Positions 1-64,000 of a stretch of 64,000 nt of DNA are shown one piece after another. The position numbers and the translations under genes are program-made. The notes beneath the pieces are model-generated. The model made no database searches. It was not told the DNA's origin and saw nothing but the letters and a program-made list of their open reading frames with translations. The DNA is taken from the NCBI RefSeq assembly GCF_000711295.1, contig NZ_JOMJ01000004.1:186001-250000 (forward strand), read 5' to 3'. The first letter of the stretch is position 1, and the number at the start of each line of letters is the position of its first letter. This DNA comes from Desulfohalovibrio reitneri (GTDB lineage: Bacteria; Desulfobacterota; Desulfovibrionia; Desulfovibrionales; Desulfovibrionaceae).

Positions 1-39
1 TAATCGAGAAAACGACTTTCCGCCCCAAGGAGGAAGACC

Positions 40-732
40 ATGACTGATCGCAGAACCGTTTTGAAAATGGGTGCCGTGGCCTCGGCCGCGCTGCTCTCCG
101 GCGGGCTGGGCCTGGCCGGAACGGCGTGGTCCATGGAAGGGCCCGTCCGCCAGCCCCCGCTGCCGTACCCCATGGACGCGCTGGAGCCGGTGATATCCGA
201 GCGCACTCTCTCCTTCCACTACGGCAAGCACCACGCCGGATACGTTGCCAAGACCAACAAGCTGCTGGAGGAGAACAATATCCCCTTCAACGGCCTGGAG
301 GAACTGGTCATCTTCGCCTACAACCACCCGGGCATGGACGACCTGTTCGACAACGCCTCCCAGGTCTGGAACCATACCTTCTACTGGAATTCCATGAAGC
401 CCGGCGGCTCCCCAGTGCGTGGCCGCCTGAAAGCCCTGGCCGAGGAATCCTTCGGCTCGGTGGGGGGCATGAAGGACGCCCTTAAGCGGGCCGCGTCCAC
501 GCGCTTCGGCTCCGGCTACGCTTGGCTCATCTACCAGGACGGCCGCATCAAGGCCATGAACTCCATGAACGCCCTCTCCCCACTGGTGGTTTCCGGCGCC
601 ATACCCCTGCTGACCGTGGACGTCTGGGAGCACGCCTACTACCTGGACTACCAGAACCGCAGGGGCGAATACATGGACATGCTTCTGGACAACGCCATCG
701 ACTGGGACTTCGCCGACGCCAACCTGCCCTGA
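40..732 (+). CDS. sodB: Tat-exported iron superoxide dismutase
   Basis: Superoxide dismutase of the Fe/Mn family, converting superoxide to oxygen and hydrogen peroxide. The first 31 or so residues form a twin-arginine signal (RR at residues 4-5, then a hydrophobic stretch ending in GTAWS), so the enzyme should fold in the cytoplasm and work in the periplasm. Family motifs are visible: the first metal histidine in FHYGKHH, the WNHTFYWNSM block, and the DVWEHAYYLDY block with the metal Asp and His. The start is set by a strong AAGGAGGAAG site just upstream. Periplasmic Fe-SOD is known from Desulfovibrio. Iron rather than manganese is inferred from the family and not proven here. Confidence 0.93.
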   Translation: MTDRRTVLKMGAVASAALLSGGLGLAGTAWSMEGPVRQPPLPYPMDALEPVISERTLSFHYGKHHAGYVAKTNKLLEENNIPFNGLEELVIFAYNHPGMDDLFDNASQVWNHTFYWNSMKPGGSPVRGRLKALAEESFGSVGGMKDALKRAASTRFGSGYAWLIYQDGRIKAMNSMNALSPLVVSGAIPLLTVDVWEHAYYLDYQNRRGEYMDMLLDNAIDWDFADANLP

Positions 733-761
733 ACGGTGAGATGATCGCTTTCCTTCCGCCC

Positions 762-810
762 GCCCCCGCCGTCCCCGACCAGCGGTATGCAGGTCCGGGG
801 CGGCGGGGGC
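762..810 (+). terminator. Probable terminator hairpin after sodB
   Basis: A long GC-rich imperfect inverted repeat (19-base arms at 762-780 and 792-810, 11-base loop) lies 30 bases after the sodB stop and is followed by a short T-containing stretch. It is plausible as the sodB transcript end, but it lacks a strong T run. Confidence 0.5.
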
Positions 811-925
811 ATTCCTTGTATCAATTCGAAATGAATAGTGATTTCTCAAGGGTGTGCGAACACGTGAAATTATGGCATTTCCATATCGGATCGGAGACGG
901 TTTCCTTACGCGGCAGGGGGCGCGC

Positions 926-1900
926 ATGGCTGGAACGCTCGGTTCGGAATACCTGGAGATCTCGCCCAATCTGTTGACCTGCCTGCCCCGGGCCAGGCCG
1001 CCGGTGAACCTCTACCGCTACGACGAAGGGGTGGACCGGGTTGTGCTTTACCGGGAGCGCGACCGAGTCCTCTCTTCCCGGGTCAAGGCCGAGATGGAGA
1101 GCATCTGCCAAGAGGGCAGGCTCTTCCTGGCCCGCGGAGACTTCGCGGCCTTCTCCGAACTGCTCTCGCGCAACCTGGGCGCGGCCCTGTTCGAGGACAC
1201 CCTGGGTGACGGCGAAAAGGCCGTGGTGGTCGGCGACGCCCTGGCCGCCCGGCTGGGCGACTTTCTCTCCCAGCCCCTGGCCTCCACTGTGGAGCCCCTG
1301 GCCCACGACCTGGCCCTGCTGGCCGACTGGCTGTGGGCCGACTCCAACCGCGTCTTTTCCCTCAAGCGGGGCATCCGGGTCCGCCGGGAACTCACCGACC
1401 ACGGGGTCAACGTCTGCCTGCTGGGCACCGCCCTGTACGTGCTCTCCAGCCACGAGAAGGACATCCGGGAGCATCTCTCCCAGGCCGCCCTGGGGTTTCT
1501 GCTGCACGACGTGGGCATGACCAACGTGCCCGACCACATCCGGGGCAAGGAATCCACCCTGCTGCACAAGGAGCGCGTGCGGGTGGAGGAACACCCAGAG
1601 GTGGGGCTGAAGATTCTCCGCAGGGTGGGGGGCCTGTCCGAACGGAGCCTGCGAGCCGTGGCCGAGCACCACGAGCGGCTGGACGGCTCCGGCTACCCGC
1701 GCCGTCTCAAGGCTGGGGAGATAAGCCGGGAGGGCCGCGTCTGCGCCCTGGCCGACGCCTACGCCGCCATGACCAACGAACGCCTCTACGCCCGCACTCT
1801 TTCAGCGGAGGAGGGCGCCAGGACCATTGTCTCGGACAAGGGTTTCGACCCGCTTTTGGCCAAGATGCTGGCCTACTACGCGCTCAGGAACGAGGCCTGA
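926..1900 (+). CDS. HD-GYP domain protein (putative c-di-GMP phosphodiesterase)
   Basis: Protein of about 325 residues. The C-terminal half is an HD-GYP domain: a first metal histidine near residue 159, HD at 194-195, HHERLDGSGYP at 248-258, and the DAYAAMTNERLY segment. The family hydrolyses cyclic di-GMP. The usual HDxGK lysine is replaced by methionine (HDVGM), so activity should not be taken for granted. The N-terminal 140 residues match nothing I recognise. I chose the ATG at 926 because of an AGGGGG site five bases upstream; in-frame starts at 854 (GTG) and 872 (ATG) are also possible but have weaker ribosome sites. Confidence 0.82.
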   Translation: MAGTLGSEYLEISPNLLTCLPRARPPVNLYRYDEGVDRVVLYRERDRVLSSRVKAEMESICQEGRLFLARGDFAAFSELLSRNLGAALFEDTLGDGEKAVVVGDALAARLGDFLSQPLASTVEPLAHDLALLADWLWADSNRVFSLKRGIRVRRELTDHGVNVCLLGTALYVLSSHEKDIREHLSQAALGFLLHDVGMTNVPDHIRGKESTLLHKERVRVEEHPEVGLKILRRVGGLSERSLRAVAEHHERLDGSGYPRRLKAGEISREGRVCALADAYAAMTNERLYARTLSAEEGARTIVSDKGFDPLLAKMLAYYALRNEA

Positions 1901-1906
1901 CGCGGC

Positions 1907-3210
1907 TCAGCCGCCCGCGGCCCGAACGGCCAGGGCGGCCAGAAAACCCAGCAGGGTGCAGATGCCGGTCAGCCCGCCGCCCTGCTGGTAGGCCTCCGGC
2001 AGCATGGTCTGGGCGATCATGGTCAGCATGGCCCCGGCGGCCATCCCTTCGAAGGCGGCGTACACGGTGTGGGACACTTCCTGCAAAAAGAGGTTCCCGG
2101 CCAGTGCGCCCAGGGCGGTGGTCAGGGTTAGCGAACTCCACATGGCCATGATGCGGAAGGCCGGCGCGTTGTGCTGCCGCATGGAGGCCGAGCTGGACAG
2201 GGCCTCCGGGAAATTGGCCAGAAAGACTCCGGCCAGCAGCGCCCAGGACAGGGAAGCGTGCAGCAGGGAGGCACCGATGACCGCCGACTCCGGGAGTCCG
2301 TCCAGGAAGATGCCCAGCCAGATGGCCAGGGCCGCCCCGCTCCCGGCCTTGCGCCTGGCCTCCTCGATGTCCACCTCGCGCAGGTGCACGGGCAGGTCGT
2401 CCACCTCCTCCAGGGCCTCTTCCAAATCCTCCTTGGCCCGCTGCGCCTGCCTGCGCAATTCGCACTGGCGCTCCCGCTTGCGGTTGAGGTCCACCAGGCA
2501 TTGCTCAATGGACGGGTACCGCTCCACCAGGCGCAGGTAGTCCTCCCTCAGGACCTCCCAGGCCTTGATGGCGGTCAGGGTGCGCGCGGTGGATTGCCTG
2601 CGGCCGTCCTCGGACAGAAAGGAGCGGGTGCCGAAGGAGTCACCGTCCGAGAGCACCTGTCGTGGCTCTCCGGGCAGCAGCACCTCCACCTTGCCCGAGT
2701 CGATGAGGAAGATGGAGTCGGCCGTATCGCCGTAGGAGAATACCGTCTCTCCCTGGGGCAGCTTGCGCCGCACCATGTACTGCATCAGGTCCACCATCTC
2801 GGTGGTGGGCACCCGGCGCAGCACGTCCACTTCCGAAAGGTGGCGGATGCGCGACTTCATCCGTGAGCGCTCGGAGCGGACCATGTGGCGGATGAGGGTG
2901 GCCCGCTTGCGCCAGAAGCCGCCGTGCTTGTTGATGGCCCAATCCAGCAGAAGAAAGAGCAGCCCCCGGCCACGGCGCCGATGGCCAGGGGCGTGTAGCC
3001 GCCGCGCTCCAGGGCCGGAGCCACCAGTTCCAGGGCCAGGGCGGCCAGCAGGCTGCCCGCGCCGAAGGCCATGATGGCGGATATGGCCCGGGCCGAGGGG
3101 CGTTTCCACAGGATGCCCAGGGCCGCCCCCAGGGGCAGGGAGGCGGCGGAAAGGGCGCCGAACCAGAAGGCCTGGGCCGGCATGGTCTGGATCAACGGTT
3201 GCAGGTCCAT
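1907..3210 (-). pseudogene. ZIP-like metal transporter with internal cyclic-nucleotide-binding domain, frameshifted
   Basis: Two overlapping minus-strand frames together make one protein. The frame starting at 3210 gives the N-terminal membrane segments (MDLQPLIQ... to LAIGAVAGG). The other frame resumes with FLLLDWAINKHGGFWRK and runs to the stop at 1907. Between the ZIP-like halves sits a cyclic-nucleotide-binding-like domain (LPQGETVFSYGDTADSIFLIDSGKVEV) followed by a charged helical linker. The second membrane half carries ZIP-like motifs (GIFLDGLPESAVIGAS, FEGMAAGAMLTMIAQTMLPEA). The break falls in a run of five C (2963-2967 on the plus strand); one extra base there would restore one frame. 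It is either a real mutation or a homopolymer sequencing error. Substrate unknown. Confidence 0.75.
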
Positions 3211-3271
3211 GAGGGAACTCCAGCCCGCATGGTGCGGTATCCCGCCCGGCGAGGCAAGGGCGGAACGGGAT

Positions 3272-3772
3272 TTATCTGGCGGCGCGGTGGGCCAGGGTGC
3301 GCATGACGAGGTGGTGGAAGGGGCGCACCAACCCGAAATACAGTTTGCCCCTGGGCGAGCGGTAGCGAACCGCAGTGACCAGGTGGTAGCGGTTGCCGCC
3401 GCCGGTGCCGTCGGCCCGCAGAACGGCCAGATCGGCCGACAGGTGGGCCGCCTGGTAGCCGCCCAGCCAGAAGCGGTTCTCCCGCGAGGCGCGCACGGTG
3501 AATGGACCGTAGCGGGCTCCGGCGGCGAAGGGCACGTTGTCCGGTGTCACTTTGGGGAATACCAGTTTGTCAGGCGGAACCCGCAGCAGCCGGGCCAGCG
3601 GCTGGCGCGCCTTGTACAGCCCCTCCATCCAGGTCGGCGTGGAGGAAAGCCCCGCCAGGAAGGCGCGCAGGTCCTTGCGGCTGTCCGCGGACAAGCCCTC
3701 CAGATGGTCGGCTCCATCCACCGCCTCCGCCAGTTCGGGCGCGGCCTTGACCGCGCGAATCGCTTCGTTCAT
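3272..3772 (-). CDS. DUF2867 family protein
   Basis: Protein of about 166 residues starting at MNEAIRAVKA. The C-terminal part, with the pattern YHLVTAVRYRSPRGKLYFGLVRPFHHLVMR, fits the DUF2867 family, whose biochemical role is not known to me. No signal peptide or membrane segment is seen. The reading frame extends upstream to 3856, but that part would run into the oppositely oriented FliG-like gene, so I prefer the internal ATG. The gene stands alone between a convergent-side ZIP-like gene and a divergent neighbour. Confidence 0.7.
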   Translation of the reverse strand: MNEAIRAVKAAPELAEAVDGADHLEGLSADSRKDLRAFLAGLSSTPTWMEGLYKARQPLARLLRVPPDKLVFPKVTPDNVPFAAGARYGPFTVRASRENRFWLGGYQAAHLSADLAVLRADGTGGGNRYHLVTAVRYRSPRGKLYFGLVRPFHHLVMRTLAHRAAR

Positions 3773-3808
3773 GGCAGGGGTGTACCGCAGACCAGGAGTC
3801 CACGCCAG

Positions 3809-4396
3809 ATGCCCGGCAAGCCCAAACCCCGCACCTACTGGATGCCCCGCGCCCACTACTCCGGCGGGACGGAGGCCGTGGCCGCCGTGGTCTCCCGCCT
3901 GCCGGGCGTGGAGCGGCGAGAGGCCCTTGACGCCCTGGCCCGCGAGGACCCGGACCTGGCCGGGGAGGTGCGGAGCCGCCTGTTCACTTTCGAGGACCTG
4001 GTGCGGCTGGCCCCGCGCGACCTGGCCGTGGTGGCGCGGGAGTCGGACCCCGGCGACCTGCCCCTGGCCCTGCGCGGGACGGACGGGGAGACGGCGCGGG
4101 CCCTGCTCTCCGGCTTGAGCCAGCGCGCCTTGTCCATGGTGCTGGAGGAAACCGAGGCCATGGGGCCCCAGCCCGCGGGGGAGGTGGAGGCCGCCCGCTC
4201 CCGCCTGGCGGAGCTGGCCCGCAGGCTGGGAGACGAGGGACGAATCAGCCTCGGCGGGGCGGACGGCGAGGAGTGGGTTGGGTGGTCCCGGGTCTCAGAG
4301 CTCGTACCCGGGCCGCTCGGGGGCTTCCTCCTCTTCGGACTCGGGAAAGGCCTGGCTGTCCCGGTCGTTCTCCGAGGCGGAGACGTCGTAAAGTAG
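3809..4396 (+). CDS. Small FliG C-domain-like protein
   Basis: Protein of about 195 residues. Residues roughly 30-150 follow the pattern of the FliG middle/C-terminal domain: FTFEDLVRLAPRDLAVVARES, DLPLALRGTD, LSQRALSMVLEETEAMGPQPAGEVEAA and ARRLGDEGRI. FliG is the flagellar rotor protein that couples to MotA. This copy is short and no other flagellar gene lies nearby, so it is a paralogue or a reused domain and not the main rotor gene. An AGGAG lies 11 bases before the ATG. The last 30 or so residues overlap the 3' end of the convergent lipoprotein gene and look unlike FliG, so the true C-terminus may be altered. Confidence 0.65.
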   Translation: MPGKPKPRTYWMPRAHYSGGTEAVAAVVSRLPGVERREALDALAREDPDLAGEVRSRLFTFEDLVRLAPRDLAVVARESDPGDLPLALRGTDGETARALLSGLSQRALSMVLEETEAMGPQPAGEVEAARSRLAELARRLGDEGRISLGGADGEEWVGWSRVSELVPGPLGGFLLFGLGKGLAVPVVLRGGDVVK

Positions 4397-5065
4397 GCGT
4401 TGCCCGTCAGTGCCCCGCAGATGCAGGCGGTAGCGGCCGTATTCCAGGGGAGGGGAGCCGTCCATGGGTATCCGCCGGACCTCGCGCCGCACGCCTTGGC
4501 CCAGGTCGCGTCGCAGTTCCTCGAGGACGACATTGCGGCCCTCGACTCCCATGAAGAGGACGGTCAGTTCCAGGTACTTGGAGACCTCGGGTTCGGCGGG
4601 GTCCAGAACGGCCCGCTGCTCCTCGCTCCACTCCGGCTGGCGCGGGACAGCGCCGGCGCCCCAGTCGAACCAGGGCCGCTGTGCCAGCCGCTCCTCCTTC
4701 TGATCGTAGAGCAGGCCCATGCGCCCCAGACCGTGCGGAGATTCCAGCAGGAGTTTGCCGTCCGCCCGGAAAAAGGCCACCCATCGGTCGTCCGGCGCGA
4801 GCGGGGAGGGCTGAAAGCTGTCGGGCGCGGGCGGATTCAGGCGGCGGGACGGGGTGTAGGCCGGGTAGGCGGTTACGCGTTGCACCAGCAGCACCGGCTG
4901 GCCGACCTCCGCCATGTGCACCCCGCTGCGCGGGGCGGGGCCGGCCCGCCGTTGGGAGGCGGGCTCCAGGGCGGTCGGCCTGGTGGAGCAGGCGGCCAGG
5001 ACAAGCAGTACAGCGAGGGCCGAGGCCAGGAGAATGGCCGGGCGAAGTGCGTTGCGCCAGGGCAT
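4295..5065 (-). CDS. Predicted lipoprotein of unknown function
   Basis: Protein of 256 residues starting at MPWRNALRPAILLASALAVL, with a lipobox (VLAAC) around residue 26, so it is probably lipid-anchored and facing the periplasm. The frame continues upstream to 5338, but that part crosses the selC promoter and lacks a ribosome site, whereas GGGAGGGGAG lies just before the chosen ATG. The remainder is acidic at the C-terminus (ESEEEEAPERPGYEL) and has no domain I recognise. It overlaps the convergent FliG-like gene by about 100 bases. Confidence 0.65.
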   Translation of the reverse strand: MPWRNALRPAILLASALAVLLVLAACSTRPTALEPASQRRAGPAPRSGVHMAEVGQPVLLVQRVTAYPAYTPSRRLNPPAPDSFQPSPLAPDDRWVAFFRADGKLLLESPHGLGRMGLLYDQKEERLAQRPWFDWGAGAVPRQPEWSEEQRAVLDPAEPEVSKYLELTVLFMGVEGRNVVLEELRRDLGQGVRREVRRIPMDGSPPLEYGRYRLHLRGTDGQRLLYDVSASENDRDSQAFPESEEEEAPERPGYEL

Positions 5066-5214
5066 GACAGCTCCCCTCCCGCGGGGGTTGAAGAACGGGA
5101 TACAAGCATACCTCCCCTGGCCGGGGAAATCACCCCCAGCTCGGAAAAAAGCCCCATTGAAGGAAAAATAACGCCGAGAGTGCCTCCAGACCACGGCCCG
5201 GAGCGCGGATGGTC

Positions 5215-5243
5215 TTGTCAGTCCCGGCCGGGGTGCGTATTCT
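5215..5243 (+). promoter_or_regulatory. Sigma70-type promoter for selC
   Basis: TTGTCA (5215-5220), a 17-base spacer, and TATTCT (5238-5243) form a good housekeeping promoter. Transcription would begin near 5250, about 50 bases before the mature 5' end of the selenocysteine tRNA. Confidence 0.65.
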
Positions 5244-5300
5244 ACGCCCTCCGGTCGCCCGGAAGCCGCTCCATGCGGCGTGGCAAGGCTTCCGGAACAG

Positions 5301-5394
5301 GGCGGGCAATCCGGCTCGGTAGCCGGCGCGGTCTTCAAAACCGTTGAATCATTGAGAGATGATTAGCAGGTTCGACTCCTGTTGCCCGCCGCCA
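5301..5394 (+). tRNA. selC: Selenocysteine tRNA (anticodon UCA)
   Basis: The 94-base gene has the hallmarks of tRNA-Sec. The acceptor stem is eight base pairs (GGCGGGCA with TGCCCGCC) instead of seven. The anticodon loop CTTCAAA reads UGA. There is a long variable arm (GTTGAATCATTGAGAGATGAT region), a T-arm with TTCGACTC, and an encoded G-CCA end. Its presence means the organism decodes some in-frame UGA codons as selenocysteine, so selenoproteins elsewhere in the genome will be missed by ordinary gene calling. It lies just upstream of the IscU-like gene. Confidence 0.93.
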
Positions 5395-5455
5395 TCTTTC
5401 CCATTTTTGGCGGATTTCATGCGTCCCTCCATCCACCCTTTTCCCGAGGTAGCAC

Positions 5456-5884
5456 ATGGCCTCTGATCTCGATTCCTTTGTCGAATCCATGCAGCAGCGC
5501 TGCAACGAGCTGGCCGAGGAAAAGTTCGGCCCGGTGGCCGGCGAGCGCTGGCGCAATCCCCGCCACGCGGAGCCGCTCCAGGGGCCGCCCGACGCCGTGG
5601 GCACTTCCCGGGGCGGCTGCGGGGACACCATCTCCATCTGCCTCGCCCTGGACGGGGACGGCCGCATCGCCCAGGCCGCCTTCGACACCAACGGCTGCGG
5701 TTCTTCGGCCGTGTGCGGCGACGCCGCCTGCGAGCTGGCCGTGGGCAAGACCCCGGCCGAGGCCGCCAAGGTGAGCGGCGCGGACATCCTGGAGCTTCTG
5801 GGCGGCCTGCCCGGGGACAAGGAGCACTGCGCCATGCTGGCGGCCAACGCCCTGCACGAGACCCTCAAGACCATCGGGGGTTGA
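5456..5884 (+). CDS. IscU/NifU N-terminal-type iron-sulfur scaffold protein
   Basis: Protein of 142 residues resembling the iron-sulfur cluster assembly scaffold. The three cluster-ligand cysteines sit in the family contexts GGCGDTISI, NGCGSSA and EHCAMLAANAL. It would assemble a transient cluster for transfer to apo-proteins in the cytoplasm. It is a stand-alone scaffold domain with no fused NifU C-terminal part and no adjacent cysteine desulfurase. Its extra cysteines (for example SAVCGDAAC) and short N-terminal extension differ from classical IscU. A weak GAGG site precedes the ATG. Confidence 0.82.
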   Translation: MASDLDSFVESMQQRCNELAEEKFGPVAGERWRNPRHAEPLQGPPDAVGTSRGGCGDTISICLALDGDGRIAQAAFDTNGCGSSAVCGDAACELAVGKTPAEAAKVSGADILELLGGLPGDKEHCAMLAANALHETLKTIGG

Positions 5885-5892
5885 CGGGCGCG

Positions 5893-7815
5893 ATGGAAGA
5901 CGGCCAATGCCCTGACCGCGACCACGAACTGCGCCGTCTGCGCGCCAGGGTGGCCGAGCTGGAGGATCGCCTGGCCTGCGGCGAGAAGGACTGCTACGTT
6001 TCCGCCTGCCCCTATTCTCCCGAGGCGGAATGGCCGGGCATTCTCGGCTCCGGCCTCATCGGACTGTTCCAGACCACCCAGGAAGGCGACATCCTGCGCG
6101 CCTCGCCCGGTCTGGCCAAGATCCTTGGCTACGACTCCGCCAGGGAGTTCACGGACTCGGTGGGCAACATGTCCCTCGTCTACGCCGACCCATCGGACCG
6201 CGAGGCCCACATCCGCGATTCCCTGGACCACGAAGGGCCCATCTCCAGGGAATTGCGCTGGGTGCGCGCGGACGGCCGGATCATCTGGGTGCGCTCGGAC
6301 AAGGTCTTGGTGCGCGACAACGAGGGCCGGGTGCTCTATCAGGAAGGGGTGGTCACGGACATTACCGACCGCCGCCGCGCCCAGGAGGCCGTGGCCGAGA
6401 GCGAGCGGCGCTACCGCCTGCTGGCCGACAACATGATCGACGTCATCTGGACGGCCGACAGCCACGGCAAACTGACCTACGCCTCTCCCTCCGCCCGCGA
6501 CCTGTTCGGCTACGAGCCCGAGGAATTCCTGACCTCGCCCGTGGCCAGCCTGCTCTCGCCCATGGCCTACCGCATTCTGCGGGAGGCGGGCGACCGGGAG
6601 GAAAGCCAGCCCCGGCAGTTCGAGATGCAACTGCACGCCAGCGACGGCTCGCCGGTGTTCACGGCCACCTCCTACACGGTGATGTACGACGAGCTGGACC
6701 GGCCCATCGGGGTCATTGGCGTCTGCCGCGACATCAGCCGCCGCCACAAGGCGGAGGAGCGGCTGCGCGCCGCCCTGGCCGAGCACCAGGCCATTTTCGA
6801 GAACTCCCAGGTGGGCGTGGTCCTTTTGCGGGGCGACCGGGTCATCTCCCGGGTCAACTCCAGGCTGGCGGAGATTTTCGGCTACCGTCCAGAGGACCTG
6901 GTGGGGCGGAACGTGGAGATGCTGCATCTGGACCGCGAGCGCTACGAGGAGTTCGACCGCGATTTCTACCAGGGACTGTCCAGCGAGGACCGGCTGCACG
7001 TGGAATTTCCCATGCGGCGGGCGGACGGAACGGAAATGTGGTGCATGCTGTCCGGCAAGGCCATCCAGCCGCCCGACCTGGAAAAGGGAGTCATCTGGGT
7101 GGTGGACGATATCACCGAGCGCAAGGAGATGGAGCGGCTGCGCCAGGACGTTGAGCGCATCACCCGCCACGATCTCAAGGCCCCCCTGGGCGCGGTGATC
7201 AACTTCCCGGACATCATCCGCGAGGAGGGGCCCCTGACCGATGAGCAGCGGGAGGATCTCAACCACGTGCAGGAGGCGGGCTACCGCATGCTGCGGCTGG
7301 TCAACCTCTCCCTGGACCTCTTCAAGATGGAACGGGGCGCCTACGAACTGCAGGCCGGACCAATCAACCTCCTGGAGCTCATCGCCAAGGCGCGACGGGA
7401 ATTGCGCACCCTGGCCAAGTCGCGCAGGCAAACGGTGAACCTGCGGGTGGACGGCCAACCCCCGGCCGAGGGCGACGTCTTTCTGGTGCGCGGCGAGGAA
7501 CTGCTCTGCCATTCCATGCTGGACAACCTGCTGCGCAACGCCCTGGAGGCCTCGCCCGAGGGCGGCGCTGTGCGGCTGGAACTGGCCCGCGCCGGGCACA
7601 CGGCCGTCATGCGCATGGTCAACCAGGGTGTCGTGCCCCGGGAAATCCGCGACCGTTTCTTCGAGAAGTACGCCACCCACGGCAAGCGGGGCGGCACCGG
7701 CCTGGGGAACTACTCGGCCCGGCTCATGGCCCGCACCATGGGCGGGGAGGTCTCCATGGAAACCAACGAGGAGGTCGGCTCCACCGCCATCACGGTCCGG
7801 CTGCCCCTGGCCTGA
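5893..7815 (+). CDS. Multi-PAS sensor histidine kinase
   Basis: Protein of 640 residues without obvious membrane segments, so probably a cytoplasmic sensor. An N-terminal helical segment (LRRLRARVAELEDRLA) and a cysteine cluster (CGEKDCYVSAC) are followed by three PAS domains, each ending in a typical PAC pattern such as VVTDITDRRRAQEAV. The HisKA dimerisation box is RITRHDLKAPLGAV, whose histidine is the expected phosphorylation site. The ATPase domain shows NLLRNALEASPEGG (N box) and GGTGLGNYSARLMA (G box). No response regulator is adjacent, so the partner is unknown. It begins 8 bases after the scaffold gene and may share its transcript. Confidence 0.9.
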   Translation: MEDGQCPDRDHELRRLRARVAELEDRLACGEKDCYVSACPYSPEAEWPGILGSGLIGLFQTTQEGDILRASPGLAKILGYDSAREFTDSVGNMSLVYADPSDREAHIRDSLDHEGPISRELRWVRADGRIIWVRSDKVLVRDNEGRVLYQEGVVTDITDRRRAQEAVAESERRYRLLADNMIDVIWTADSHGKLTYASPSARDLFGYEPEEFLTSPVASLLSPMAYRILREAGDREESQPRQFEMQLHASDGSPVFTATSYTVMYDELDRPIGVIGVCRDISRRHKAEERLRAALAEHQAIFENSQVGVVLLRGDRVISRVNSRLAEIFGYRPEDLVGRNVEMLHLDRERYEEFDRDFYQGLSSEDRLHVEFPMRRADGTEMWCMLSGKAIQPPDLEKGVIWVVDDITERKEMERLRQDVERITRHDLKAPLGAVINFPDIIREEGPLTDEQREDLNHVQEAGYRMLRLVNLSLDLFKMERGAYELQAGPINLLELIAKARRELRTLAKSRRQTVNLRVDGQPPAEGDVFLVRGEELLCHSMLDNLLRNALEASPEGGAVRLELARAGHTAVMRMVNQGVVPREIRDRFFEKYATHGKRGGTGLGNYSARLMARTMGGEVSMETNEEVGSTAITVRLPLA

Positions 7816-7842
7816 GCGACAAGCTTTGCAAAAATGAAAAAA

Positions 7843-7876
7843 GGCCGGGAAGCGACGCTTCCCGGCCTTTTTTTTT
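7843..7876. terminator. Bidirectional intrinsic terminator
   Basis: A perfect ten-pair stem (7843-7852 with 7858-7867) with a five-base loop is flanked by an A run on the left and a T run on the right. It therefore serves both the histidine kinase (plus strand) and the convergent amt-PII operon (minus strand). Confidence 0.92.
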
Positions 7877-7894
7877 CGGTTCGTGGGAATCGGG

Positions 7895-8227
7895 CTACAG
7901 GATGCCCTCTTCCCCGGTGCGGATGCGCACGGCGCTGGCCACGTCCTGGACCATGATCACGCCGTCGCCCTCCTTGCCGGTGCGTGCGCCGGACTTGATG
8001 GCCTCCACCACCTCGTCCGCCTTGTCGTCGTGGATGCCCACCTCCATGCGGACCTTCTTCAGGAGGTTCACCTCCATGACCACGCCGCGGTAGGTCTCCG
8101 TGAAGCCCTTCTGCCTGCCCGAACCAAGGACGTTGGTCACGGACATGGAGTAGACTCCCTTGGCGTAGAGCGCCTGCTTCACCGGGTTGAGCATTTCCGG
8201 CCTGATGTACGCAATGACGAGTTTCAT
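7895..8227 (-). CDS. glnB: PII nitrogen regulatory protein
   Basis: Protein of 110 residues aligning end to end with PII signal proteins (SGRQKGFTETYRG in the T-loop, GKEGDGVIMV and RIRTGEE in the ligand-binding core). PII senses 2-oxoglutarate and ATP/ADP and here most likely controls the ammonium channel encoded just upstream. The residue corresponding to Tyr51, the uridylylation site of enteric GlnB, is methionine, so control by that modification is unlikely; Tyr46 is kept. The ATG has an AAGGGAG site. The gene is the second of the amt-PII operon. Whether it is best called glnB or glnK cannot be decided from sequence. Confidence 0.9.
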   Translation of the reverse strand: MKLVIAYIRPEMLNPVKQALYAKGVYSMSVTNVLGSGRQKGFTETYRGVVMEVNLLKKVRMEVGIHDDKADEVVEAIKSGARTGKEGDGVIMVQDVASAVRIRTGEEGIL

Positions 8228-8253
8228 GATGACTCCCTTTGTCTTGTGGGCGG

Positions 8254-9639
8254 TTACTCGGTGCGGAAGATCTGGAACCCGGCGTAGGACTCGGAGCCAT
8301 GCTCCACGATGTCCAGTCCGGCCATCTCTTCCTGTTCGGACACGCGCAGGCCGAAGATCGCCTTGATGATGGAGAAGGCGATGAAGCCGAGGCCGAAGGC
8401 CCACACGAAGACGGCGGCCACGCCCACGATCTGGGTGATGGTCTGGCCGATGCCGCCGCCGTATAAGAGCCCGCCCGCTCCGCCGTTGAGGCCGGGAACG
8501 GTGAACAGGCCGGTGGCGATGGTGCCCCAGGCGCCGCAGGTGCCGTGCACGGAGACCGCGCCGACCGGGTCGTCCACCTTGAGCACCTTGTCGATGAACT
8601 CGATGGACAGGACCACCAGCAGGCCGGCGATGAGGCCGATGACGATGGAGCCGAAGGGGGAGACGGTGTAACAACCCGCGGTGATGCCCACCAGTCCGGC
8701 AAGCGCGCCGTTCATGGTCATGGACATATCAGGCTTGCCGTAGCGAATCCAGGATGTGGCCATGGCTCCGATGACTCCGGCGCCGGCGGCCAGGGAGGTG
8801 TTCATGGCGATGAGGCCGATGGTGTTGTCCGCGGTGGTGGTGGAACCGGCGTTGAAGCCGAACCAGCCGAACCACAGGATGAACACGCCCAGCGCGCCCA
8901 GGGGGATGTTGTGGCCGGGGATGGCGTTGGCCTGGCCGTCGGGGCCGTACTTGCCGAGGCGCGGTCCCAGGACCATGGCGCCCGCCAGGGCCAGCCAGCC
9001 GCCGCAGGAGTGGACCACGGTGGAACCGGCGAAGTCCATGAAGCCCATGCTCTCCAGCCAGCCCGCGGATTCGGCGCCGTTGAGGCTGCCCCAGGCCCAG
9101 TGGCCGGAGATGGGATAGATGAGGCCGGTGACAACGATGGAGATGAGGATGTAGGAGCTGAACTTGGTGCGCTCGGCGATGCCGCCGGAGACGATGGTGG
9201 CGGCGGTGGCCGCGAACACGCTCTGGAAGAACCAGAAGGTGTAGTCGAACCCGGCCAGGGTGTCGTAATCCAGCCCCAGGTTGGAGAGGGCGAAGCCGGA
9301 GCCGCCGATGAAGCCGCCCCCGGCGTCGATGCCGAACATCAGGGCGAAGCCGAAGAGGAAGAAGGTGATCTGTCCCACCCCGAAGTCGAGGAAGTTCTTC
9401 ATGATGATGTTGCCCGCGCTTTTGGCGCGGGTGAAGCCCGCCTCGACGCAGGCGAAGCCCGCCTGCATGAACATGACCAGGATGCCCGCGATGAGCGTCC
9501 AGAGGATGTTGGCGTTGCCCTGGGTGAGAAAGTCCTCGGCGTGCGCCTGTTCGGGAAGCATGGTGAAGACGCCCGCCAAAGCGGCGGCCGCCAGAAGCGG
9601 CCTTGCCGCGCCTTTGCCGATGATGCGTGAGAAGATCAT
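8254..9639 (-). CDS. amt: Ammonium transporter Amt
   Basis: Protein of 461 residues. An N-terminal signal peptide (hydrophobic stretch ending LPEQAHA) precedes the eleven or so membrane helices of an Amt channel in the inner membrane. The channel twin-histidine regions are present in STVVHSCGGW and VSVHGTCGAWG, and the FDYTFWFFQS segment carries the conserved Asp-proximal motif. The frame extends upstream to 9780, but TGGAGG sits before the chosen ATG and a sigma54-type promoter lies within that extension. It is followed by the PII gene after 26 bases, the usual partner that blocks the channel. Confidence 0.93.
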   Translation of the reverse strand: MIFSRIIGKGAARPLLAAAALAGVFTMLPEQAHAEDFLTQGNANILWTLIAGILVMFMQAGFACVEAGFTRAKSAGNIIMKNFLDFGVGQITFFLFGFALMFGIDAGGGFIGGSGFALSNLGLDYDTLAGFDYTFWFFQSVFAATAATIVSGGIAERTKFSSYILISIVVTGLIYPISGHWAWGSLNGAESAGWLESMGFMDFAGSTVVHSCGGWLALAGAMVLGPRLGKYGPDGQANAIPGHNIPLGALGVFILWFGWFGFNAGSTTTADNTIGLIAMNTSLAAGAGVIGAMATSWIRYGKPDMSMTMNGALAGLVGITAGCYTVSPFGSIVIGLIAGLLVVLSIEFIDKVLKVDDPVGAVSVHGTCGAWGTIATGLFTVPGLNGGAGGLLYGGGIGQTITQIVGVAAVFVWAFGLGFIAFSIIKAIFGLRVSEQEEMAGLDIVEHGSESYAGFQIFRTE

Positions 9640-9693
9640 TTCGAACCTCCAGTTGCTCGTTGGATCGGACCACAGCCTCAGCACTTTCCCTTG

Positions 9694-9709
9694 AGCAAGG
9701 AGCGGGCCA
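9694..9709 (-). promoter_or_regulatory. Sigma54-type (-24/-12) promoter of the amt-PII operon
   Basis: On the minus strand the sequence TGGCCCG-N4-TTGCT matches the RpoN consensus with GG and GC exactly ten bases apart. Transcription should start near 9684, about 45 bases before the amt start codon. This suggests nitrogen control through an NtrC-like activator. Confidence 0.8.
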
Positions 9710-9774
9710 GACGCGTAAAAGGCCGGAATGAATGGATATGGACGAATGGAAATGAGAAACAGCATCACAAAAAT

Positions 9775-9787
9775 GTGCATTTTGCAC
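9775..9787. promoter_or_regulatory. Palindrome, candidate activator site
   Basis: A perfect inverted repeat GTGCA-TTT-TGCAC lies about 95 bases upstream of the predicted sigma54 start, the usual distance for an enhancer-binding protein. It loosely resembles the NtrC half-site TGCACCA. Function is inferred from position only. Confidence 0.45.
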
Positions 9788-9938
9788 TTCTGTTAATGTG
9801 GCATGATTGGCAATTTTGCGTAATTGTATACTTGCAACCGCAGGAAGGCGGGTGCTTGCATGCTTCGGTCCAAAATTGTAATATCGACGTTCGGGGCCTC
9901 GGTCTCGCCGCCCGTGTGGGCGGTAACGAAAAAAACGC

Positions 9939-9967
9939 TTGACAGGCTCGGCGAGGCGGGGATACCC
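9939..9967 (+). promoter_or_regulatory. Candidate promoter of the aromatic amino acid operon
   Basis: A perfect TTGACA (9939-9944) is followed 16 bases later by a weak -10 (GATACC). If used, the start lies almost at the leader ATG. A better -10 (TATACT, 9827-9832) lies further upstream but without a clear -35. Which one is used is undecided. Confidence 0.4.
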
Positions 9968-9976
9968 CTTTTCATC

Positions 9977-10087
9977 ATGAGTTCCCAAAGCCGCGTTCCT
10001 TCCTTCCTTTCTTTCGCCACGTACCTGTTTTGGTACTGGTTTTTTTATTTTGGAAGCGCCCGCGGCACGGGGAACGGTAGCGTGTAG
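9977..10087 (+). CDS. Leader peptide rich in Phe, Tyr and Trp (attenuation)
   Basis: A 36-codon open frame in which residues 16-25 read YLFWYWFFYF: four Phe, three Tyr and two Trp in ten codons (10022-10051). It ends at a TAG (10085-10087), 30 bases before a strong terminator and 127 bases before the first gene of an operon that makes exactly these three amino acids. Ribosome stalling at any of these codons would report shortage of the matching charged tRNA. The ATG at 9977 has only a distant GAGGCGGGG site. An in-frame ATG at 9860, with a GGAAGGCGGG site eight bases upstream, would give a 75-residue version with the same end. Confidence 0.8.
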   Translation: MSSQSRVPSFLSFATYLFWYWFFYFGSARGTGNGSV

Positions 10088-10130
10088 GCAGTAGCCTAAC
10101 CACCAAAACCACCCAAGGGGCCGCGGGCGC
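10056..10130 (+). promoter_or_regulatory. Antiterminator pairing of the aromatic operon leader
   Basis: The eleven bases at 10056-10066, just after the last aromatic codon of the leader peptide, are an exact reverse complement of 10120-10130. The latter are most of the left arm of the terminator. Pairing of the two would prevent the terminator from forming, as in classical ribosome-mediated attenuation. Confidence 0.75.
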
Positions 10131-10151
10131 AAGCCGGCGGCCCCTTTTTTT
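10117..10151 (+). terminator. Attenuator terminator of the aromatic operon
   Basis: An eight-pair GC stem (GGGGCCGC with GCGGCCCC), one mismatch, three more pairs and a GCAA loop span 10117-10144 and are followed by seven T. It is a strong intrinsic terminator placed between the leader peptide and the first structural gene, so it must be read through for the operon to be expressed. Confidence 0.9.
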
Positions 10152-10213
10152 GGGCCCGACGGTTCGCGGCTTGCCTGGGCGGTCTCGGTGGGTGCTAAAA
10201 AGGAGCATCTGGC

Positions 10214-11035
10214 ATGGACACGGGCAGCATCCACATCGGCAAGGCCATCCGCCTGGAACGAATCTTCAATCGAAAATCGGGCAGAGCCATCGTCGTGCCC
10301 ATGGACCACGGCGTCACCGTCGGCCCCATCTACGGTCTGGTGGACCTTAGGGCGACGGTCAACGCGGTGGTCGAAGGCGGGGCCAACGCGGTGCTCATGC
10401 AAAAAGGCCTCGTCCGATGCGGGCACCGCGGCTCGGGAAAAGACATCGGACTCATCTGCCACCTCTCCGCCTCCACCTCCCTCTCCCCAAGACCCAACGA
10501 AAAACGCCTCGTCGGCACCGTGGAAGACGCCATCCAGCTCGGCGCCGACGCCATTAGCGTGCACGTCAACCTGGCCGACGAGGCCGAGGCCTCCATGCTG
10601 GAGGACCTGGGCCGGGTCACCTCCACCGCCTCTCGCTGGGGCATCCCGGTGCTGGCCATGATGTACGCCCGGGGCCCGCACATCGAAAATCCCTACGATC
10701 CGGAGATCGTGGCCCACTGCGCCCGCGCCGGGGTGGAGCTGGGCGCGGACGTCATCAAGGTGGTCTACACCGGCGACGTGGATTCCTTCGCCCGCGTCTG
10801 CGAGTCCTGCTGCGTGCCGGTGCTCATCGCGGGCGGCGACAAGCTGGACGACACACGCGACCTGGTGCAGATGGCCCACGACTCGGTGCTGGCCGGTGGC
10901 AAGGGGTTGTCCATCGGTCGCAACATTTTCCAGGCCGACGACCCCTCCCGGCTGGTGCGCGCCTTAAAGGGCGTGGTGCACGAAGATTGGGAAGTGGAAC
11001 GGGCCATGGACTTTTTGGGCGCGGGGGAGAAGTAG
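10214..11035 (+). CDS. 2-amino-3,7-dideoxy-D-threo-hept-6-ulosonate (ADTH) synthase
   Basis: Protein of 273 residues of the class I aldolase-like family, related to archaeal AroA' enzymes. Motifs: VVPMDHGVT near residue 30, GANAVLMQKG, DAISVHVNLAD, MMYARGPH and the lysine in VIKVVYTGD expected to form the Schiff base, then GGKGLSIGRNIF. It condenses a deoxy-hexulose phosphate with aspartate semialdehyde, the first step of the DAHP-independent route to dehydroquinate. The next gene supplies the second step, which supports the assignment over fructose-bisphosphate aldolase. It is the first gene of the operon, behind the attenuator. Its ribosome site is AAAAAGGAG, ten or so bases before the ATG. 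Confidence 0.9.
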   Translation: MDTGSIHIGKAIRLERIFNRKSGRAIVVPMDHGVTVGPIYGLVDLRATVNAVVEGGANAVLMQKGLVRCGHRGSGKDIGLICHLSASTSLSPRPNEKRLVGTVEDAIQLGADAISVHVNLADEAEASMLEDLGRVTSTASRWGIPVLAMMYARGPHIENPYDPEIVAHCARAGVELGADVIKVVYTGDVDSFARVCESCCVPVLIAGGDKLDDTRDLVQMAHDSVLAGGKGLSIGRNIFQADDPSRLVRALKGVVHEDWEVERAMDFLGAGEK

Positions 11036-11037
11036 CC

Positions 11038-12024
11038 GTGGCTTCCCTTCTTTTCATGAGCGACCCCTTCGACAAGGGCGACGTGACCCAGGCCCTGGAG
11101 GCCGGGGCGGAAGGACTGCTGGTCCCGGCAGTGGCCGTGGACGAGGCCGCCTCCCTGTCCCGCACCCCGGTGGAGTCCCTGGACGGCGTGGAGCGCGTGG
11201 CCCTTCAGTCCAAGGCGGACGAGGAGCGGGCCGCCGAGGCCCTGGCCGCGGGCGGAACCGTGCTGCTGGAGCGCGGCTGGGAGATCATCCCGGTGGAGAA
11301 TCTGCTGGCCGTGGGCGAGGGGACGCTCTACGCCGCCTGCGAGTCCGCCGAGCGCGCCCGGCTGGCCGCCGAGGTGCTGGAGCGCGGCGTGGACGGGGTG
11401 GTCCTTGAGGGAAACGTCCTGGACGACCTCCGCGCAGTGCGCGAGATGCTGCACGCCGGAGCCTTGGGGGTGGAGCTTCTGCCCGCCCGGGTCACGGCCA
11501 TCAAGCCCTCGGGCATGGGCCACCGCGTCTGCGTGGACACCCTCTCCCGCCTGGATCGCGGGGCGGGGCTGCTTACGGGCAATTCCTCGGGATTCACATT
11601 TTTGGTGCATGGCGAGACCGAGTCCAATCCCTACGTCGCCTCGCGTCCTTTCCGGGTCAACGCCGGGGCGGTGCACGCCTACGTCTCCCTGCCCGGCGAC
11701 CGCACCAAGTACCTGGAAGAACTGGGCGCGGGCGACGAAGTGCTGGTGGTGGGCCACGACGGCGCCACCCGCCCGGCCGTGGTGGGCCGGAGCAAGGTGG
11801 AGCAGCGGCCCATGCTGCTCATCGAGGCCGAGGTGCTCTCCGACAGCGGCCGCGCGCAGGGGACGGTCTTTTTGCAGAACGCCGAAACCATCCGGCTGGT
11901 GCGGCCGGGCGGCGAGCCGGTGAGCGTGGTGTCGCTCAAGCCGGGCGACGAGGTGCTGGTGCGTGTGGATCAGGCTGGCAGGCATTTCGGCCGCCGGGTG
12001 GCCGAGGACATCGAGGAGAAATGA
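11038..12024 (+). CDS. 3-dehydroquinate synthase II (archaeal type)
   Basis: Protein of 328 residues resembling the archaeal MJ1249-type enzyme that deaminates and cyclises ADTH to 3-dehydroquinate. Recognisable segments: GVDGVVLEGNVLDDL, LLTGNSSGFTFLVHGET, SRPFRVNAGAVHAYV and the C-terminal AETIRLVRPGGEPVSVVSLKPGDEVLVRVD. It is unrelated to classical AroB. The GTG start two bases after the previous stop has a GGGGGAG site; an internal ATG at 11056 is less likely. Dehydroquinase, shikimate dehydrogenase, shikimate kinase and chorismate synthase are not in this window and must be encoded elsewhere. Confidence 0.9.
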   Translation: MASLLFMSDPFDKGDVTQALEAGAEGLLVPAVAVDEAASLSRTPVESLDGVERVALQSKADEERAAEALAAGGTVLLERGWEIIPVENLLAVGEGTLYAACESAERARLAAEVLERGVDGVVLEGNVLDDLRAVREMLHAGALGVELLPARVTAIKPSGMGHRVCVDTLSRLDRGAGLLTGNSSGFTFLVHGETESNPYVASRPFRVNAGAVHAYVSLPGDRTKYLEELGAGDEVLVVGHDGATRPAVVGRSKVEQRPMLLIEAEVLSDSGRAQGTVFLQNAETIRLVRPGGEPVSVVSLKPGDEVLVRVDQAGRHFGRRVAEDIEEK

Positions 12025-12025
12025 C

Positions 12026-13147
12026 ATGAGCGAAGATTCCGTTCTGGCCTCGGTGCGGCGAGAGATCGACGCCATCGACGAGGAGATCGTTGAACTGTTG
12101 AACCGGCGCGCCCAGGTCTCCAAGCGGGTGGGGCGCATCAAGTCCGGCGGCTCCGGCCAGGTGTTCAAACCCGGCCGCGAGGAGGATCTGCTGGCCAAGC
12201 TGGCCCGCTACAACCAGGGGCCCCTGCCCCTGGAGCACCTGCGAGCCGTCTATCGTGAGATCATCTCCTCCTCCCGCTCCCTGCAGCGGGCCCTGCAGGT
12301 GGTCTATCTCGGCCCGGAGGGCACCTTCTCCTATTTCGCCGGACTGTCCTACCTGGGCTCTTCCTGCGAGTACACGCCGCGCCCGCACATCGAGGGGGTC
12401 TTCGCCTCCGTGGCCTCGGGCAAGGCCGACCTGGGGGTGGTTCCCCTGGAGAATTCGCGGCAGGGCTCGGTGGGGCAGTCCCTGGACTGCTTCATGGAGT
12501 ACGACGTCACCGTCCAGGCCGAGGCCTACGCCCGCATCTCCCATGCCCTGCTGGCCAAGGACGGCGATCTTTCGGCAATCAAGCGCGTCCACTCTCACCA
12601 TCAGCCGCTGGAGCAGTGCGCGGGCTGGCTGCGGGCCAACCTGCCCCACGCCGAGCTCATCCCGGCGGACTCCACGGCCGCGGCCGCCCGCACCGTGGCC
12701 CGGGGGAGGGGCACCTCGGCCGCGGTGGGCCACGTCCGTCTGGCCGAGCTGCACGGGCTCAACGTGCTGGCCTCGCCCATCGAGGACGCCCCGGAGAACT
12801 GGACCCGCTTCTTCATCATCTCCCGCACGCCCAACCAGGCCGGGGGCAACCACAAAACTTCCATCCTCTTCACCACCCTCAACAAGCCGGGCGCGCTGGC
12901 CGGGGTGCTGGATTTGCTGGCCAGCGAGGGAATCAACCTCACCAAGCTGGAATCGCGCCCCATCCGGGGGCGGCAATGGCGCTACGCCTTCTTCGCCGAC
13001 CTCGAATGCGACCTGCTCGAGGACCGCTACGCCGGAGCGCTGGAGAAGCTGCGCTCCTGCTGCGCCTCACTGAAGCTGCTGGGGGCCTACCCCGCCGGGC
13101 CCAGGCTGGAAACCGCCCGCCAGGAGAACGGGGAGGAGGAAGAATGA
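12026..13147 (+). CDS. pheA: Chorismate mutase/prephenate dehydratase
   Basis: Bifunctional P-protein of 373 residues making phenylpyruvate from chorismate. Residues 1-90 are an AroQ-type chorismate mutase (RREIDAIDEEIVELLNRRAQVSKRVGRIK). The prephenate dehydratase follows (LGPEGTFSYFA, VPLENSRQGSVGQSLD, and the catalytic TRF in NWTRFFII). A C-terminal ACT domain (KPGALAGVLDLLASEGINLTKLESRP) should bind phenylalanine for feedback inhibition. It overlaps aroA by an ATGA, indicating translational coupling. Confidence 0.95.
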   Translation: MSEDSVLASVRREIDAIDEEIVELLNRRAQVSKRVGRIKSGGSGQVFKPGREEDLLAKLARYNQGPLPLEHLRAVYREIISSSRSLQRALQVVYLGPEGTFSYFAGLSYLGSSCEYTPRPHIEGVFASVASGKADLGVVPLENSRQGSVGQSLDCFMEYDVTVQAEAYARISHALLAKDGDLSAIKRVHSHHQPLEQCAGWLRANLPHAELIPADSTAAAARTVARGRGTSAAVGHVRLAELHGLNVLASPIEDAPENWTRFFIISRTPNQAGGNHKTSILFTTLNKPGALAGVLDLLASEGINLTKLESRPIRGRQWRYAFFADLECDLLEDRYAGALEKLRSCCASLKLLGAYPAGPRLETARQENGEEEE

Positions 13148-14481
13148 CCATCCATGTGAACGCTCCGGCCTCCAAGTCCTGCTCCCACCGGGCCTGCATC
13201 GCCGCGGCCCTGGCCAACGGCGAGAGCCGCCTGACGGGCGTGCTGCGCTCCGACGACCTGGTGGCCACCCGCCGCTGCCTTCAGGCTGGCGGGGTGGGCA
13301 TCAGCGAGGAAGAGGACGGCTCCCTGCGCGTCACCGGCCGCCCCGGCGGTTTGGTGGGCGGGCCTTCGGAGAACGAACCCGTGCTGCTCGACGTGGGCGA
13401 GTCCGGCACCACCGCCCGGCTCATGGCCGGGGTGGCCGCGGCCGGGCAGGGGACCTTCGAGATGCGCGGCGCGGGGCGCATGCACCAGCGGCCCATGGCC
13501 GGGGGGGCGGAGCCCCTGCACCGGCTGGGTTGCGATTTCGTCTGGTTGGAGAACACCGGCTACCCGCCGTTCATCATCGTCACCAAGGGGCTGTCCGGCG
13601 GCACCGTGGGCGTCTCCCTGGAGGAGTCCAGCCAGTACCTCTCCGGAGTGCTGCTGGCCGCGCCCCTGGCCTCGCGCGGGCTGGTGGTCATCGTCACCGG
13701 AAAGAAGGTGGTCTCCTGGCCCTACGTGGCCCTCACCCTGCAAGTCCTGGAGGACTTCGGGGTGGACTTCGAGGTGCAGCGAAAGGACGACGAGGGAATG
13801 TGGCGGGCCGTGCCCTGGCGGGAAGTGGAGCGGGCCGAGCCCCGCCGCACCCGCTTCTGCATGGTGCCCATGTCCTACGCCCCGCGCGACTACGCCGTGG
13901 AGGGCGACTGGTCCAACGCCTCCTACTTCCTGGCCGCCGGGGCCGTCGGTCCGGCCGTGACCGTCTCCGGCCTGCGCCGGGACTCGGTGCAGGGAGACCG
14001 GGCCATTCTGGACATCCTGCGCCGGATGGGCGCGGAGGCCGCCTGGGAGGGCGAAGACGTGACCGTTTCCCCCGGGCCGGACGGCCTGCGCGGCGCGGAC
14101 CTGGACATGGGCCACTGCCCGGACCTGGTGCCCACGGTCTCCGCCCTGGCCTGCTTCGCCAAGGGGCCGACCACCATCTCCAACGTGGCCCACCTGCGCA
14201 TCAAGGAGTCGGACAGGCTGGAGGCCTGCGCCGAGAACATCCGCCGCATGGGCTGCGGGGCGGAGGTGCTGGAGGACGGCCTGCGCGTGACCCCGGCGGC
14301 CATGCCCGCCTCCGGGGAAGTGGACCTGGCAACCTTCGACGACCACCGCCTGGCCATGTCCGCCTCGCTGTTCGAGCTGGCCGGGGTGGGGGTGCGGCTG
14401 GACAATCCCGGCTGCACCGCCAAGTCCTTCCCCGGCTTTTTCGAGGAATGGGCCAAGGTCCGCTCCGGGAGGGAGCCATGA
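13144..14481 (+). CDS. aroA: 3-phosphoshikimate 1-carboxyvinyltransferase (EPSP synthase)
   Basis: Protein of 445 residues with the EPSP synthase landmarks: APASKSCSHRACIAAAL (substrate lysine and serine), LDVGESGTTARLMAG, MHQRPMAGG, WSNASYFLAAGAV, LRIKESDRLEA and the FDDHRLAMS segment. It joins shikimate 3-phosphate and phosphoenolpyruvate on the way to chorismate. Divergence in the glycine-rich segment (GESGTTAR rather than GNAGTAMR) means it belongs to neither common textbook class by eye. It is coupled to pheA upstream and tyrA downstream by overlapping ATGA start/stop sequences. Confidence 0.94.
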   Translation: MTIHVNAPASKSCSHRACIAAALANGESRLTGVLRSDDLVATRRCLQAGGVGISEEEDGSLRVTGRPGGLVGGPSENEPVLLDVGESGTTARLMAGVAAAGQGTFEMRGAGRMHQRPMAGGAEPLHRLGCDFVWLENTGYPPFIIVTKGLSGGTVGVSLEESSQYLSGVLLAAPLASRGLVVIVTGKKVVSWPYVALTLQVLEDFGVDFEVQRKDDEGMWRAVPWREVERAEPRRTRFCMVPMSYAPRDYAVEGDWSNASYFLAAGAVGPAVTVSGLRRDSVQGDRAILDILRRMGAEAAWEGEDVTVSPGPDGLRGADLDMGHCPDLVPTVSALACFAKGPTTISNVAHLRIKESDRLEACAENIRRMGCGAEVLEDGLRVTPAAMPASGEVDLATFDDHRLAMSASLFELAGVGVRLDNPGCTAKSFPGFFEEWAKVRSGREP

Positions 14482-15240
14482 GCTTTTCCAAGGTCGTCAT
14501 CGTGGGCGCGGGCGGGGAAATGGGCTCGCTGTTCGCCTCCGTTTGCCGCGAGGCGGGCCAGGAGGTGCGCGGCCTGGAGAAGGGTTTCGAGCAAGACGAG
14601 GCGGAGGCGGCATTTACCGGGGCGGACCTGGTGTTGCTTTGCGTGCCCATCGGCTGCGTGGAGGCCGCCCTGTCCGCCGTCATCCCCCACCTGGACGGCT
14701 CCCAGATCCTGGCCGACGTCTCCTCGGTGAAGGAGAACCCCCTGCGGGCCATGCTGCGGGCCTACGGCGGCCCGGTAGCCGGCACCCATCCCCTTTTCGG
14801 CGGCAAGCTGCCCGCGCCTGAGGACAGGCGCGTGGCCGTCTGCACCGGGCGCGGCGAGGCTGCGGTGGAAGTGGTTGAGGACTGGCTGGAGAGCCTGGGC
14901 TTCATCCCCTTCCGCTGCACCGCCCGCGAACACGACGAGGCGCAGGCCCTGGTGCAGGGGCTCAATTTCGTGACCACGGTTTCCTATCTGGCCACCGTGG
15001 CCAACCATCCGGGTGTGGAGCGGTTCCTCACCCCCAGCTTCGGCCGCCGCGTGGAGGCGGCCCGCAAGATGCTGTCCTCGGACGCTTCCATGTTCGAGGC
15101 CATGTTCGAATCTAACCCAGCCAGCCAGGACGCGGTGCGACTCTTCCGCTCCTTCCTCAACGTGGCCGCGGGCGGAGACGTGGACCTGCTGGTGCAGCGC
15201 GCCCGCCGCTGGTGGTCGCGCCAAACGGACGGGGAGAGTC

Positions 15241-15260
<20 letters not shown>
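14478..15260 (+). CDS. tyrA: Prephenate dehydrogenase
   Basis: Protein of 260 residues that oxidatively decarboxylates prephenate to 4-hydroxyphenylpyruvate for tyrosine. It opens with a Rossmann nucleotide-binding motif (VVIVGAGGEMGSLFA) and has ADVSSVKENP and AGTHPLFGG, both typical of TyrA. It lacks a fused chorismate mutase or ACT domain and is shorter than many TyrA proteins, so feedback control may rest on the leader attenuator. The end overlaps trpE by 20 bases. Confidence 0.92.
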
Positions 15261-16636
<1,376 letters not shown>

Positions 16637-16653
<17 letters not shown>

Positions 16654-17230
16654 TAACTACGACTCCTTCACCTTCAATCTGGTGCAGGGCTTCCAGCAGC
16701 TCGGCCTGGACCCGGTGGTGAAGCGCAACAACGAACGCGAAATCCTGGACCTGGCCGGGTCGGAGGACCTGAACATGGTCTGCATCTCCCCCGGCCCCTC
16801 CACCCCGGAGAACGCCGGGCTGTGCCTGGCGTTCCTGGAGCGGCTGCCGCGGGAGGTGCCCGTACTGGGCGTCTGCCTGGGGCACCAGATCCTTGGACAC
16901 TTCGCGGGCGCGCCGGTGTACGTGGCCGAGCGCATCATGCACGGCAAGACCTCCGAGGTGGAGCACGACGGACGGGGCATTTTCACCGGCCTGCAAAGCC
17001 CCATGGAGGTCTGCCGCTACCACTCCCTGCTGGTGCCAGCGGAGCGGGCCGAGGGCGTCGAGATCACCGCCCGAACGGACCAGGGCGAGGTCATGGGCCT
17101 GCGCTACCTGGACCGCCCCTGGGAGGGAGTGCAGTTCCATCCCGAGTCCATCCTCACGCCGCTGGGCCAGGCCTTGCTGGCTAATTTCCCCAAGCGACTG
17201 GCCAGCGCGGCCCATGGGAGGGTGTCATGA
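16637..17230 (+). CDS. trpG: Anthranilate synthase component II (glutamine amidotransferase)
   Basis: Protein of 197 residues of the class I glutamine amidotransferases. The catalytic triad is visible: Cys80 in GVCLGHQ, and His168 and Glu170 in QFHPES. It releases ammonia from glutamine for TrpE. It is a separate subunit, not fused to TrpD as in enteric bacteria. It overlaps trpE at its start and trpD at its end (ATGA). Confidence 0.95.
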
Positions 17231-18225
17231 AGGAGATTCTGGAAACCCTGGCCAAGGGCGAGAACCTGGCACCCCTGCAGGCGGAACAGGCCTTCAGCCA
17301 CCTGCTCCACGGCAAGCTCTCCCCGGTACAGGCCGGGGCCCTGCTCATGGGCCTGCGGGCCAAGGGCGAGACCCCGGACGAGGTGGGGGCCGGAGTGCGG
17401 GCCTGCCTGCGCGAGGCCAGGAAAGTGGACGGCCTGGACAAGGTGGGACCGCGCATCGACACCTGCGGCACCGGGGGCGACTGCCGGAGCAGCTTCAACT
17501 GCTCCACGGCCGTGGCCCTGATGCTGGCTGCCATGGGCTACAAGGTGGCCAAGCACGGCAACCGCTCGGTCTCCAGTTCCTGCGGCAGCGCGGACGTTCT
17601 GGAGGCCATGGGAGTGCCCCTGGACTCCGACCCGTCCCAGGCGGCCGGGGAACTTGACCGCAACAACTTCGTCTTTCTCTTCGCTCCGGCCTACCATCCG
17701 GCCTTCAAGCACGTGGCTCCCATCCGGGCGGAGATGGGCATCCGCACCCTGTTCAATCTCATGGGGCCGCTGCTCAATCCCGCCCGGCCCACCCACCAGC
17801 TACTGGGCGTGGCCGAGCCGCGCTTCCTGCCGCTCATGGCCAGCGTGCTGGCCGACAACGGCGTGGAACGCGGTGCGGTGGTGCACGGCGCTGGCGGCTT
17901 CGACGAGCTGACGCCCTTCGGCCCCTCCACCGTGCTCTGGATCCAGGACGGCGAGGTGCGCCCCGACGTGCTGGACCCCGAGCCCTTGGGACTCGGCGGC
18001 GGGCGGCCGGACGACGTCTCCGTGATCGGTCCGGTGGAGTCCCTGGACGTGCTGCGGGAACTGCTTGCCGGGCGGGGCCATCCCACCATGGTCCGCATGC
18101 TCACTCTCAATCTGGCCGTGGCCCTGCATCTGCTGGAGGGATTCGACATGGCCACGTCCGCCGGGCTGGCGCGCGAGGCCGTGGCCTCGGGCATCGGGGC
18201 CGAGCGGTTCGGAGCGGCGGCGTGA
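17227..18225 (+). CDS. trpD: Anthranilate phosphoribosyltransferase
   Basis: Protein of 332 residues that attaches phosphoribose to anthranilate. The PRPP and metal motifs are intact: DTCGTGGDCRSSFN, KHGNRSVSSSCGSADVLEAMG, and the PAFKHVAPIRAEMGIRTLFNLMGPLLNPA stretch. Gene order TrpG, TrpD as separate proteins fits a non-enteric trp operon. Start and stop overlap the neighbours by four bases each. Confidence 0.95.
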   Translation: MKEILETLAKGENLAPLQAEQAFSHLLHGKLSPVQAGALLMGLRAKGETPDEVGAGVRACLREARKVDGLDKVGPRIDTCGTGGDCRSSFNCSTAVALMLAAMGYKVAKHGNRSVSSSCGSADVLEAMGVPLDSDPSQAAGELDRNNFVFLFAPAYHPAFKHVAPIRAEMGIRTLFNLMGPLLNPARPTHQLLGVAEPRFLPLMASVLADNGVERGAVVHGAGGFDELTPFGPSTVLWIQDGEVRPDVLDPEPLGLGGGRPDDVSVIGPVESLDVLRELLAGRGHPTMVRMLTLNLAVALHLLEGFDMATSAGLAREAVASGIGAERFGAAA

Positions 18226-19037
18226 GCGCTCTGCTGGAACGCTTCCGCCGGGCCAAGCTGGCCGAGATCGAGACATTGCGGCGGGCGGATGAGGCCGGGA
18301 CCCTGCCCGGATTCTGGGACGGCGTGCGGCCCTCCTTTTCCCGCGCGTTGACCCAATCCCCCCTTCGCCCGGCCCTCATCGCCGAGCACAAGGCGTCCTC
18401 CCCCTCGCGCGGGGTAATCCGGCCGGGCTCCAACCCGGAGGACATCGCCCGGGCCTACGCCCGCGCCGGGGCCGCCGCCCTGTCCGTGCTCACCGAGGAG
18501 GAACACTTCCAGGGTGAACTGGGCCACTTGGGCCGCTGCCGTCCCGCCGGGCTGCCCATGCTGCGCAAGGACTTCCTCTTCCATGAGCTGCAAATCCGCC
18601 GCACAGCGGCCACCCCGGCCTCGGCGCTGCTGTTCATCGCGCGCATGCTGGAAGGGCCGGAGCAGCTGGCCCGCTTTCTGGCCCTGGCCGGGGCGGCCGG
18701 GCTGGAAGGGGTGGTGGAGATCTTTGACGAGGCCGACCTGGAGACCGCCCGGGAGGCCGGGTCGCGGATCATCCAGGTCAACTGCCGCGATCTGGACACC
18801 CTGGAACTGGACCCCGGCCGCCACGAGGCGCTGCTGGACAAGGCCGGAGGCAAGTCCGGCGGCGAGGTCTGGATAGCGGCCAGCGGGGTGAACTCGCCCG
18901 GCGACATGGCCCGGCTGGCCGATGCGGGCTACGACGCCGCGCTGGTGGGCACCTCGCTCATGGCTGCGGACGATCCCGAAACCGCCGCCCGGGAACTGCT
19001 CTCGGGCGCGCGGCGGATGAACAAGGAGGAAGCGTGA
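18222..19037 (+). CDS. trpC: Indole-3-glycerol-phosphate synthase
   Basis: Protein of 271 residues, TIM barrel, that closes the indole ring from CdRP. The catalytic lysines are in IAEHKASSPSRG and LRKDFLFHELQI, and the barrel continues with LEGVVEIFDEADLE, VNCRDLDTLELD and AASGVNSPGDMARL. A GTG start overlaps the trpD stop, and the end overlaps trpF in the same way. Confidence 0.95.
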   Translation: MSALLERFRRAKLAEIETLRRADEAGTLPGFWDGVRPSFSRALTQSPLRPALIAEHKASSPSRGVIRPGSNPEDIARAYARAGAAALSVLTEEEHFQGELGHLGRCRPAGLPMLRKDFLFHELQIRRTAATPASALLFIARMLEGPEQLARFLALAGAAGLEGVVEIFDEADLETAREAGSRIIQVNCRDLDTLELDPGRHEALLDKAGGKSGGEVWIAASGVNSPGDMARLADAGYDAALVGTSLMAADDPETAARELLSGARRMNKEEA

Positions 19038-19648
19038 AACTGAAGGTATGCGGACTGACCTGCGCACAGGACGTGGGAGCCGCCGTGACCTGCGGAGCCC
19101 ATTATCTGGGCTTTATTTTCCACCCCGGTTCGCCCAGGCGCGTTGACCACGCCTTCCCGGCCACCTGCTGGACCGGAGGCTCTAAAAAGGTGGGCGTGTT
19201 CACCGGCGAGGACCCGGAGGAAGTGCGCGAGGCCATGGACCGGGGCAAGCTGGATTTGGCCCAGCTGCATGGCGGCCAGGACGCGGACTTCTGCCGGACC
19301 GTGGGCCCGGATCGGGTCATCAAGGTCTTTTGGCCGGAGAAATACGAGTCCCGCGCCGAGTTGGTGGCGGACATGGAGGCCTTCCGCGAGGCGGCCGCCT
19401 ATTATCTCTTCGATGCCGGGAGTTCCGGGGGCGGGCACGGCCGTTCCTTCTCCCGCTCCCTGCTGGCCGGGCTGCAAGTGCCCAGGCCCTTCTTCCTGGC
19501 CGGGGGCATCGCGCCGGGCTCTGTGCGCGCCGCCGCCGCCCTCGGCCCCTACGGACTGGACGCCAACTCCGGGGTGGAATCCGCCCCCGGAGTCAAGGAC
19601 ACGGACAAGCTGCGAGAGCTGGCCCAGGCCATGGGGCTGGCCGAATGA
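19034..19648 (+). CDS. trpF: Phosphoribosylanthranilate isomerase
   Basis: Protein of 204 residues carrying out the Amadori rearrangement of phosphoribosylanthranilate. The catalytic cysteine is in LKVCGLT near the N-terminus, and the general-acid aspartate in [13 protein letters not shown]. The phosphate-binding end is [10 protein letters not shown] plus [14 protein letters not shown]. It starts with GTG. It is encoded apart from trpC, unlike the enteric fusion. Confidence 0.93.
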
Positions 19649-19665
19649 CCCAAAAAGGAGAAACG

Positions 19666-20862
19666 ATGCATCCCGACGCGAGAGGCTATTACGGTCCTTA
19701 TGGGGGCCGGTTCGTTCCCGAACTGCTCATGCCGCCGCTTCTTGAGCTGGAGAAGGCGGCGCGCGACATCGTGCCCACCGAGGAGTTCCGCAAGGAGTTT
19801 GGCGACATCCTGCGCGATTTCGTGGGCCGTCCCACGCCGCTGTACCGCTGCCCGACCCTGTCCAGGGAACTCGGCTTCAATCTCTGGCTCAAGCGGGAGG
19901 ACCTGGCCCACACCGGCGCGCACAAGATCAACAACACCCTGGGCCAGGCGCTTCTGGCCAAGCACATGGGCAAGACCCGGCTCATCGCCGAGACCGGAGC
20001 GGGGCAGCACGGCGTGGCCACGGCCACGGCCGCGGCCATGACCGGGTTGTCCTGCACCGTGTACATGGGCGCGGTGGACGTCCGCCGCCAGGCGCACAAC
20101 GTCCGCCGCATGGAGCTGCTCGGGGCCAAGGTGGTGGCCGTGGAGAACGGCACACGCACCCTCAAGGACGCCATCAACGTGGCCCTGCGCGCCTGGATCG
20201 CCGAACTGGAGGACACCCACTACTGCGTGGGCTCGGTGGTCGGCCCGCACCCCTTCCCCTGGCTGGTGCGCGAGTTCCAGCAGGTCATCGGCCTGGAGGC
20301 GCGCGAGGAGTTCATGACCCGCAACATGGGCCGCCTGCCGAACGCCCTGGTGGCCTGCGTGGGCGGCGGCTCCAACGCCATGGGCCTGTTCCATGCCTTT
20401 GTGCCCGACGAAGGCGTGCGCATCATCGGCGTGGAGGCTTCCGGCTCCGGCGAGGAGGGCTGCTACCACTCCGCCACCCTGACCAAGGGCACCGCCGGGG
20501 TTTTCCAGGGCGCGCTGACCCTGTTGCTGCAGTCCGAGCAAGGGCAGATCGAACCCTCCCACTCCATCGCCCCGGGGCTGGACTACCCCGGCGTTGGACC
20601 GGAACACGCCGGGCTGCAGGCCCTTGGCCGGGCGGAGTACGCCTGCGTCAACGACGCCGCCGCCATGCGCGCTTTCAAGAAGCTCTGCCGCACCGAGGGC
20701 ATCATCCCCGCCCTGGAGTCCTCCCACGCCCTGGCCTGGGTGCTGGACAACGCGGACCAGTTCCCGGCCGGGGGCGACGTGGTGATCAACCTGTCCGGCC
20801 GTGGCGACAAGGACCTGGGCATCGTGGAAGAAGTGCTGCAAGCCGAAGAGGAGGGCAAGTAA
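19666..20862 (+). CDS. trpB: Tryptophan synthase beta chain
   Basis: Protein of 398 residues, a canonical TrpB1. It condenses indole with serine. The pyridoxal phosphate lysine is Lys87 in [14 protein letters not shown], the cofactor phosphate loop is VGGGSNAMG, and the [14 protein letters not shown] segment is intact. The frame could begin at 19645, but AAAGGAG sits just before the ATG at 19666, which also gives the usual N-terminus [12 protein letters not shown]. The stop codon overlaps the trpA start by one base. Confidence 0.95.
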
Positions 20863-21626
20863 TGTCGGTGCTGCGCGAGAAGATCGAGGCGGCCGGGGCA
20901 TCTGGCCGCAAGGCGCTCATTCCCTACTTGCCTTTCGGTTTCCCCACCCGGGAGCGCTTCTGGGCCGAGGTCGAGGGTATGGACCGTGCCGGTGCGGACG
21001 TCATCGAGATCGGCGTTCCCTTCTCCGACCCCGTGGCCGACGGGCCGGTCATCGAGCGGGCCGTGCTGCAATGCCTGGAGTGCGGCGCCTCCCTCGCCGG
21101 GCTGCTGGCCGACCTCAAGGAGCGCGAACTGTCCGCGGGCATCGTGCTCATGGGCTACATGAACCCCTTCTACCAGTATGGCTTCGAACGGCTGGCCAAG
21201 GACGCGGCCGAGGCCGGGGTGCACGGCTTCATCATCCCCGACCTGCCACTGGAGGAAGCCGAGGAAACGCGGAACATCCTGGACAAGCACGGACTGGACC
21301 TGGTGCCCCTCATCGGGCTAAACACCACCCCCGAGCGCATGCAAGCCTACGCAGAGCACGCCCGTGGCTTCGTCTACATGGTCTCGGTCATGGGAACCAC
21401 CGGGGCGCGGGAGGATCTGCCTCCGCAGGTGGAGGCCAAGCTGCGCCAGGCCAAGGAGTCCTTCGAGGCCCCCCTGGCCCTGGGCTTCGGCATCACCGGC
21501 CCCTCCCAGGTGGCCCACCTGGGCGACCTGGTGGACGCGGTGGTTTTCGGCAGCGGCCTTGTGCGCTACGTGGAGGAGGGCGACGAACCCGGCCGAGCGG
21601 CCGAGTTCCTGCGCCGTTTCATCTAG
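20862..21626 (+). CDS. trpA: Tryptophan synthase alpha chain
   Basis: Protein of 254 residues that cleaves indole-3-glycerol phosphate and channels indole to TrpB. Catalytic Glu and Asp lie in VIEIGVPFSDPVADGPVIE; the barrel end has GFGITGPSQVAHL and AVVFGSGLVRYVEE. It is the last gene of the aromatic cluster; a GC-rich hairpin follows 12 bases after its stop. Confidence 0.95.
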   Translation: MSVLREKIEAAGASGRKALIPYLPFGFPTRERFWAEVEGMDRAGADVIEIGVPFSDPVADGPVIERAVLQCLECGASLAGLLADLKERELSAGIVLMGYMNPFYQYGFERLAKDAAEAGVHGFIIPDLPLEEAEETRNILDKHGLDLVPLIGLNTTPERMQAYAEHARGFVYMVSVMGTTGAREDLPPQVEAKLRQAKESFEAPLALGFGITGPSQVAHLGDLVDAVVFGSGLVRYVEEGDEPGRAAEFLRRFI

Positions 21627-21638
21627 CTGTTGAACACC

Positions 21639-21666
21639 CGCCGGGGTTCCGCCTGGAACCCCGGCG
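21639..21666 (+). terminator. Hairpin between trpA and paaK (no T run)
   Basis: A perfect 12-pair stem with a four-base loop (arms 21639-21650 and 21655-21666) sits between the two genes. There is no T run, and the paaK ribosome site starts within ten bases. It may stabilise the 3' end of the trp message or attenuate read-through into paaK rather than end transcription. Confidence 0.5.
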
Positions 21667-21683
21667 TTCCGCGAGGAGTACGC

Positions 21684-22967
21684 ATGGGGTGCCGCTTCCT
21701 GCCCGAGTTGACCGGTGACGAGCTGGCCGATCGGCAATTGGCCGGGCTGCAATGGACCGTGGCCCACTGCCACGCCAACTCGCCATTCTACCGGGAGCGG
21801 TTCAAAGAGGCGGGCGTGGAGCCGGGCGACATAACCAGCCTGGACGACCTGCGCCGCCTGCCCGTGACCACCGCCGACCACCTCAAGGATGGCTACCCCC
21901 TCCCCCTGCTGGCCGTGGACGAATCCGAGGTCGTGCGCATCCATTCTTCCTCCGGGACCACCGGCAAGCGCAAGATTCTGGCCTACACCCAGAACGACGT
22001 GGACCTGTGGAAGGACATGATGGCCCGCTGCTACGAACTGGCCGGGTGCGACCGCCTGGACCGCGTGCAGATCTGCGTGGGCTACGGCCTGTGGACCGCC
22101 GGGGCGGGCTTTCAGCTCGGCTGCGAGCGGTTCGGGGCCATGGCCCTGCCCGTGGGGCCGGGCATGCTGGACATCCAGATCCAGCTCCTCACCGACCTCG
22201 GCGCCACCACCCTCTGTTCCACCGCCTCCATGGCACTGCTCATGGCCGAGGAAGTGGAAAAGCGCGGCCTGCGCGACAACCTGCGCCTCAAGCGCGGCAT
22301 CTTCGGCGCCGAAACCCACACCCCCAAGATGCGCGCCCGCTTCGAGGAACTCCTCGACCTGGAGCACAGCTTCGACATCGTGGGCATGACCGAACTCTAC
22401 GGCCCCGGCACCGGCCTGGAATGCCAAGCCCACGAGGGCGTCCACTACTGGGCCGACCGCTACATCCTGGAAATCCTCGACCCCGACACCCTCGAACCCG
22501 TGGAGCCGGGCGAGATCGGCGAGATGGTGGTCACCACCCTCTCCAAGGAGGCCTCCCCCCTCGTCCGCTACCGCACCCGCGACCTCACCCGCCTTCTCCC
22601 CGAGCCCTGCCCCTGCGGCCTGTCCGTGCCGCGCCACGACAAGATACTCGGCCGCTCCGACGACATGATCATCGTCCGCGGGGTCAACATCTACCCCGGC
22701 CAGATCGCCGAAATCCTCGGCGGCTTCCCCGAACTCTCCAGCGAATACCAGGTCCACCTCACCCGCGTGACCGGCAAGGACTTCATGACCGTCTCCGTGG
22801 AACGCGCCCCGGAAGCCGCCTCCGGCGGCGACGAAGCCATGGCCTCCGCCGTGGCCGCCTCCATGCAGCGCCACCTCCTGGTCTCCGCCAAAGTGGAAAT
22901 CAAAGACCCCGGCGACCTCCCCCGCACCTTCGCCAAGACCAAGCGGGTCATCGACGACCGGGGGTAG
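21684..22967 (+). CDS. paaK: Phenylacetate-CoA ligase family protein
   Basis: Protein of 427 residues of the adenylate-forming PaaK family. The AMP-binding loop is IHSSSGTTGKRKI, the second motif GMTELYGPGTGLECQAHEG, the adenylate aspartate region RYRTRDLTRL, and the C-terminal lysine-bearing end RTFAKTKRVIDDRG. It would activate an aryl acid such as phenylacetate to its CoA thioester in the cytoplasm. A CGAGGAG site precedes the ATG. It directly follows trpA, and aryl-acetate to amino acid links are known in anaerobes, but co-regulation here is only an inference. Substrate not determinable from sequence. Confidence 0.85.
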   Translation: MGCRFLPELTGDELADRQLAGLQWTVAHCHANSPFYRERFKEAGVEPGDITSLDDLRRLPVTTADHLKDGYPLPLLAVDESEVVRIHSSSGTTGKRKILAYTQNDVDLWKDMMARCYELAGCDRLDRVQICVGYGLWTAGAGFQLGCERFGAMALPVGPGMLDIQIQLLTDLGATTLCSTASMALLMAEEVEKRGLRDNLRLKRGIFGAETHTPKMRARFEELLDLEHSFDIVGMTELYGPGTGLECQAHEGVHYWADRYILEILDPDTLEPVEPGEIGEMVVTTLSKEASPLVRYRTRDLTRLLPEPCPCGLSVPRHDKILGRSDDMIIVRGVNIYPGQIAEILGGFPELSSEYQVHLTRVTGKDFMTVSVERAPEAASGGDEAMASAVAASMQRHLLVSAKVEIKDPGDLPRTFAKTKRVIDDRG

Positions 22968-23050
22968 GAAGCGGAGAAGAAGGGGAAGAGGGAAGATTTC
23001 GCCCTTTGGGCGACCAGGGCCTACGCGGCCCTGGACCCTGTGGCAAACTA

Positions 23051-23971
23051 AGAGCTTATCCGTAAATAACTAGACTAAACTGAACAGTTCGAGCATTCTC
23101 CTCAAAAGGCGAGGACGCATGGGAAAGCGAGTTCAATCTTGTGAAGTTTCTGATGAATTCTGGGCTATTGTCGAACCGCACATTCCTGTACCTCAACGTG
23201 ATACCACGAGGAAATACAAGCGAAAACCAGGGGGCGGTAGAAAGCCTCTCCCGCCTCGGAGAGTTTTTGAGGCCATCGTATATGTTTTGCGCACTGGGAT
23301 TCAATGGAAGGCCTTACCCAAAGAAGTGTTTGGGAGCCCAAGCTCTATCCATGCCTATTTCAGAAAGTGGGAAAAGCAAGGCTTTTTTCTGTCGCTTTGG
23401 CAAGCAGGTCTCGCTGAATATGATGAAATGATGGGGATTGCTTGGGAATGGCAAGCCGTTGACGGGGGTGCGCTTAAAGCACCTTTGGCCTGTGAGGCGG
23501 GTGGCAGGAATCCGACAGACCGGGGAAAAAAAAGGTTCCAAACGCCACATTCTTGTGGACGAGCGTGGCGTCCCGTTGTCGATCGTCGTAACAGGCGCAA
23601 ATCGACATGATGTATCCCAGTTGGAGGAATGTGTTGAAAGGCAAAGTCGTGGGCGGGCCTTTCGAGCCAGAGGTGGCAGATAACCTCTGGCTCGATGCAG
23701 GCTACACCGGCGACAACGCACGGCAAGTAATTGAGAACGCAGGGTATCTCCCCCATGTTCGGCCGCGTGGTGAAGAGATCGCAGAGAAGGAACGCAACCC
23801 TGAATTCAAGCCACGAAGGTGGGTTGTAGAAGTGAGCCTGTCTTGGCTTAATCGCTTCAGGAAGCTTCTGGTCAGGTTTGAAAAGCTGCATTCAACTCAT
23901 TTGGCATTAACCCATCTGGCGGCCGCCATCATCGCTCTGAGAAAGACAGGAATTATTTACGGATAAGTTCT
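23051..23971 (+). mobile_element. IS5-like insertion sequence (about 921 bp)
   Basis: Terminal inverted repeats AGAGCTTATCCGTAAATAA and its mirror (one mismatch) bound the element. The flanks read TA on both sides (23049-23050 and 23972-23973), consistent with a two-base TA duplication. The transposase inside is of the IS5 family (IS427-like group). It has inserted into the centre of a hairpin of a dispersed repeat; the uninterrupted second copy at 59822-59836 shows the likely empty site. The base composition is visibly lower in GC than the surroundings, which suggests recent arrival. Confidence 0.88.
23119..23966 (+). pseudogene. IS5-family transposase, frame disrupted
   Basis: Three frames are needed to read one transposase. 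The first (from MGKRVQSCEVSDEFW) contains the N-terminal domain and the first catalytic Asp region (WQAVDGG). The frame must change by +1 at a run of eight A (23526-23533) to read KKGSKRHILVDERGVPLSIVV. It must change again by +1 near 23628-23634 to read VADNLWLDAGYTGDNA and the C-terminal end through KTGIIYG. IS5 relatives often use a programmed -1 shift at an A run, but that frame gives no homologous sequence between the two breaks. I therefore read this as an inactivated transposase, or two single-base errors in the sequence. Confidence 0.8.
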
Positions 23972-24200
23972 TAGTTTGCATGTGTTTCGCGGGTTGGCGC
24001 GCGCCAGGGAGAGGGCGGGGAGTGCCCCGGCGAATCCGCGATTGTTAGCTTCGTTTACTTGGTGGAATTCCAGCCCTGGCCGTTTGGCATCAGATGCGTT
24101 GAACGCGAAATTGGGACGTGATTACCCCGGCTACCAATTCCAGTCCTCCGCCCCGAGCGAAGCGAGCGGCAAAAGGTTTGGCGGAAGGAGGATGAGGGTG

Positions 24201-24250
24201 TGGGAGAAGGAGGAAACCGCTTTTTTAAAAGGGGTTTCCTCCTTCTCCCA
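24201..24250. terminator. Long perfect inverted repeat downstream of the dNTPase gene
   Basis: Eighteen-base arms (24201-24218 and 24233-24250) pair perfectly around a 14-base AT-rich loop. It lies about 50 bases past the stop of the minus-strand dNTPase gene and has no clear T run. It could act as a transcript end or 3' stabiliser. Confidence 0.5.
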
Positions 24251-24301
24251 CTGCCCTGAAATCCCACCCTCGCCAGCCAACATCCATTCCCTTGCTGCCC
24301 A

Positions 24302-25570
24302 CTATCCTATCCGTTCCGCCAGTTGCCTCGCGTAGTGGTCGGTCATGCCGGAGATGTAGTCGAGGGCTTTGAGTAGGGCGTGGTGGTGGGTGTCTCCCGG
24401 GGCGGGGGCGTGTTCGCCCAGGATGCGGATGAGGTGTTGGGAGCGGAGGCTGGGTGAGCCGTCGGCCTGTTCCAGGCAGGCGGTGCAGAAGGCGGTGAGC
24501 AGTTTGCCCAGCACGGCGTGGGAGCCGATTTCCAGTTCCAGCTTGCGGCGGTGGTAGTAGATGTGCTGCTTGGCCAGGTCCTTGGCTCCGGTGATGGCCG
24601 AGCGCACCGGGTCGCCGCATTGCTTGAGCAGGGAGCCCTCCATGCGGCCTTCCAGCATGTCCGGCAGCAGGTCGGCGAAGCGGGAGGTCATTTCCTCCAC
24701 CGCACCGTGGATGCATCGGGTGCGCATGAGGGAGAGGCGGCGGCGCTCGGAGTCCTCGCCGCGGCCGGTGGTTTCGGCCAACGGCTCCAGAACCTCCGCG
24801 ATCTCCCCGAAGCGCACCAGCCCCAGTTCGCGGGCGTCCTCCAGGTCCAACAGGGAGTAGCAGAGGTCGTCGGCCGCCTCCACCAGCCAGGCCAGGGGGT
24901 GGCGGTGGTAGCCGGGATGGTCCTCGCGGGAAGGCAGGCCCAGTTCCGAGGCCACCTCGTCCAGGGTGTGCCGGTCGGCGTGCAGGGCGCTGCATTTGCC
25001 CGCCTCGGCCAGGGGGGAGGCCGCGGTCCAGGGGTATTTGAGCAGCGCGCCCAGCACCGGGTAGGTCAGGCGCATGCCGCCCCGGTCGAGGTTCAGCTCC
25101 AGCCGGGTGACCACCCGGAACCCCTGGGCGTTGCCCTCGAAGCGCAGCAGGTCAGCGCGCTCGTCCTCGCTGAGCTTCTCCAGAAAATGTTGGCCGCGCT
25201 CCCGGAAGAAGGCCCGCACCGCTTCCTCTCCGGCGTGGCCGAAGGGAGGGTTGCCGATGTCGTGGGCCAGGCAGGCGGCTTGTACTATCTCGCCCACGTC
25301 CTCGGGCGTGACGCCGTCGGGCAGGTCGATCTTCCGCCCTGCCTTGCGGCCCAGGGAACGACCCACGCTGGCGGTCTCCAGGGAGTGGGAGAGGCGGGTG
25401 TGGATGTGGTCGTTCTCGTTGAGGGGGTGGACCTGTGTTTTGCGGCCCAGGCGCCGGAAAGAGTCGGAGAAGAGCAGCCGGTCGTGGTCGCGGGCGTATT
25501 CGCTGCGGCTTTCTTCGGGTTCGTTCCTCTGGCGGGGGCGGCGTGGGGAGAGCAGTCGGGCGAGTTCCAT
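24302..25570 (-). CDS. dgt: dGTP triphosphohydrolase-like HD protein
   Basis: Protein of 422 residues of the dGTPase family, which splits deoxynucleoside triphosphates to nucleoside and triphosphate. The N-terminal SEYARDHDRLLFSDSFRRLGRKTQVHP is a family signature. Metal ligands are in RLSHSLE and CLAHDIGNPPFGHAGE, followed by the FEGNAQGFRVV and HPLAWLVEAADDLCYSLLDLEDA blocks. It controls dNTP pools and in some bacteria contributes to phage resistance. It stands alone, divergent from the permease gene. The exact nucleotide preference cannot be read from sequence. Confidence 0.9.
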   Translation of the reverse strand: MELARLLSPRRPRQRNEPEESRSEYARDHDRLLFSDSFRRLGRKTQVHPLNENDHIHTRLSHSLETASVGRSLGRKAGRKIDLPDGVTPEDVGEIVQAACLAHDIGNPPFGHAGEEAVRAFFRERGQHFLEKLSEDERADLLRFEGNAQGFRVVTRLELNLDRGGMRLTYPVLGALLKYPWTAASPLAEAGKCSALHADRHTLDEVASELGLPSREDHPGYHRHPLAWLVEAADDLCYSLLDLEDARELGLVRFGEIAEVLEPLAETTGRGEDSERRRLSLMRTRCIHGAVEEMTSRFADLLPDMLEGRMEGSLLKQCGDPVRSAITGAKDLAKQHIYYHRRKLELEIGSHAVLGKLLTAFCTACLEQADGSPSLRSQHLIRILGEHAPAPGDTHHHALLKALDYISGMTDHYARQLAERIG

Positions 25571-25646
25571 GGCGGCAATCTAGCCGGGGGGAAGGACGGG
25601 GGCAACCGGGTTGCCCGCTCTGGTCAAGCGCGACTGCGTGACTAGT

Positions 25647-26717
25647 ATGCGGTCTATGGACCTTTTGTTCGAAATATTCCGACAATCGTGGCTGGTGCTC
25701 GTGGAGTCCGCCCCGTGGATGCTGCTGGGTTTTCTGGCGGCGGGGCTGCTGCACGCCTTCCTTCCCGCCGACTTCGCCGCCCGCAGGCTGGGCCGGGGGA
25801 GCCGGGGAATCGTCACAGCGGCCATCGTGGGTGCGCCGCTGCCGCTGTGCTCTTGCGGCGTGGTGCCCGCTGCGGCCGGACTCAAGCGGCAGGGGGCCGG
25901 GCCCGGCTCCACCGCCTCCTTCCTGGTGGCCACCCCGGAAACGGGGGTGGACTCCATCGCCGTGACCTACGCCCTGCTCGACCCCATGATGACCTTGCTG
26001 CGTCCGCTGTCCGCCGTTTTCACGGCCATTGCCGCCGGGTTCGCCGTGGACGCCGTCTCGCCCGAGGAGAAGGCGAAGGAGGAAGCCGGACCCGAGCCGC
26101 AGCCCGTGGGTTGCGCCGGAGGGAACTGCGGCTGCGGCGGAGAGGACGAGCCCGAGTGTCCCACCACGCGCTCCAAGCTGTCCAAGGGGCTGGATTTCGC
26201 CGCGGGCGAGCTGATGGGCGACGTGGGGCTGTGGTTTCTGGGCGGCGTGCTGCTGGCCGGAGCGCTCTCGGCCCTGCTGCCGCCGGGATTTCTGGGCGGC
26301 CTGCTGGGCGGCGGGCCGTGGCAGATTCTGGTGGCCCTGGCCGCCTCGCTGCCCTTCTACGTCTGCGCCACCGCCTCCACCCCGCTGGCGGCGGCGCTGG
26401 CGGTGCAGGGCTTCTCGCCGGGGGCGTGCCTGGTCTTTCTGCTGGCCGGACCGGCCTCCAACGCCGCCTCCCTGGCCATGGTGGGCAAGCTGCTGGGGCG
26501 GCGCGGGCTGACGGCCTATCTGGCGGCCATCATCGCCTGCACCCTGGGGCTGGGGCTGGCCGCGGACGCGCTGTACCCGGCGCTGGGCCTGTCCACCGGC
26601 GACTGGGTGGCCGGACCGGGCGAGGAACCCCCGGGCGTCTGGGCCATGGTTATGGCCGTGGCGCTGCTGCTGCTCATCCTGCGGGCGGTGGTCCCCAAGC
26701 TCCGCAAGGCTGGCTGA
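25647..26717 (+). CDS. SO_0444-type Cu/Zn efflux permease (DUF318/YraQ-like)
   Basis: Inner-membrane protein of 356 residues with two similar halves of about four membrane helices each. Conserved loops are GAPLPLCSCGVVPAAAGLKRQGA and the matching SLPFYVCATASTPLAAALAVQG. Between the halves is a cysteine-rich cytoplasmic linker (CAGGNCGCGGEDEPEC) likely to bind a soft metal. Related proteins are described as copper/zinc efflux transporters. No metal-responsive regulator is adjacent. The start is uncertain: ATGs at 25647 and 25656 are both possible and neither has a clear ribosome site. Confidence 0.78.
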   Translation: MRSMDLLFEIFRQSWLVLVESAPWMLLGFLAAGLLHAFLPADFAARRLGRGSRGIVTAAIVGAPLPLCSCGVVPAAAGLKRQGAGPGSTASFLVATPETGVDSIAVTYALLDPMMTLLRPLSAVFTAIAAGFAVDAVSPEEKAKEEAGPEPQPVGCAGGNCGCGGEDEPECPTTRSKLSKGLDFAAGELMGDVGLWFLGGVLLAGALSALLPPGFLGGLLGGGPWQILVALAASLPFYVCATASTPLAAALAVQGFSPGACLVFLLAGPASNAASLAMVGKLLGRRGLTAYLAAIIACTLGLGLAADALYPALGLSTGDWVAGPGEEPPGVWAMVMAVALLLLILRAVVPKLRKAG

Positions 26718-26812
26718 GAAGGACTATTGCCAGGCTGAGCGCCAACAGGACAATCACCGCCGCCAGCCGCCATTCTTTTTTGCTGCGTTGAAATCGAGGC
26801 CAGGGAGAGGGC

Positions 26813-27835
26813 TTAGCCTTCTCTCCGGCTCTCTTTTATCCACCCGGGCAGCACGCTCTCCAGAAAACCAGCATGCACCCGCCATGTATCCGGTCCGTAG
26901 CCCCCGGCCATGAGCCAGCATTGGGGGATGCGGCGTGTGGCGAGGAAGTCGTGGACCATGGTGTCGCGGGTGTGGAGCTGCTCCAGAGTGAGTTTGAGCA
27001 GGGAGGCGCTTTCCAGGCGGTCGTGCTCCCAGGGGTCGGCTCCGCCCACCACCATGGCCAGTTCGGGAGGCTCGCGCTCGGACAGGGTGGCCAGCAGGTC
27101 CAGGCCGTTTTCCAGGGCGGGGAGGTAGGTGTCCTCCGCGCCTTCGGCGATGGGAATGTCGATGGTGGAGGGGATGAAGGCGGGCTTCAGGCGCCCCCGC
27201 TCGTCCAGGGGCGGCTGGTCGAGGGGCCAGCCGTGGGCCATGTGGATGGACAGGGTGCGGGTGAGGGGGGCGTCGATGCAGAGTTCGGCCGTGCCGTCGC
27301 CCTTGTGTGCGTCCGTGTCGATGATCCAGGCGCGGTTGATCGCGCCTTCGCGCCGCAGCGCGCGCACGGCCAGGACCACGTCGTTGACCGGGCAGAAGCC
27401 CCGGCCCTTGGCCCGTCCCGCGTGGTGCATGCCGCCGGAGAGGAAGAAGCAGAAGCCGTTCTCAAGGGCCAGCCGGGCCGCAGCCATGGAGCCTCCGGCC
27501 CGCTGGGCGGCTCGCGCGGCCAGGTCGCGCAGGGGCTGGTCGGCGGTTTCCGGGGTGAAGCGGCCGGGGGTGTCCAACTCGTAGACCTCCCGCATGATGC
27601 GGGAGGGGTCGTCGGAAAGGAGTTCGTCCACGTAGGCGGCGTCGTGGACCAGCAGCAGGTCGTCGCGGGTGGCCGGGGGCATGGCTGCGGCGCGCAGCCA
27701 GCGGTTTTCGCGTCCCGCCAGTCCGGGGACTTCGCGCAGCGCCTCCACCACCCGTCCCCGGATGGACCCCATGCGGGGCACGTTGATGCCGTAGCCGCCG
27801 AAGCCGAGTTCCGCGTCCTGGTCGTGCAGCAGCAT
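26813..27835 (-). CDS. Histone deacetylase-like (class II) amidohydrolase
   Basis: Protein of 340 residues of the HDAC/acetylpolyamine amidohydrolase superfamily. The active-site histidines are in SGGMHHAGRAKGRGFCPVNDV, the zinc ligands in IIDTDAHKGDGTAEL, and the later aspartate in GGADPWEHDRLES. Bacterial members remove acyl groups from small amines or proteins; the substrate here is unknown. It lies 40 bases after a three-gene membrane operon on the same strand and may share its transcript. Confidence 0.82.
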   Translation of the reverse strand: MLLHDQDAELGFGGYGINVPRMGSIRGRVVEALREVPGLAGRENRWLRAAAMPPATRDDLLLVHDAAYVDELLSDDPSRIMREVYELDTPGRFTPETADQPLRDLAARAAQRAGGSMAAARLALENGFCFFLSGGMHHAGRAKGRGFCPVNDVVLAVRALRREGAINRAWIIDTDAHKGDGTAELCIDAPLTRTLSIHMAHGWPLDQPPLDERGRLKPAFIPSTIDIPIAEGAEDTYLPALENGLDLLATLSEREPPELAMVVGGADPWEHDRLESASLLKLTLEQLHTRDTMVHDFLATRRIPQCWLMAGGYGPDTWRVHAGFLESVLPGWIKESRREG

Positions 27836-27875
27836 GGCCGACAGGCTACCGCAGGCCGCCTGCGCGGGAAAGCCT

Positions 27876-28721
27876 TCAGTTGAAATGGGTTTGCGGGAAG
27901 GAGGTGCGGTAGACCACCGAGTTCAGGTCCGCTCCGGCGTTGGCCAGCACCCGCTCCCAGAAGTCCTTGAGCCGGGCCAGTTCGCCCGGGTCGGTGACGC
28001 GGTGGCTGGGCACCCGCATGATGATGATCTTGTCGAACACGTCCAGCTTGGCCATGTAGGCGTCTATCTCGCCCCAGTCCAGCCGGGCGCGCGCCCGCTC
28101 CAGCCCCCGCTCCAGGTTCACGGTCCGGTCCTCGGCCCCCCACTCGTCGCAGGCCTCCAGCATGTCCGAGACCACCACCAGGGTGTTGCTGCGCCCCGGC
28201 GGCACGTCGCCGGAATGCAGCCGGTTGGCCGCTTCGTGCAGGGAGGTGATTAGGCAGGACACGGGGTCTGTCCATTTTTCCCGGGAATGCTGCGTGTCCC
28301 AGGCGGACATGAGATCCGGCTCCAGTTCCGCGAAGAGGCTGGACAGCTTATCCCGGTGCTGCTCCGCGCCGCCTATGGAGCGGTCGAAGCCGAGTTCCGC
28401 CCGGCAGGCTGGCCTAGCGTTGCACAGGGCCTGGTCCACGGTCCAGACCACCACCCGGCTGCGTTCCGGCAGCCCCAGGAAGAACTTTTCGAACCGTTCC
28501 ACCAGTCCGGCGAATCGCTCCTTCTCCCCGGGGTGGTAGACCGAGGCGTCGAACAGGACGAGGAGGTTGGAGGTCTCTCCGCCATTTTGCCCGGCGGATG
28601 CCACGGCCATGGATTCGCGGGCCGCGCCGGGGTCTTGGCCGTCGTCCCCGCCTCCCATGAAAAGGGAGACTATTCCGGCCAGCACCGCGGCCGCGAACAG
28701 ATAGATGATGGTCTTGGTCAT
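27876..28721 (-). CDS. Membrane-anchored von Willebrand A-like protein (unknown)
   Basis: Protein of 281 residues. An N-terminal membrane anchor (TIIYLFAAAVLAGIVSLFMG) is followed by a probable extracytoplasmic domain with a vWA-like fold: a first strand LLVLFDASVYHP, a later strand NTLVVVSDMLEACDEW, and a final strand KIIIMRVPSHR. The metal site is degenerate (DASVY rather than DxSxS). Four cysteines are present. The start overlaps the previous gene stop (ATGA) and has GAGGAG upstream. I do not recognise the family. As the third gene of a tight operon it probably works with the two large coiled-coil membrane proteins. Confidence 0.65.
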   Translation of the reverse strand: MTKTIIYLFAAAVLAGIVSLFMGGGDDGQDPGAARESMAVASAGQNGGETSNLLVLFDASVYHPGEKERFAGLVERFEKFFLGLPERSRVVVWTVDQALCNARPACRAELGFDRSIGGAEQHRDKLSSLFAELEPDLMSAWDTQHSREKWTDPVSCLITSLHEAANRLHSGDVPPGRSNTLVVVSDMLEACDEWGAEDRTVNLERGLERARARLDWGEIDAYMAKLDVFDKIIIMRVPSHRVTDPGELARLKDFWERVLANAGADLNSVVYRTSFPQTHFN

Positions 28722-29926
28722 CGCTCCTCGCGCTCCGGGGCCGATCCCTGGGCGTCACCGTCCTCCTCGCCGGAAACGGGGCGGGGCAGGGGCAGGAAGT
28801 CCGATTCGTTCAGTGACTCCAGGGTGAGCATGTCGAGTTCCCGGTATGTTTTTCCGGCTCGGGAGTTCAGGCTTTGTCGCAAGCCCTCCTGGAACCCCTC
28901 CAGGAAAGACTGCAGGCTGACGTTGTAGGCCATGCTGAAGCACTCCGGACTGCGGAGCCACCGCGCCTGCCGCAGCCGGGTCCGCATGGCGGTGTCGTTC
29001 TTGGCGATCTTCTTTTCGGAGGACTGTTTATCCTCGAAGGTGACGCGCTTCAAGAGCCACAGGTACAGAATGCTCAGGCTGTTGCCCAAGCAGTCCAGCC
29101 CGCGCATGAAGAAGCCCACGCTGACGTAGGGCAGGGCGAATCCCATCACCGTGAGCACGATATTGCCGTACCCGAAGCTGGACGCGGCCCCGGTGTCGCC
29201 GGGGATGGCCGCGATCTCCGGGATGAGCCGAGCCCCGGCCATGAGGGCCACGGACACGGCGGAGAGGATGAAGAAGGTGGTGTAGATAACGTACACCAGC
29301 CTGCCCTTGCCCGCGAAGCGTTTGTTCCGGTCCGGCATGAGCACGATGTCCAGCCAGACCTTGATGAAGAAGCCGATGCCCAGCACGGACAGGGTGAAGA
29401 AGAGCACCTCGGGGAAGGCCTGGTAGGCCGCCAGCGGGTTGTTGAAAAGCAGTTCCAGGAAGTTGCGGCCCGAGGCCTCGTCGCGGAAGGGCAGCCCCAT
29501 GAGGTTGGCCGAGACAATGGCCAGGATGGAGATGTCCGCGAAAATGAGCAGGATGGAGAGGCACGTGTAGAACACTCCCCTGAACCACGAGTACTCCGTT
29601 GGGCTCTCCCTGCGGTCCTCCCGCATGGTGTCCAGGCGGTACTGGATGTCCTCGATGCGGGATTCCTTGTCGCGCCGTTTTTCCTGAAGCAGGGCGGCTT
29701 CGGAGCGCAGGGCGGGCAGGTCCCGCTCCACGTAGGCGGCAGCTTCCTCGTTGCGCTCCAGGATGCGGTTTTTGAGCAGTTCCAGGCCCACGCTCTGCTT
29801 CTGCAGGGCCGCCCCCATCTTCCGCCCGATCTCCCCGGCCTCCTCGTTGAATCTCGAGGAACGCACGAATCGGTTCTTGTCATTATCGAAACGCGTCATT
29901 TCCCTGCCGAAATCCCTGTCAGCCAT
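28718..29926 (-). CDS. Coiled-coil membrane protein (unknown)
   Basis: Protein of 402 residues. Residues 25-105 are charged and helical (likely coiled coil). Four or five membrane segments follow, around residues 112-145, 176-200, 211-232 and 250-280, the last ending in FFMRGLDCLGNSLS. The C-terminal 110 residues are hydrophilic, probably cytoplasmic, and end in an acidic stretch. It matches no family known to me. It is the middle gene of a three-gene operon, overlapping its neighbours at both ends. Confidence 0.65.
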   Translation of the reverse strand: MADRDFGREMTRFDNDKNRFVRSSRFNEEAGEIGRKMGAALQKQSVGLELLKNRILERNEEAAAYVERDLPALRSEAALLQEKRRDKESRIEDIQYRLDTMREDRRESPTEYSWFRGVFYTCLSILLIFADISILAIVSANLMGLPFRDEASGRNFLELLFNNPLAAYQAFPEVLFFTLSVLGIGFFIKVWLDIVLMPDRNKRFAGKGRLVYVIYTTFFILSAVSVALMAGARLIPEIAAIPGDTGAASSFGYGNIVLTVMGFALPYVSVGFFMRGLDCLGNSLSILYLWLLKRVTFEDKQSSEKKIAKNDTAMRTRLRQARWLRSPECFSMAYNVSLQSFLEGFQEGLRQSLNSRAGKTYRELDMLTLESLNESDFLPLPRPVSGEEDGDAQGSAPEREER

Positions 29927-32141
29927 TGGCCGCCCCCTCCTTGGCCGCGTGTTGTCCCCCGGTCATCCGCATCCGCAGCCGCAGCCCCGTTCGGAAGGCG
30001 GGCATTCCCCGCAGCAGCAGCGCCTGGTGGTCCCGCTCCACGCTTTGGCGGTGCTGGTCGAATTTCCTGACGCAATCCGCCTTCTTATCGCGGACGGTCT
30101 CCATCTCCTTTTCCAAGTTGCCGACGTCGTTGCACAGTTCCTCGATCTCCCGCTCTTTCTCGCTTCGTTCCGCCTTCAGGGATTCCACCCGGCGTTGAAG
30201 TGTCTCGATCTCGTCGCCGAGTTCCTTGCGGCGCGCGGTTTCCGCCGGAAAGGCCGCCTCCAGAAGGGGATCGCCACCCTCGTCCCCGCCGCCGGAAACG
30301 TCCTGCTCGATCCGTCCGGCCGCCAAGGCGGTCATGCCCGTGGGGTGCCAGATGCGGTCGATGGTGTCCTTCAACCATCCGGGCCAGGAATGGACGCTCA
30401 AGGTGCCGCCCTGGTTCCGTTCCTTGTACCGCTCCAGGTCAAGCTCCTTGGCCCGTTTCTCCTGCAGGCGGTAGACGCGCTCAATTTCATTGTCCAAATC
30501 CCCGGCCTGCCGCACGATGCCCCGGAACAGCAGGCCGTGGGACATGGCCATGCCCCAGGCAAGGGCCGCGAAGACCGCCAGGTAGAGGCTTTTGAGATCC
30601 CCGCTTCCTCTGTCCACCCCCATGACCGCCAGCAGGACGAACAGGGCCAGGCAGAAGGCGACCAGCTCGAAGTTGAGGCAGAGGAACCGGCTGGCCCTGC
30701 CCAGCTCCGATTGGGCGAACCGCTCCTCTTCGATGGCCCGCCACAGTCTGGGGCGGACCACGTTGACGTTGTAGGCTAGGAAAAGGCTGGAAAGGACGAG
30801 GCAGATGGCCACCCCGAGGTAGATGAAGAGCGGGTCGAGCTGCTGGACCAGGGCGGTGAAGACCACATCCTTGCCCGCCGCCTCGGCATGCGCCACGACA
30901 ACGGCCAGCAGCATGGGGATGAACGTCAGCAGGAATATCCAGGAGAGGTGCCTCGCGTGAAAGGGGGACGTCCCCCCCTTGCCGTACAGCGCGGCGTCAA
31001 AGGCGGTTTTCCGGAACTCGTATTCCTCCGGGGAATTCCACTTCTTTCTGAGCCGTTCAAACCAGCCGGGAAGCAGGAGAATCACGGCGCAGAACGTCGT
31101 GACGGCCAAAGGCAGCAGAAAGGCCAGCCCCAAGCCGCCGAAGAAGCCGTGCCGCACCAGTAGTTCGCCCAAGCCGTTGCCAAGGTGCCGCGCCGCGTTG
31201 GCGTAGTTGAGGTGCTGCTGGTCCACGGCCTGCAACGTTCTGCCGAGATACCAGCCCACCATGGGCAGGGAGGCGTAGCCGAAGGAGACCAGCAGGTTGG
31301 CCGTGGTGGTGGTGACTCCGCCCGCCTGCCAGAACTCCATGTGCCGATTGAACTTGTCCCGCAGATCGCCGAGCTGCTCCAGACGCTTGCCGAGCCGTCC
31401 GGCCTGCAGCCGAATGCATTCCCTTTCCGCCTCCGAACGTTCCCGGCCGTTTTCCCGTTCCTCCACCGGAACCAGGACATTATGTTTCTTCTGTATTTCC
31501 TCGAACTCATCCAGGAATTCCCTGTGGGCGGTGAACCGCTCCCGTTCTTCCTCGCGGGCCAGTCGCCTCACACGGGCAACCGCCTCGCTCCGCCTGCTCC
31601 GCAAATCGGCTTCCAGCCGGGTCTTCTCCCCCCGGGCGTCGGACAGCCTGCGATCGGCCGAGGCCAGCTTGCGCCCGACGATCCGCCATTCGCCACGAGC
31701 CTTGCGCAGCCGGCCGGCCAAGTCGTCCCGGCGGCGTTCAATGCGTCGCAGCGCTTCGTCCAGATGTTCACTTTCCCGTCTTTCCGCCTCGCCGTACTCG
31801 GCGAGCAGCCCCTCCTTGGTCCGTTCCACCCTGGTCAGCAGGTCGTCCTCTTCCGCCCAGTTGGCCAGCCCCAGGCGGAACAAGGAGTCCTCCATGGAGG
31901 TGCCGGAGGCATCAACGCCCAGAATCCGGCAAAGGGAACCCCGCGAGGGCCTGTGCCTGAGCGTTCCCAGTGATTCCGGGCCCCGCCGGTCCCCGGAGGC
32001 TTCTGTCGTGTCCTCTTCCACTGAACCCTCCTCCAGACTGGACTGTTCGCCCTCGGTCCGCATCCCGCAGGTGCCGCCGGAGTCTTTGGCATCCGACCCG
32101 TAGTCCAGCAATCTGTCCAGAAAATCTGGCTTGTCGCTCAC
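29919..32141 (-). CDS. Large coiled-coil membrane protein (unknown)
   Basis: Protein of about 740 residues. An acidic N-terminus is followed by a long coiled coil (about residues 95-270), then about six membrane segments (TTTANLLVSFGYASLPMVGW, LGLAFLLPLAVTTFCAVILL, LSWIFLLTFIPMLLAVVV, PLFIYLGVAICLVLSSLFLA, LNFELVAFCLALFVLLAVMG, LYLAVFAALAWGMAMSHGLL). A second coiled coil occupies about 620-710. I place the start at a GTG (32141) with a strong AGGGGGGA site; the frame also opens at an ATG at 32213 without one. The family is not recognised. The shape suggests a membrane assembly with long cytoplasmic arms. Confidence 0.65.
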   Translation of the reverse strand: MSDKPDFLDRLLDYGSDAKDSGGTCGMRTEGEQSSLEEGSVEEDTTEASGDRRGPESLGTLRHRPSRGSLCRILGVDASGTSMEDSLFRLGLANWAEEDDLLTRVERTKEGLLAEYGEAERRESEHLDEALRRIERRRDDLAGRLRKARGEWRIVGRKLASADRRLSDARGEKTRLEADLRSRRSEAVARVRRLAREEERERFTAHREFLDEFEEIQKKHNVLVPVEERENGRERSEAERECIRLQAGRLGKRLEQLGDLRDKFNRHMEFWQAGGVTTTTANLLVSFGYASLPMVGWYLGRTLQAVDQQHLNYANAARHLGNGLGELLVRHGFFGGLGLAFLLPLAVTTFCAVILLLPGWFERLRKKWNSPEEYEFRKTAFDAALYGKGGTSPFHARHLSWIFLLTFIPMLLAVVVAHAEAAGKDVVFTALVQQLDPLFIYLGVAICLVLSSLFLAYNVNVVRPRLWRAIEEERFAQSELGRASRFLCLNFELVAFCLALFVLLAVMGVDRGSGDLKSLYLAVFAALAWGMAMSHGLLFRGIVRQAGDLDNEIERVYRLQEKRAKELDLERYKERNQGGTLSVHSWPGWLKDTIDRIWHPTGMTALAAGRIEQDVSGGGDEGGDPLLEAAFPAETARRKELGDEIETLQRRVESLKAERSEKEREIEELCNDVGNLEKEMETVRDKKADCVRKFDQHRQSVERDHQALLLRGMPAFRTGLRLRMRMTGGQHAAKEGAANG

Positions 32142-32339
32142 AGTCCCCCCTGGCAATAGAATCGCTTCCTCGAAAGAAGGTTGTCCTTTCAAGAGAAACG
32201 ACTCGTACTCCATATGAAAGCACAAATCAATATTAGTGCATATCGCCTTTCCAATTTAGTTCTCGCCCGGGAGCGGCTTGCCAAGGCCCATGGCCGTCTT
32301 ATAGGGATTGCTTACGAAAACCCGCTTACGGAGCAAGGT

Positions 32340-32618
32340 ATGAGCGCGCATGACTACACCGGCGGCTGCACGATGCCGGAAGTGACTTTTTCAACCTTCG
32401 TCCTTTCCCTGGCCTCGTCCTGCCTGGTCCACCTGGGCGAGGTGCCCGAACCCTCCACTGGCGCAACCGAGGAGAACCTTCCCCTGGCCAAGCACACCAT
32501 CGACGTGCTGGCCATGCTCAAGGAGAAGACCGACGGCTGTCTGGAGGACGATGAACGCAAACTGCTGGACGACCTTCTCTATGAAATGCGCATGAAGTAC
32601 TGCGCCAAGGGCAACTAG
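32340..32618 (+). CDS. DUF1844 family protein
   Basis: Protein of 92 residues. The core MPEVTFSTFVLSLASSCLVHLGEVP followed by NLPLAKHTIDVLAMLKEKTDGCLEDDERKLLDDLLYEMRMKY is the DUF1844 pattern, a small, conserved, helical protein of unknown function common in deltaproteobacteria. The start is chosen at MSAHDYTGG because GGAG lies seven bases upstream; the frame is open further upstream. It sits nine bases before argC and is probably co-transcribed. Confidence 0.8.
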   Translation: MSAHDYTGGCTMPEVTFSTFVLSLASSCLVHLGEVPEPSTGATEENLPLAKHTIDVLAMLKEKTDGCLEDDERKLLDDLLYEMRMKYCAKGN

Positions 32619-32627
32619 GAGCCCCGC

Positions 32628-33683
32628 ATGCCCTCTCCCCGCACCGCCGGCCTGGTCGGCGTCACCGGCTACACCGGCCTGGAACTGGCGCGGCTTCTGG
32701 CCGCCCATCCTCATCTGGAGTTGACCCGCGTCACCTCCCGCTCCGAGGCGGGCAAGAGCCTCGGCGAACTTTTTCCCCACCTGCGCGCTACCCGCCCCGG
32801 CGGGCTGACTGTCACCGAACCGGACCCCAAACTGTTGGCCCGCGAATGCGACGTGGTTTTCCTGGCCGTGCCCCACGGGGCGGCCATGGACCTGGCCGGG
32901 GAACTGGTGGACGCCGGGGCCAAGGTGGTTGACCTTTCCGCCGACTTCCGCCTGCGCGACCCTGAAGTCTACAAGCAGTGGTACGGGCTTGAGCACCGCC
33001 GCCCGGACCTGCTGGAGGAGGCCGCCTTCGGCCTGGTGGAGTTCTACCGCGACGACGTGCGTTCCGCGCGGCTGGTGGCCAATCCCGGCTGCTATCCCTC
33101 CTCGGCCATCCTGGCGCTGACTCCGGCCCTGGAGGCTGGCCTGGTGGACCGCGAGGGGCTGGTGGTGGACTCCAAGTCCGGCGCCACGGGCGCGGGCCGG
33201 GGGGCCAAGGTGGCCACCCTGTACTGCGAGGTGGCCGACACCTTCAGGGGCTACTCCATCGGCAGCCACCGCCACACGCCGGAGATCGAGCAGGAGTTGT
33301 CTGTGGCCACGGGCTCGGCGCTGACCCTGTCCTTCAACCCGCACCTGTTGCCCATGAACAGGGGCATCCTGACCACGGCCTACGCCTTCCTGGCCGAGGA
33401 CGCCGATCCGAACGATCTGCGCAAAATCTACGAACGCCGCTACGCTGGCGAGCACTGGGTGCGGGTGCTGCCCGAAGGCGAGCTGCCCCAGACACGCTAC
33501 GTGCGCGGCACCATGTTCTGCGACATCGGCCTGGTCATCGACCCCCGCACACGGCGGCTGGTGGTCCTGGCGGCCATCGACAACCTCTGCCGGGGGGCCT
33601 CCGGGCAGGCCCTGGCCAACGCCAACCTCATGCTGGGGCTGGACGAGGCGGCCGGGCTGGACCTGGCCCCCCTGGTTCCCTGA
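32628..33683 (+). CDS. argC: N-acetyl-gamma-glutamyl-phosphate reductase
   Basis: Protein of 351 residues that reduces N-acetylglutamyl phosphate with NADPH in arginine synthesis. Motifs: GVTGYTGLELARLLAAHPHLE at the N-terminus (nucleotide binding), VVFLAVPHGAAMDLA, LSADFRL, the active-site cysteine in VANPGCYPSSAILAL, SKSGATGAGR, and the histidine region SHRHTPEIEQ. No other arginine gene is adjacent. Confidence 0.95.
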   Translation: MPSPRTAGLVGVTGYTGLELARLLAAHPHLELTRVTSRSEAGKSLGELFPHLRATRPGGLTVTEPDPKLLARECDVVFLAVPHGAAMDLAGELVDAGAKVVDLSADFRLRDPEVYKQWYGLEHRRPDLLEEAAFGLVEFYRDDVRSARLVANPGCYPSSAILALTPALEAGLVDREGLVVDSKSGATGAGRGAKVATLYCEVADTFRGYSIGSHRHTPEIEQELSVATGSALTLSFNPHLLPMNRGILTTAYAFLAEDADPNDLRKIYERRYAGEHWVRVLPEGELPQTRYVRGTMFCDIGLVIDPRTRRLVVLAAIDNLCRGASGQALANANLMLGLDEAAGLDLAPLVP

Positions 33684-33765
33684 CCCGCGGGGTTTGCGGG
33701 CGGGAGCGTTTTCAGCCATACTTTTCCCGGACCTCCCGGGGGGAACAAACCGGCAGGGAGCGCTC

Positions 33766-35112
33766 GTGACCATTCCCGAATGCATCAAGGTCATCCGCAG
33801 CCACCTGGGCGGCCCCAGCGGCGCCCTGGTGGCTGTTTCCGCCGACCGCAAATTCCTCAGCCTGCTCAAGGGCGTTTCCAGAAAATACCTTGAACTGCCC
33901 CCGGAGCGACGGCACGATTTCAAGGACACGGCCGAGGTGGCCCGCTTTCTCCGCCGCCAAAACGATGGCGGGTCCGGCGAGGGCGTGGTCCTGCTCATGG
34001 AGCGTGTTCTCTTCAACAAGCTGACCACAGAGACCCTGGCATTCATCCGCGAGACCTACCCCGAGGCCGTCCTCATCGTGCTCACCAGCGAGGCGCGCAA
34101 AGACGATCTGGTCCTGCTGCGTGAAATCGGCGCGGGCAACATCATCGTCAAGCCGGTGGGGGCCAAAAGCCTCATCGAGAAGCTGGCCAACTCCATTAGG
34201 CCCCAGGGCAAGCTGGACCAGCTCATGGGCCAGTGCCGCCGCCTCATTGAAAACGGCGAAGCGGAGAGCGCCCTGGAGCTGGCCGAGAACGTGCTGGGCA
34301 TGAAGCCCGGCAGTTCCGCCGCCCTCATGGCCAAGGGCGACGCCCTGCTGCAGCTGGACCGGGTGGCCGAGGCCATGACCGCCTACGAGCACGCCCACCA
34401 GAACTCCAAGCTCTTTCTTGAGCCGGTCAAGCGGCTTGTGGACCTCTACGAGAAGCTGGGGGACGAGGAAAAGCAGCTCAAGTACATGCGCTACCTGGAC
34501 AAGCTCTCCCCGGCCAACGCGGAGCGCAAGTACCGCATCGGCCGCATCTTCGCCGGGCAGGGACGCTCGGGCATCGCAGAGCAGTACTTCGAAATGGCCC
34601 AGGACAGCGCCACCCGCGAGGCCCTGGACCTGGTCAGCCATGTGGCCCTGGAGATCGCCGAGGAGGTCATGGAGACCAACCCCAAGGCGGCACAGAAGCA
34701 CATCGAGCGGCTTTTGGAGGTCAAGGGGGACTATCTTTCCGAGAGCGACGTCAAGGCCTTCAACACCCTGGGGCTCTCCCTGCGCAAGCAGGGCCGCTGG
34801 CGCGACGCCCTGGTGCACTACCGCGCCGCCCTGGAGCTGTCGCCCGGCAACGAACACCTGCTCTACAACGCGGCCATGGCGCTGGCCGAGGGGGACGAGT
34901 TCGAGGAGGCCCTGCCCTACCTGGAGGAAGCGGCCCACAAGTGCCCGGCCTTTTTGGAACGCAGCGACAACGTGGCCTACAACTTCGGGCGCATCCACCA
35001 CCAGGCGGGACGTAACTCCGAGGCCTGCTTCTACCTGGAAAAGGCGCTGGCCTTGAACCCGCGCCACCAAGCCGCCCGCAAGCTGCTGGACCGGCTGAAG
35101 AGCGGGGCGTGA
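33766..35112 (+). CDS. Pseudo-receiver and TPR protein
   Basis: Protein of 448 residues. Residues about 20-145 look like a response-regulator receiver fold: it keeps the C-terminal lysine-proline (NIIVKPVGAKSLIEKL), but the strand that should carry the phosphorylated Asp reads GVVLLMERVLF and has none. It is therefore probably not phosphorylated. From about 165 on come several tetratricopeptide repeats (for example ESALELAENVLGMKPGSSAALMAKGDALL and DALVHYRAALELSPGNEHLLYNAAMAL), a protein-interaction scaffold. The GTG start has CAGGGAG upstream. Partner unknown. Confidence 0.78.
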   Translation: MTIPECIKVIRSHLGGPSGALVAVSADRKFLSLLKGVSRKYLELPPERRHDFKDTAEVARFLRRQNDGGSGEGVVLLMERVLFNKLTTETLAFIRETYPEAVLIVLTSEARKDDLVLLREIGAGNIIVKPVGAKSLIEKLANSIRPQGKLDQLMGQCRRLIENGEAESALELAENVLGMKPGSSAALMAKGDALLQLDRVAEAMTAYEHAHQNSKLFLEPVKRLVDLYEKLGDEEKQLKYMRYLDKLSPANAERKYRIGRIFAGQGRSGIAEQYFEMAQDSATREALDLVSHVALEIAEEVMETNPKAAQKHIERLLEVKGDYLSESDVKAFNTLGLSLRKQGRWRDALVHYRAALELSPGNEHLLYNAAMALAEGDEFEEALPYLEEAAHKCPAFLERSDNVAYNFGRIHHQAGRNSEACFYLEKALALNPRHQAARKLLDRLKSGA

Positions 35113-35127
35113 TTTCCGGCCGCCGGG

Positions 35128-35556
35128 CTAGCCCAGGTTGCCCGGCATCCCCGCCACAAATGTCCTGATCTCGTCGCGCACGCGGCGGTAGACGGCCAGC
35201 GCCTCATCCTCGTCCATTCCCGCCGCCAGGCGCGGCGGATCGTCGAATCCCTTGTGCAGACGCAGGGCCGCGCCGTTCACCACCGGACACGCTTCGTGGG
35301 CGTGGCCGCAGAGAGTGACGATGCAGTCGAACGCCACGCCAGGCAACTCGTCCACCGTCTTGGACCGCGCCGGAGACATGTCCACCCCGGCCTCCTCCAT
35401 GACCCGCACGGCCAGGGGATTCAGGCCGTGCCTCTCCACACCGGCGGAGTAGGGTTCCAGGACGCCGGACTTGAGGTGGCGCGCCCAGCCCTCGGCCATC
35501 TGGGAGCGGCAGGAGTTCCCCGTGCAAAGAAAGAGAATGCGTAGTGGCGCGCTCAC
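35128..35556 (-). CDS. arsC: Thioredoxin-coupled arsenate reductase / low-molecular-weight phosphatase
   Basis: Protein of 142 residues of the low-molecular-weight tyrosine phosphatase fold. The P-loop is FLCTGNSCRSQ with Cys11, Cys16 and Arg17. Two further cysteines (Cys83 and Cys90 in LCGHAHEACP) match the redox pair of Staphylococcus-type ArsC, which favours arsenate reduction over phosphatase activity. No arsenite pump or ArsR is adjacent. It lies 120 bases downstream of polA on the same strand. Confidence 0.87.
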   Translation of the reverse strand: MSAPLRILFLCTGNSCRSQMAEGWARHLKSGVLEPYSAGVERHGLNPLAVRVMEEAGVDMSPARSKTVDELPGVAFDCIVTLCGHAHEACPVVNGAALRLHKGFDDPPRLAAGMDEDEALAVYRRVRDEIRTFVAGMPGNLG

Positions 35557-35676
35557 GCGTGGTGCTCCGTGGTTTCCGTGTGGTGTGCGGGACGACCGGT
35601 GCGGTCAAGTCGGACGACAAGCCCGGGACGCCTGACCCGCCGCACCCCTGCACACCCTGTGGCGAAATCGTTTTCC

Positions 35677-38280
35677 TCAGTGCGCCTCGGCCCAGGTATG
35701 GCCGGTGCCCGCTTCCACGGCCAGGGGGACGGTGAGGCCGAGGTCGTGTGTGATGTTTTCCATGACCCGTTTGAGGCGGTCGGCGGCTTGTTCCGCGTTG
35801 TCCTCGGGGGTTTCCAGGAGGAGTTCGTCATGGACCTGGAGGATGAGGCGGGCGGAGAGGGTACGGAGGTCGTCGTCGCGGTGGGTGCGGATCATGGCCA
35901 GTTTGATAGCGTCGGCGGCGGAGCCCTGGACGCGGGTGTTGATGGCTTGGCGCACGGCCTGGGAGTATTGCTGCTGGTTGCGGGAGTGGATGTCGGGGAG
36001 GATGCGGCGGCGTCCCAGGAGGGTGGTGACATAGCCTTCGGATTTGGCCTCTTCCTCGATCTGCTCGTAGAAGGCTTTGACCTTGGGCATGGCCTCGAAA
36101 TAGCGGGCGATGAACTCCTTGGCGCGGGGCATGGTGATCTTGAGTTCGCGGGAGAGGCGCTGGGGGCCCATGCCGTAGAGCAGGCCGAAGTTGATGGTCT
36201 TGGCGGAGCGGCGCTCGTCGGGCTCCACGTCCCCGGGTGATTTGTCGAAGAGCAGGGCGGCGGTGCGGGCGTGGATGTCCTCGTCGCGCAGGAAGGCGTC
36301 CTTGAGGCCGGGGTCGTCGGAGAGGTGGGCCAGCAGGCGCAGCTCGATCTGGGAGTAGTCGGCGGCCACCAGCTCTCGCCCGGGGCCGGAGGTGAAGCAG
36401 GCGCGCATGCGCATGCCCATGGGGCCGCGAATGGGGATGTTCTGGAGGTTGGGGCCGGAGGAGGAGAGGCGGCCGGTTGCGGTGGCGGTCTGGTTGAAGG
36501 TGGTGTGGATGCGGCCCATCTCGTCGACCAGCTTGGGCAGCGGCTCCAGGTAGGTGCCGCGCATTTTTTCCAGGCCGCGGAACTCCAGGATGAGGGAGAC
36601 GATCTCGTGGTCGTTCTCCATTTTCTCCAGCACGGCCTGGGAGGTGGAGGGCGCGCCGCCGGGGGTCTTGCCGCGCGGCTTGAGGCCCAGGCGGTCGAAG
36701 AGGATGACGGCCAGCTGCTGGGAGGAGCGGATGTTGAATTCCTCTCCGGCCAGCTCGGTGATGCGGGCGGAGAGGGAGCCGAGCTTGTCGTTGACCTCGT
36801 CCAGGAAGGCGGCGAGGGCGTCCAGGTCCACGGCCACCCCGGCGCGCTCCATGTCCGCCAGGACCGGGCGAAGGGGCATCTCAAGGTCGCGGAAGAGGGC
36901 GGTCATGCCGGCGTTTTCCAGCTTGCGGGCCAGGCAGGTGGCCAGGGCGTCGGCTTCCAGGCCGTGGGCGCCCTGGGGGACGGCGGGCATGTCCGGGTCG
37001 TTCAGAAAGGAGCGCAGCAGCCGCTCCTGGGAGTAGTCGCGCTCCTCGGGGTTGAGGAGGTAGGCGGCCAGGGCCAGGTCGAACCAGGCGGCCTGGGGGA
37101 CATCGTTCCAGGCGGGATTGGCCCGCAGCAGGGGCTTGGTTTCCGGCGCGGCCAACCGGGCGGCCGTTGAGAGGTGTCCGGCCAGGGCGGACGGGTCGCC
37201 TTTGAAGAGGTACTCGCGTCCGTCCAGGCCCACGGCGAAGCCGGTTTCCAGGGGGACGAGGCCGATTTCCCTGTTTTTGGCCTCGGGAATCTCGGAGAGG
37301 GAGGCCACGCGCACGGATTTTACTGGCTCGGGCTTGTCCGGAGCGGCCTGGGGGAAAAGGCTGCCCTGGCTGGCGGCGGCCTTGGGTTTTTCAGCCGAAG
37401 CGGGGCCGGGGAGTTCGGCCAGCAGGGAGCGGAACTCGAACCGTTTGAGAAAGCCGCGCAGTCCGTCCAGATCCGGTTCGGCCACGCGCAGGGCCTCAAG
37501 GTCGAGGTCCTGGCAGAAGTCGGTGCGCAGGCGGGTGAGGTCGCGGTAGAGGTAGCTGGCCTCCTGGTGGCCGTCGAGCTTCTTGACGAACTTGGGCGGA
37601 ATGTCGTCCAGCCCGGCCCAGACCTCCTCCAGGGTGGTGCGCCCCTCCATGATTTGCCGGGCGGACTTGTCGCCGATGCCGGGCACGCCGGGTATGTTGT
37701 CCGACGAGTCGCCTATGAGGGCCTGGAAATCCGGCCAGGAGGCGGGCTCCAGCCCGGTGTCCTCGCGGAAGTCGTCCAGGGAGGTGATCTTTTCCTGCTT
37801 GGCGCCGGGGTCCCACATCCACACGGAGCGGTCCAGGCACTGCTTGAGATCCTTGTCCGCCCCCACGATGGCCACGGCGCGATCGCCCTTGAGGCGCTGG
37901 GCCAGGGAGGCGATGCAGTCGTCCGCCTCGCCGCCCTCGGCCACGTGGACGGTGAAGCCCAGAAGTCCGGCCGCCTCCTTGATAGGCTCGATCTGCTTGA
38001 TCATGTCCTCTGGGGTGGCGGCGCGCTTGGCCTTGTATTCGGGATAGAGGTCGGCCCGGAAGCCCCGTTCGCGCGGGTCCAGGAAGAATCCCGCGTAGGC
38101 GGGCTTTTCCTCGCGCAGAATTTTCAGGAGCATGCGCAGGGTGACGTACAGGGCGTTGGTGGGGAACCCCGTGGAGGTGCTCATGTCCCGGAAGGCGTAG
38201 TACCCCCGGTAGATGAAGGCGGAGCCGTCGATGAGGTAGACGGGGTCGGAATCGGGCCGGACGGTTTCCTTGAAGGGCAT
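35677..38280 (-). CDS. polA: DNA polymerase I
   Basis: Protein of 867 residues. Residues 1-300 are the 5'-3' exonuclease (YLIDGSAFIYRGYYAF, FDPRERGFRADLYPEYKA-like segment, EGGEADDCIASLA). The central region (about 320-460) is the remnant of the 3'-5' exonuclease: the DxE metal motif is absent (GLVPLETGFAVGL), so proofreading is unlikely. The polymerase domain is intact (AADYSQIELRLLAHLS, RRSAKTINFGLLYGMG, LQVHDELLLETPED). It functions in repair and Okazaki fragment processing. It starts three bases after a DHH phosphoesterase gene in an operon that also holds cobamide genes. Confidence 0.95.
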   Translation of the reverse strand: MPFKETVRPDSDPVYLIDGSAFIYRGYYAFRDMSTSTGFPTNALYVTLRMLLKILREEKPAYAGFFLDPRERGFRADLYPEYKAKRAATPEDMIKQIEPIKEAAGLLGFTVHVAEGGEADDCIASLAQRLKGDRAVAIVGADKDLKQCLDRSVWMWDPGAKQEKITSLDDFREDTGLEPASWPDFQALIGDSSDNIPGVPGIGDKSARQIMEGRTTLEEVWAGLDDIPPKFVKKLDGHQEASYLYRDLTRLRTDFCQDLDLEALRVAEPDLDGLRGFLKRFEFRSLLAELPGPASAEKPKAAASQGSLFPQAAPDKPEPVKSVRVASLSEIPEAKNREIGLVPLETGFAVGLDGREYLFKGDPSALAGHLSTAARLAAPETKPLLRANPAWNDVPQAAWFDLALAAYLLNPEERDYSQERLLRSFLNDPDMPAVPQGAHGLEADALATCLARKLENAGMTALFRDLEMPLRPVLADMERAGVAVDLDALAAFLDEVNDKLGSLSARITELAGEEFNIRSSQQLAVILFDRLGLKPRGKTPGGAPSTSQAVLEKMENDHEIVSLILEFRGLEKMRGTYLEPLPKLVDEMGRIHTTFNQTATATGRLSSSGPNLQNIPIRGPMGMRMRACFTSGPGRELVAADYSQIELRLLAHLSDDPGLKDAFLRDEDIHARTAALLFDKSPGDVEPDERRSAKTINFGLLYGMGPQRLSRELKITMPRAKEFIARYFEAMPKVKAFYEQIEEEAKSEGYVTTLLGRRRILPDIHSRNQQQYSQAVRQAINTRVQGSAADAIKLAMIRTHRDDDLRTLSARLILQVHDELLLETPEDNAEQAADRLKRVMENITHDLGLTVPLAVEAGTGHTWAEAH

Positions 38281-38283
38281 GGG

Positions 38284-39312
38284 CTAGTCGGCTTTGCTTT
38301 TGGATTCTTTCTTGGGCTTGGCCCGCTGCAGGCATTCCTTGATGCGCTTGGACTCGAAACGCTCGCAGAGCAGGTCCATGGGCTCGCGGTCTTGCTCTCC
38401 GAGATCTATCTCCGCCCGGGCCGCGCCCACGTGGCCGCCCGCGCTGCCCACGTCGGAAAAGAGGTCCTTGGCCATCTCGCCCACGTGCTGCTTGATGCCG
38501 TCGCCCCGGAATATGACCGAGAGGGTGTCCTTGCAGGTGCCCGCCACGGCGGTCCAGTTGATCTCGTGCACGTGCAGGAAGAAGTCGGCCAGGATGACCA
38601 GGATGTCCGGATTGTCCACTTCCCCGAGATAGACAAAGGCCCCGTGGTCAAGAATTTCCACCTTGTCCAGAGCCTCGCGGAAGTAGTCCAGCCATTCCAG
38701 ACGGTATTCGCTGCGGACGATCTTCTTAAGGATGAGGTTGTTGGCGAACTTGGAGAGGTAGCGGAAGGCGCGGACGTCTATGTCGATGAAGTCGCGCTCA
38801 AAGGATTGTGTATCGGACTTGATTCCGTAGAGCAGGGAGGTGGCCAGGTAGGAAGCGGGCTCGATGTTGAGGTTGTAGAGGTATTCCAGGAGCAGGGTGG
38901 AGCAGGCCCCGTATTCGGGCTTGATGTCCACGTAGGCCCCCGCCAGCCCGCCGCCGGAGGCCACGGGGTGGTGGTCGATGACGATGGAGAAGCGGTAGTG
39001 CTCGAAGGCCGGGTTGTGGGCGGGCTGGGAGTCCACGATGGCGTAGTGGTCGTACTCCGAGGCCAGCTTCTGGGTGAGCTTGGTGGTGGGGATGCGGAGG
39101 TACTTGATCATGGCCAGGTTGTCCGGCCGCTTTACCTCGTTGATCTGGGCGATGCCCACCTCGGCCACCCGCCGCTGCATGATGCGCCGCAACGCCATGG
39201 CCGAGGCCAGGGCATCCGGGTCGGCGTTGATGCATATGAGCCACTTCTGGTCCTTGTCGAACAGGCCGAGGAGCTGTTCGAGCTGGTCGTCGAGCTGTCG
39301 GAAATAAGCCAT
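38284..39312 (-). CDS. DHH/DHHA1 family phosphoesterase
   Basis: Protein of 342 residues. The N-terminal DHH domain shows metal motifs NADPDALASAMALRR (Asp31, Asp33), AIVDSQP and VIDHHPVASGG. The C-terminal DHHA1 domain ends with SAGGHVGAARAEI. Such proteins hydrolyse short oligonucleotides, pAp or cyclic dinucleotides; which of these applies here is not evident. The lysine-rich tail (KPKKESKSKAD) is unusual. It is directly upstream of polA, which hints at nucleic-acid metabolism. Confidence 0.82.
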   Translation of the reverse strand: MAYFRQLDDQLEQLLGLFDKDQKWLICINADPDALASAMALRRIMQRRVAEVGIAQINEVKRPDNLAMIKYLRIPTTKLTQKLASEYDHYAIVDSQPAHNPAFEHYRFSIVIDHHPVASGGGLAGAYVDIKPEYGACSTLLLEYLYNLNIEPASYLATSLLYGIKSDTQSFERDFIDIDVRAFRYLSKFANNLILKKIVRSEYRLEWLDYFREALDKVEILDHGAFVYLGEVDNPDILVILADFFLHVHEINWTAVAGTCKDTLSVIFRGDGIKQHVGEMAKDLFSDVGSAGGHVGAARAEIDLGEQDREPMDLLCERFESKRIKECLQRAKPKKESKSKAD

Positions 39313-39321
39313 GCGATCCCC

Positions 39322-39836
39322 TTATTTCAGGCGCAGCGGCAATCCGGCCGCCACCAGAACGACCTCGTCGGCGCGCGCCGCCAGGCGTTTGTTTAGCCCG
39401 CCGAGCGTACGCACGAAGCGCCGGGTGAGGCCGTCTCCCCCCACAGGGCACAGCCCCGCCTCCTGGCTGACCAGGATGAGCCGCCGGTTCCCGGCCTCGT
39501 GCAGGGGCAGCGCCGGGGGGCTCCGGCGTCCGGCCCGCGGGAGTCCCCACATTCCATGATGCAGGAATACACCCAGAAATCAAGGCCCTCCACCAGCACG
39601 GCGGCGTGGTCCGCCAGGGCGCGGGAGACCGCTTCGGGCAGGTCGGCCCCGGACGCCTCGATGACCGGCAGGCCGGGGTCGCGGGAGCGCTTGTGGTCGA
39701 GGATGCGGCGGCGGAAGGAGTTGTCGCGGGCCAGTCCGGTGGCCACCACGGCGCGGGGGCCGGGCGCGCTTTCCAACAGGTCCAGGGCGTGGTCGGATTT
39801 GCCGCTGGCCTGTCCGCCCAGCACCAAGGTTATCAC
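39322..39836 (-). pseudogene. cobU: Adenosylcobinamide kinase/guanylyltransferase, frameshifted
   Basis: The first frame gives a CobU N-terminus: MITLVLGGQASGKS with the P-loop at residues 7-14, then GLARDNSFRRRILDHKRSRDPG and LVEGLDFWVYSC. After a run of six G (39515-39520, plus strand) the homologous sequence continues in another frame: LPLHEAGNRRLILVSQEAG, CPVGGDGLTRRFVRTLGGLNKRLAARADEVVLVAAGLPLRLK. One additional base in the run would restore a normal-length protein. CobU phosphorylates and GMP-loads cobinamide in late B12 assembly or salvage. It is either a recent mutation or a sequencing error. It overlaps the upstream gene by four bases. Confidence 0.82.
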
Positions 39837-40600
39837 CGGCCGCCCCGCTCGGTCATTATCCCGTAAAGGGCTTCCAGGGAGAGAATGAGGCGCTCGGGGT
39901 CGAATACCTCAGCCATGACCACCGTGTCCGGCCCCATCTTGTCCAGGATGAGGCGCACCAGCCGGCGGCCCTCGGCGTCAAGCTCGTTGAGCGCCAGGTG
40001 CTCGCCGTCAGGGCCGGGGGCGGAGAGGTGGACCAGCTTGACCCGGTTCCACAGCCTGGGCAGTTCCACCAGCCGCTCCTGGCCGTAGAGGAGCAGGTGC
40101 CCCAGGTCCAGGCAGAGGTTCAGTCCCAGGTAGCGGATGTCGCACCAGTATTCCAGCGGGTCGAATTCCTTGGTGTTCTCCAGGAGCACCCGATCGGGTT
40201 TGATGCCCTTGTTGATGAAGCGGAAGGCCACCTCGTCCAGCAGCTTGGAGACCGGCGGGGGATGGAGCACGTAGCCCCAGGGCTGCAGATAGGCGGTCTT
40301 TTCAACAAGGCAGTCGATGACGTCGCCCACGGCCAGCATGCCCTCGGACCAGGGCAGGTCCAGGGGCATGTGCATGTGGTAGCGAAGGCCCAGCTCCACC
40401 AGTTCGGGGGGCAGGTCGTCCGGTCCGTAGTCCATGCAGGCTTGGGATTCGAACATGGTCAGCCCCACCTCGTTGAAGGTGAAGCCCAGGCGGCGGCAGT
40501 TGTCCGCCACGGTGCCGGGCCAGACCCAGGAGGGCACGGCCAGGCGGAAGGGAAATTCGTCCGGGCGGCGCATCTCCGCCGGAAGGGTGTCGTAGGCCAT
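39833..40600 (-). CDS. cbiR: CbiR-like cobamide remodelling TIM-barrel protein
   Basis: Protein of 255 residues of the AP-endonuclease-2/sugar isomerase TIM-barrel superfamily: FRLAVPSWVWPGTVADNCRRLG, EVGLTMFES, YHMHMPLDL, LLENTKEFDPLEYW, CLDLGHLLLYG and VKLVHLSAPGPDGEHLAL carry the expected metal residues. CbiR enzymes of this superfamily hydrolyse cobamides so that the lower ligand can be exchanged. The tight overlap with cobU, which would reuse the product, is the main reason for this call. It could instead be another isomerase-like enzyme of the family. Confidence 0.6.
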   Translation of the reverse strand: MAYDTLPAEMRRPDEFPFRLAVPSWVWPGTVADNCRRLGFTFNEVGLTMFESQACMDYGPDDLPPELVELGLRYHMHMPLDLPWSEGMLAVGDVIDCLVEKTAYLQPWGYVLHPPPVSKLLDEVAFRFINKGIKPDRVLLENTKEFDPLEYWCDIRYLGLNLCLDLGHLLLYGQERLVELPRLWNRVKLVHLSAPGPDGEHLALNELDAEGRRLVRLILDKMGPDTVVMAEVFDPERLILSLEALYGIMTERGGR

Positions 40601-40756
40601 AATGGTTTTAACCTCGGGAGCCGATCAAATTAGCAGGGGCCGGCGAGGGCCGCAACGGTGGGTGGTCCGGGAAGTTTAGGCATGCAAATTGCTTGGTCGG
40701 TTTGCAGGGAATACAACCCAACAGGCGGGAGGGGAACCCCGCCGGGGGAGGCGGCC

Positions 40757-40900
40757 ATGGGCCACTTTACAGATAGAATCCGGCATCGCTTCAATCCCCT
40801 GCACGTGTACTGCAGGCTCAAGGACATGGGCCTGACCAGCGTGCGGGCCAGGAGATGGTGCGCGGTGTACGAGCGCTGGCTCTACAACGTGATGCATTAG
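40757..40900 (+). CDS. Small conserved-looking protein, 47 residues
   Basis: A short open frame with a GGGGGAGG site seven bases before the ATG. The product is basic and aromatic (FNPLHVYCRLKDMGLTSVRARRWCAVYERWLYNVM) and looks like a two-helix protein. Upstream is a small GC hairpin (about 40731-40750) that could influence translation. I know no function. It lies between two minus-strand genes. Confidence 0.5.
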   Translation: MGHFTDRIRHRFNPLHVYCRLKDMGLTSVRARRWCAVYERWLYNVMH

Positions 40901-40917
40901 GCAGAGGGCTGGCGGCG

Positions 40918-43900
40918 TCAGAGCAGGCCGATCTGTTTCTCCTTCCTGACACGTCTGGGTGCGAGGGAGATGGAACGCAATTCGGCTTCGGGAAGCGGGG
41001 AAAGAAAACGCGAAGGGGCCAGCCGCAGGGTGCGGCCGTAGATGCGCCGCTCCGAGGCGCGGCTGAGGTGCAAAAGCCGCCGCGCCCGGGTGAGACCAAC
41101 ATAGAAAAGCCGCCGTTCCTCGGCCTCGTCCTGGGTTTCCGGCCCGGCCTTGCCAGTGAGGAAGTCCGCTCCCGCGAAGGGAAGCACCCCGTCCTCCAGC
41201 CCCGCCAGAAAGACCGCTTCGAACTCCAGCCCCTTGGCCGCGTGCAGGCTCATGATCTGCACCTTCTCGGCCTTCTCGGAAATGTTTTCCAACTCGCTGC
41301 GCAGGTTCACCCAGTTGAGCAGGCCGGTCCAACCGCCGTGCTCCTCGAAGGCGCGGGTCAGCTCGCGGAAGTCGCGTCCCTTGAAGAACATGCGGTCGAA
41401 GGGCCGCACGTCCTCCAGATAGGCGGAAAGCCCCAACGGGCCCTGGGCCAGCACGCGTTCCGGCACCTCGGGCATGGGGTCGGCTTCCTCGCCCGGATCG
41501 GCCGGGACGGGGCCGCCGGTCATGCCCAGGAACCCGGCCGCCGTGCGCAGGATGGCCGCCACCCTCGGCTCCCGCCAGAAGGCCTCGGCCTCGGGCACGG
41601 AGGCGGGCACGCCCAGGCGGTCCAGGGTGCGCTTGATGGGCGGGATGAGGGCCTTGAGCCGCACCAGCACGGCCACGTCGCCCGGGGAGAGGGCTTCCTC
41701 GTCGCCCTGGTGCAGGGTGGAGGAGGTGGAGCCCAGCAGGGCGCGGATGCGCTCGCCGATCCAGGAGACCTCGCGCTCGGCGTCGGGAGCCGCGAAGAGC
41801 AGGGCCTCGCCGCTCTCGGGCAGGGTGGGCTCCAGCGGGTCGCGCCCTGGGGTGAGCGGATGGGCCAGGCGCAGCACCCGCGGCGGGGAGCGGTAGTTGG
41901 CCAGCAGCCGGATGACGGTCAGCGAGGGCCACAGGCCGTGCAGATACCCGCGCACGTCGCCTGAAGCGCCCCGGAAGCCGTAGATGGACTGGTCCGGATC
42001 GCCGATGGCGAAGAAGCCGCGCCCCCCTGGGCCGGCCAGGGCGGTGGCCACGGCAAGCTGCAATGGGGTCAGGTCCTGCGCCTCGTCCACCAGCACCTGG
42101 GTGGATGGGTTGGAGTAGATGCCGGACTCGATCTGCTCCAGCCAGAACTCCAACAAATCCTGGTAGTCCACCAGGTTCCACGATTCCTTCTTCTTGGTGT
42201 AGCGGCGGGCCGCCTCGGCCAATTCTCCGGGCACCGGCTGGCGTCGTTCCCGGGCAAGCTCAAGGGTGGCGAAGGCCTGCTTGAGCCGCGCTCCGGACAA
42301 ATCGGGGGCGCCCTCGGCGAAAACGCGCAGGGCGGCCTCGTCGTCCATGACCACCGGGGCCTCGCCGTAGGCGTCGCGCCAGACCTCGAAGGCCAGGGCG
42401 TGCAGGGTGTCCGCCCTGGGCGGGGCGGAGTCGCCCCCCAGGGAAGCGCCCAGGCGGCGGCGCATGGACTCGGCCGCCCGGCGGGTGAAGGTCAGGCAGA
42501 GGATCTGCCGCGAGGGCACGCCGGCGTCCAGCAGGGAGGCCACCCGGGCCATGAGGGTCTGGGTCTTGCCAGTGCCCGGCCCGGCCTCCACCAGCACCGG
42601 CCCGGGCCCGGCCTCGGCCGCCTCGCGCTGCTCGGGATTGAGGCTGACCATGCCGCAGGCCTCGCCTTCTCCGGCGTTGGCCGGGGCGAAGGGCGTCAAC
42701 GGCGATTCGGCGGGCCTTTCCGTGTCGGGCGCGGAGGCCACCAGGAAGCGGCCCTGGCGCATCTCCCGCTTTTCCGCCTCGGTAAAGACGTGGATGACCC
42801 CGAATCGTCCGTCGAAGCCGGGGTCGCGGAAGACCCTTCCGGCCCGCATGCGCTCCACCGCCTCGCCCAGCAGGGGATGGACCTTGGCCAGTTCCTCTTT
42901 GGGAGCCTCGGCCAGAGCGGCCATTTCCGAACCCACCCGGCTCACGGCGCGGGTGTAAAGATTTTTGACTTTCTTGGTCTTGGCCCCGCAGCCGAGGATT
43001 TCCGCCAGCATCTCGTCCAGGGGAATGAAGGAGTCGTAGCCGGGCTGGGTGCGCGGCTGGCCGGGCTGCTCGCGGTCGGCCAGCTCCATGACGCGGTGCA
43101 GCACGCCGAGGGTCAACGGCTTGTTGCAAACCGGGCACAGTCCGCCCCGCGACAGGGCTTCCCTGGGCTCCAGCACCACATCGCAGGCGCGGTGGCCGTC
43201 CAGGTGGTACTTGCCCTCCTCGGGGAAGAATTCGTAGGTGCCCAGGAAGGCGTTGCCCAGCCCCTCGCCGCGCAGGGCGCGGTAGACGGTTTCGTAGGAG
43301 ACCTCGCCTCGGAAGATGTTGGCCTCGCGCCCCAGCTTCTCGCCGGAGTGGGCGTCGGAGTTGGAAACCATGCGGAAACGGTCCAGGGCGGACAGCATGC
43401 GGTTCATGTCCGGGTCGGAGGACAGCCCGGTCTCCAGGGCGAAAATCTCGTTGGACAGTTCGCCGAAGCATTCCTCGATGGTGTCGAAGCCGGAACGTGA
43501 GCCGAAAAGGGAGAACCAGGGCGTCCAGATGTGGGCGGGGACCAGGAAGGCCATGGGGTCCAGCTCGAGCACCATCTCCAGCAGGTGCCGCGCGTCCAGG
43601 CCCAGGATGGGGCGGCCGTCCGAGGCAAGGTTGCCCACCTGCTCAAGCCGCTGGTTGAGCTTTTCCGCGGCCTCGAAGGTGGGCACGTAGACCAGGTTGT
43701 GGATTTTGCGGACTTTGCCCCCGCGCTTGTAGATGGAGGAAATCTCCGCCTGCAGCATGAAGCGGGTGCGTCCCGGGGGCAGCCAGCCGTCCAGCCAGGA
43801 AATCTCGCGGCCCAGGCCCTGGTCGGTACGGGGGACCAGCAGGCCGGATCCGTCCTCCACCAGCGCCTCGCGCAGCTCCTCCAGCCAACCGGGGTGGGTG

Positions 43901-44031
43901 AAGTCGCCCGTGCCCAGCACGTCCAGCCCTTTGACCAGCCCCCAGGCCGCCAGATGGCGCGGGGTCAGGGCCTTGGAGGTGGCGCGGGAGTGGCGCGAAT
44001 GGATGTGCAGGTCTGCCCGGAATTGATCCAT
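40918..44031 (-). CDS. PHP-domain and UvrD-type helicase fusion protein
   Basis: Protein of 1037 residues. The first 400 form a PHP metal-dependent phosphoesterase-like domain (DLHIHSRHSRATS, GTGDFTHPGWLEELREAL, VSNSDAHSG), followed by a cysteine pair typical of this family (CPVCNKPLTLGVLHRV). The rest is a superfamily 1A helicase: VEAGPGTGKTQTLMARVASLL (Walker A), ILCLTFTRRAAESM, LVDEAQDLTPLQLAV, IGDPDQSIYGFRGA, LLANYRSPPRVL, VQIMSLHAAKGLEFEAVFLAGLEDG and LFYVGLTRARRLLHLS. It probably unwinds and processes damaged DNA; the role of the PHP part is unknown. Separate PHP proteins of this type exist in many genomes. Confidence 0.88.
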   Translation of the reverse strand: MDQFRADLHIHSRHSRATSKALTPRHLAAWGLVKGLDVLGTGDFTHPGWLEELREALVEDGSGLLVPRTDQGLGREISWLDGWLPPGRTRFMLQAEISSIYKRGGKVRKIHNLVYVPTFEAAEKLNQRLEQVGNLASDGRPILGLDARHLLEMVLELDPMAFLVPAHIWTPWFSLFGSRSGFDTIEECFGELSNEIFALETGLSSDPDMNRMLSALDRFRMVSNSDAHSGEKLGREANIFRGEVSYETVYRALRGEGLGNAFLGTYEFFPEEGKYHLDGHRACDVVLEPREALSRGGLCPVCNKPLTLGVLHRVMELADREQPGQPRTQPGYDSFIPLDEMLAEILGCGAKTKKVKNLYTRAVSRVGSEMAALAEAPKEELAKVHPLLGEAVERMRAGRVFRDPGFDGRFGVIHVFTEAEKREMRQGRFLVASAPDTERPAESPLTPFAPANAGEGEACGMVSLNPEQREAAEAGPGPVLVEAGPGTGKTQTLMARVASLLDAGVPSRQILCLTFTRRAAESMRRRLGASLGGDSAPPRADTLHALAFEVWRDAYGEAPVVMDDEAALRVFAEGAPDLSGARLKQAFATLELARERRQPVPGELAEAARRYTKKKESWNLVDYQDLLEFWLEQIESGIYSNPSTQVLVDEAQDLTPLQLAVATALAGPGGRGFFAIGDPDQSIYGFRGASGDVRGYLHGLWPSLTVIRLLANYRSPPRVLRLAHPLTPGRDPLEPTLPESGEALLFAAPDAEREVSWIGERIRALLGSTSSTLHQGDEEALSPGDVAVLVRLKALIPPIKRTLDRLGVPASVPEAEAFWREPRVAAILRTAAGFLGMTGGPVPADPGEEADPMPEVPERVLAQGPLGLSAYLEDVRPFDRMFFKGRDFRELTRAFEEHGGWTGLLNWVNLRSELENISEKAEKVQIMSLHAAKGLEFEAVFLAGLEDGVLPFAGADFLTGKAGPETQDEAEERRLFYVGLTRARRLLHLSRASERRIYGRTLRLAPSRFLSPLPEAELRSISLAPRRVRKEKQIGLL

Positions 44032-44299
44032 GCGAAAGCCGCTCAGGTGTTGCCGAAGGTTTGCGGAACACGCCGGTGTCGCCGGGGTGTGGCCCGGAAA
44101 ACCGCCGGATGCGCCGCGTTGTGGGGACCGTACTCGTTATGCCGCCAAAAAAACTCAGCCGGGAACGATGCGGGCGGCTCCCCGGAACCAACCGCCATGT
44201 CTGAAAAATCTTCCACTCTGTGTACGGTTTCCTTACACTTCCAGGGGATATGGAGAAACGTGGCCACGCCGCGCATGTTCTTCCCGTGAAGTGAAACCC

Positions 44300-45106
44300 T
44301 TATCCCCGCCCGGCGGACGGGTCAACCGCGGCGCAGTCCGCCGGGTCTCCGGCCAGCTTGTCCAGGCAGTGCGGCACGGCTGGCAGGATGGCCTCAAGGT
44401 TCTCGCCCACGCCCTTGGGCGAGCCGGGCAGGTTGACCACCAGGCTGGAACCCAGGGAGCCGCAGACCGCCCGGGACAGGGCGCCGTGCGGGGTCTTTTC
44501 CAGGGAGGCGGCGGTCATGGCTCGCTCCAGACCGGGGAAGCGCTTCTCAATGACGCCCAGGGTGGCCTCCGGAGTGTGGTCGCTGGGCGCGGGGCCGGTG
44601 CCGCCGCAGGTCAGCACCAGGTCGAAGCCCTGCGACAGGCACAAATCCATGAGCAGGGCAGCCAAGCCGCGCGGTTCATCCGGTAGCAGAAAACCCCTGG
44701 TCAAGGCCAGCTCCAGCCGCTGCCCGGCCAACTCGGCGATGAGCGGCCCGGCGGTGTCCTCCCGCTCGCCGCGCGCGCCTTTGTCGGACAACGTCACCCA
44801 GGCCAGGGCCCAGCCCGCCCGGCAGGGGGAGAGGTCCAGGCCGCCGTCCAGGGTGATGGGCTGGAGGGTGCGCAGCAGCCGGGTCGGGGCGGTCCCTTCG
44901 CCCGCGGGCCAGTTGACGGCTCCCTCCACCCGCATGAGCGGGCGGTCTCCCATGGACAGCACGGTTCCGGCTCGCAGTTCCGGGGCGGGCGGGGCGCAGC
45001 GCAAAAGCGGCAGGGGCAGGCCTTCCGGCCGGCGGGGGCCCAGCAGGCACAGGTCGCCCGCGTCCAGGGCCAGTCCGCTGGGCGTATCCACGGTGATGTC
45101 GGTCAT
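44300..45106 (-). CDS. MogA/MoaB-like molybdenum cofactor protein with N-terminal extension
   Basis: Protein of 268 residues. The C-terminal 165 residues are a MogA/MoaB domain (WVTLSDKGARGEREDTAGPLIAE, LVLTCGGTGPAPSDHTPEAT, LVVNLPGSPKGVGENLEAILPAVPHCLDKL), which adenylylates molybdopterin before metal insertion. The N-terminal 100 residues, with hydrophobic beta-like segments, are not recognised; a MOSC-like accessory domain is possible. The start is the ATG at 45106, which overlaps the stop of the upstream DUF523 gene. Molybdo- or tungsto-enzymes such as formate dehydrogenases fit a sulfate reducer. Confidence 0.85.
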   Translation of the reverse strand: MTDITVDTPSGLALDAGDLCLLGPRRPEGLPLPLLRCAPPAPELRAGTVLSMGDRPLMRVEGAVNWPAGEGTAPTRLLRTLQPITLDGGLDLSPCRAGWALAWVTLSDKGARGEREDTAGPLIAELAGQRLELALTRGFLLPDEPRGLAALLMDLCLSQGFDLVLTCGGTGPAPSDHTPEATLGVIEKRFPGLERAMTAASLEKTPHGALSRAVCGSLGSSLVVNLPGSPKGVGENLEAILPAVPHCLDKLAGDPADCAAVDPSAGRG

Positions 45107-45630
45107 GTCCTGTCCTCGCTGAAGGTGTGGCGCGCCAGCACGGCGTGCAGGAATTCCTCGCGGGCCTTGCCCCCGGCCAGCACGTGCTCGTCCGCCACGG
45201 GCAGCCCCTCGAAGGCGGCCAGGAACATTTTGGCGAAGAGGCCGAAGGATTCCCCGCAGGCCCGGCCGGTCTCCCGGTCGAAGACGGGGATGCGGCGGCA
45301 GACGGCGCAGGAGGGGGAGCGCGACTTGAGCAGCGCGCCGCACACCGGCAGGCCGCACAGCCGCCTTATCTGGGCGCGCATGACGCGGGTCAGGGCGAAG
45401 GTGTGGTCCTCGCCGTTCCGGTCGATGGCCCGGGGCGAGAGGGGGGAGTCGAAGAGATCCATGGGCTGTCGGGGCACGGGCAGCCCGGCCTCCACCTCCG
45501 GGCAAAAGGGCAGCGGGGTGAAGTGTTCGGTGACGAACTCCCACAGGCCGGGGTGGAACACGCTTCGGCCGTCGTAGCGGACGTTTTCGCCCGCCAGGCA
45601 GGCGCTGACGCAGAGCAAGGGTTTGTCCAT
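45103..45630 (-). CDS. DUF523 protein (TudS-like desulfidase)
   Basis: Protein of 175 residues with the DUF523 signature: CVSACLAGENVRYDGRS at the N-terminus, PFCPEVEAGLPVPRQPMDL, and KSRSPSCAVCRRIPVF. A characterised member, TudS, holds a [4Fe-4S] cluster on conserved cysteines and removes sulfur from thiouracil. The cysteine pattern fits, but the substrate here is unknown. It overlaps the MogA-like gene by four bases, so the two are probably co-expressed. Confidence 0.85.
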   Translation of the reverse strand: MDKPLLCVSACLAGENVRYDGRSVFHPGLWEFVTEHFTPLPFCPEVEAGLPVPRQPMDLFDSPLSPRAIDRNGEDHTFALTRVMRAQIRRLCGLPVCGALLKSRSPSCAVCRRIPVFDRETGRACGESFGLFAKMFLAAFEGLPVADEHVLAGGKAREEFLHAVLARHTFSEDRT

Positions 45631-45652
45631 GTGGCTCCCCTCCAGGTTGCCG

Positions 45653-46360
45653 TCAGGAAATGAGCACGGCGAAGATGCCGGTGATGAAAATGCCGTCGAA
45701 GGTGCCCGCGCCGCCGATGGAGAGCAGGGGGGCCTCGAGCTGCTCCATGGTCTTGGGGTTGAGGATGTGCAGGACGTCCGCGCCCAGCAGGGTGCCGGTG
45801 ACGCCCGCGATGTAGGCGTAGGCCGGGGCCTGCTCCGGTCCGGCCAGGGTGAGGGCGCTGAGGGCCGCCACCAGGGGGGGCACCAGCAGGGGCACGCCCA
45901 GTCCCACGCCCTGCACCGGTCGGGTCAGCACATAGCACACGGCCGTGACTGCGGCCACGCAGAGCAGCAGCGGCAGGGAGACCCCCACGCGCATGAGCAG
46001 GAAGGCGGACAAAAAGCAGGGGATGAGGCAGCCCCCGAAGTTCACCGCCACCCACTGTTCCTTGGTCTCGCCTTCCTCGCAGCGCACCCAGGGGCCGGAG
46101 TGGCGTTTGAGCATGGCTTGCAGGTCCGGTTTGCAGACCCGCACCCGGCGGCCTGTGGAGAAGAGGGGGATGTTGATGCCGCCGCCGAAAAGGATGGCCA
46201 GCAGCAGCAGGAAGGCGGTGTTGGTGTCCAGGCCCAGCTTCTGGAAGGCCAGGGTGATGGCCCCCACCTGGATGAGGGCGAAGAGGAAGGCCACGATGAC
46301 CAGGGCCAGCACGATGGCCGCCTTGGCCAGGGGCATGTGGTAGTTGGGGCCGTTGCGCAT
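45653..46360 (-). CDS. DUF1614 integral membrane protein
   Basis: Protein of 235 residues with about six membrane helices. The patterns [61 protein letters not shown] and [26 protein letters not shown] fit the DUF1614 family, whose role is unknown. It is 22 bases upstream of the DUF523 gene and may head that small operon. Confidence 0.82.
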
Positions 46361-46460
46361 CGATTCTCCTTTGGTGGGGAGAATCTACACGCAAGGTTGC
46401 CCCGAGTTCAAGAAAGGGTCACTATCGCGCCCGGTGAAATTTCCCGGAAAAGGAGACGGC

Positions 46461-47336
46461 ATGAAGGGCATCATACTGGCCGGTGGCTCCGGCACGCGGC
46501 TCTATCCCATCACCTACGGCGTCTGCAAGCAGCTGCTGCCGGTCTACGACAAGCCAATGATCTACTATCCCCTCTCGGTGCTCATGCTGGCGGGCATCCG
46601 CGAGGTGCTCATCATCTCCACCCCGCAGGACCTGCCCCGCTTCGAGGCCATGCTGGGCGACGGCTCGCGGCTGGGCATGTCCTTCTCCTACAAGGAGCAG
46701 CCCGAGCCCGAGGGGCTGGCCCAGGCCTTCATCCTGGGCGAGGAGTTCATCGGCGGGGAACCGGTATGCCTGGTGCTGGGCGATAACATCTTCCACGGCC
46801 ACGGATTGTCCGAGAAGCTGCGCCGCTGCGCGGAGCTGGAAAAGGGCGGGGTGGTCTTCGGCTACAAGGTGCGCGACCCCGAGCGGTACGGCGTGGTGGA
46901 GTTCGACGGCCAGCACCGCGTGGTCAGCATCGAGGAGAAGCCCGAACGGCCCAAGTCCCGCTACGCCGTCACCGGGCTGTACTTCTACGACGCTGGCGTG
47001 GTGGACATCGCCAAGGGGCTGGGCAAGTCCGCCCGGGGCGAATACGAGATCACCGACGTGAACAACGCCTATCTCAGGCGCGGCGACCTGAACGTGGAGT
47101 TTCTGGGCCGGGGCTTCGCCTGGCTGGACACCGGCACCTTCGAGTCGTTGCACCAGGCCGGGTCCTTCGTGCAGGTCATCCAGCAGCGGCAGGACGTGGT
47201 GGTGGCCTGCATCGAGGAGATAGCCTACCGCATGGGCTTCATCGGCCTGGAGCAGCTGGACCGCCTGGGCGCGGAGCTGCGGAAGAACACCTACGGGGCC
47301 TACATCCGGGAAGTGGTGCGGGAGGAACGGGGCTAG
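46461..47336 (+). CDS. rmlA: Glucose-1-phosphate thymidylyltransferase
   Basis: Protein of 291 residues that makes dTDP-glucose, the first step to dTDP-rhamnose and related surface sugars. Motifs: [37 protein letters not shown], the metal aspartates in [34 protein letters not shown] and [13 protein letters not shown]. An AAAAGGAGA ribosome site precedes the ATG. The rest of the rml pathway (B, C, D) is not in the window. Confidence 0.95.
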
Positions 47337-47369
47337 CCCGCAGCCGCGATTCGGGAGCGGGCCGGGGGC

Positions 47370-48578
47370 TCACCGTTTTCGCGCCCGCTCCAGCTCCGCC
47401 CGCATGTCGCCCGCCAGCCGCTCCAGCGCGCCCGCCTCGGCCACGTCCGCTGTGCGGCGCAGCACGGCCAGGGTGGAGGCGGCCCGGTCATGCCGCCCCG
47501 CGTCCAGGTGGTGCCGGAACAGTTCGTAGGCCGCGCGGCTGACCGGCTTGACCGCCATGGAGCGGCGGATGGCCTCCATAGCCTTGGCCGGTCGCCCCAG
47601 CACCCTGCGGCAGGCCGCCGCCAGGGCCCATGCCTGGGCCGACTGGAAGCGAGTGGCCGCTACACTGGCCTCCCGCTCCGCCTCAATGACGTTGTTTTTC
47701 CGCAGCAAACCCTCGGCGCGCGCCAAAGCCTCCCCCTCGCTCTCCCGCCGTGCGGCCACCGCCTTCGCGGCCAGCTCAAGCGCCGCCGCGGGCCGCATGG
47801 CCCGGGCCACCGCCTCGGCGAAGGGCTCGGCGGTCATGTCCGTGCGCACGGCCGTGCGCGCCTGCTCATAGAACAGGTCGTACTTTTTGGGGGCGGAATA
47901 GTCCGCAGGTCCACGGGCCAGCTTTTCCTCGTACTCCCGCTGGGAGCGGAAAAAGTAGTGGTGGACCCGCAGCCGGTCGGCCTTGAAGGGGCTGAAGGCG
48001 TCGAACAGGGGCGTGCCCTCCTCGTCCACGCAGTGCCAGCCGGGCCGGAAGGTGAAGTGGTGGGCGGTGTTGGGCGCGGCCACCCGGTCCGGCCGGACGA
48101 TGGATTTGACGTGGAGGTTGAAGGTGTGGGCCAGGGGCCAGCGCTGGGTGTACCGCTTGAGTTGCAGGCCGCCCGGCCGGGTGAGATGCCCCTCGGATCC
48201 GAAGCAGACCCAGTTGGCCCCCAGGCCGCCGTATCCGTCGTAGTCGGCCAGCAGGCGGGGCAGGTCGGGCGGGTCCAGGGGAATGAGGAACTCGTCGGCG
48301 TCGATGAAGGCCAGCCACCTGGCCCTGGGGCCGAACTCCTCCAGGCACCCGGCGTAGACGTCCAGCTGCCGGTTGCGGCCGCGAATCTCGCGCACGTGGC
48401 AGGCCCCGGCCTCCACCAGGTCGGCCAGGGTCTCGGCCACTGGCACGGCGGATTCGTTGTCGTAGACGATGAGGCGCTCGGCCCCGAGCAGCAGGTGGTG
48501 CAGGGCCCATTCGCGCAGGGTGGCGGTCTCGTCGCGGACGATGGCGCAGACGGCGAGGCAGTCCATGGCTGGTTCCAT
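47370..48578 (-). CDS. Family 92-type glycosyltransferase with helical C-terminal repeats
   Basis: Protein of 402 residues. Residues 1-250 look like a GT92/GT2-like glycosyltransferase: LAVCAIVRDETATLREWALHHLLLGAERLIVYDNES, LAFIDADEFLIPLDPP (the DxD region), and HHFTFRPGWHCV, followed by HHYFFRSQREYEEKLARG. The C-terminal 150 residues are helical and resemble TPR-like repeats. It likely adds a sugar in envelope polysaccharide assembly, consistent with rmlA next door on the other strand. Start ambiguous between ATGs at 48578 and 48566. Confidence 0.78.
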   Translation of the reverse strand: MEPAMDCLAVCAIVRDETATLREWALHHLLLGAERLIVYDNESAVPVAETLADLVEAGACHVREIRGRNRQLDVYAGCLEEFGPRARWLAFIDADEFLIPLDPPDLPRLLADYDGYGGLGANWVCFGSEGHLTRPGGLQLKRYTQRWPLAHTFNLHVKSIVRPDRVAAPNTAHHFTFRPGWHCVDEEGTPLFDAFSPFKADRLRVHHYFFRSQREYEEKLARGPADYSAPKKYDLFYEQARTAVRTDMTAEPFAEAVARAMRPAAALELAAKAVAARRESEGEALARAEGLLRKNNVIEAEREASVAATRFQSAQAWALAAACRRVLGRPAKAMEAIRRSMAVKPVSRAAYELFRHHLDAGRHDRAASTLAVLRRTADVAEAGALERLAGDMRAELERARKR

Positions 48579-48703
48579 CCTGCCCAGGCTGATAGCCCGT
48601 TTTCCCCGCCCGGGGCAAACAGAAATGGCCGGGGGAGGACATCAGCGGCGCGAAAGAGGTACGGTGGCGGGAGCGAACCCATCCGCTGAAAAGGAGCCAA
48701 GCC

Positions 48704-49681
48704 ATGAGCAAAGCCATTGTCATGCACGGGACGGGCGGGCCGGAGGTGCTGCTCTGGGAGGACTTCGACCCGGGCCAGCCCGGACCGGGCGAGGCCCTGC
48801 TGCGGCAGGAGGCCGTGGGCCTGAACTTCATCGACGTCTACCACCGCAACGGGCTGTATCCGCTGCCTTCGCTGCCCGCCGTCATCGGCATGGAGGGCGC
48901 CGGCGTGGTGGAGGCGGTGGGCGAGGGCGTGGACGAGGTCGCCGTGGGCGACCGCGTGGCCTACGCCGGACTGCCCCCCGGGGCCTACGCCCAGGCGCGA
49001 CTTATTCCGGCGCACCGGCTGGTGAAGCTGCCCGAATCCATCCCCACGCGGGACGCCGCGGGAATGATGCTGCAGGGCATGACCGCCCGCTATCTGCTCA
49101 AGGGCTGCTACCCGGTGGGGAAGGGCACCACCATGCTGCTCACCGCGGCCGCGGGCGGGGTGGGGTCCATCGTCTGCCAGTGGGCCGCCAGCCTCGGGGC
49201 CACGGTCATCGGGCTGGTCGGCTCCAAGGAGAAGGCGGAGGTCGCCCGGAAAAACGGTTGCGCCCATCCCGTGCTCTACCGCGAACTGGACTTCGGGGAG
49301 GCGGTGCGGGAGATCACCGGCGGCCGGGGTGTGGACGTGGCTTACGACTCGGTGGGCAAGGCGACCTTCGATACCTCGCTGAACTGCCTGCGGCCCATGG
49401 GCACCATGGTCACTTTCGGCCAGTCCTCCGGCCCGGTGGAGCCGCTGGATCTTTCCCGGCTGGCGGCCGGGGGGTCGCTCTTTCTCACCCGTCCCATCCT
49501 CATGGACTACACCAAGGCGCGAGAGGACCTGCTGGCCCACGCCCATGACCTCTTCGACATGGTGGAGTCCGGCGCGGTGCGGATTCCCATCATGCAGGAG
49601 TACCCCCTGCACGAGGCGGCCAGGGCGCATGAAGACCTGGAAGGGCGGAGGACCACCGGCAGCACGGTGCTCATTCCCTGA
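48704..49681 (+). CDS. Quinone oxidoreductase (zeta-crystallin type)
   Basis: Protein of 325 residues of the medium-chain reductase family without catalytic zinc. The N-terminal GroES-like half has GLNFIDVYHRNGLYPLP and GMEGAGVVEAVGEGV; the nucleotide-binding half has LLTAAAGGVGSIVCQWAASLGATVIGLVGS. It reduces quinones with NADPH by one electron in characterised relatives. AAAAGGAG precedes the ATG. It is a single-gene unit. Confidence 0.92.
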   Translation: MSKAIVMHGTGGPEVLLWEDFDPGQPGPGEALLRQEAVGLNFIDVYHRNGLYPLPSLPAVIGMEGAGVVEAVGEGVDEVAVGDRVAYAGLPPGAYAQARLIPAHRLVKLPESIPTRDAAGMMLQGMTARYLLKGCYPVGKGTTMLLTAAAGGVGSIVCQWAASLGATVIGLVGSKEKAEVARKNGCAHPVLYRELDFGEAVREITGGRGVDVAYDSVGKATFDTSLNCLRPMGTMVTFGQSSGPVEPLDLSRLAAGGSLFLTRPILMDYTKAREDLLAHAHDLFDMVESGAVRIPIMQEYPLHEAARAHEDLEGRRTTGSTVLIP

Positions 49682-49710
49682 TCGGCCGTCGGGCTAATCC
49701 GGCGAAGGGC

Positions 49711-49739
49711 AAAAAAAAGCCCGGCATTACGCCGGGCTT
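49711..49739 (-). terminator. Intrinsic terminator of the 55-residue membrane protein gene
   Basis: A nine-pair stem (49717-49725 with 49731-49739) with a five-base loop is followed on the minus strand by eight T, 26 bases after the stop codon of the minus-strand gene. Confidence 0.88.
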
Positions 49740-49764
49740 GGAAAGGTCGATAGGCGTGGACGGT

Positions 49765-49932
49765 CTAGTGGTGGTCGTGCTCGTTCTTGATGTTGTTGTG
49801 GATTCGGATTCCGGCCATGGTCACCATCCAGACAAGATAGATGAAGATGAGGCTGACGCCGATGGTGCCGGGCAGCGTGGAGTGGGTCATGTCCGTGACC
49901 AGCTTGAAGATGGTGTCGATGCCGTAGTCCAT
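49765..49932 (-). CDS. Small membrane protein with His-rich tail, 55 residues
   Basis: Short protein with one membrane helix (about residues 23-42, GTIGVSLIFIYLVWMVTMAG) and a histidine-containing end (NNIKNEHDHH). A strong CAGGAGGAG site lies before the ATG and a good terminator follows the stop, so it is very likely expressed as a single gene. I do not recognise the family. The tail could bind a metal. Confidence 0.7.
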   Translation of the reverse strand: MDYGIDTIFKLVTDMTHSTLPGTIGVSLIFIYLVWMVTMAGIRIHNNIKNEHDHH

Positions 49933-50032
49933 GGCTCCTCCTGATCTGGGTATGGCCTGGCCGCCCGGAAAAGCCGGGCGATCCATGTGAATCCCTTGTC
50001 AAGAGGACTTTTCCCTCAAATCCCCCTGGCTG

Positions 50033-50938
50033 TCAAGGGCTGTGGGCGGATTCGGCGCGGCGCGGCGGTCGTTTGGGCGGCCGCGTGCCCACAAACACCC
50101 CCAGCAGGGCCAGCAGCCCGCCCGCGAAGGCCATGGGGGCGGGCAGCTCCCCCAGCCAGACCCAGGCGATGGCCACGGTCATGAGCGGCATGGCGTACTG
50201 GGTGACGATGACCTTGCCAACGGGCAGGCGGGAGATGGCGAAGGTCCAGGTGGCGTAGGCGATGGCCGAGGGGAAGATGCCCAAGTAGACCACCGCCCAG
50301 GTGGCCGGGGCGGGCGCGGCGGCCACGGCCTCCCCAAGCCCGGGCAGGAAGAGCAGCATGGGCAGGGTGCCGCCCCACATGGCGTAGATGGTGTAGTGCA
50401 CCGCCCGGTAGACGTCGAGCTTGGGCTTTTGCAGCACGAAGAAGAGGGACTCGGACAGGGCCGCCGCCAGCACCCACAGCGCGCCCGTGTCGAAGGCCGC
50501 CCCGCCGCCCTCGGCCCAGGCGATGAGGCCGATGCCGCAGACCGAGACCCCGATGCCCGCCAGCACCCGCCGGGTGAGCGGCTCGGCCAGCAGCAGGGCG
50601 GCCAGCAGCACGGAAAAGACCGGGATGAAGCCGATGATGAAGCAGGCCGAACCCGCGGAGACGGTCTGCTCGCCGATGTTTAGGCAGACGTGGTAGCCGA
50701 AGTACCCCAAAAAGCCGTGCAGCAGTATGTGCGGCACGTCCGCCAAGCGGGGGAGGGGCAGGCGGAAGTAGGCGGCCAGGGGGACGAGGGCGGCCGAGGC
50801 CACCAGAAAGCGCAGCAGCGCTAGGTGTCCGGGCGAATAGGCCTCCAGCCCGGCGCGGATGCCCGCGAAGGCCGAGGCCCAGCAGACGAGGGTGATGGCC
50901 AGGGCCAGGGTTGTCGCCGGGGTGAATCGCTGCTGCAT
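50033..50938 (-). CDS. EamA/DMT-family transporter
   Basis: Protein of 301 residues with ten predicted membrane helices in two repeated EamA units (for example ITLVCWASAFAGIRAGLEAYSPGHLALLRFL and ALLLAEPLTRRVLAGIGVSVCGIGLIAWAEG). Family members export amino acids, amines or other metabolites across the inner membrane. The substrate cannot be inferred. The C-terminus is short and basic. Confidence 0.9.
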   Translation of the reverse strand: MQQRFTPATTLALAITLVCWASAFAGIRAGLEAYSPGHLALLRFLVASAALVPLAAYFRLPLPRLADVPHILLHGFLGYFGYHVCLNIGEQTVSAGSACFIIGFIPVFSVLLAALLLAEPLTRRVLAGIGVSVCGIGLIAWAEGGGAAFDTGALWVLAAALSESLFFVLQKPKLDVYRAVHYTIYAMWGGTLPMLLFLPGLGEAVAAAPAPATWAVVYLGIFPSAIAYATWTFAISRLPVGKVIVTQYAMPLMTVAIAWVWLGELPAPMAFAGGLLALLGVFVGTRPPKRPPRRAESAHSP

Positions 50939-50983
50939 GGCCGCCTCCCGCGGCCGGTGCGCCGCGAGGGGGGCTTGTTACGT

Positions 50984-51151
50984 TCAGTTCCTGCGGTTGT
51001 AAAGCGTCAGGCCCGCCAGGGCGCCGACCAGCATGCCCAGAAACAGCCCGCGTTGTATGGTCAGGACAAACATTCCGGCCAAAACGCCCAGGGCGCCGCC
51101 GATGAGGATGCCGCGGGCGACGAAGTCGAGGATGGTCTTTGGTTTGCTCAT
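50984..51151 (-). CDS. Small two-helix membrane protein, 55 residues
   Basis: Short protein with two glycine-rich membrane segments (RGILIGGALGVLAGMFVLTI and GLFLGMLVGALAGLTLY) and a basic end. The ATG overlaps the stop of the upstream PilZ-domain gene (ATGA), so the two are probably translated together. No family is recognised. Confidence 0.68.
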   Translation of the reverse strand: MSKPKTILDFVARGILIGGALGVLAGMFVLTIQRGLFLGMLVGALAGLTLYNRRN

Positions 51152-51906
51152 GAGATGCGTCCGATTTCGGGGTCGTCGTTGGTGGAAAGGAGCCAGGAGT
51201 CGAGTTCCTCCGCCTGGGCGGAGGTCATGTTCACGAACGCGACGCCGATGCCTGGGATGGCCTGCCGTACGCCCCAAGGCTGCCGCCAGCGCACGGAGAC
51301 CTCGATGGGCGTGCCGTCGCTCAGCTCGGACACGCGAAGCCAGAGCCGCTCGACCTGGAGGCAGTCGTCGCAAGTGGAGATGAAGCAGCCGCCCGGGGAG
51401 ACGTTGGTGGTCACGGCGCGCACGGGGTTGTCCATGTCCGGCGAGCGGGAAACCAGAACGTTGAAGTGGACGTCGTCACGCCCGGCGGCGCGCAGGGTGC
51501 GCGGCGCGAAGGCGTCCGCCTCCAGGGCCAGGAAGTCGCGGAGGATATCCGTGCCTGGGCCCACCCGGCCGTGGAAGAGGCCGTGAATGGTCTGCTCTGT
51601 GTCGTCGAAGCGCAGGCGCAGCACGGGGAAGTGTTCCAGCAGGTAGTGCAGCAGGCGCTTTTCACCGGGCGGGGCTTTGACCAGGGTGGGGACATCCACC
51701 AGCAGGCCGCTGACCGGGGTCTCGGCCAACAAGCCGCGCATCTCTCCCAGGTCCTCAACTGTGGAGAAGGCGGCCCCGAGTGTCTCCAGGGCCGATAGGT
51801 AAGCCAGCCGGGCCGGTCCGTCCTCGGCCACCAGGACCACCCTGTGCCGCCTTGCGGCCGCATCGTTCCGTGTTCCGGAAGCGCCCATGGGCCATGTGTA
51901 GTCCAT
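51148..51906 (-). CDS. PilZ-domain protein with receiver-like N-terminus
   Basis: Protein of about 252 residues. The N-terminal 120 residues resemble a receiver fold (RVVLVAEDGPARLAYLSALETLG, GLLVDVPTL). The C-terminal half is PilZ-like (RAVTTNVSPGGCFISTCDDC, then IEVSVRWRQPWGVRQAIPGIGVAFVNM). PilZ domains bind cyclic di-GMP, but the usual RxxxR is not obvious, so binding is uncertain. Start not firm: ATGs at 51906 and 51888 lack strong ribosome sites, and the frame is open further upstream. Confidence 0.72.
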   Translation of the reverse strand: MDYTWPMGASGTRNDAAARRHRVVLVAEDGPARLAYLSALETLGAAFSTVEDLGEMRGLLAETPVSGLLVDVPTLVKAPPGEKRLLHYLLEHFPVLRLRFDDTEQTIHGLFHGRVGPGTDILRDFLALEADAFAPRTLRAAGRDDVHFNVLVSRSPDMDNPVRAVTTNVSPGGCFISTCDDCLQVERLWLRVSELSDGTPIEVSVRWRQPWGVRQAIPGIGVAFVNMTSAQAEELDSWLLSTNDDPEIGRIS

Positions 51907-52179
51907 TCTGATTGCCCGGGCAAGGCGTGCCCGCCTGGTTAAATCCCAAGGTGCCGGAATGTCGTGGTTTTGCTCGAGTGGGGGGGCGGAGAACCAAGGC
52001 GGACAGAGGGCGCCGCGAGGTACGGGCAGCCATGGGCATGTGAATTTCCCCATGAACTCCGGGAATTGGTTTGACAAGACGTGGCGCGCACGGCAGGACT
52101 ACTGGTGAAATTGGGTTCAAGGTAGGCAGAGGCGATACCGCCTCAAACTTTCCATACCGCCCAAGGAAGGAGGAACAAC

Positions 52180-52467
52180 ATGTTCAGCAAGGCCCAGTTT
52201 GTCGAGGAACTCCGCAACACCCTGCCCGACGTATTCCCCACCAAGGCCAGCGCGGAGAAGGCGTTCGACGCCTTCTGCAACATCCTGGTGAAAGGCGTCT
52301 CCAGCGACGAGACCGTGCGGCTCCCCAACGTGGGCACCTTCTCGCTGAAGCTGCGCGCCCGCCGGACCGGCCGCAATCCCCAGACCGGCGAGCAGATCAC
52401 CATCCCCGCCAAGCGGATCGTCAAATTCAATTCGTCCAAGGGACTCGACGAGGTGCTGAACAAGTAG
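52180..52467 (+). CDS. hup: HU-family DNA-binding protein
   Basis: Protein of 95 residues of the HU/IHF family of nucleoid proteins. The typical arm and core are seen in VRLPNVGTFSLKLRARRTGRNPQTGEQITIPAKRIVKFNSSKGLDEVLNK. It bends and packages DNA as a dimer. A strong AAGGAAGGAGG site precedes the ATG, and a TTGACA lies at 52071 upstream without an evident -10. An intrinsic terminator follows. Confidence 0.92.
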   Translation: MFSKAQFVEELRNTLPDVFPTKASAEKAFDAFCNILVKGVSSDETVRLPNVGTFSLKLRARRTGRNPQTGEQITIPAKRIVKFNSSKGLDEVLNK

Positions 52468-52491
52468 TTCTTCCGCCCGTGCGAAAGCGAA

Positions 52492-52525
52492 GGGCCGGGC
52501 GGCATGATGCCGCCCGGCCCTTTTT
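52492..52525 (+). terminator. Intrinsic terminator of the HU gene
   Basis: Perfect 12-pair GC-rich stem (52492-52503 with 52509-52520), five-base loop, then five T, 25 bases after the HU stop codon. It lies between convergent genes. Confidence 0.9.
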
Positions 52526-52548
52526 CGTCTGGGCGGGTCGCGCCGGCT

Positions 52549-53973
52549 TTATTGGCCGTTGAGGGCGAAGTTGCGCTCGCCCATGGAGACATAGAGGCGG
52601 GCCATGGCCTTCTGGTAGTCGGCCAGGGCGGTGGAGAGCTGGCTCTCGGCGTCGCTGACCCGTTCCTGGGCGTCCAGCACGTCCGTGTTGGTGCCCACCT
52701 GGGCTTGGTAGCGGGCCACGGCCATGCGGTAGCCCTCCCGGGCCGCCTCCAGCGACTTGCGGGCCACGGAGATGCGGTCGGCCGCTTCCTGCAGGTCCAG
52801 GCGGTTGCGCTTGACCTCGAAGGAGGCGTCCAGGCGGGTGTTGGCCAGTTCGCTCTCCAGCGCGCCCACCTGCTCCTTGGTTTCGCGGTAGGCGAAATAG
52901 TTCTCGCCCATCTCGAAAAAGGTCCAGCGGGCGTTGGCCCCGATGGACCATTCGGAATACTGCGTTTCGTTGACTTGGTCGCCCTGGGCGGCCGGGGTCA
53001 TGCCGAACTGGGAGTAGTCGTAAGTGCCCTCGAGCTTGGGGTAGAACTCCGAGGCGGCGATCTTGACGTCCTTGCGGGCGATGGAGACGGCCTTGCGGGC
53101 GATGTCCAGGTCCGGCCGCTGGCGGTAGGCCCGGGCCAGACAGTCGGTCAGGCTCAGTTGGAAGGGCCGGTAGGTCAGCTCGCCGTCGTAGGCGGTGGCC
53201 TTTTCCAGGGGCAGGCCGATGAGGGTGTTCAGCCGGGCCATCTGGGTGTCAACGGTGTTTTTGTCCGTGAGCAGCTCCTGCTCGGCTGTGGCCAGGTCAA
53301 CCTCCGCCTGCAGCACGTCCAGCTTGGGGCGCAGGCCCACGTCGTAGAAGGCGCTGGTGACTTGCAGCTGCGACTGCAGCCTGGCCACGGAGTCCTGGGA
53401 GTTCTTCACGTCCATGCGCGCCTTGAGCAGGTCCAGGAAGTTTGTCTGCACGGTTTCGATGAGTTGCAGCTCGGCCTGGTCCAGCTGGGCCTGGGCCTGC
53501 TCCTCGGACAGGGCGGCCCGCTGGTAGCTGGAAAGCAACCTGAAGCCCTGAAAGATGGGCTGGGTGATGTTGAAGGTGAAGGTCCAGCGGTTCTGGGAGC
53601 CGGTGGGGATGTTGGCCACGGTGGGCTCTCGTCCCTGGTGCTCGAAGGCGTACCCCGCGGTGAAGTCCGGCCCCAGGGCGGAGCGGGCGCTCTTGCTGCC
53701 GTACTGGCGGCTGGAGAGCTGGGCCCGCGCCTGGGATATCTGGGGGTTCAGCCGCAGACCGCGCCGCACCGTGCGGGAAAGGTCGAACGAACCGTCCGTT
53801 TCCCCTTCCTCGCCCGGCGGGGAGATGCCGCCGATGCCGGTGCTTGTTTCGGCCTGGGCCTCGGCGTGTTCCTCGGCCAGGGGCATGCCGTCCTGGGCCG
53901 CGGCCGGGCAGGCGAGAAGTACGAGAAGAAGAGCCAGGCAAGAGAGTGCGGCTTGCTGGAGAGTCTGCTGCAT
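52549..53973 (-). CDS. TolC-family outer membrane efflux protein
   Basis: Protein of 474 residues. A signal peptide (LSCLALLLVLLACPAAAQ) leads to two outer-membrane efflux protein repeats with long periplasmic helices, visible as repeated heptad segments such as RAALSEEQAQAQLDQAELQLIETVQTNFLDLLKARMDV and YQAQVGTNTDVLDAQERVSDAESQLSTALADYQKAMARLYV. It would form a trimeric channel across the outer membrane. An RND adaptor and pump lie 1 kb away on the opposite strand and are likely partners. Confidence 0.9.
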   Translation of the reverse strand: MQQTLQQAALSCLALLLVLLACPAAAQDGMPLAEEHAEAQAETSTGIGGISPPGEEGETDGSFDLSRTVRRGLRLNPQISQARAQLSSRQYGSKSARSALGPDFTAGYAFEHQGREPTVANIPTGSQNRWTFTFNITQPIFQGFRLLSSYQRAALSEEQAQAQLDQAELQLIETVQTNFLDLLKARMDVKNSQDSVARLQSQLQVTSAFYDVGLRPKLDVLQAEVDLATAEQELLTDKNTVDTQMARLNTLIGLPLEKATAYDGELTYRPFQLSLTDCLARAYRQRPDLDIARKAVSIARKDVKIAASEFYPKLEGTYDYSQFGMTPAAQGDQVNETQYSEWSIGANARWTFFEMGENYFAYRETKEQVGALESELANTRLDASFEVKRNRLDLQEAADRISVARKSLEAAREGYRMAVARYQAQVGTNTDVLDAQERVSDAESQLSTALADYQKAMARLYVSMGERNFALNGQ

Positions 53974-54115
53974 GAATAGTCCTCGCGGGGTCGGTGCCGC
54001 CGGCGGGAGCCAGCGAATCCGCAGAAAGGTAGCAAAAGCCGGGGGAAATGGAAATCTCCAAGTGGAGACAAAATTTTCCCATTACATCCGGCCCCTTGTG
54101 AGGAATTTTTGAATG

Positions 54116-54628
54116 TCACGCCCCCAGTAGGTAGGCTTCCCGCTTCTTCGCCCCGAAACGCAGGGCGTCCTGGGTGTCGTGCATGAAGATGTCCAACTGG
54201 CGCCGTTTGTCCTTGGCCATGAGGTCGTCGATGACGAATACGCCCTCGCCCTGAATGTAGACGCGCCGTCCGAAAACCCACCCCTGCTGGAAAAGGTCGC
54301 GCGATACGGCCACGATGCCGTGGCGCACCTTGTTGTTGGTGGCCGTCAGGGTGGGGGTGGAGTCGGTTTCCTGTTCGCGCGGGCTGTATGCCGTGACCGT
54401 GACCTTGCGCCGGCGGTTGGCCTGGTGGATGAGGCTTCGGTTGATGAAGGCCAGTTTGTGCAGCGTGACCACCGACTTGGCGTTCTCCTTGCTGGAGGCC
54501 CTGAGCAGGGCGAGTTCCTGGCGCAGTTCGTCGATGCGGTCGGCTTGGCTCTCGATTTGCCGCAGGCCCAGACCCAGGGTGGCGAACACGCCCAGCAGGG
54601 CGACTACAGCGATAAGACGTGTCAGCAT
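54116..54628 (-). CDS. 3D-domain protein (MltA-like beta-barrel)
   Basis: Protein of 170 residues. An N-terminal membrane anchor (IAVVALLGVFATLGLGL) and a short coiled coil (QADRIDELRQELALLRASSKENA) precede a 3D domain: KVTVTAYSPREQETDSTPTLTATNNKVRHGIVAVSRDL, QGEGVFVIDDLMAKDKRRQLDIFM, with the three conserved aspartates. Such domains occur in peptidoglycan-cleaving enzymes. This one is probably periplasmic and acts on the cell wall, but activity is not shown. Confidence 0.82.
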   Translation of the reverse strand: MLTRLIAVVALLGVFATLGLGLRQIESQADRIDELRQELALLRASSKENAKSVVTLHKLAFINRSLIHQANRRRKVTVTAYSPREQETDSTPTLTATNNKVRHGIVAVSRDLFQQGWVFGRRVYIQGEGVFVIDDLMAKDKRRQLDIFMHDTQDALRFGAKKREAYLLGA

Positions 54629-54685
54629 GGCGGTACTCCTTTACTTCCTATCCCCAGCATGCGGACAAGGAACGCACATTGTCCT

Positions 54686-54713
54686 ACTTTACCAGGAAAA
54701 AGACGTCTTGCAA
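54686..54713 (-). promoter_or_regulatory. Candidate promoter of the 3D-domain gene
   Basis: On the minus strand TTGCAA, a 16-base spacer and TAAAGT would place the start near 54679, about 50 bases before the start codon. Confidence 0.45.
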
Positions 54714-54904
54714 GCACGGCAAGATTCACCAATCCTTCAGTTTTTTGCGGCATCCCCCCGAACCCCGCGAATGGCGGGGGGCGCTGGGCGCCATCTTTTT
54801 CACGCCCGCTCCGCCGGGTTCGCGGGGGGCGCTGTCAGCGCCGCGGGACGAGTGGGCCGGAATCGGCCCGTCCCGGGCGGTTGCCGGTTTGTGGTCCGGG
54901 GGCG

Positions 54905-54933
54905 TTGCATTACGGGTGGCGTGCGGCTATATT
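54905..54933 (+). promoter_or_regulatory. Sigma70-type promoter of the RND efflux operon
   Basis: TTGCAT, a 17-base spacer and TATATT lie 30 bases before the GTG start of the adaptor gene, giving a leader of about 23 bases. The remaining intergenic DNA (54714-54904) holds only G-rich short repeats (a 12-base direct repeat at 54775-54786 and 54823-54834) and no gene that I can support. Confidence 0.6.
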
Positions 54934-54962
54934 CTCCCTCTTTGTCTGCCAAGGAGTGAACG

Positions 54963-56024
54963 GTGTTCCGGATTCTGCTGTTTTTCCCCGTGCTTTTGGC
55001 GGCCCTCTGTCCGCCGCTCTCCGCTTCCGCCCAGGACGGGCGCCCCCCCGCCAGTGTGGTGGTGGACGAGGTACGCCGCGGCGATGTGGCCCCCACCAAC
55101 CGCTTCGTCGGCTCGGTCTATTTCGGCGAGTCCTCCCAAGTGGCCAGCGAAGTGGCCGGGCGGGTGGAGTCCTACCACTTCGACCACGGCGGCCTTGTCG
55201 GCCAGGGCGATGTGCTGGCGCGCCTGAACACCGAGCTGCTGCGCAAGGAATTGGAAGCCAAGCGGGCCGAACTGGAACAGGCCCGTGTCAACCTGCGTCA
55301 GGCGGAGCTGGATTATCGCCGCCTGAAGCAACTTTTCGAGTCAGGTTCCGTTTCCCAGCAGGAATATGACGACAAGCGCTTCGCCAGGCTGGCCCTGCAG
55401 AGCAGGGTGGCCTCTCTGGAAGCCGAGGTCGCCCGGCTGGACGTGGAAATTTCCAAGGCGGTCATCCGCGCCCCCTTCGACGGCGTGGTCCTCTCCCGCG
55501 ACGTGGCCAGGGGAGAGTGGCTGGACGTGGGCCAGGCCATTGGCGAAATCGGCCGCCACGACGTCATGCGCGTGGTGGTGGAGGTGCCCCAGGAGGTGCT
55601 GGCCCACCTGCCCGAAGACGGCACCGTGTCCGTGACCGTCGGCGGCAGGGAGCTCTCCGGCGAGAACCTGCGGCTGGCCCCCAAGGGCTCCATCTCCACC
55701 CGCACCTTCCCGGTGCATGTGGACGTGCCCAACCCCGGATTCCTGGCGGAGGGCATGGAGGCCGTGGTCAGCCTGCCCTCCGCCGGCATGCGGGAGAGCT
55801 TGCTGGTCCCACGCGACGCGGTCATCTCCGTGCGCGGCACCCTGGCGGTGTTCGCGGTGCGCGGAGGCAAGGCGGTCATGGTCCCGGTCGAGGTGGTCGG
55901 CTACCAGGGCATGTCCGCCGGCATCTCCCCCAAGGCGCCGCTGGAGCCGGGCGAGTCCGTGGTGGTCAAGGGCAACGAGCGGCTGCGACCCGACCAGCCG
56001 GTAAACCCCCAGCCCGTGCGGTAG
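54963..56024 (+). CDS. RND efflux periplasmic adaptor
   Basis: Protein of 353 residues. A signal peptide (ILLFFPVLLAALCPPLSASAQ) is followed by the membrane-fusion-protein architecture: biotin-lipoyl-like half-motifs (GRVESYHFDHGGLVGQGDVLARLNTELL and KAVIRAPFDGVVLSRDVARGEWLDVG), a coiled-coil hairpin between them (KELEAKRAELEQARVNLRQAELDY), and a beta-barrel region. It bridges the inner-membrane pump and an outer-membrane channel. Starts with GTG preceded by AAGGAG; two bases separate it from the pump gene. Confidence 0.93.
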   Translation: MFRILLFFPVLLAALCPPLSASAQDGRPPASVVVDEVRRGDVAPTNRFVGSVYFGESSQVASEVAGRVESYHFDHGGLVGQGDVLARLNTELLRKELEAKRAELEQARVNLRQAELDYRRLKQLFESGSVSQQEYDDKRFARLALQSRVASLEAEVARLDVEISKAVIRAPFDGVVLSRDVARGEWLDVGQAIGEIGRHDVMRVVVEVPQEVLAHLPEDGTVSVTVGGRELSGENLRLAPKGSISTRTFPVHVDVPNPGFLAEGMEAVVSLPSAGMRESLLVPRDAVISVRGTLAVFAVRGGKAVMVPVEVVGYQGMSAGISPKAPLEPGESVVVKGNERLRPDQPVNPQPVR

Positions 56025-56025
56025 C

Positions 56026-59000
56026 ATGGATCCGGTAAGCTTTTCCGTACGCAACCCCGTCACCGTGCTGGTGGGGGTCATCCTGGTGGTCATGTTCGGC
56101 CTCATCGGCCTTTCCCGCATGCCCTACCAGCTGTCTCCGGACGTCACCGAGCCGGAGATCACTGTGGAGACCACCTGGCCCGGGGCCACGCCCTACGAGG
56201 TGGAGCGCGACATCATTGAGGAGCAGGAGGATGTGCTCAAGGGCATCCCCCGCCTGCGGGAGATGGTCTCGGAGTCCTACAACTCCCTGGGCACCATCAC
56301 CCTGCGCTTCGAGGTGGGCACGGAGATCGACAACGCCCTGCTGCGCGTCTCCAACAAGCTGGAAGAGGTGCCCGAGTATCCGGACACCGCGGACAAGCCC
56401 ATAATCCTGGCCACCGGCGCCAACACGTCCCCGGTCATCTGGACGCTGCTGCGCCCCCGCGAGGGCAACGAGCGGGACATCGCCACCTACAAGACCTTCT
56501 TTGAAAACGACGTCCGGCAGTACCTGGAGCGCGTGCCCGGCGTGGCCGACCTCTTCATCGGCGGCGGCACCGAGCGCGAGATGCACGTCATCGTGGACCC
56601 GGTGAAGCTGGCCGCCCACAACCTGACCATCGGCAAGCTCTCCTCCATCCTGCGCGCCGAGAACAGCAACGTGGCAGCGGGCAACATGGACCTCGGCCGC
56701 CGCGACTACCGCATCCGCACCACCGGCGACTTCCAGAGCCCCGAGGACATCCTCTCCGTGGTGGTGGACTCCACCGGCCAGCGCCGCATCACCGTGGGCG
56801 ACCTGGGCACCGTGCGCTTTGGTTTCGAGAAAAAAGACACGGCCATGCTCCACAACGGGGAGCCGGCCATGGTGGTGGGCATCAAGCCCGAGCCGGGGGC
56901 CAACGTCCTGTCCATGACCAACGCCGCGGAAAAGGTGGTCAAAGAACTCAACGACGGCATTCTCAAGGACAACGACGTCAAGCTGGACTGGGTCTACGAC
57001 CAGCGCCCCTACATCAACGGGGCCATCGACCTGGTGCAGCGGAACATCCTCATCGGCGCCATCCTGGCGGCCATCGTCCTGCTGCTTTTCCTGCGCTCCA
57101 TCACAGCCACGGTCATCGTGGGCGTGGCCATCCCCATTTCCGTCATCGGCTCCTTCATTTTCCTCAACGCCCTTGGCCGCAATCTCAACGTGGTCTCCAT
57201 GGCGGGCATCTCCTTCGCCGTGGGCATGTTGGTGGACAACGCCATCGTGGTGCTGGAGAACGTGGACCGACACCGTTCCATGGGCAAGGCCGCTCACAGG
57301 GCGGCCATCGACGGCACCCGCGAGGTGTGGGGCGCGGTGCTGGCCTCCACCCTGACCACCGTGGCAGTTTTCCTGCCCGTGGTCTTTATCGAGGAAGAGG
57401 CGGGACAGCTCTTCAAGGACATCGCCATCGCGGTGACATGCGCCATCTCCCTGTCCCTTTTCGTCTCGATCTCGGTCATCCCCATGCTCTCCTCCTTCCT
57501 TTTCCGGCTGGCCGGCAAAAAGGGCGGCGGGGAGAAGAACGGCAAGCCGCGCATCGGCCCGGTGGACCGGGCGGGCGAGCTCCTTGTCTCGGGCATCTCC
57601 GGGCTGGTCTCCCTGGCAATCCGCACCCCGCTTTCCCGGATAGCCACCATGGTGCTGCTCACCTCCCTGGCGGTGGGCCTCACCGTGGGGCTTTTCCCCA
57701 AGATGGAGTACCTGCCGCAAGGCAACCGCAACCTCATCATCAACGTGCTGGTGCCCCCGCCGGGGCTGTCCTACGAGGAGCGCAGCCAGATCGGCCACTC
57801 CATCTTCGACATGGCCGGGCCCTACTTCGGCGAGCCCAAGGACGGCTTCCCGGCCATCAAGCAGATGTTCTTCGTCTCCGGCACCCAGTTCAACATCTGC
57901 GGCGCCATCGCCAGGGACGAGAGCAGGGCGGCCGAGCTCATCCCGCTCTTCAACCGCTTTCTGGGCTCCATACCCGGCATCTTCGGCGTCTCCATCCAGG
58001 CCTCCATTTTCGAGCAGGGCATCGGCCAGGGCCGCACCATTTCCATCGATGTCTCCGGGCAGTCCATCGAGAGCATCGCCCAGGGCGCGGGCGGTCTCTT
58101 CGGCATGGTGCAAAAGAGTATCCCCGGCGCCCAGGTTCGCCCCGTGCCATCCCTGGAGCTGCTCTATCCCGAGGTGGTCTTCGAGCCCCTGCGCGACCGC
58201 GTTCGCGCCGCAGGGCTCTCCACCTCCGAGCTTGGACAGGCCGTGGACGTGCTCATGGACGGACGGCAGATCTCCGAATTCCGCGAGGTGGGACAGAAAA
58301 CCATCGACCTTGTGCTGAAGGCCTCCCAGGAGGACGTGCCCACGCCCGAGGCCCTGTACGACCAGCTTGTGGCCACGCCGGAGGGAAGGGCCGTGCCCTT
58401 GTCTTCCCTGGCCTCCATAAAGCGGGACTACGGCATCTCCCAGATCCGCCACTTCGAGCGGCGGCGGACCATCACCCTGCAGGTCACTCCCCCCAGGGAA
58501 ATGGCCCTGCAGGCGGCCATGGAAACCATCCAGGACGAGATTGTGCCCCAGGCCAGGCAGACCGGGATGCTGGAAGGCCTGCGGGTCTCCCTTTCCGGCG
58601 CGGCGGACAAGCTCACCACCACCCGCGTGGCCCTGCAGGACAACTTCCTGCTGGCCCTGGCCATCACCTACCTGCTCATGTCCGCCTTGTTCGGCAACTT
58701 CATCTACCCCTTCATCATCCTCTTCACCGTGCCCCTGGCCGCGGCCGGTGGATTCCTGGGACTGTGGCTGCAGAACGCCTTCCTCAAGCCCCAGCCCATG
58801 GACATCGTGACCATGCTCGGCTTCATCATCCTGGTGGGCGTGGTGGTCAACAACGCCATCCTCATCGTGCACCAAGCCCTCAACAACCTGCGCGATCACG
58901 GCATGGACCGCAGGCAGGCCGTCATGGAGTCCGTGCGCACGCGGCTGCGGCCCATCTACATGTCCGCGGCCACCTCCATCTTCGGCATGCTGCCCCTGGC

Positions 59001-59154
59001 CCTGGCCCCCGGACCCGGCTCGGAACTCTACCGGGGACTGGGCGCGGTTGTGCTGGGCGGCCTGGCCCTGTCCACCGTGTTCACCGTATTTGTCATCCCC
59101 TCTTTGCTGATGTTCTTCATTCGCATGGAGAAGCAGCCCGACGCGGAGGAGTAA
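56026..59154 (+). CDS. RND-family efflux pump
   Basis: Protein of 1042 residues with the 12-helix RND plan: one helix near the N-terminus, a large periplasmic loop, a helix cluster (IDLVQRNILIGAILAAIVLLLFLRSITATVIVGVAIPISVIGSF), and the same pattern repeated in the second half. The TM4 motif reads GMLVDNAIVVLENVDRHRS, so one of the two acidic residues of AcrB is Asn, as in many non-HAE1 relatives. It exports drugs or other compounds using the proton gradient. Substrate unknown. No regulator lies beside it. Confidence 0.94.
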   Translation: MDPVSFSVRNPVTVLVGVILVVMFGLIGLSRMPYQLSPDVTEPEITVETTWPGATPYEVERDIIEEQEDVLKGIPRLREMVSESYNSLGTITLRFEVGTEIDNALLRVSNKLEEVPEYPDTADKPIILATGANTSPVIWTLLRPREGNERDIATYKTFFENDVRQYLERVPGVADLFIGGGTEREMHVIVDPVKLAAHNLTIGKLSSILRAENSNVAAGNMDLGRRDYRIRTTGDFQSPEDILSVVVDSTGQRRITVGDLGTVRFGFEKKDTAMLHNGEPAMVVGIKPEPGANVLSMTNAAEKVVKELNDGILKDNDVKLDWVYDQRPYINGAIDLVQRNILIGAILAAIVLLLFLRSITATVIVGVAIPISVIGSFIFLNALGRNLNVVSMAGISFAVGMLVDNAIVVLENVDRHRSMGKAAHRAAIDGTREVWGAVLASTLTTVAVFLPVVFIEEEAGQLFKDIAIAVTCAISLSLFVSISVIPMLSSFLFRLAGKKGGGEKNGKPRIGPVDRAGELLVSGISGLVSLAIRTPLSRIATMVLLTSLAVGLTVGLFPKMEYLPQGNRNLIINVLVPPPGLSYEERSQIGHSIFDMAGPYFGEPKDGFPAIKQMFFVSGTQFNICGAIARDESRAAELIPLFNRFLGSIPGIFGVSIQASIFEQGIGQGRTISIDVSGQSIESIAQGAGGLFGMVQKSIPGAQVRPVPSLELLYPEVVFEPLRDRVRAAGLSTSELGQAVDVLMDGRQISEFREVGQKTIDLVLKASQEDVPTPEALYDQLVATPEGRAVPLSSLASIKRDYGISQIRHFERRRTITLQVTPPREMALQAAMETIQDEIVPQARQTGMLEGLRVSLSGAADKLTTTRVALQDNFLLALAITYLLMSALFGNFIYPFIILFTVPLAAAGGFLGLWLQNAFLKPQPMDIVTMLGFIILVGVVVNNAILIVHQALNNLRDHGMDRRQAVMESVRTRLRPIYMSAATSIFGMLPLALAPGPGSELYRGLGAVVLGGLALSTVFTVFVIPSLLMFFIRMEKQPDAEE

Positions 59155-59742
59155 ATGGAAATCCTTGGCATTAGCGCCTCGCCGCGCAAAAACGGCAACA
59201 GCGACAAGATCCTGGCGGCCGCCCTGGAAGCGGCCGAGGGAGCGGGGGCGTCCACCCGCGCCGCGCACCTGCGCGATTACCGATTCGATTCCTGCACCGG
59301 CTGCGAAAAGTGCCGCCGCGACAAGATCTGTACCTGCATGGTGGACGGCATGACCACCCTCTATCCTCTCTTCCAGGAGGCAAAGGGGCTCCTGCTGGTC
59401 ACGCCAGTGCACACTTACAACGTCACGGCCATGCTCAAGGCCTTCATCGACCGCCTTTACTGCTTCTACGACTTCACCAACGACCGCCCCCGGGGCTGGT
59501 CCTCCCGCCTGGCGGGCCAGAACCGCAAGGCCGCCCTGGCCTGCATCGGCGAACAGGCGGAAGAGGAAGACCTCGGCCTGGCCATGCCCGCCATGCGCCT
59601 GCCCCTCCTCTCCCACGACTACGAGATCGTGGCCGAACTCCCCGTCCTCAACCTTTTCGACGCCGGACGCGCTGCCAAACACCCGGAAATCATGAGCCAA
59701 GCCGCTGATATGGGCCGCAAATTGGCGGAAGCATTGAAGTAG
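59155..59742 (+). CDS. Iron-sulfur flavoprotein / NADPH-dependent FMN reductase family
   Basis: Protein of 195 residues, flavodoxin-like fold: GISASPRKNGNSDKIL binds FMN phosphate, and LLLVTPVHTYNVTAMLKAFIDRLY is the second flavin loop. A compact cysteine motif (Cys47, Cys50, Cys53, Cys59, with Cys61 nearby) resembles the [4Fe-4S] site of archaeal and bacterial iron-sulfur flavoproteins. It likely passes electrons to oxygen, peroxide or another acceptor. It starts directly at the pump stop codon, so it is probably in the same transcript. Confidence 0.85.
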   Translation: MEILGISASPRKNGNSDKILAAALEAAEGAGASTRAAHLRDYRFDSCTGCEKCRRDKICTCMVDGMTTLYPLFQEAKGLLLVTPVHTYNVTAMLKAFIDRLYCFYDFTNDRPRGWSSRLAGQNRKAALACIGEQAEEEDLGLAMPAMRLPLLSHDYEIVAELPVLNLFDAGRAAKHPEIMSQAADMGRKLAEALK

Positions 59743-59759
59743 GAAAGAAGGGAAGCTGG

Positions 59760-60045
59760 GAAGAAAGGGAAGATTTCGCCCTGCGGGCGACCAGGGGGCT
59801 GCGCGCCCCCTGGTCCCTGCGGCAAAGTAACTTTGCATGTGTTTCGCGGGTTGGCACACGGTGGTTCGCGAAAGTGGGAACCCCGGCGCATGGGTGATTG
59901 CGGAGGGCATCTACCCGGTAAAGCAAAGCTCCGCCGTTTGGCGACAGATGCGTTGGACGCGAAATTGGGCAGTACACCCCCTTTTCCCACTGCCCTGCAC
60001 AACACCCCCGTCAGCCATCGTGCATTCCCCTCCACCACTCTTCCC
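59760..60045. repeat. Dispersed structured repeat, copy B (uninterrupted)
   Basis: No gene is supported between 59743 and 60113. The sequence shares ordered blocks with 22975-24290: hairpin 1 CGCCC/GGGCG (59777-59789), hairpin 2 CCAGGGGGC/GCCCCCTGG (59791-59813), hairpin 3 GCAAAGT/ACTTTGC (59822-59836), TTTGCATGTGTTTCGCGGG, and a 35-base block at 59935-59969. The hairpins differ from copy A by compensating changes. It marks the empty site for the IS in copy A. Confidence 0.75.
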
Positions 60046-60050
60046 ACACC

Positions 60051-60089
60051 AAAAAAATGGCGCTGGAAACCGACGGTTTCCAGCGCCAT
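60051..60089 (-). terminator. Intrinsic terminator of the amino acid ABC operon
   Basis: A perfect 15-pair stem (60057-60071 with 60075-60089) with a three-base loop, followed on the minus strand by six or seven T. It lies 25 bases after the stop of the ATPase gene. Confidence 0.9.
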
Positions 60090-60113
60090 TTTCAGTGATA
60101 TAATTTCGCTTTC

Positions 60114-60845
60114 CTACAGGATTTGGCTGAGGAAGAGTTTGGTGCGTTCGTGTTCCGGGGTTTGGAAGAAGTGTTCCGGGGTGCCGGTTTCCAGGATGCG
60201 TCCCATGTCCATAAACAGGACGCGGTCGGCCACTTCGCGGGCGAAGCCCATCTCGTGGGTGACAACGACCATGGTCATGCCTTCCTTGGCCAGGGTTTTC
60301 ATGACGTCCAGCACTTCGCCGACCATTTCCGGGTCAAGGGCGGAAGTGGGTTCGTCGAAGAGCATGACTTTTGGGGTCATGGCCAGGGAGCGGGCGATGG
60401 CCACGCGCTGCTGCTGTCCGCCGGAGAGGTTGTCCGGGTAGGAGCGCGCCTTGTCCGCCAAGCCCACGCGGTTGAGGAGGCGTTCGGCGTTTTCCTTGGC
60501 TTCCTTGCCGCCGCGTTTGCGCACCACCTGCTGGGCCAGGGTGAGGTTCTCCAGCACGGTCTTGTGGGGGAAGAGGTTGAACTGCTGAAAGACCATGCCC
60601 ATTTCGGCGCGGGCCTTGTTGATGTTGGTCTTGGAGTCGAGAATGTCCACACCGTCCACCCAGACGTGTCCCTCGTCGGCGTATTCCAGCCGGTTGAGGC
60701 AGCGCAGGAAGGTGGACTTGCCCGAGCCGGAGGGGCCGATGATGACCACCACCTCGCCGCGCTGGATTTCGGCTGAGACCTTGTCCAGGGCGGTGATGCG
60801 CTCGGGGATGAAGAAGTACTTGGTTACGTTTTCCGCCTTGATCAC
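60114..60845 (-). CDS. Polar amino acid ABC transporter, ATP-binding protein
   Basis: Protein of 243 residues (GlnQ/HisP type). Walker [20 protein letters not shown], signature [17 protein letters not shown], Walker [16 protein letters not shown] and the switch histidine in [17 protein letters not shown] are all intact. It powers uptake of a polar amino acid with the permease and binding protein encoded upstream. The GTG start overlaps the permease stop (GTGA). Confidence 0.95.
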
Positions 60846-61846
60846 TGCACCATTCTCCTCTCGAGGTATTGGGTGAAGAGGGAGAGGGCCGCGGTCAGGA
60901 TGAGGTAGAGCAGGGCGCAGACGATCCACATCTCGAAGGGCTGCAGCGATGTGGTGACAATCTCTCGGGTGGCCTTGGTCAGCTCGCGGATGGCGATGAT
61001 GCCCAACAGCGAGGAGTCCTTGACCAGGGAGATGAACTGTCCGGCCAGCGGCGGCAGGATGCGCCTGAGCGCCTGCGGCAGGATGACGTGCCGCATGGAC
61101 TCGAAGGAATTCATGCCCAGGGAGCGGGCGGCCTCGATTTGACCCCTGTGGATGGACTGGATGCCGGCGCGCACGATCTCGCCCACATAGGCCCCGGAGA
61201 AGAAGGCCAGCGAGGCCACGCCGAACCACAGTGGCGGGAGCTGGGGCAGGCCCTGCGTGTTGAGGATGTCGTTGATGAGCGTGCCGAACAGGAAATACCA
61301 GATGAATATCTGCACCAACAGCGGCGTGCCGCGCACAAGCTCGATGTAGGTGATGGACCACGACTTGAGAAAGGGATTGTCGGAGATGCGGCAGATGCCG
61401 GTTATCAATCCCAGCAGGACGCCGAAGATAATGCCGATGAAGGAGACCTTCAGCGTCATCCATAAGCCGATGAGCAAGAGCCCCGGCTTGGTTTCGTGGT
61501 AGGTGCCGACGACGTCCCCCATGTACATGAAGTCGCCCTCGGAAGCCATGACCTCGCCTGTGGCGGGCATGGTGTAGGTCTCTTCCCCGTCCGGTCCCTC
61601 GATAGTGATGCTTGTCTGTTCACCTTTTGTGGTGATGGATTCGATCTCGCCGGGTACTTCGGCGCGTACTTCGATATCGGTTTCGGCGATGAAGTATTTG
61701 GGGACGTTGTACCATCTCCAGACATAGTCCACGGAGATGGACGCGTAATAGAAGAGGCCGATGACAACGACGACCGAGGCGATGAAAGCGGAACGCCAGA
61801 ATAGCTTGTATCCGGGGCCTCTTCGGGTCAGCAAGCCGGAACTCAT
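60842..61846 (-). CDS. Polar amino acid ABC transporter, permease with inserted extracytoplasmic segment
   Basis: Protein of 334 residues, longer than the usual 220-240. After the first helix (about residues 18-36) comes an 80-residue hydrophilic segment (for example [21 protein letters not shown] and [20 protein letters not shown]) that resembles a small beta domain. The normal HisM/GlnP permease follows from [26 protein letters not shown], with the EAA-type loop [29 protein letters not shown]. The insert may contact the binding protein. A single permease gene implies a homodimer. Confidence 0.92.
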
Positions 61847-61880
61847 GGCGGGCCTTCTCCTTGGAGCCTGCGTTGGACAA

Positions 61881-61909
61881 AAAAATGGGGAGGCCCGATG
61901 GGCCTCCCC
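61881..61909 (-). terminator. Intrinsic terminator between binding protein and permease genes
   Basis: Ten-pair stem (61887-61896 with 61900-61909) with a three-base loop, followed on the minus strand by a T-rich run. Placed inside the operon, it probably allows partial read-through, so that the binding protein is made in excess over the membrane parts. Confidence 0.82.
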
Positions 61910-61931
61910 GGGGCCGCTCAGGGGCGGCCGG

Positions 61932-62759
61932 CTACTGCACCTTTTCGATCCACTCGGTGCTCTTGATCCACTTGTTGTAGATACGCTCGTAGCGGCCGTC
62001 GTTCTTGATCTGGCGCAGGAAGTTGTTGAGCCAGTTCAGGAAATCGGGGTCGCCCTTGCGCACGGCCCAGGCCAGGGGCTCGTAGGTGAAGGGCTCGTCA
62101 AGGAAGACCAGCTTGTCCTTGCCCTGCTGAGCCATGAAGACCACGCAGTTGGGCAGGTCGTAGACGTAGGCGTCGGCCTTGCCGGAGAGGACTTCCATGG
62201 CCGCCTCGGTCTCGGTCTCGAAGGACTTGTAGGTGGCCTTGGGGATCTTGCGCAGGACGGCCTGCTCGCCGGTGGTGCCCAGCTTGGAGACCACGGTGTA
62301 CTTGGGATCGTTGAGATCCTTGTAGGACTTGACCTCGTTCTCAAGCTCCTTGCGCAGCAGGATGGTCTGGCCAACGGTAATGTAGGGGTCGGCGAAGTTG
62401 ACCTTCAGGTTGCGCTCCTGAGTGACGGTCATGCCGGAAATGATGATGTCGAACTTCTCGGTGAGCAGGGCGGGGATGATGCCGTCCCAGGCGGTGTTGA
62501 CCGGCACGAACTTGACGCCCATGTCCTTGGCCATCTCCTTGGCCACCTCGATGTCGAAGCCGACGAAATTGCCGTTCTTGTCGGTCATCTCGAAGGGCAT
62601 GTAGCCCGCTTCGAAGCCCACGCGCAGTTCGCCGCGCTGCTGGATTTCCTCCAGGGTGGACTGCTTGACCAGCTCCATCCGGGTATTGGCGGCCGTGGCG
62701 GGCATGGCGGCTGCGGCGAGGAAGGCCAGGCTCAGGACCAGAGTGACGAGTTTTTTCAT
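61932..62759 (-). CDS. Polar amino acid ABC transporter, periplasmic binding protein
   Basis: Protein of 275 residues. Signal peptide (KLVTLVLSLAFLAAAAMPATAA) then a family 3 solute-binding protein: RGELRVGFEAGYMPFEMTDKNGNFVGFDIEVAKEMA, FDIIISGMTVTQERNLKVNFADPYITVGQ, KLGTTGEQAVLRKIPKATYKSFETETEAA. It binds an amino acid, probably Glu/Gln or another polar type, in the periplasm. It is the first gene of the ABC operon, separated from the permease by a terminator-like hairpin. Confidence 0.94.
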   Translation of the reverse strand: MKKLVTLVLSLAFLAAAAMPATAANTRMELVKQSTLEEIQQRGELRVGFEAGYMPFEMTDKNGNFVGFDIEVAKEMAKDMGVKFVPVNTAWDGIIPALLTEKFDIIISGMTVTQERNLKVNFADPYITVGQTILLRKELENEVKSYKDLNDPKYTVVSKLGTTGEQAVLRKIPKATYKSFETETEAAMEVLSGKADAYVYDLPNCVVFMAQQGKDKLVFLDEPFTYEPLAWAVRKGDPDFLNWLNNFLRQIKNDGRYERIYNKWIKSTEWIEKVQ

Positions 62760-62802
62760 GGGGAATTTCCTCCGGGTCGGTGGGAACGCGTGCGCGACGG
62801 GG

Positions 62803-62988
62803 CTAATAATATTTGCCTTCCGTCAGGATTTCCTTGACCAGCATCCGCTTTTTGTGTCGCGGGCAGAGGGGGATTTCCTCTCTGGGAATGTAGACGATCT
62901 CGGTGTGACCGCACTTGGGGCAGTACACCTGCACTGGCTCGGAGTGACCCTCGCCCTCGCGTTTTTGCCGACCTTCCCTTCCGTCCAT
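62803..62988 (-). CDS. Small zinc-ribbon protein, 61 residues
   Basis: A charged N-terminus precedes a zinc-ribbon pattern: YCPKCGHTE (Cys23, Cys26) and LCPRHKKRM (Cys42, His45). It may bind nucleic acid or act as an adaptor. The ATG follows a GAGGG site. It is upstream of the ABC operon on the same strand, 43 bases before the binding-protein start. No specific function known. Confidence 0.68.
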   Translation of the reverse strand: MDGREGRQKREGEGHSEPVQVYCPKCGHTEIVYIPREEIPLCPRHKKRMLVKEILTEGKYY

Positions 62989-63215
62989 CTCGTACCCTCG
63001 CAATGTAGCGGCTGCGGGGGTTTCCATACCCCCAGCGGGCCCTTTCTGACAAGCTGTTTTTGACGTTCGTGCGACAAGAATGGGATGGGCGGATAGAGGT
63101 GGCGGGGGAGGTTGCCAAAAACGGCATGCAGTTCGGCGGCCTTTTCCGGGGTGGAAAGGTGGGCCGGATTGGGGTAGGCGGGGACGGACTTTTCGCAAAC
63201 CCCAAGGAGGACCCA

Positions 63216-63836
63216 GTGGGATTCCTTTCCGCATCCACCAGCTTCACCAGATACATGCCAAACGGCGACGTGACCAAGGAACTGTGGGCCGAAGTGCCGG
63301 ACAGGCTTCGCCAGCACGCCTTCGTGGAAATCGAGGAAACAGCCGACGAACGTTCCTTCGGCTGGGTCTGCTTCGATGACTACCTGGACTCCGCCTGGCG
63401 CACCGCGCCGTCGGAAAAAGCGCACTACTTCGCCTGGTCCTTGCGCCTGGACACCCGCCGCATCCCGCCCGCCGTGCTCAAGAAGCACACGGAGCTGGCA
63501 ATCCGGCAATACAAGGCTTCCATCGAGGATGAGGACAAGAAGTTCGTCTCCAAGGCCAAGAAAAAGGAAATCAGGGAGAACGTCGTCCTGCGCCTGCGCG
63601 CCCGCACTCCGCCCATCCCGGCGGTTTTCGAGGTGGTCTGGGACACCCGCAGCCAGGCCGTGCTCTTTGGCTCCACCAACGCCAAGGCGCGCGCCCTGTT
63701 CGAGGACCTCTTCACCCTCACCTTCGAACTGGAGCTGGAGCCGCAGACCCCCTTCTACCTGGCCAGCCGCCTCAAGGGCGAAGACGCCGTTTCCCGCCTG
63801 GAAAACCTCGAACCCACGACCTTCTCGGCCGGATAA
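63216..63836 (+). CDS. RdgC-like protein, N-terminal part
   Basis: Protein of 206 residues starting with GTG behind AAGGAGG. It resembles the recombination-associated protein RdgC in its first two thirds: VGFLSASTSFTRYMPNGDV, FGWVCFDDYLDSAWR, YFAWSLRLDTRRIPPAVLKKHTELAI, SKAKKKEIRENVVLRLRARTPPIPAVFEVVWDTRSQAVLFGSTNAKARALFEDLF. RdgC forms a ring around DNA and limits RecA. The usual protein is about 300 residues; here the C-terminal part seems to be the next gene. Confidence 0.7.
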   Translation: MGFLSASTSFTRYMPNGDVTKELWAEVPDRLRQHAFVEIEETADERSFGWVCFDDYLDSAWRTAPSEKAHYFAWSLRLDTRRIPPAVLKKHTELAIRQYKASIEDEDKKFVSKAKKKEIRENVVLRLRARTPPIPAVFEVVWDTRSQAVLFGSTNAKARALFEDLFTLTFELELEPQTPFYLASRLKGEDAVSRLENLEPTTFSAG

Positions 63837-63846
63837 GGAGACCCCC

Positions 63847-64000
63847 ATGGCAGACTACACGCTGACCGACAAGGAAAGCGCCCTGCTGGGACAGGAGTTC
63901 CTGACCTGGCTGTGGTTCCGCAGCGAGATGGACAACGGGCTCTTCGCCACGCCCGACGGCCACAACTTCACCGTGTTCATGGACCAGCGCGTCCAGGTCC
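63847..64000 (+). CDS. RdgC-like C-terminal part (cut by window end)
   Basis: Open frame from the ATG at 63847 to the end of the window, ten bases after the RdgC-like gene, with a GGAG site upstream. The visible product (ALLGQEFLTWLWFRSEMDNG, then DGHNFTVFMDQRVQV) looks like the RdgC C-terminal region by my reading. The gene is incomplete here, so length and identity remain open. Confidence 0.55.
   Translation, partial: MADYTLTDKESALLGQEFLTWLWFRSEMDNGLFATPDGHNFTVFMDQRVQV

Follow-up and report, generated by a model that had tools for sequence, protein, structure and literature searches.

Can one short leader peptide match the expression of a single operon to the supply of three different amino acids? 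This question is raised by a locus of Desulfohalovibrio reitneri, situated in a stretch of 64,000 nucleotides (contig NZ_JOMJ01000004.1 of assembly GCF_000711295.1, positions 186,001–250,000) which is referred to as the window; positions are counted from its first nucleotide. Translation of 9977–10087, which yields MSSQSRVPSFLSFATYLFWYWFFYFGSARGTGNGSV followed by a stop, bears out the 36-codon frame with YLFWYWFFYF at residues 16–25 on which a preliminary description of this DNA had been built. The sequence gcgcccgcggc at 10056–10066, which that description had called an 11-base complement of the left terminator arm, is the exact reverse complement, base for base, of gccgcgggcgc at 10120–10130, and the seven T said to end the terminator are present at 10145–10151. 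The parts of ribosome-mediated attenuation it had seen in the letters are thus indeed there: the ORF, the run of aromatic codons, and two mutually exclusive folds (the hairpin 10115–10146 and the pairing of 10056–10066 with 10120–10130). We consider it highly probable that 9939–10151 constitutes a promoter plus a ribosome-mediated transcription attenuator which serves one operon for all three aromatic amino acids, Phe, Tyr, and Trp (Table 1).

Table 1. Features of the aromatic amino acid locus in the window
Feature	Position	Strand	Basis and remarks
Probable −35 element, TTGACA	9939..9944	+	Sequence; family-wide TTGAC spacing
Weak −10 region, gatacccc	9961..9968	+	Family composition; absent from promoter scanner list
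Leader peptide ORF	9977..10087	+	36 codons; Shine-Dalgarno not evident; conserved
Segment 1	9981..10003	+	Pairs with segment 2 as protector hairpin, aromatic codons in loop
Regulatory codons, YLFWYWFFYF	10022..10051	+	Residues 16–25 of leader ORF; kind conserved
Segment 2	10052..10075	+	Core 10056–10066 is the antiterminator arm; folds and covariation
Intrinsic terminator	10115..10151	+	Hairpin 10115–10146 with G10125.G10136 mismatch, plus T7 10145–10151; fold
Segment 3, left terminator arm	10120..10130	+	Alternative partner of 10056–10066, exact 11-base complement
ADTH synthase (2-amino-3,7-dideoxy-D-threo-hept-6-ulosonate synthase), first gene	10214..11035	+	TIGR01949, 386 bits, cut-off 299
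3-Dehydroquinate synthase II	11044..12024	+	NF002628, 449 bits, below cut-off 508; start uncertain
pheA, chorismate mutase/prephenate dehydratase	12026..13147	+	Profile search
aroA	13144..14481	+	TIGR01356
tyrA, prephenate dehydrogenase	14478..15260	+	Best matches prephenate dehydrogenase models, none above cut-off
trpE	15241..16653	+	TIGR00564, 450 bits, below cut-off 518
trpG	16637..17230	+	TIGR00566
trpD	17227..18225	+	TIGR01245
trpC	18222..19037	+	PF00218
trpF	19034..19648	+	PF00697
trpB	19645..20862	+	TIGR00263
trpA	20862..21626	+	PF00290
PaaK-like AMP-dependent CoA ligase	21630..22967	+	TIGR02155, 404 bits, below cut-off 646; start uncertain

The genes behind the leader had been named as pheA, tyrA, trpEGDCFBA, and members of the common pathway, and profile matches agree with these names. 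From the gene for ADTH synthase, the only one of its kind in this genome, to that for the CoA ligase, all lie on the same strand and adjoin or overlap; the ligase gene at the end of the block is probably cotranscribed. 3-Dehydroquinate synthase II, TyrA, TrpE, and the ligase score below the NCBIfam curated cut-off, and their names stand for the best match plus context. A PaaK-like CoA ligase closes the aromatic operon in several genera (the window, and loci L120, L126, L136, L146, and L148), and a tandem pair of ADTH-synthase genes heads it at L110, L114, L115, L122, L155, and L156. The operon of D. reitneri is flanked by what, from reading the translations, look like transposase fragments just past its end (23119–23966) and, on the minus strand at ∼7895–9780, by divergent genes resembling amtB and the gene for a P-II protein.

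How readily such an arrangement would arise by accident was judged in two ways. A complement of at least 11 bases to the terminator arm occurred in 2 of 5,000 dinucleotide shuffles of the codons following the run. A degenerate pattern for seven F/Y/W-type codons, which also admits Cys, TTG, and TAG, matched the 3.39-Mb genome 17 times, compared with 28 matches for the backward control; when the 17 were read singly, only two proved to be pure F/Y/W, the leader run itself and C3:65305, in antisense orientation inside an ORF of 504 aa. That the run came to lie beside an unrelated terminator by chance is hardly conceivable and was rejected, both on account of its rarity in the organism's own genome and because the leader is conserved at 86 of 100 loci.

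The minimum-energy structure predicted for the undisturbed leader (9977–10151; −83.1 kcal/mol, z −6.2, as low in none of 200 shuffles) consists of the protector hairpin and the terminator. Segments 1 and 2 folded by themselves (9977–10090) gave −44.1 kcal/mol (z −3.8). When the first part of the leader was withheld, 10056–10066 paired with 10120–10130 instead; precisely these positions pair in the fold of 10040–10140 (z −2.55, as low in 6 of 200 shuffles). As modeled, the segments in the window are the four of a classical attenuator, and the mechanism is very likely classical ribosome-mediated attenuation. With all three tRNAs charged, the ribosome would pass the aromatic codons and come to rest on or beyond segment 2, leaving segment 3 free to form the terminator, which would halt transcription. 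A shortage of Phe-, Tyr-, or Trp-tRNA would make the ribosome stall inside the run; segment 2 would then stay free and pair with segment 3, and the operon would be transcribed past the blocked terminator. Without any translation, segments 1 and 2 would pair and the terminator would form. The run would thereby act as an OR gate, most likely inducing the operon when any one of Phe, Tyr, and Trp runs short.

Among relatives, a hairpin followed by a T-rich tail was found by our own scan in 81 of 86 leaders (none was found for L117, L131, L149, and L150, and L137 was left out of the scan); a simple consensus terminator scanner did not list the terminator of the window. The protector pairing, clear in the window, is more variable, with the duplex of pre-run sequence and arm surpassing 95% of shuffles in 31 of 76 leaders (L206, L221, L102, and L152 left out). 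As segment 1 of the window ends ∼20 nt before the run, a ribosome stalled at the start of the run may leave it uncovered. Conservation of the GC-rich hairpin with its U tract would equally be expected if the terminator were ruled by a T-box, a riboswitch, or an RNA-binding protein and the ORF were incidental, and termination can be controlled in several ways. However, a search of 8500–11500 against Rfam revealed no T-box, riboswitch, or known leader family at threshold, and conservation extends to the frame, the run, and the placement of the arm with respect to the run, which renders control of this kind very improbable. All five Rfam matches up to E 5 lay below the family threshold; four overlapped the terminator and were set aside as terminator-like chance matches, the fifth being a weak match to twister-sister.

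The preliminary description had proposed comparing leaders upstream of ADTH-synthase genes across Desulfovibrionales, and had held that lack of conservation of the run or of the pairing would speak against it. In a sample of 100 ADTH-synthase loci, taken from the organism's own family and the order families f1 to f6 (six families), 86 carry an aromatic-run leader, and the pairing covaries, as detailed below. The 86 leaders precede 52 trp-bearing operons, 9 pheA operons without trp genes in the stretch retrieved, and 18 stand-alone ADTH-synthase genes; the other 7 lie on contigs which end too early for the presence of trp genes to be judged and were set apart. Every one of the 52 trp-bearing operons has the leader. 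The 14 loci without a recognizable leader were sorted by hand; one of them, L228, does not count as an independent miss, being the second copy of the tandem pair in operon L115. An earlier pass had found the leader at 36 of 37 bacterial loci (L031 and L002 being the same contig), the locus without it, L034, belonging to an organism outside the order. At L140, and also at L021, L026, and L029, ∼280–300 nt separate the leader stop from the ADTH-synthase gene, rather than the usual ∼100–130 nt. L113 and L123 have a similar small ORF, ending in VVWAWSDMTRK, immediately upstream of ADTH-synthase-like genes which lack an aromatic leader.

The composition of the run follows the genes it precedes. In trp-bearing operons, F and Y are encoded in 52 of 52 runs and W in 51, so that 51 contain all three, spread over 46 different runs. 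In the set of early-ending contigs, W is present in 7/7. Of the 9 operons for which the stretch revealed no trp genes, 5 encode a single W, and the stand-alone copies encode W in none of 18 (Fisher test for W, trp-bearing operons versus stand-alone copies, p = 8e-16, and versus operons without trp genes, p = 0.001; kinship among the genomes overstates both). The rule that stand-alone copies lack W is, thus, obeyed 18 times out of 18. The stricter rule, W if and only if trp genes follow, had to be discarded, as it is broken by the five operons just mentioned and by W-containing leaders outside the class. As all operons with W and without trp genes feed chorismate, sensing of Trp would still make sense for them. 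The sole trp-bearing operon without W is L206, where eight consecutive T mark a change of frame (L206:360-480); the neighboring frame reads an aromatic run like that of its relatives, which is compatible with an error of sequencing or assembly or with a real frameshift. The mix of three residues, being conserved and tracking the genes controlled, supports integrated sensing without proving it.

Selection on the pairing itself is visible in the antiterminator arm. For 80 of the 82 rows with a terminator (L206 and L221 were skipped; L221, which has no leader, had passed a mechanical filter), the 9-base arm following the run was set against the left arm of the terminator. In the 50 different arm pairs thus obtained, Watson-Crick pairs fill 345 of the 450 cells, a number which rises to 393 once G-U is included; 10,000 permutations yielded at most 328 and 381, respectively, and none reached the observed values, a certainty which kinship overstates. 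In one arm column, U-A (46 of the 80 rows) alternates with C-G (22), U-G (6), A-U (1), and five others. The mean of the best 9-mer pairing was 7.96 for the leader's own partner, falling to 7.69 when partners were swapped and to 6.45 when codons were shuffled. The residues encoded at the arm vary (ARG, ACG, ASG), which indicates conservation of the RNA and not of the peptide. Counted from the last aromatic codon, the arm starts after 5 nt in 48 of 80 rows. Within the terminator, the covarying base faces a mismatch in 46 of the 51 trp-bearing operons (G10125.G10136 in the window); in the stand-alone class, it is Watson-Crick paired there in 10 of 15 rows. A mismatch in the terminator which is gone in the antiterminator would favor read-through once the arm is free.

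The spacing of these elements fits the proposed course of events. A ribosome covers ∼12 nt ahead of its A-site codon; with a footprint of this size, a ribosome stalled in the aromatic run of the window is predicted to leave 10056–10066 free, except at the final codon or the final two, where it would overlap part of the arm. A ribosome passing on would cover 10056–10066. The stop codon follows the run after 9–13 codons in 69 of the 76 leaders counted (L206, L221, L102, L152, L213, and L214 were omitted from these counts of spacing and position), so that a ribosome which has reached it would sit on the arm or just past it. The same geometry is what lends weight to the view that the attenuator answers to only one or two amino acids, the other aromatic codons being passengers or serving to slow translation: only stalls which leave the arm free should count. 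The preliminary description had suggested that the strength of the response may differ by amino acid, depending on where in the run the ribosome stalls. All three residues are distributed along the run, and W rarely takes the last aromatic position (4 of 43 unique runs) or one at least 7 codons before the end of the run. A precedent for a partial response is AroR of Corynebacterium glutamicum, a Phe-Tyr-Phe leader which, in the available part of the report, is unresponsive to Tyr (PMC11802643), so that the presence of a codon is no proof of its being sensed. Two findings speak against passenger codons: only one of the 52 trp-bearing operons lacks W, as against all 18 stand-alone copies, and 46 different runs maintain the mix, which passengers would not be expected to do. 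A response to one or two amino acids is, on this evidence, rather unlikely, and integrated sensing of all three tRNAs is the reading we prefer.

Upstream of the leader, a common putative promoter was recognized. In 76 of the 86 leaders, the ATG is preceded by TTGAC at a distance of 35–40 nt (trp-bearing operons, 49 of 52; stand-alone copies, 18 of 18; truncated loci, 7 of 7; operons without trp genes, 2 of 9). Counted from TTGAC in these 76, position 6 is A in 93%, position 25 is T in 70% and T or A in 99%, and position 26 is A in 82%; the base just before the ATG is C or T in 99%, and Shine-Dalgarno-like motifs precede it in only 10. A consensus promoter scanner listed no σ70 promoter in 9780–10220. 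TTGAC spacing, base composition, and the rarity of Shine-Dalgarno motifs together fit a transcription start at the AUG, which in the window is expected at ∼9973–9977, at or just before the ATG. The leader mRNA of D. reitneri is, thus, predicted to be leaderless, with the ribosome probably loading directly at the AUG. This feature goes beyond the preliminary description, as do the narrowed codon sets before stand-alone first-step enzymes, which look as if they had been retuned. A start at the ATG has been measured for trpL mRNA of Sinorhizobium meliloti (PMC7298713) and for several leader peptides of Streptomyces lividans (PMC8079986), as stated in the accessible portions of both papers; for the leader described here it follows from promoter spacing only. 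In S. meliloti, the trpL peptide and RNA (peTrpL/rnTrpL) are moreover described as acting in trans (PMC7298713), and as the leader here looks leaderless too, its terminated RNA or its hydrophobic peptide might act likewise besides the role in cis. However, the peptides diverge widely between leaders outside run and arm, which argues against a conserved function of the peptide and makes a role in trans improbable.

The stand-alone ADTH-synthase paralogues possess the same promoter and attenuator scaffold as the operon leaders, and their leader copies appear narrowed, in part to a single amino acid. Their runs are Phe-only or nearly so (e.g., FFFFSFF; L103, L111, L117, L119, L127, L131, L147, L149, L150, L153, and L231), Tyr-rich (QYYYSY, PYYYY, AYYYYY; L109, L129, and L139), or composed of Phe and Tyr. 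An operon leader with all three residues occurs in the same genome together with a stand-alone Phe leader (e.g., G013, G020, and G103), a stand-alone Tyr leader (e.g., G009, G025, and G036), or a stand-alone Phe/Tyr leader (e.g., G002 and G005); the complete trio of all-three, Phe, and Tyr leaders was found in none of the 12 genomes examined. A rapidly built tree of ADTH synthases (123 rows, many branches weak) places the 12 Phe-only stand-alone rows among operon copies, where they require 2 changes (1 forced by the starred branches), and the Tyr-rich and Phe/Tyr stand-alone rows in two separate places. From this placement, genes of the operon type appear to have given rise to the stand-alone copies, the attenuator having been carried along and its codons rewritten more than once. 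It is fairly probable that the attenuator is retunable, an OR-gate scaffold which, after duplication of the first-step enzyme, was rewritten to Phe-only or Tyr-only.

The leader is not confined to the order. Elsewhere in the phylum, outside the class, it was found at 18 of 26 ADTH-synthase loci (15 of 20 plus 3 of 6), mostly with runs of F and Y and with a different arm sequence. W lies inside the run in 6 of these 18 and just after it in 3 more; a trp gene downstream was found for none of the 18, some of the stretches ending early. These loci were supplied by a search of the phylum, as a search at class level added no new order; a scan of genome contigs returned mostly archaeal relatives, which were left out of the analysis. 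For one locus from another class, L254 (genome G435), the tree places the ADTH synthase with its F/Y leader within the clade of the order; horizontal transfer of gene and attenuator together is possible.

Control by TrpR was considered as well. TrpR and TyrR are reported to be absent from proteobacterial classes other than the gamma class (PMC5343134, as far as its accessible text goes), and a TrpR-family gene was found in none of 19 genomes searched, that of D. reitneri included, with the positive controls matched in Escherichia coli and Bacillus subtilis; TrpR control was rejected for these genomes. A search of open-licence literature retrieved no paper on this leader, which may have been noticed earlier in other literature. 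By word search, aromatic, tryptophan, and leader peptide are absent from the study of metal-reducing delta-proteobacteria by Rodionov 2004, as are Desulfovibrio and aromatic from Naville and Gautheret 2010; an actinobacterial survey of 2005, in its available part, reports trp, cys, and branched-chain elements. If the proposed mechanism is true, one cis-acting switch would govern three pathway branches at once, and its specificity would have been rewritten by codon changes after gene duplication, the RNA switch remaining unchanged. The natural series of runs (all three residues, Phe and Tyr, Phe only, Tyr-rich) provides material for finding out on which codon positions the response depends, and the sulfate reducers, with no TrpR-family gene in 19 genomes, would offer a group for studying aromatic regulation.

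The premise from which the preliminary description had started, that classical attenuators sense one amino acid, was too narrow, as the leaders of ilvGMEDA and thrABC of E. coli mix codons for several end products and follow the same OR-gate logic. There, the signals are the branched-chain amino acids or Thr and Ile, whereas here they would be the aromatic ones; neither leader is known to have paralogous copies narrowed to one amino acid each. With trpL-trpEDCBA and pheL-pheA of E. coli, the system shares a leader ORF with regulatory codons, four segments, and a cognate operon. Unlike these leaders, which sense one amino acid each, it combines three in one run before one operon for three pathways, it has the antiterminator arm within the ORF, a few nucleotides past the run, and it shows no sequence match to an Rfam leader family; E. 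coli, in addition, employs TrpR and TyrR. The nearest studied case is, judging from the part of the report available, AroR of C. glutamicum, where aromatic codons likewise precede aroF, the gene for the first-step enzyme of the aromatic pathway, and where Phe is sensed and Tyr is not (PMC11802643). AroR has, in the same text, three such codons and none for Trp, a separate trpL serves the trp genes, and the enzyme is a DAHP synthase in place of the ADTH synthase found here (PMC11802643). AroF, AroG, and AroH of E. coli, as presented in the accessible part of PMC5343134, are likewise first-step isoenzymes tied to different aromatic end products, by way of feedback inhibition and TyrR/TrpR, whereas the paralogues described here differ in the codons of their attenuators. 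If these were indeed retuned, they would form an RNA-based set of first-step isoenzymes, each with a signal of its own, like AroF, AroG, and AroH without dedicated repressors.
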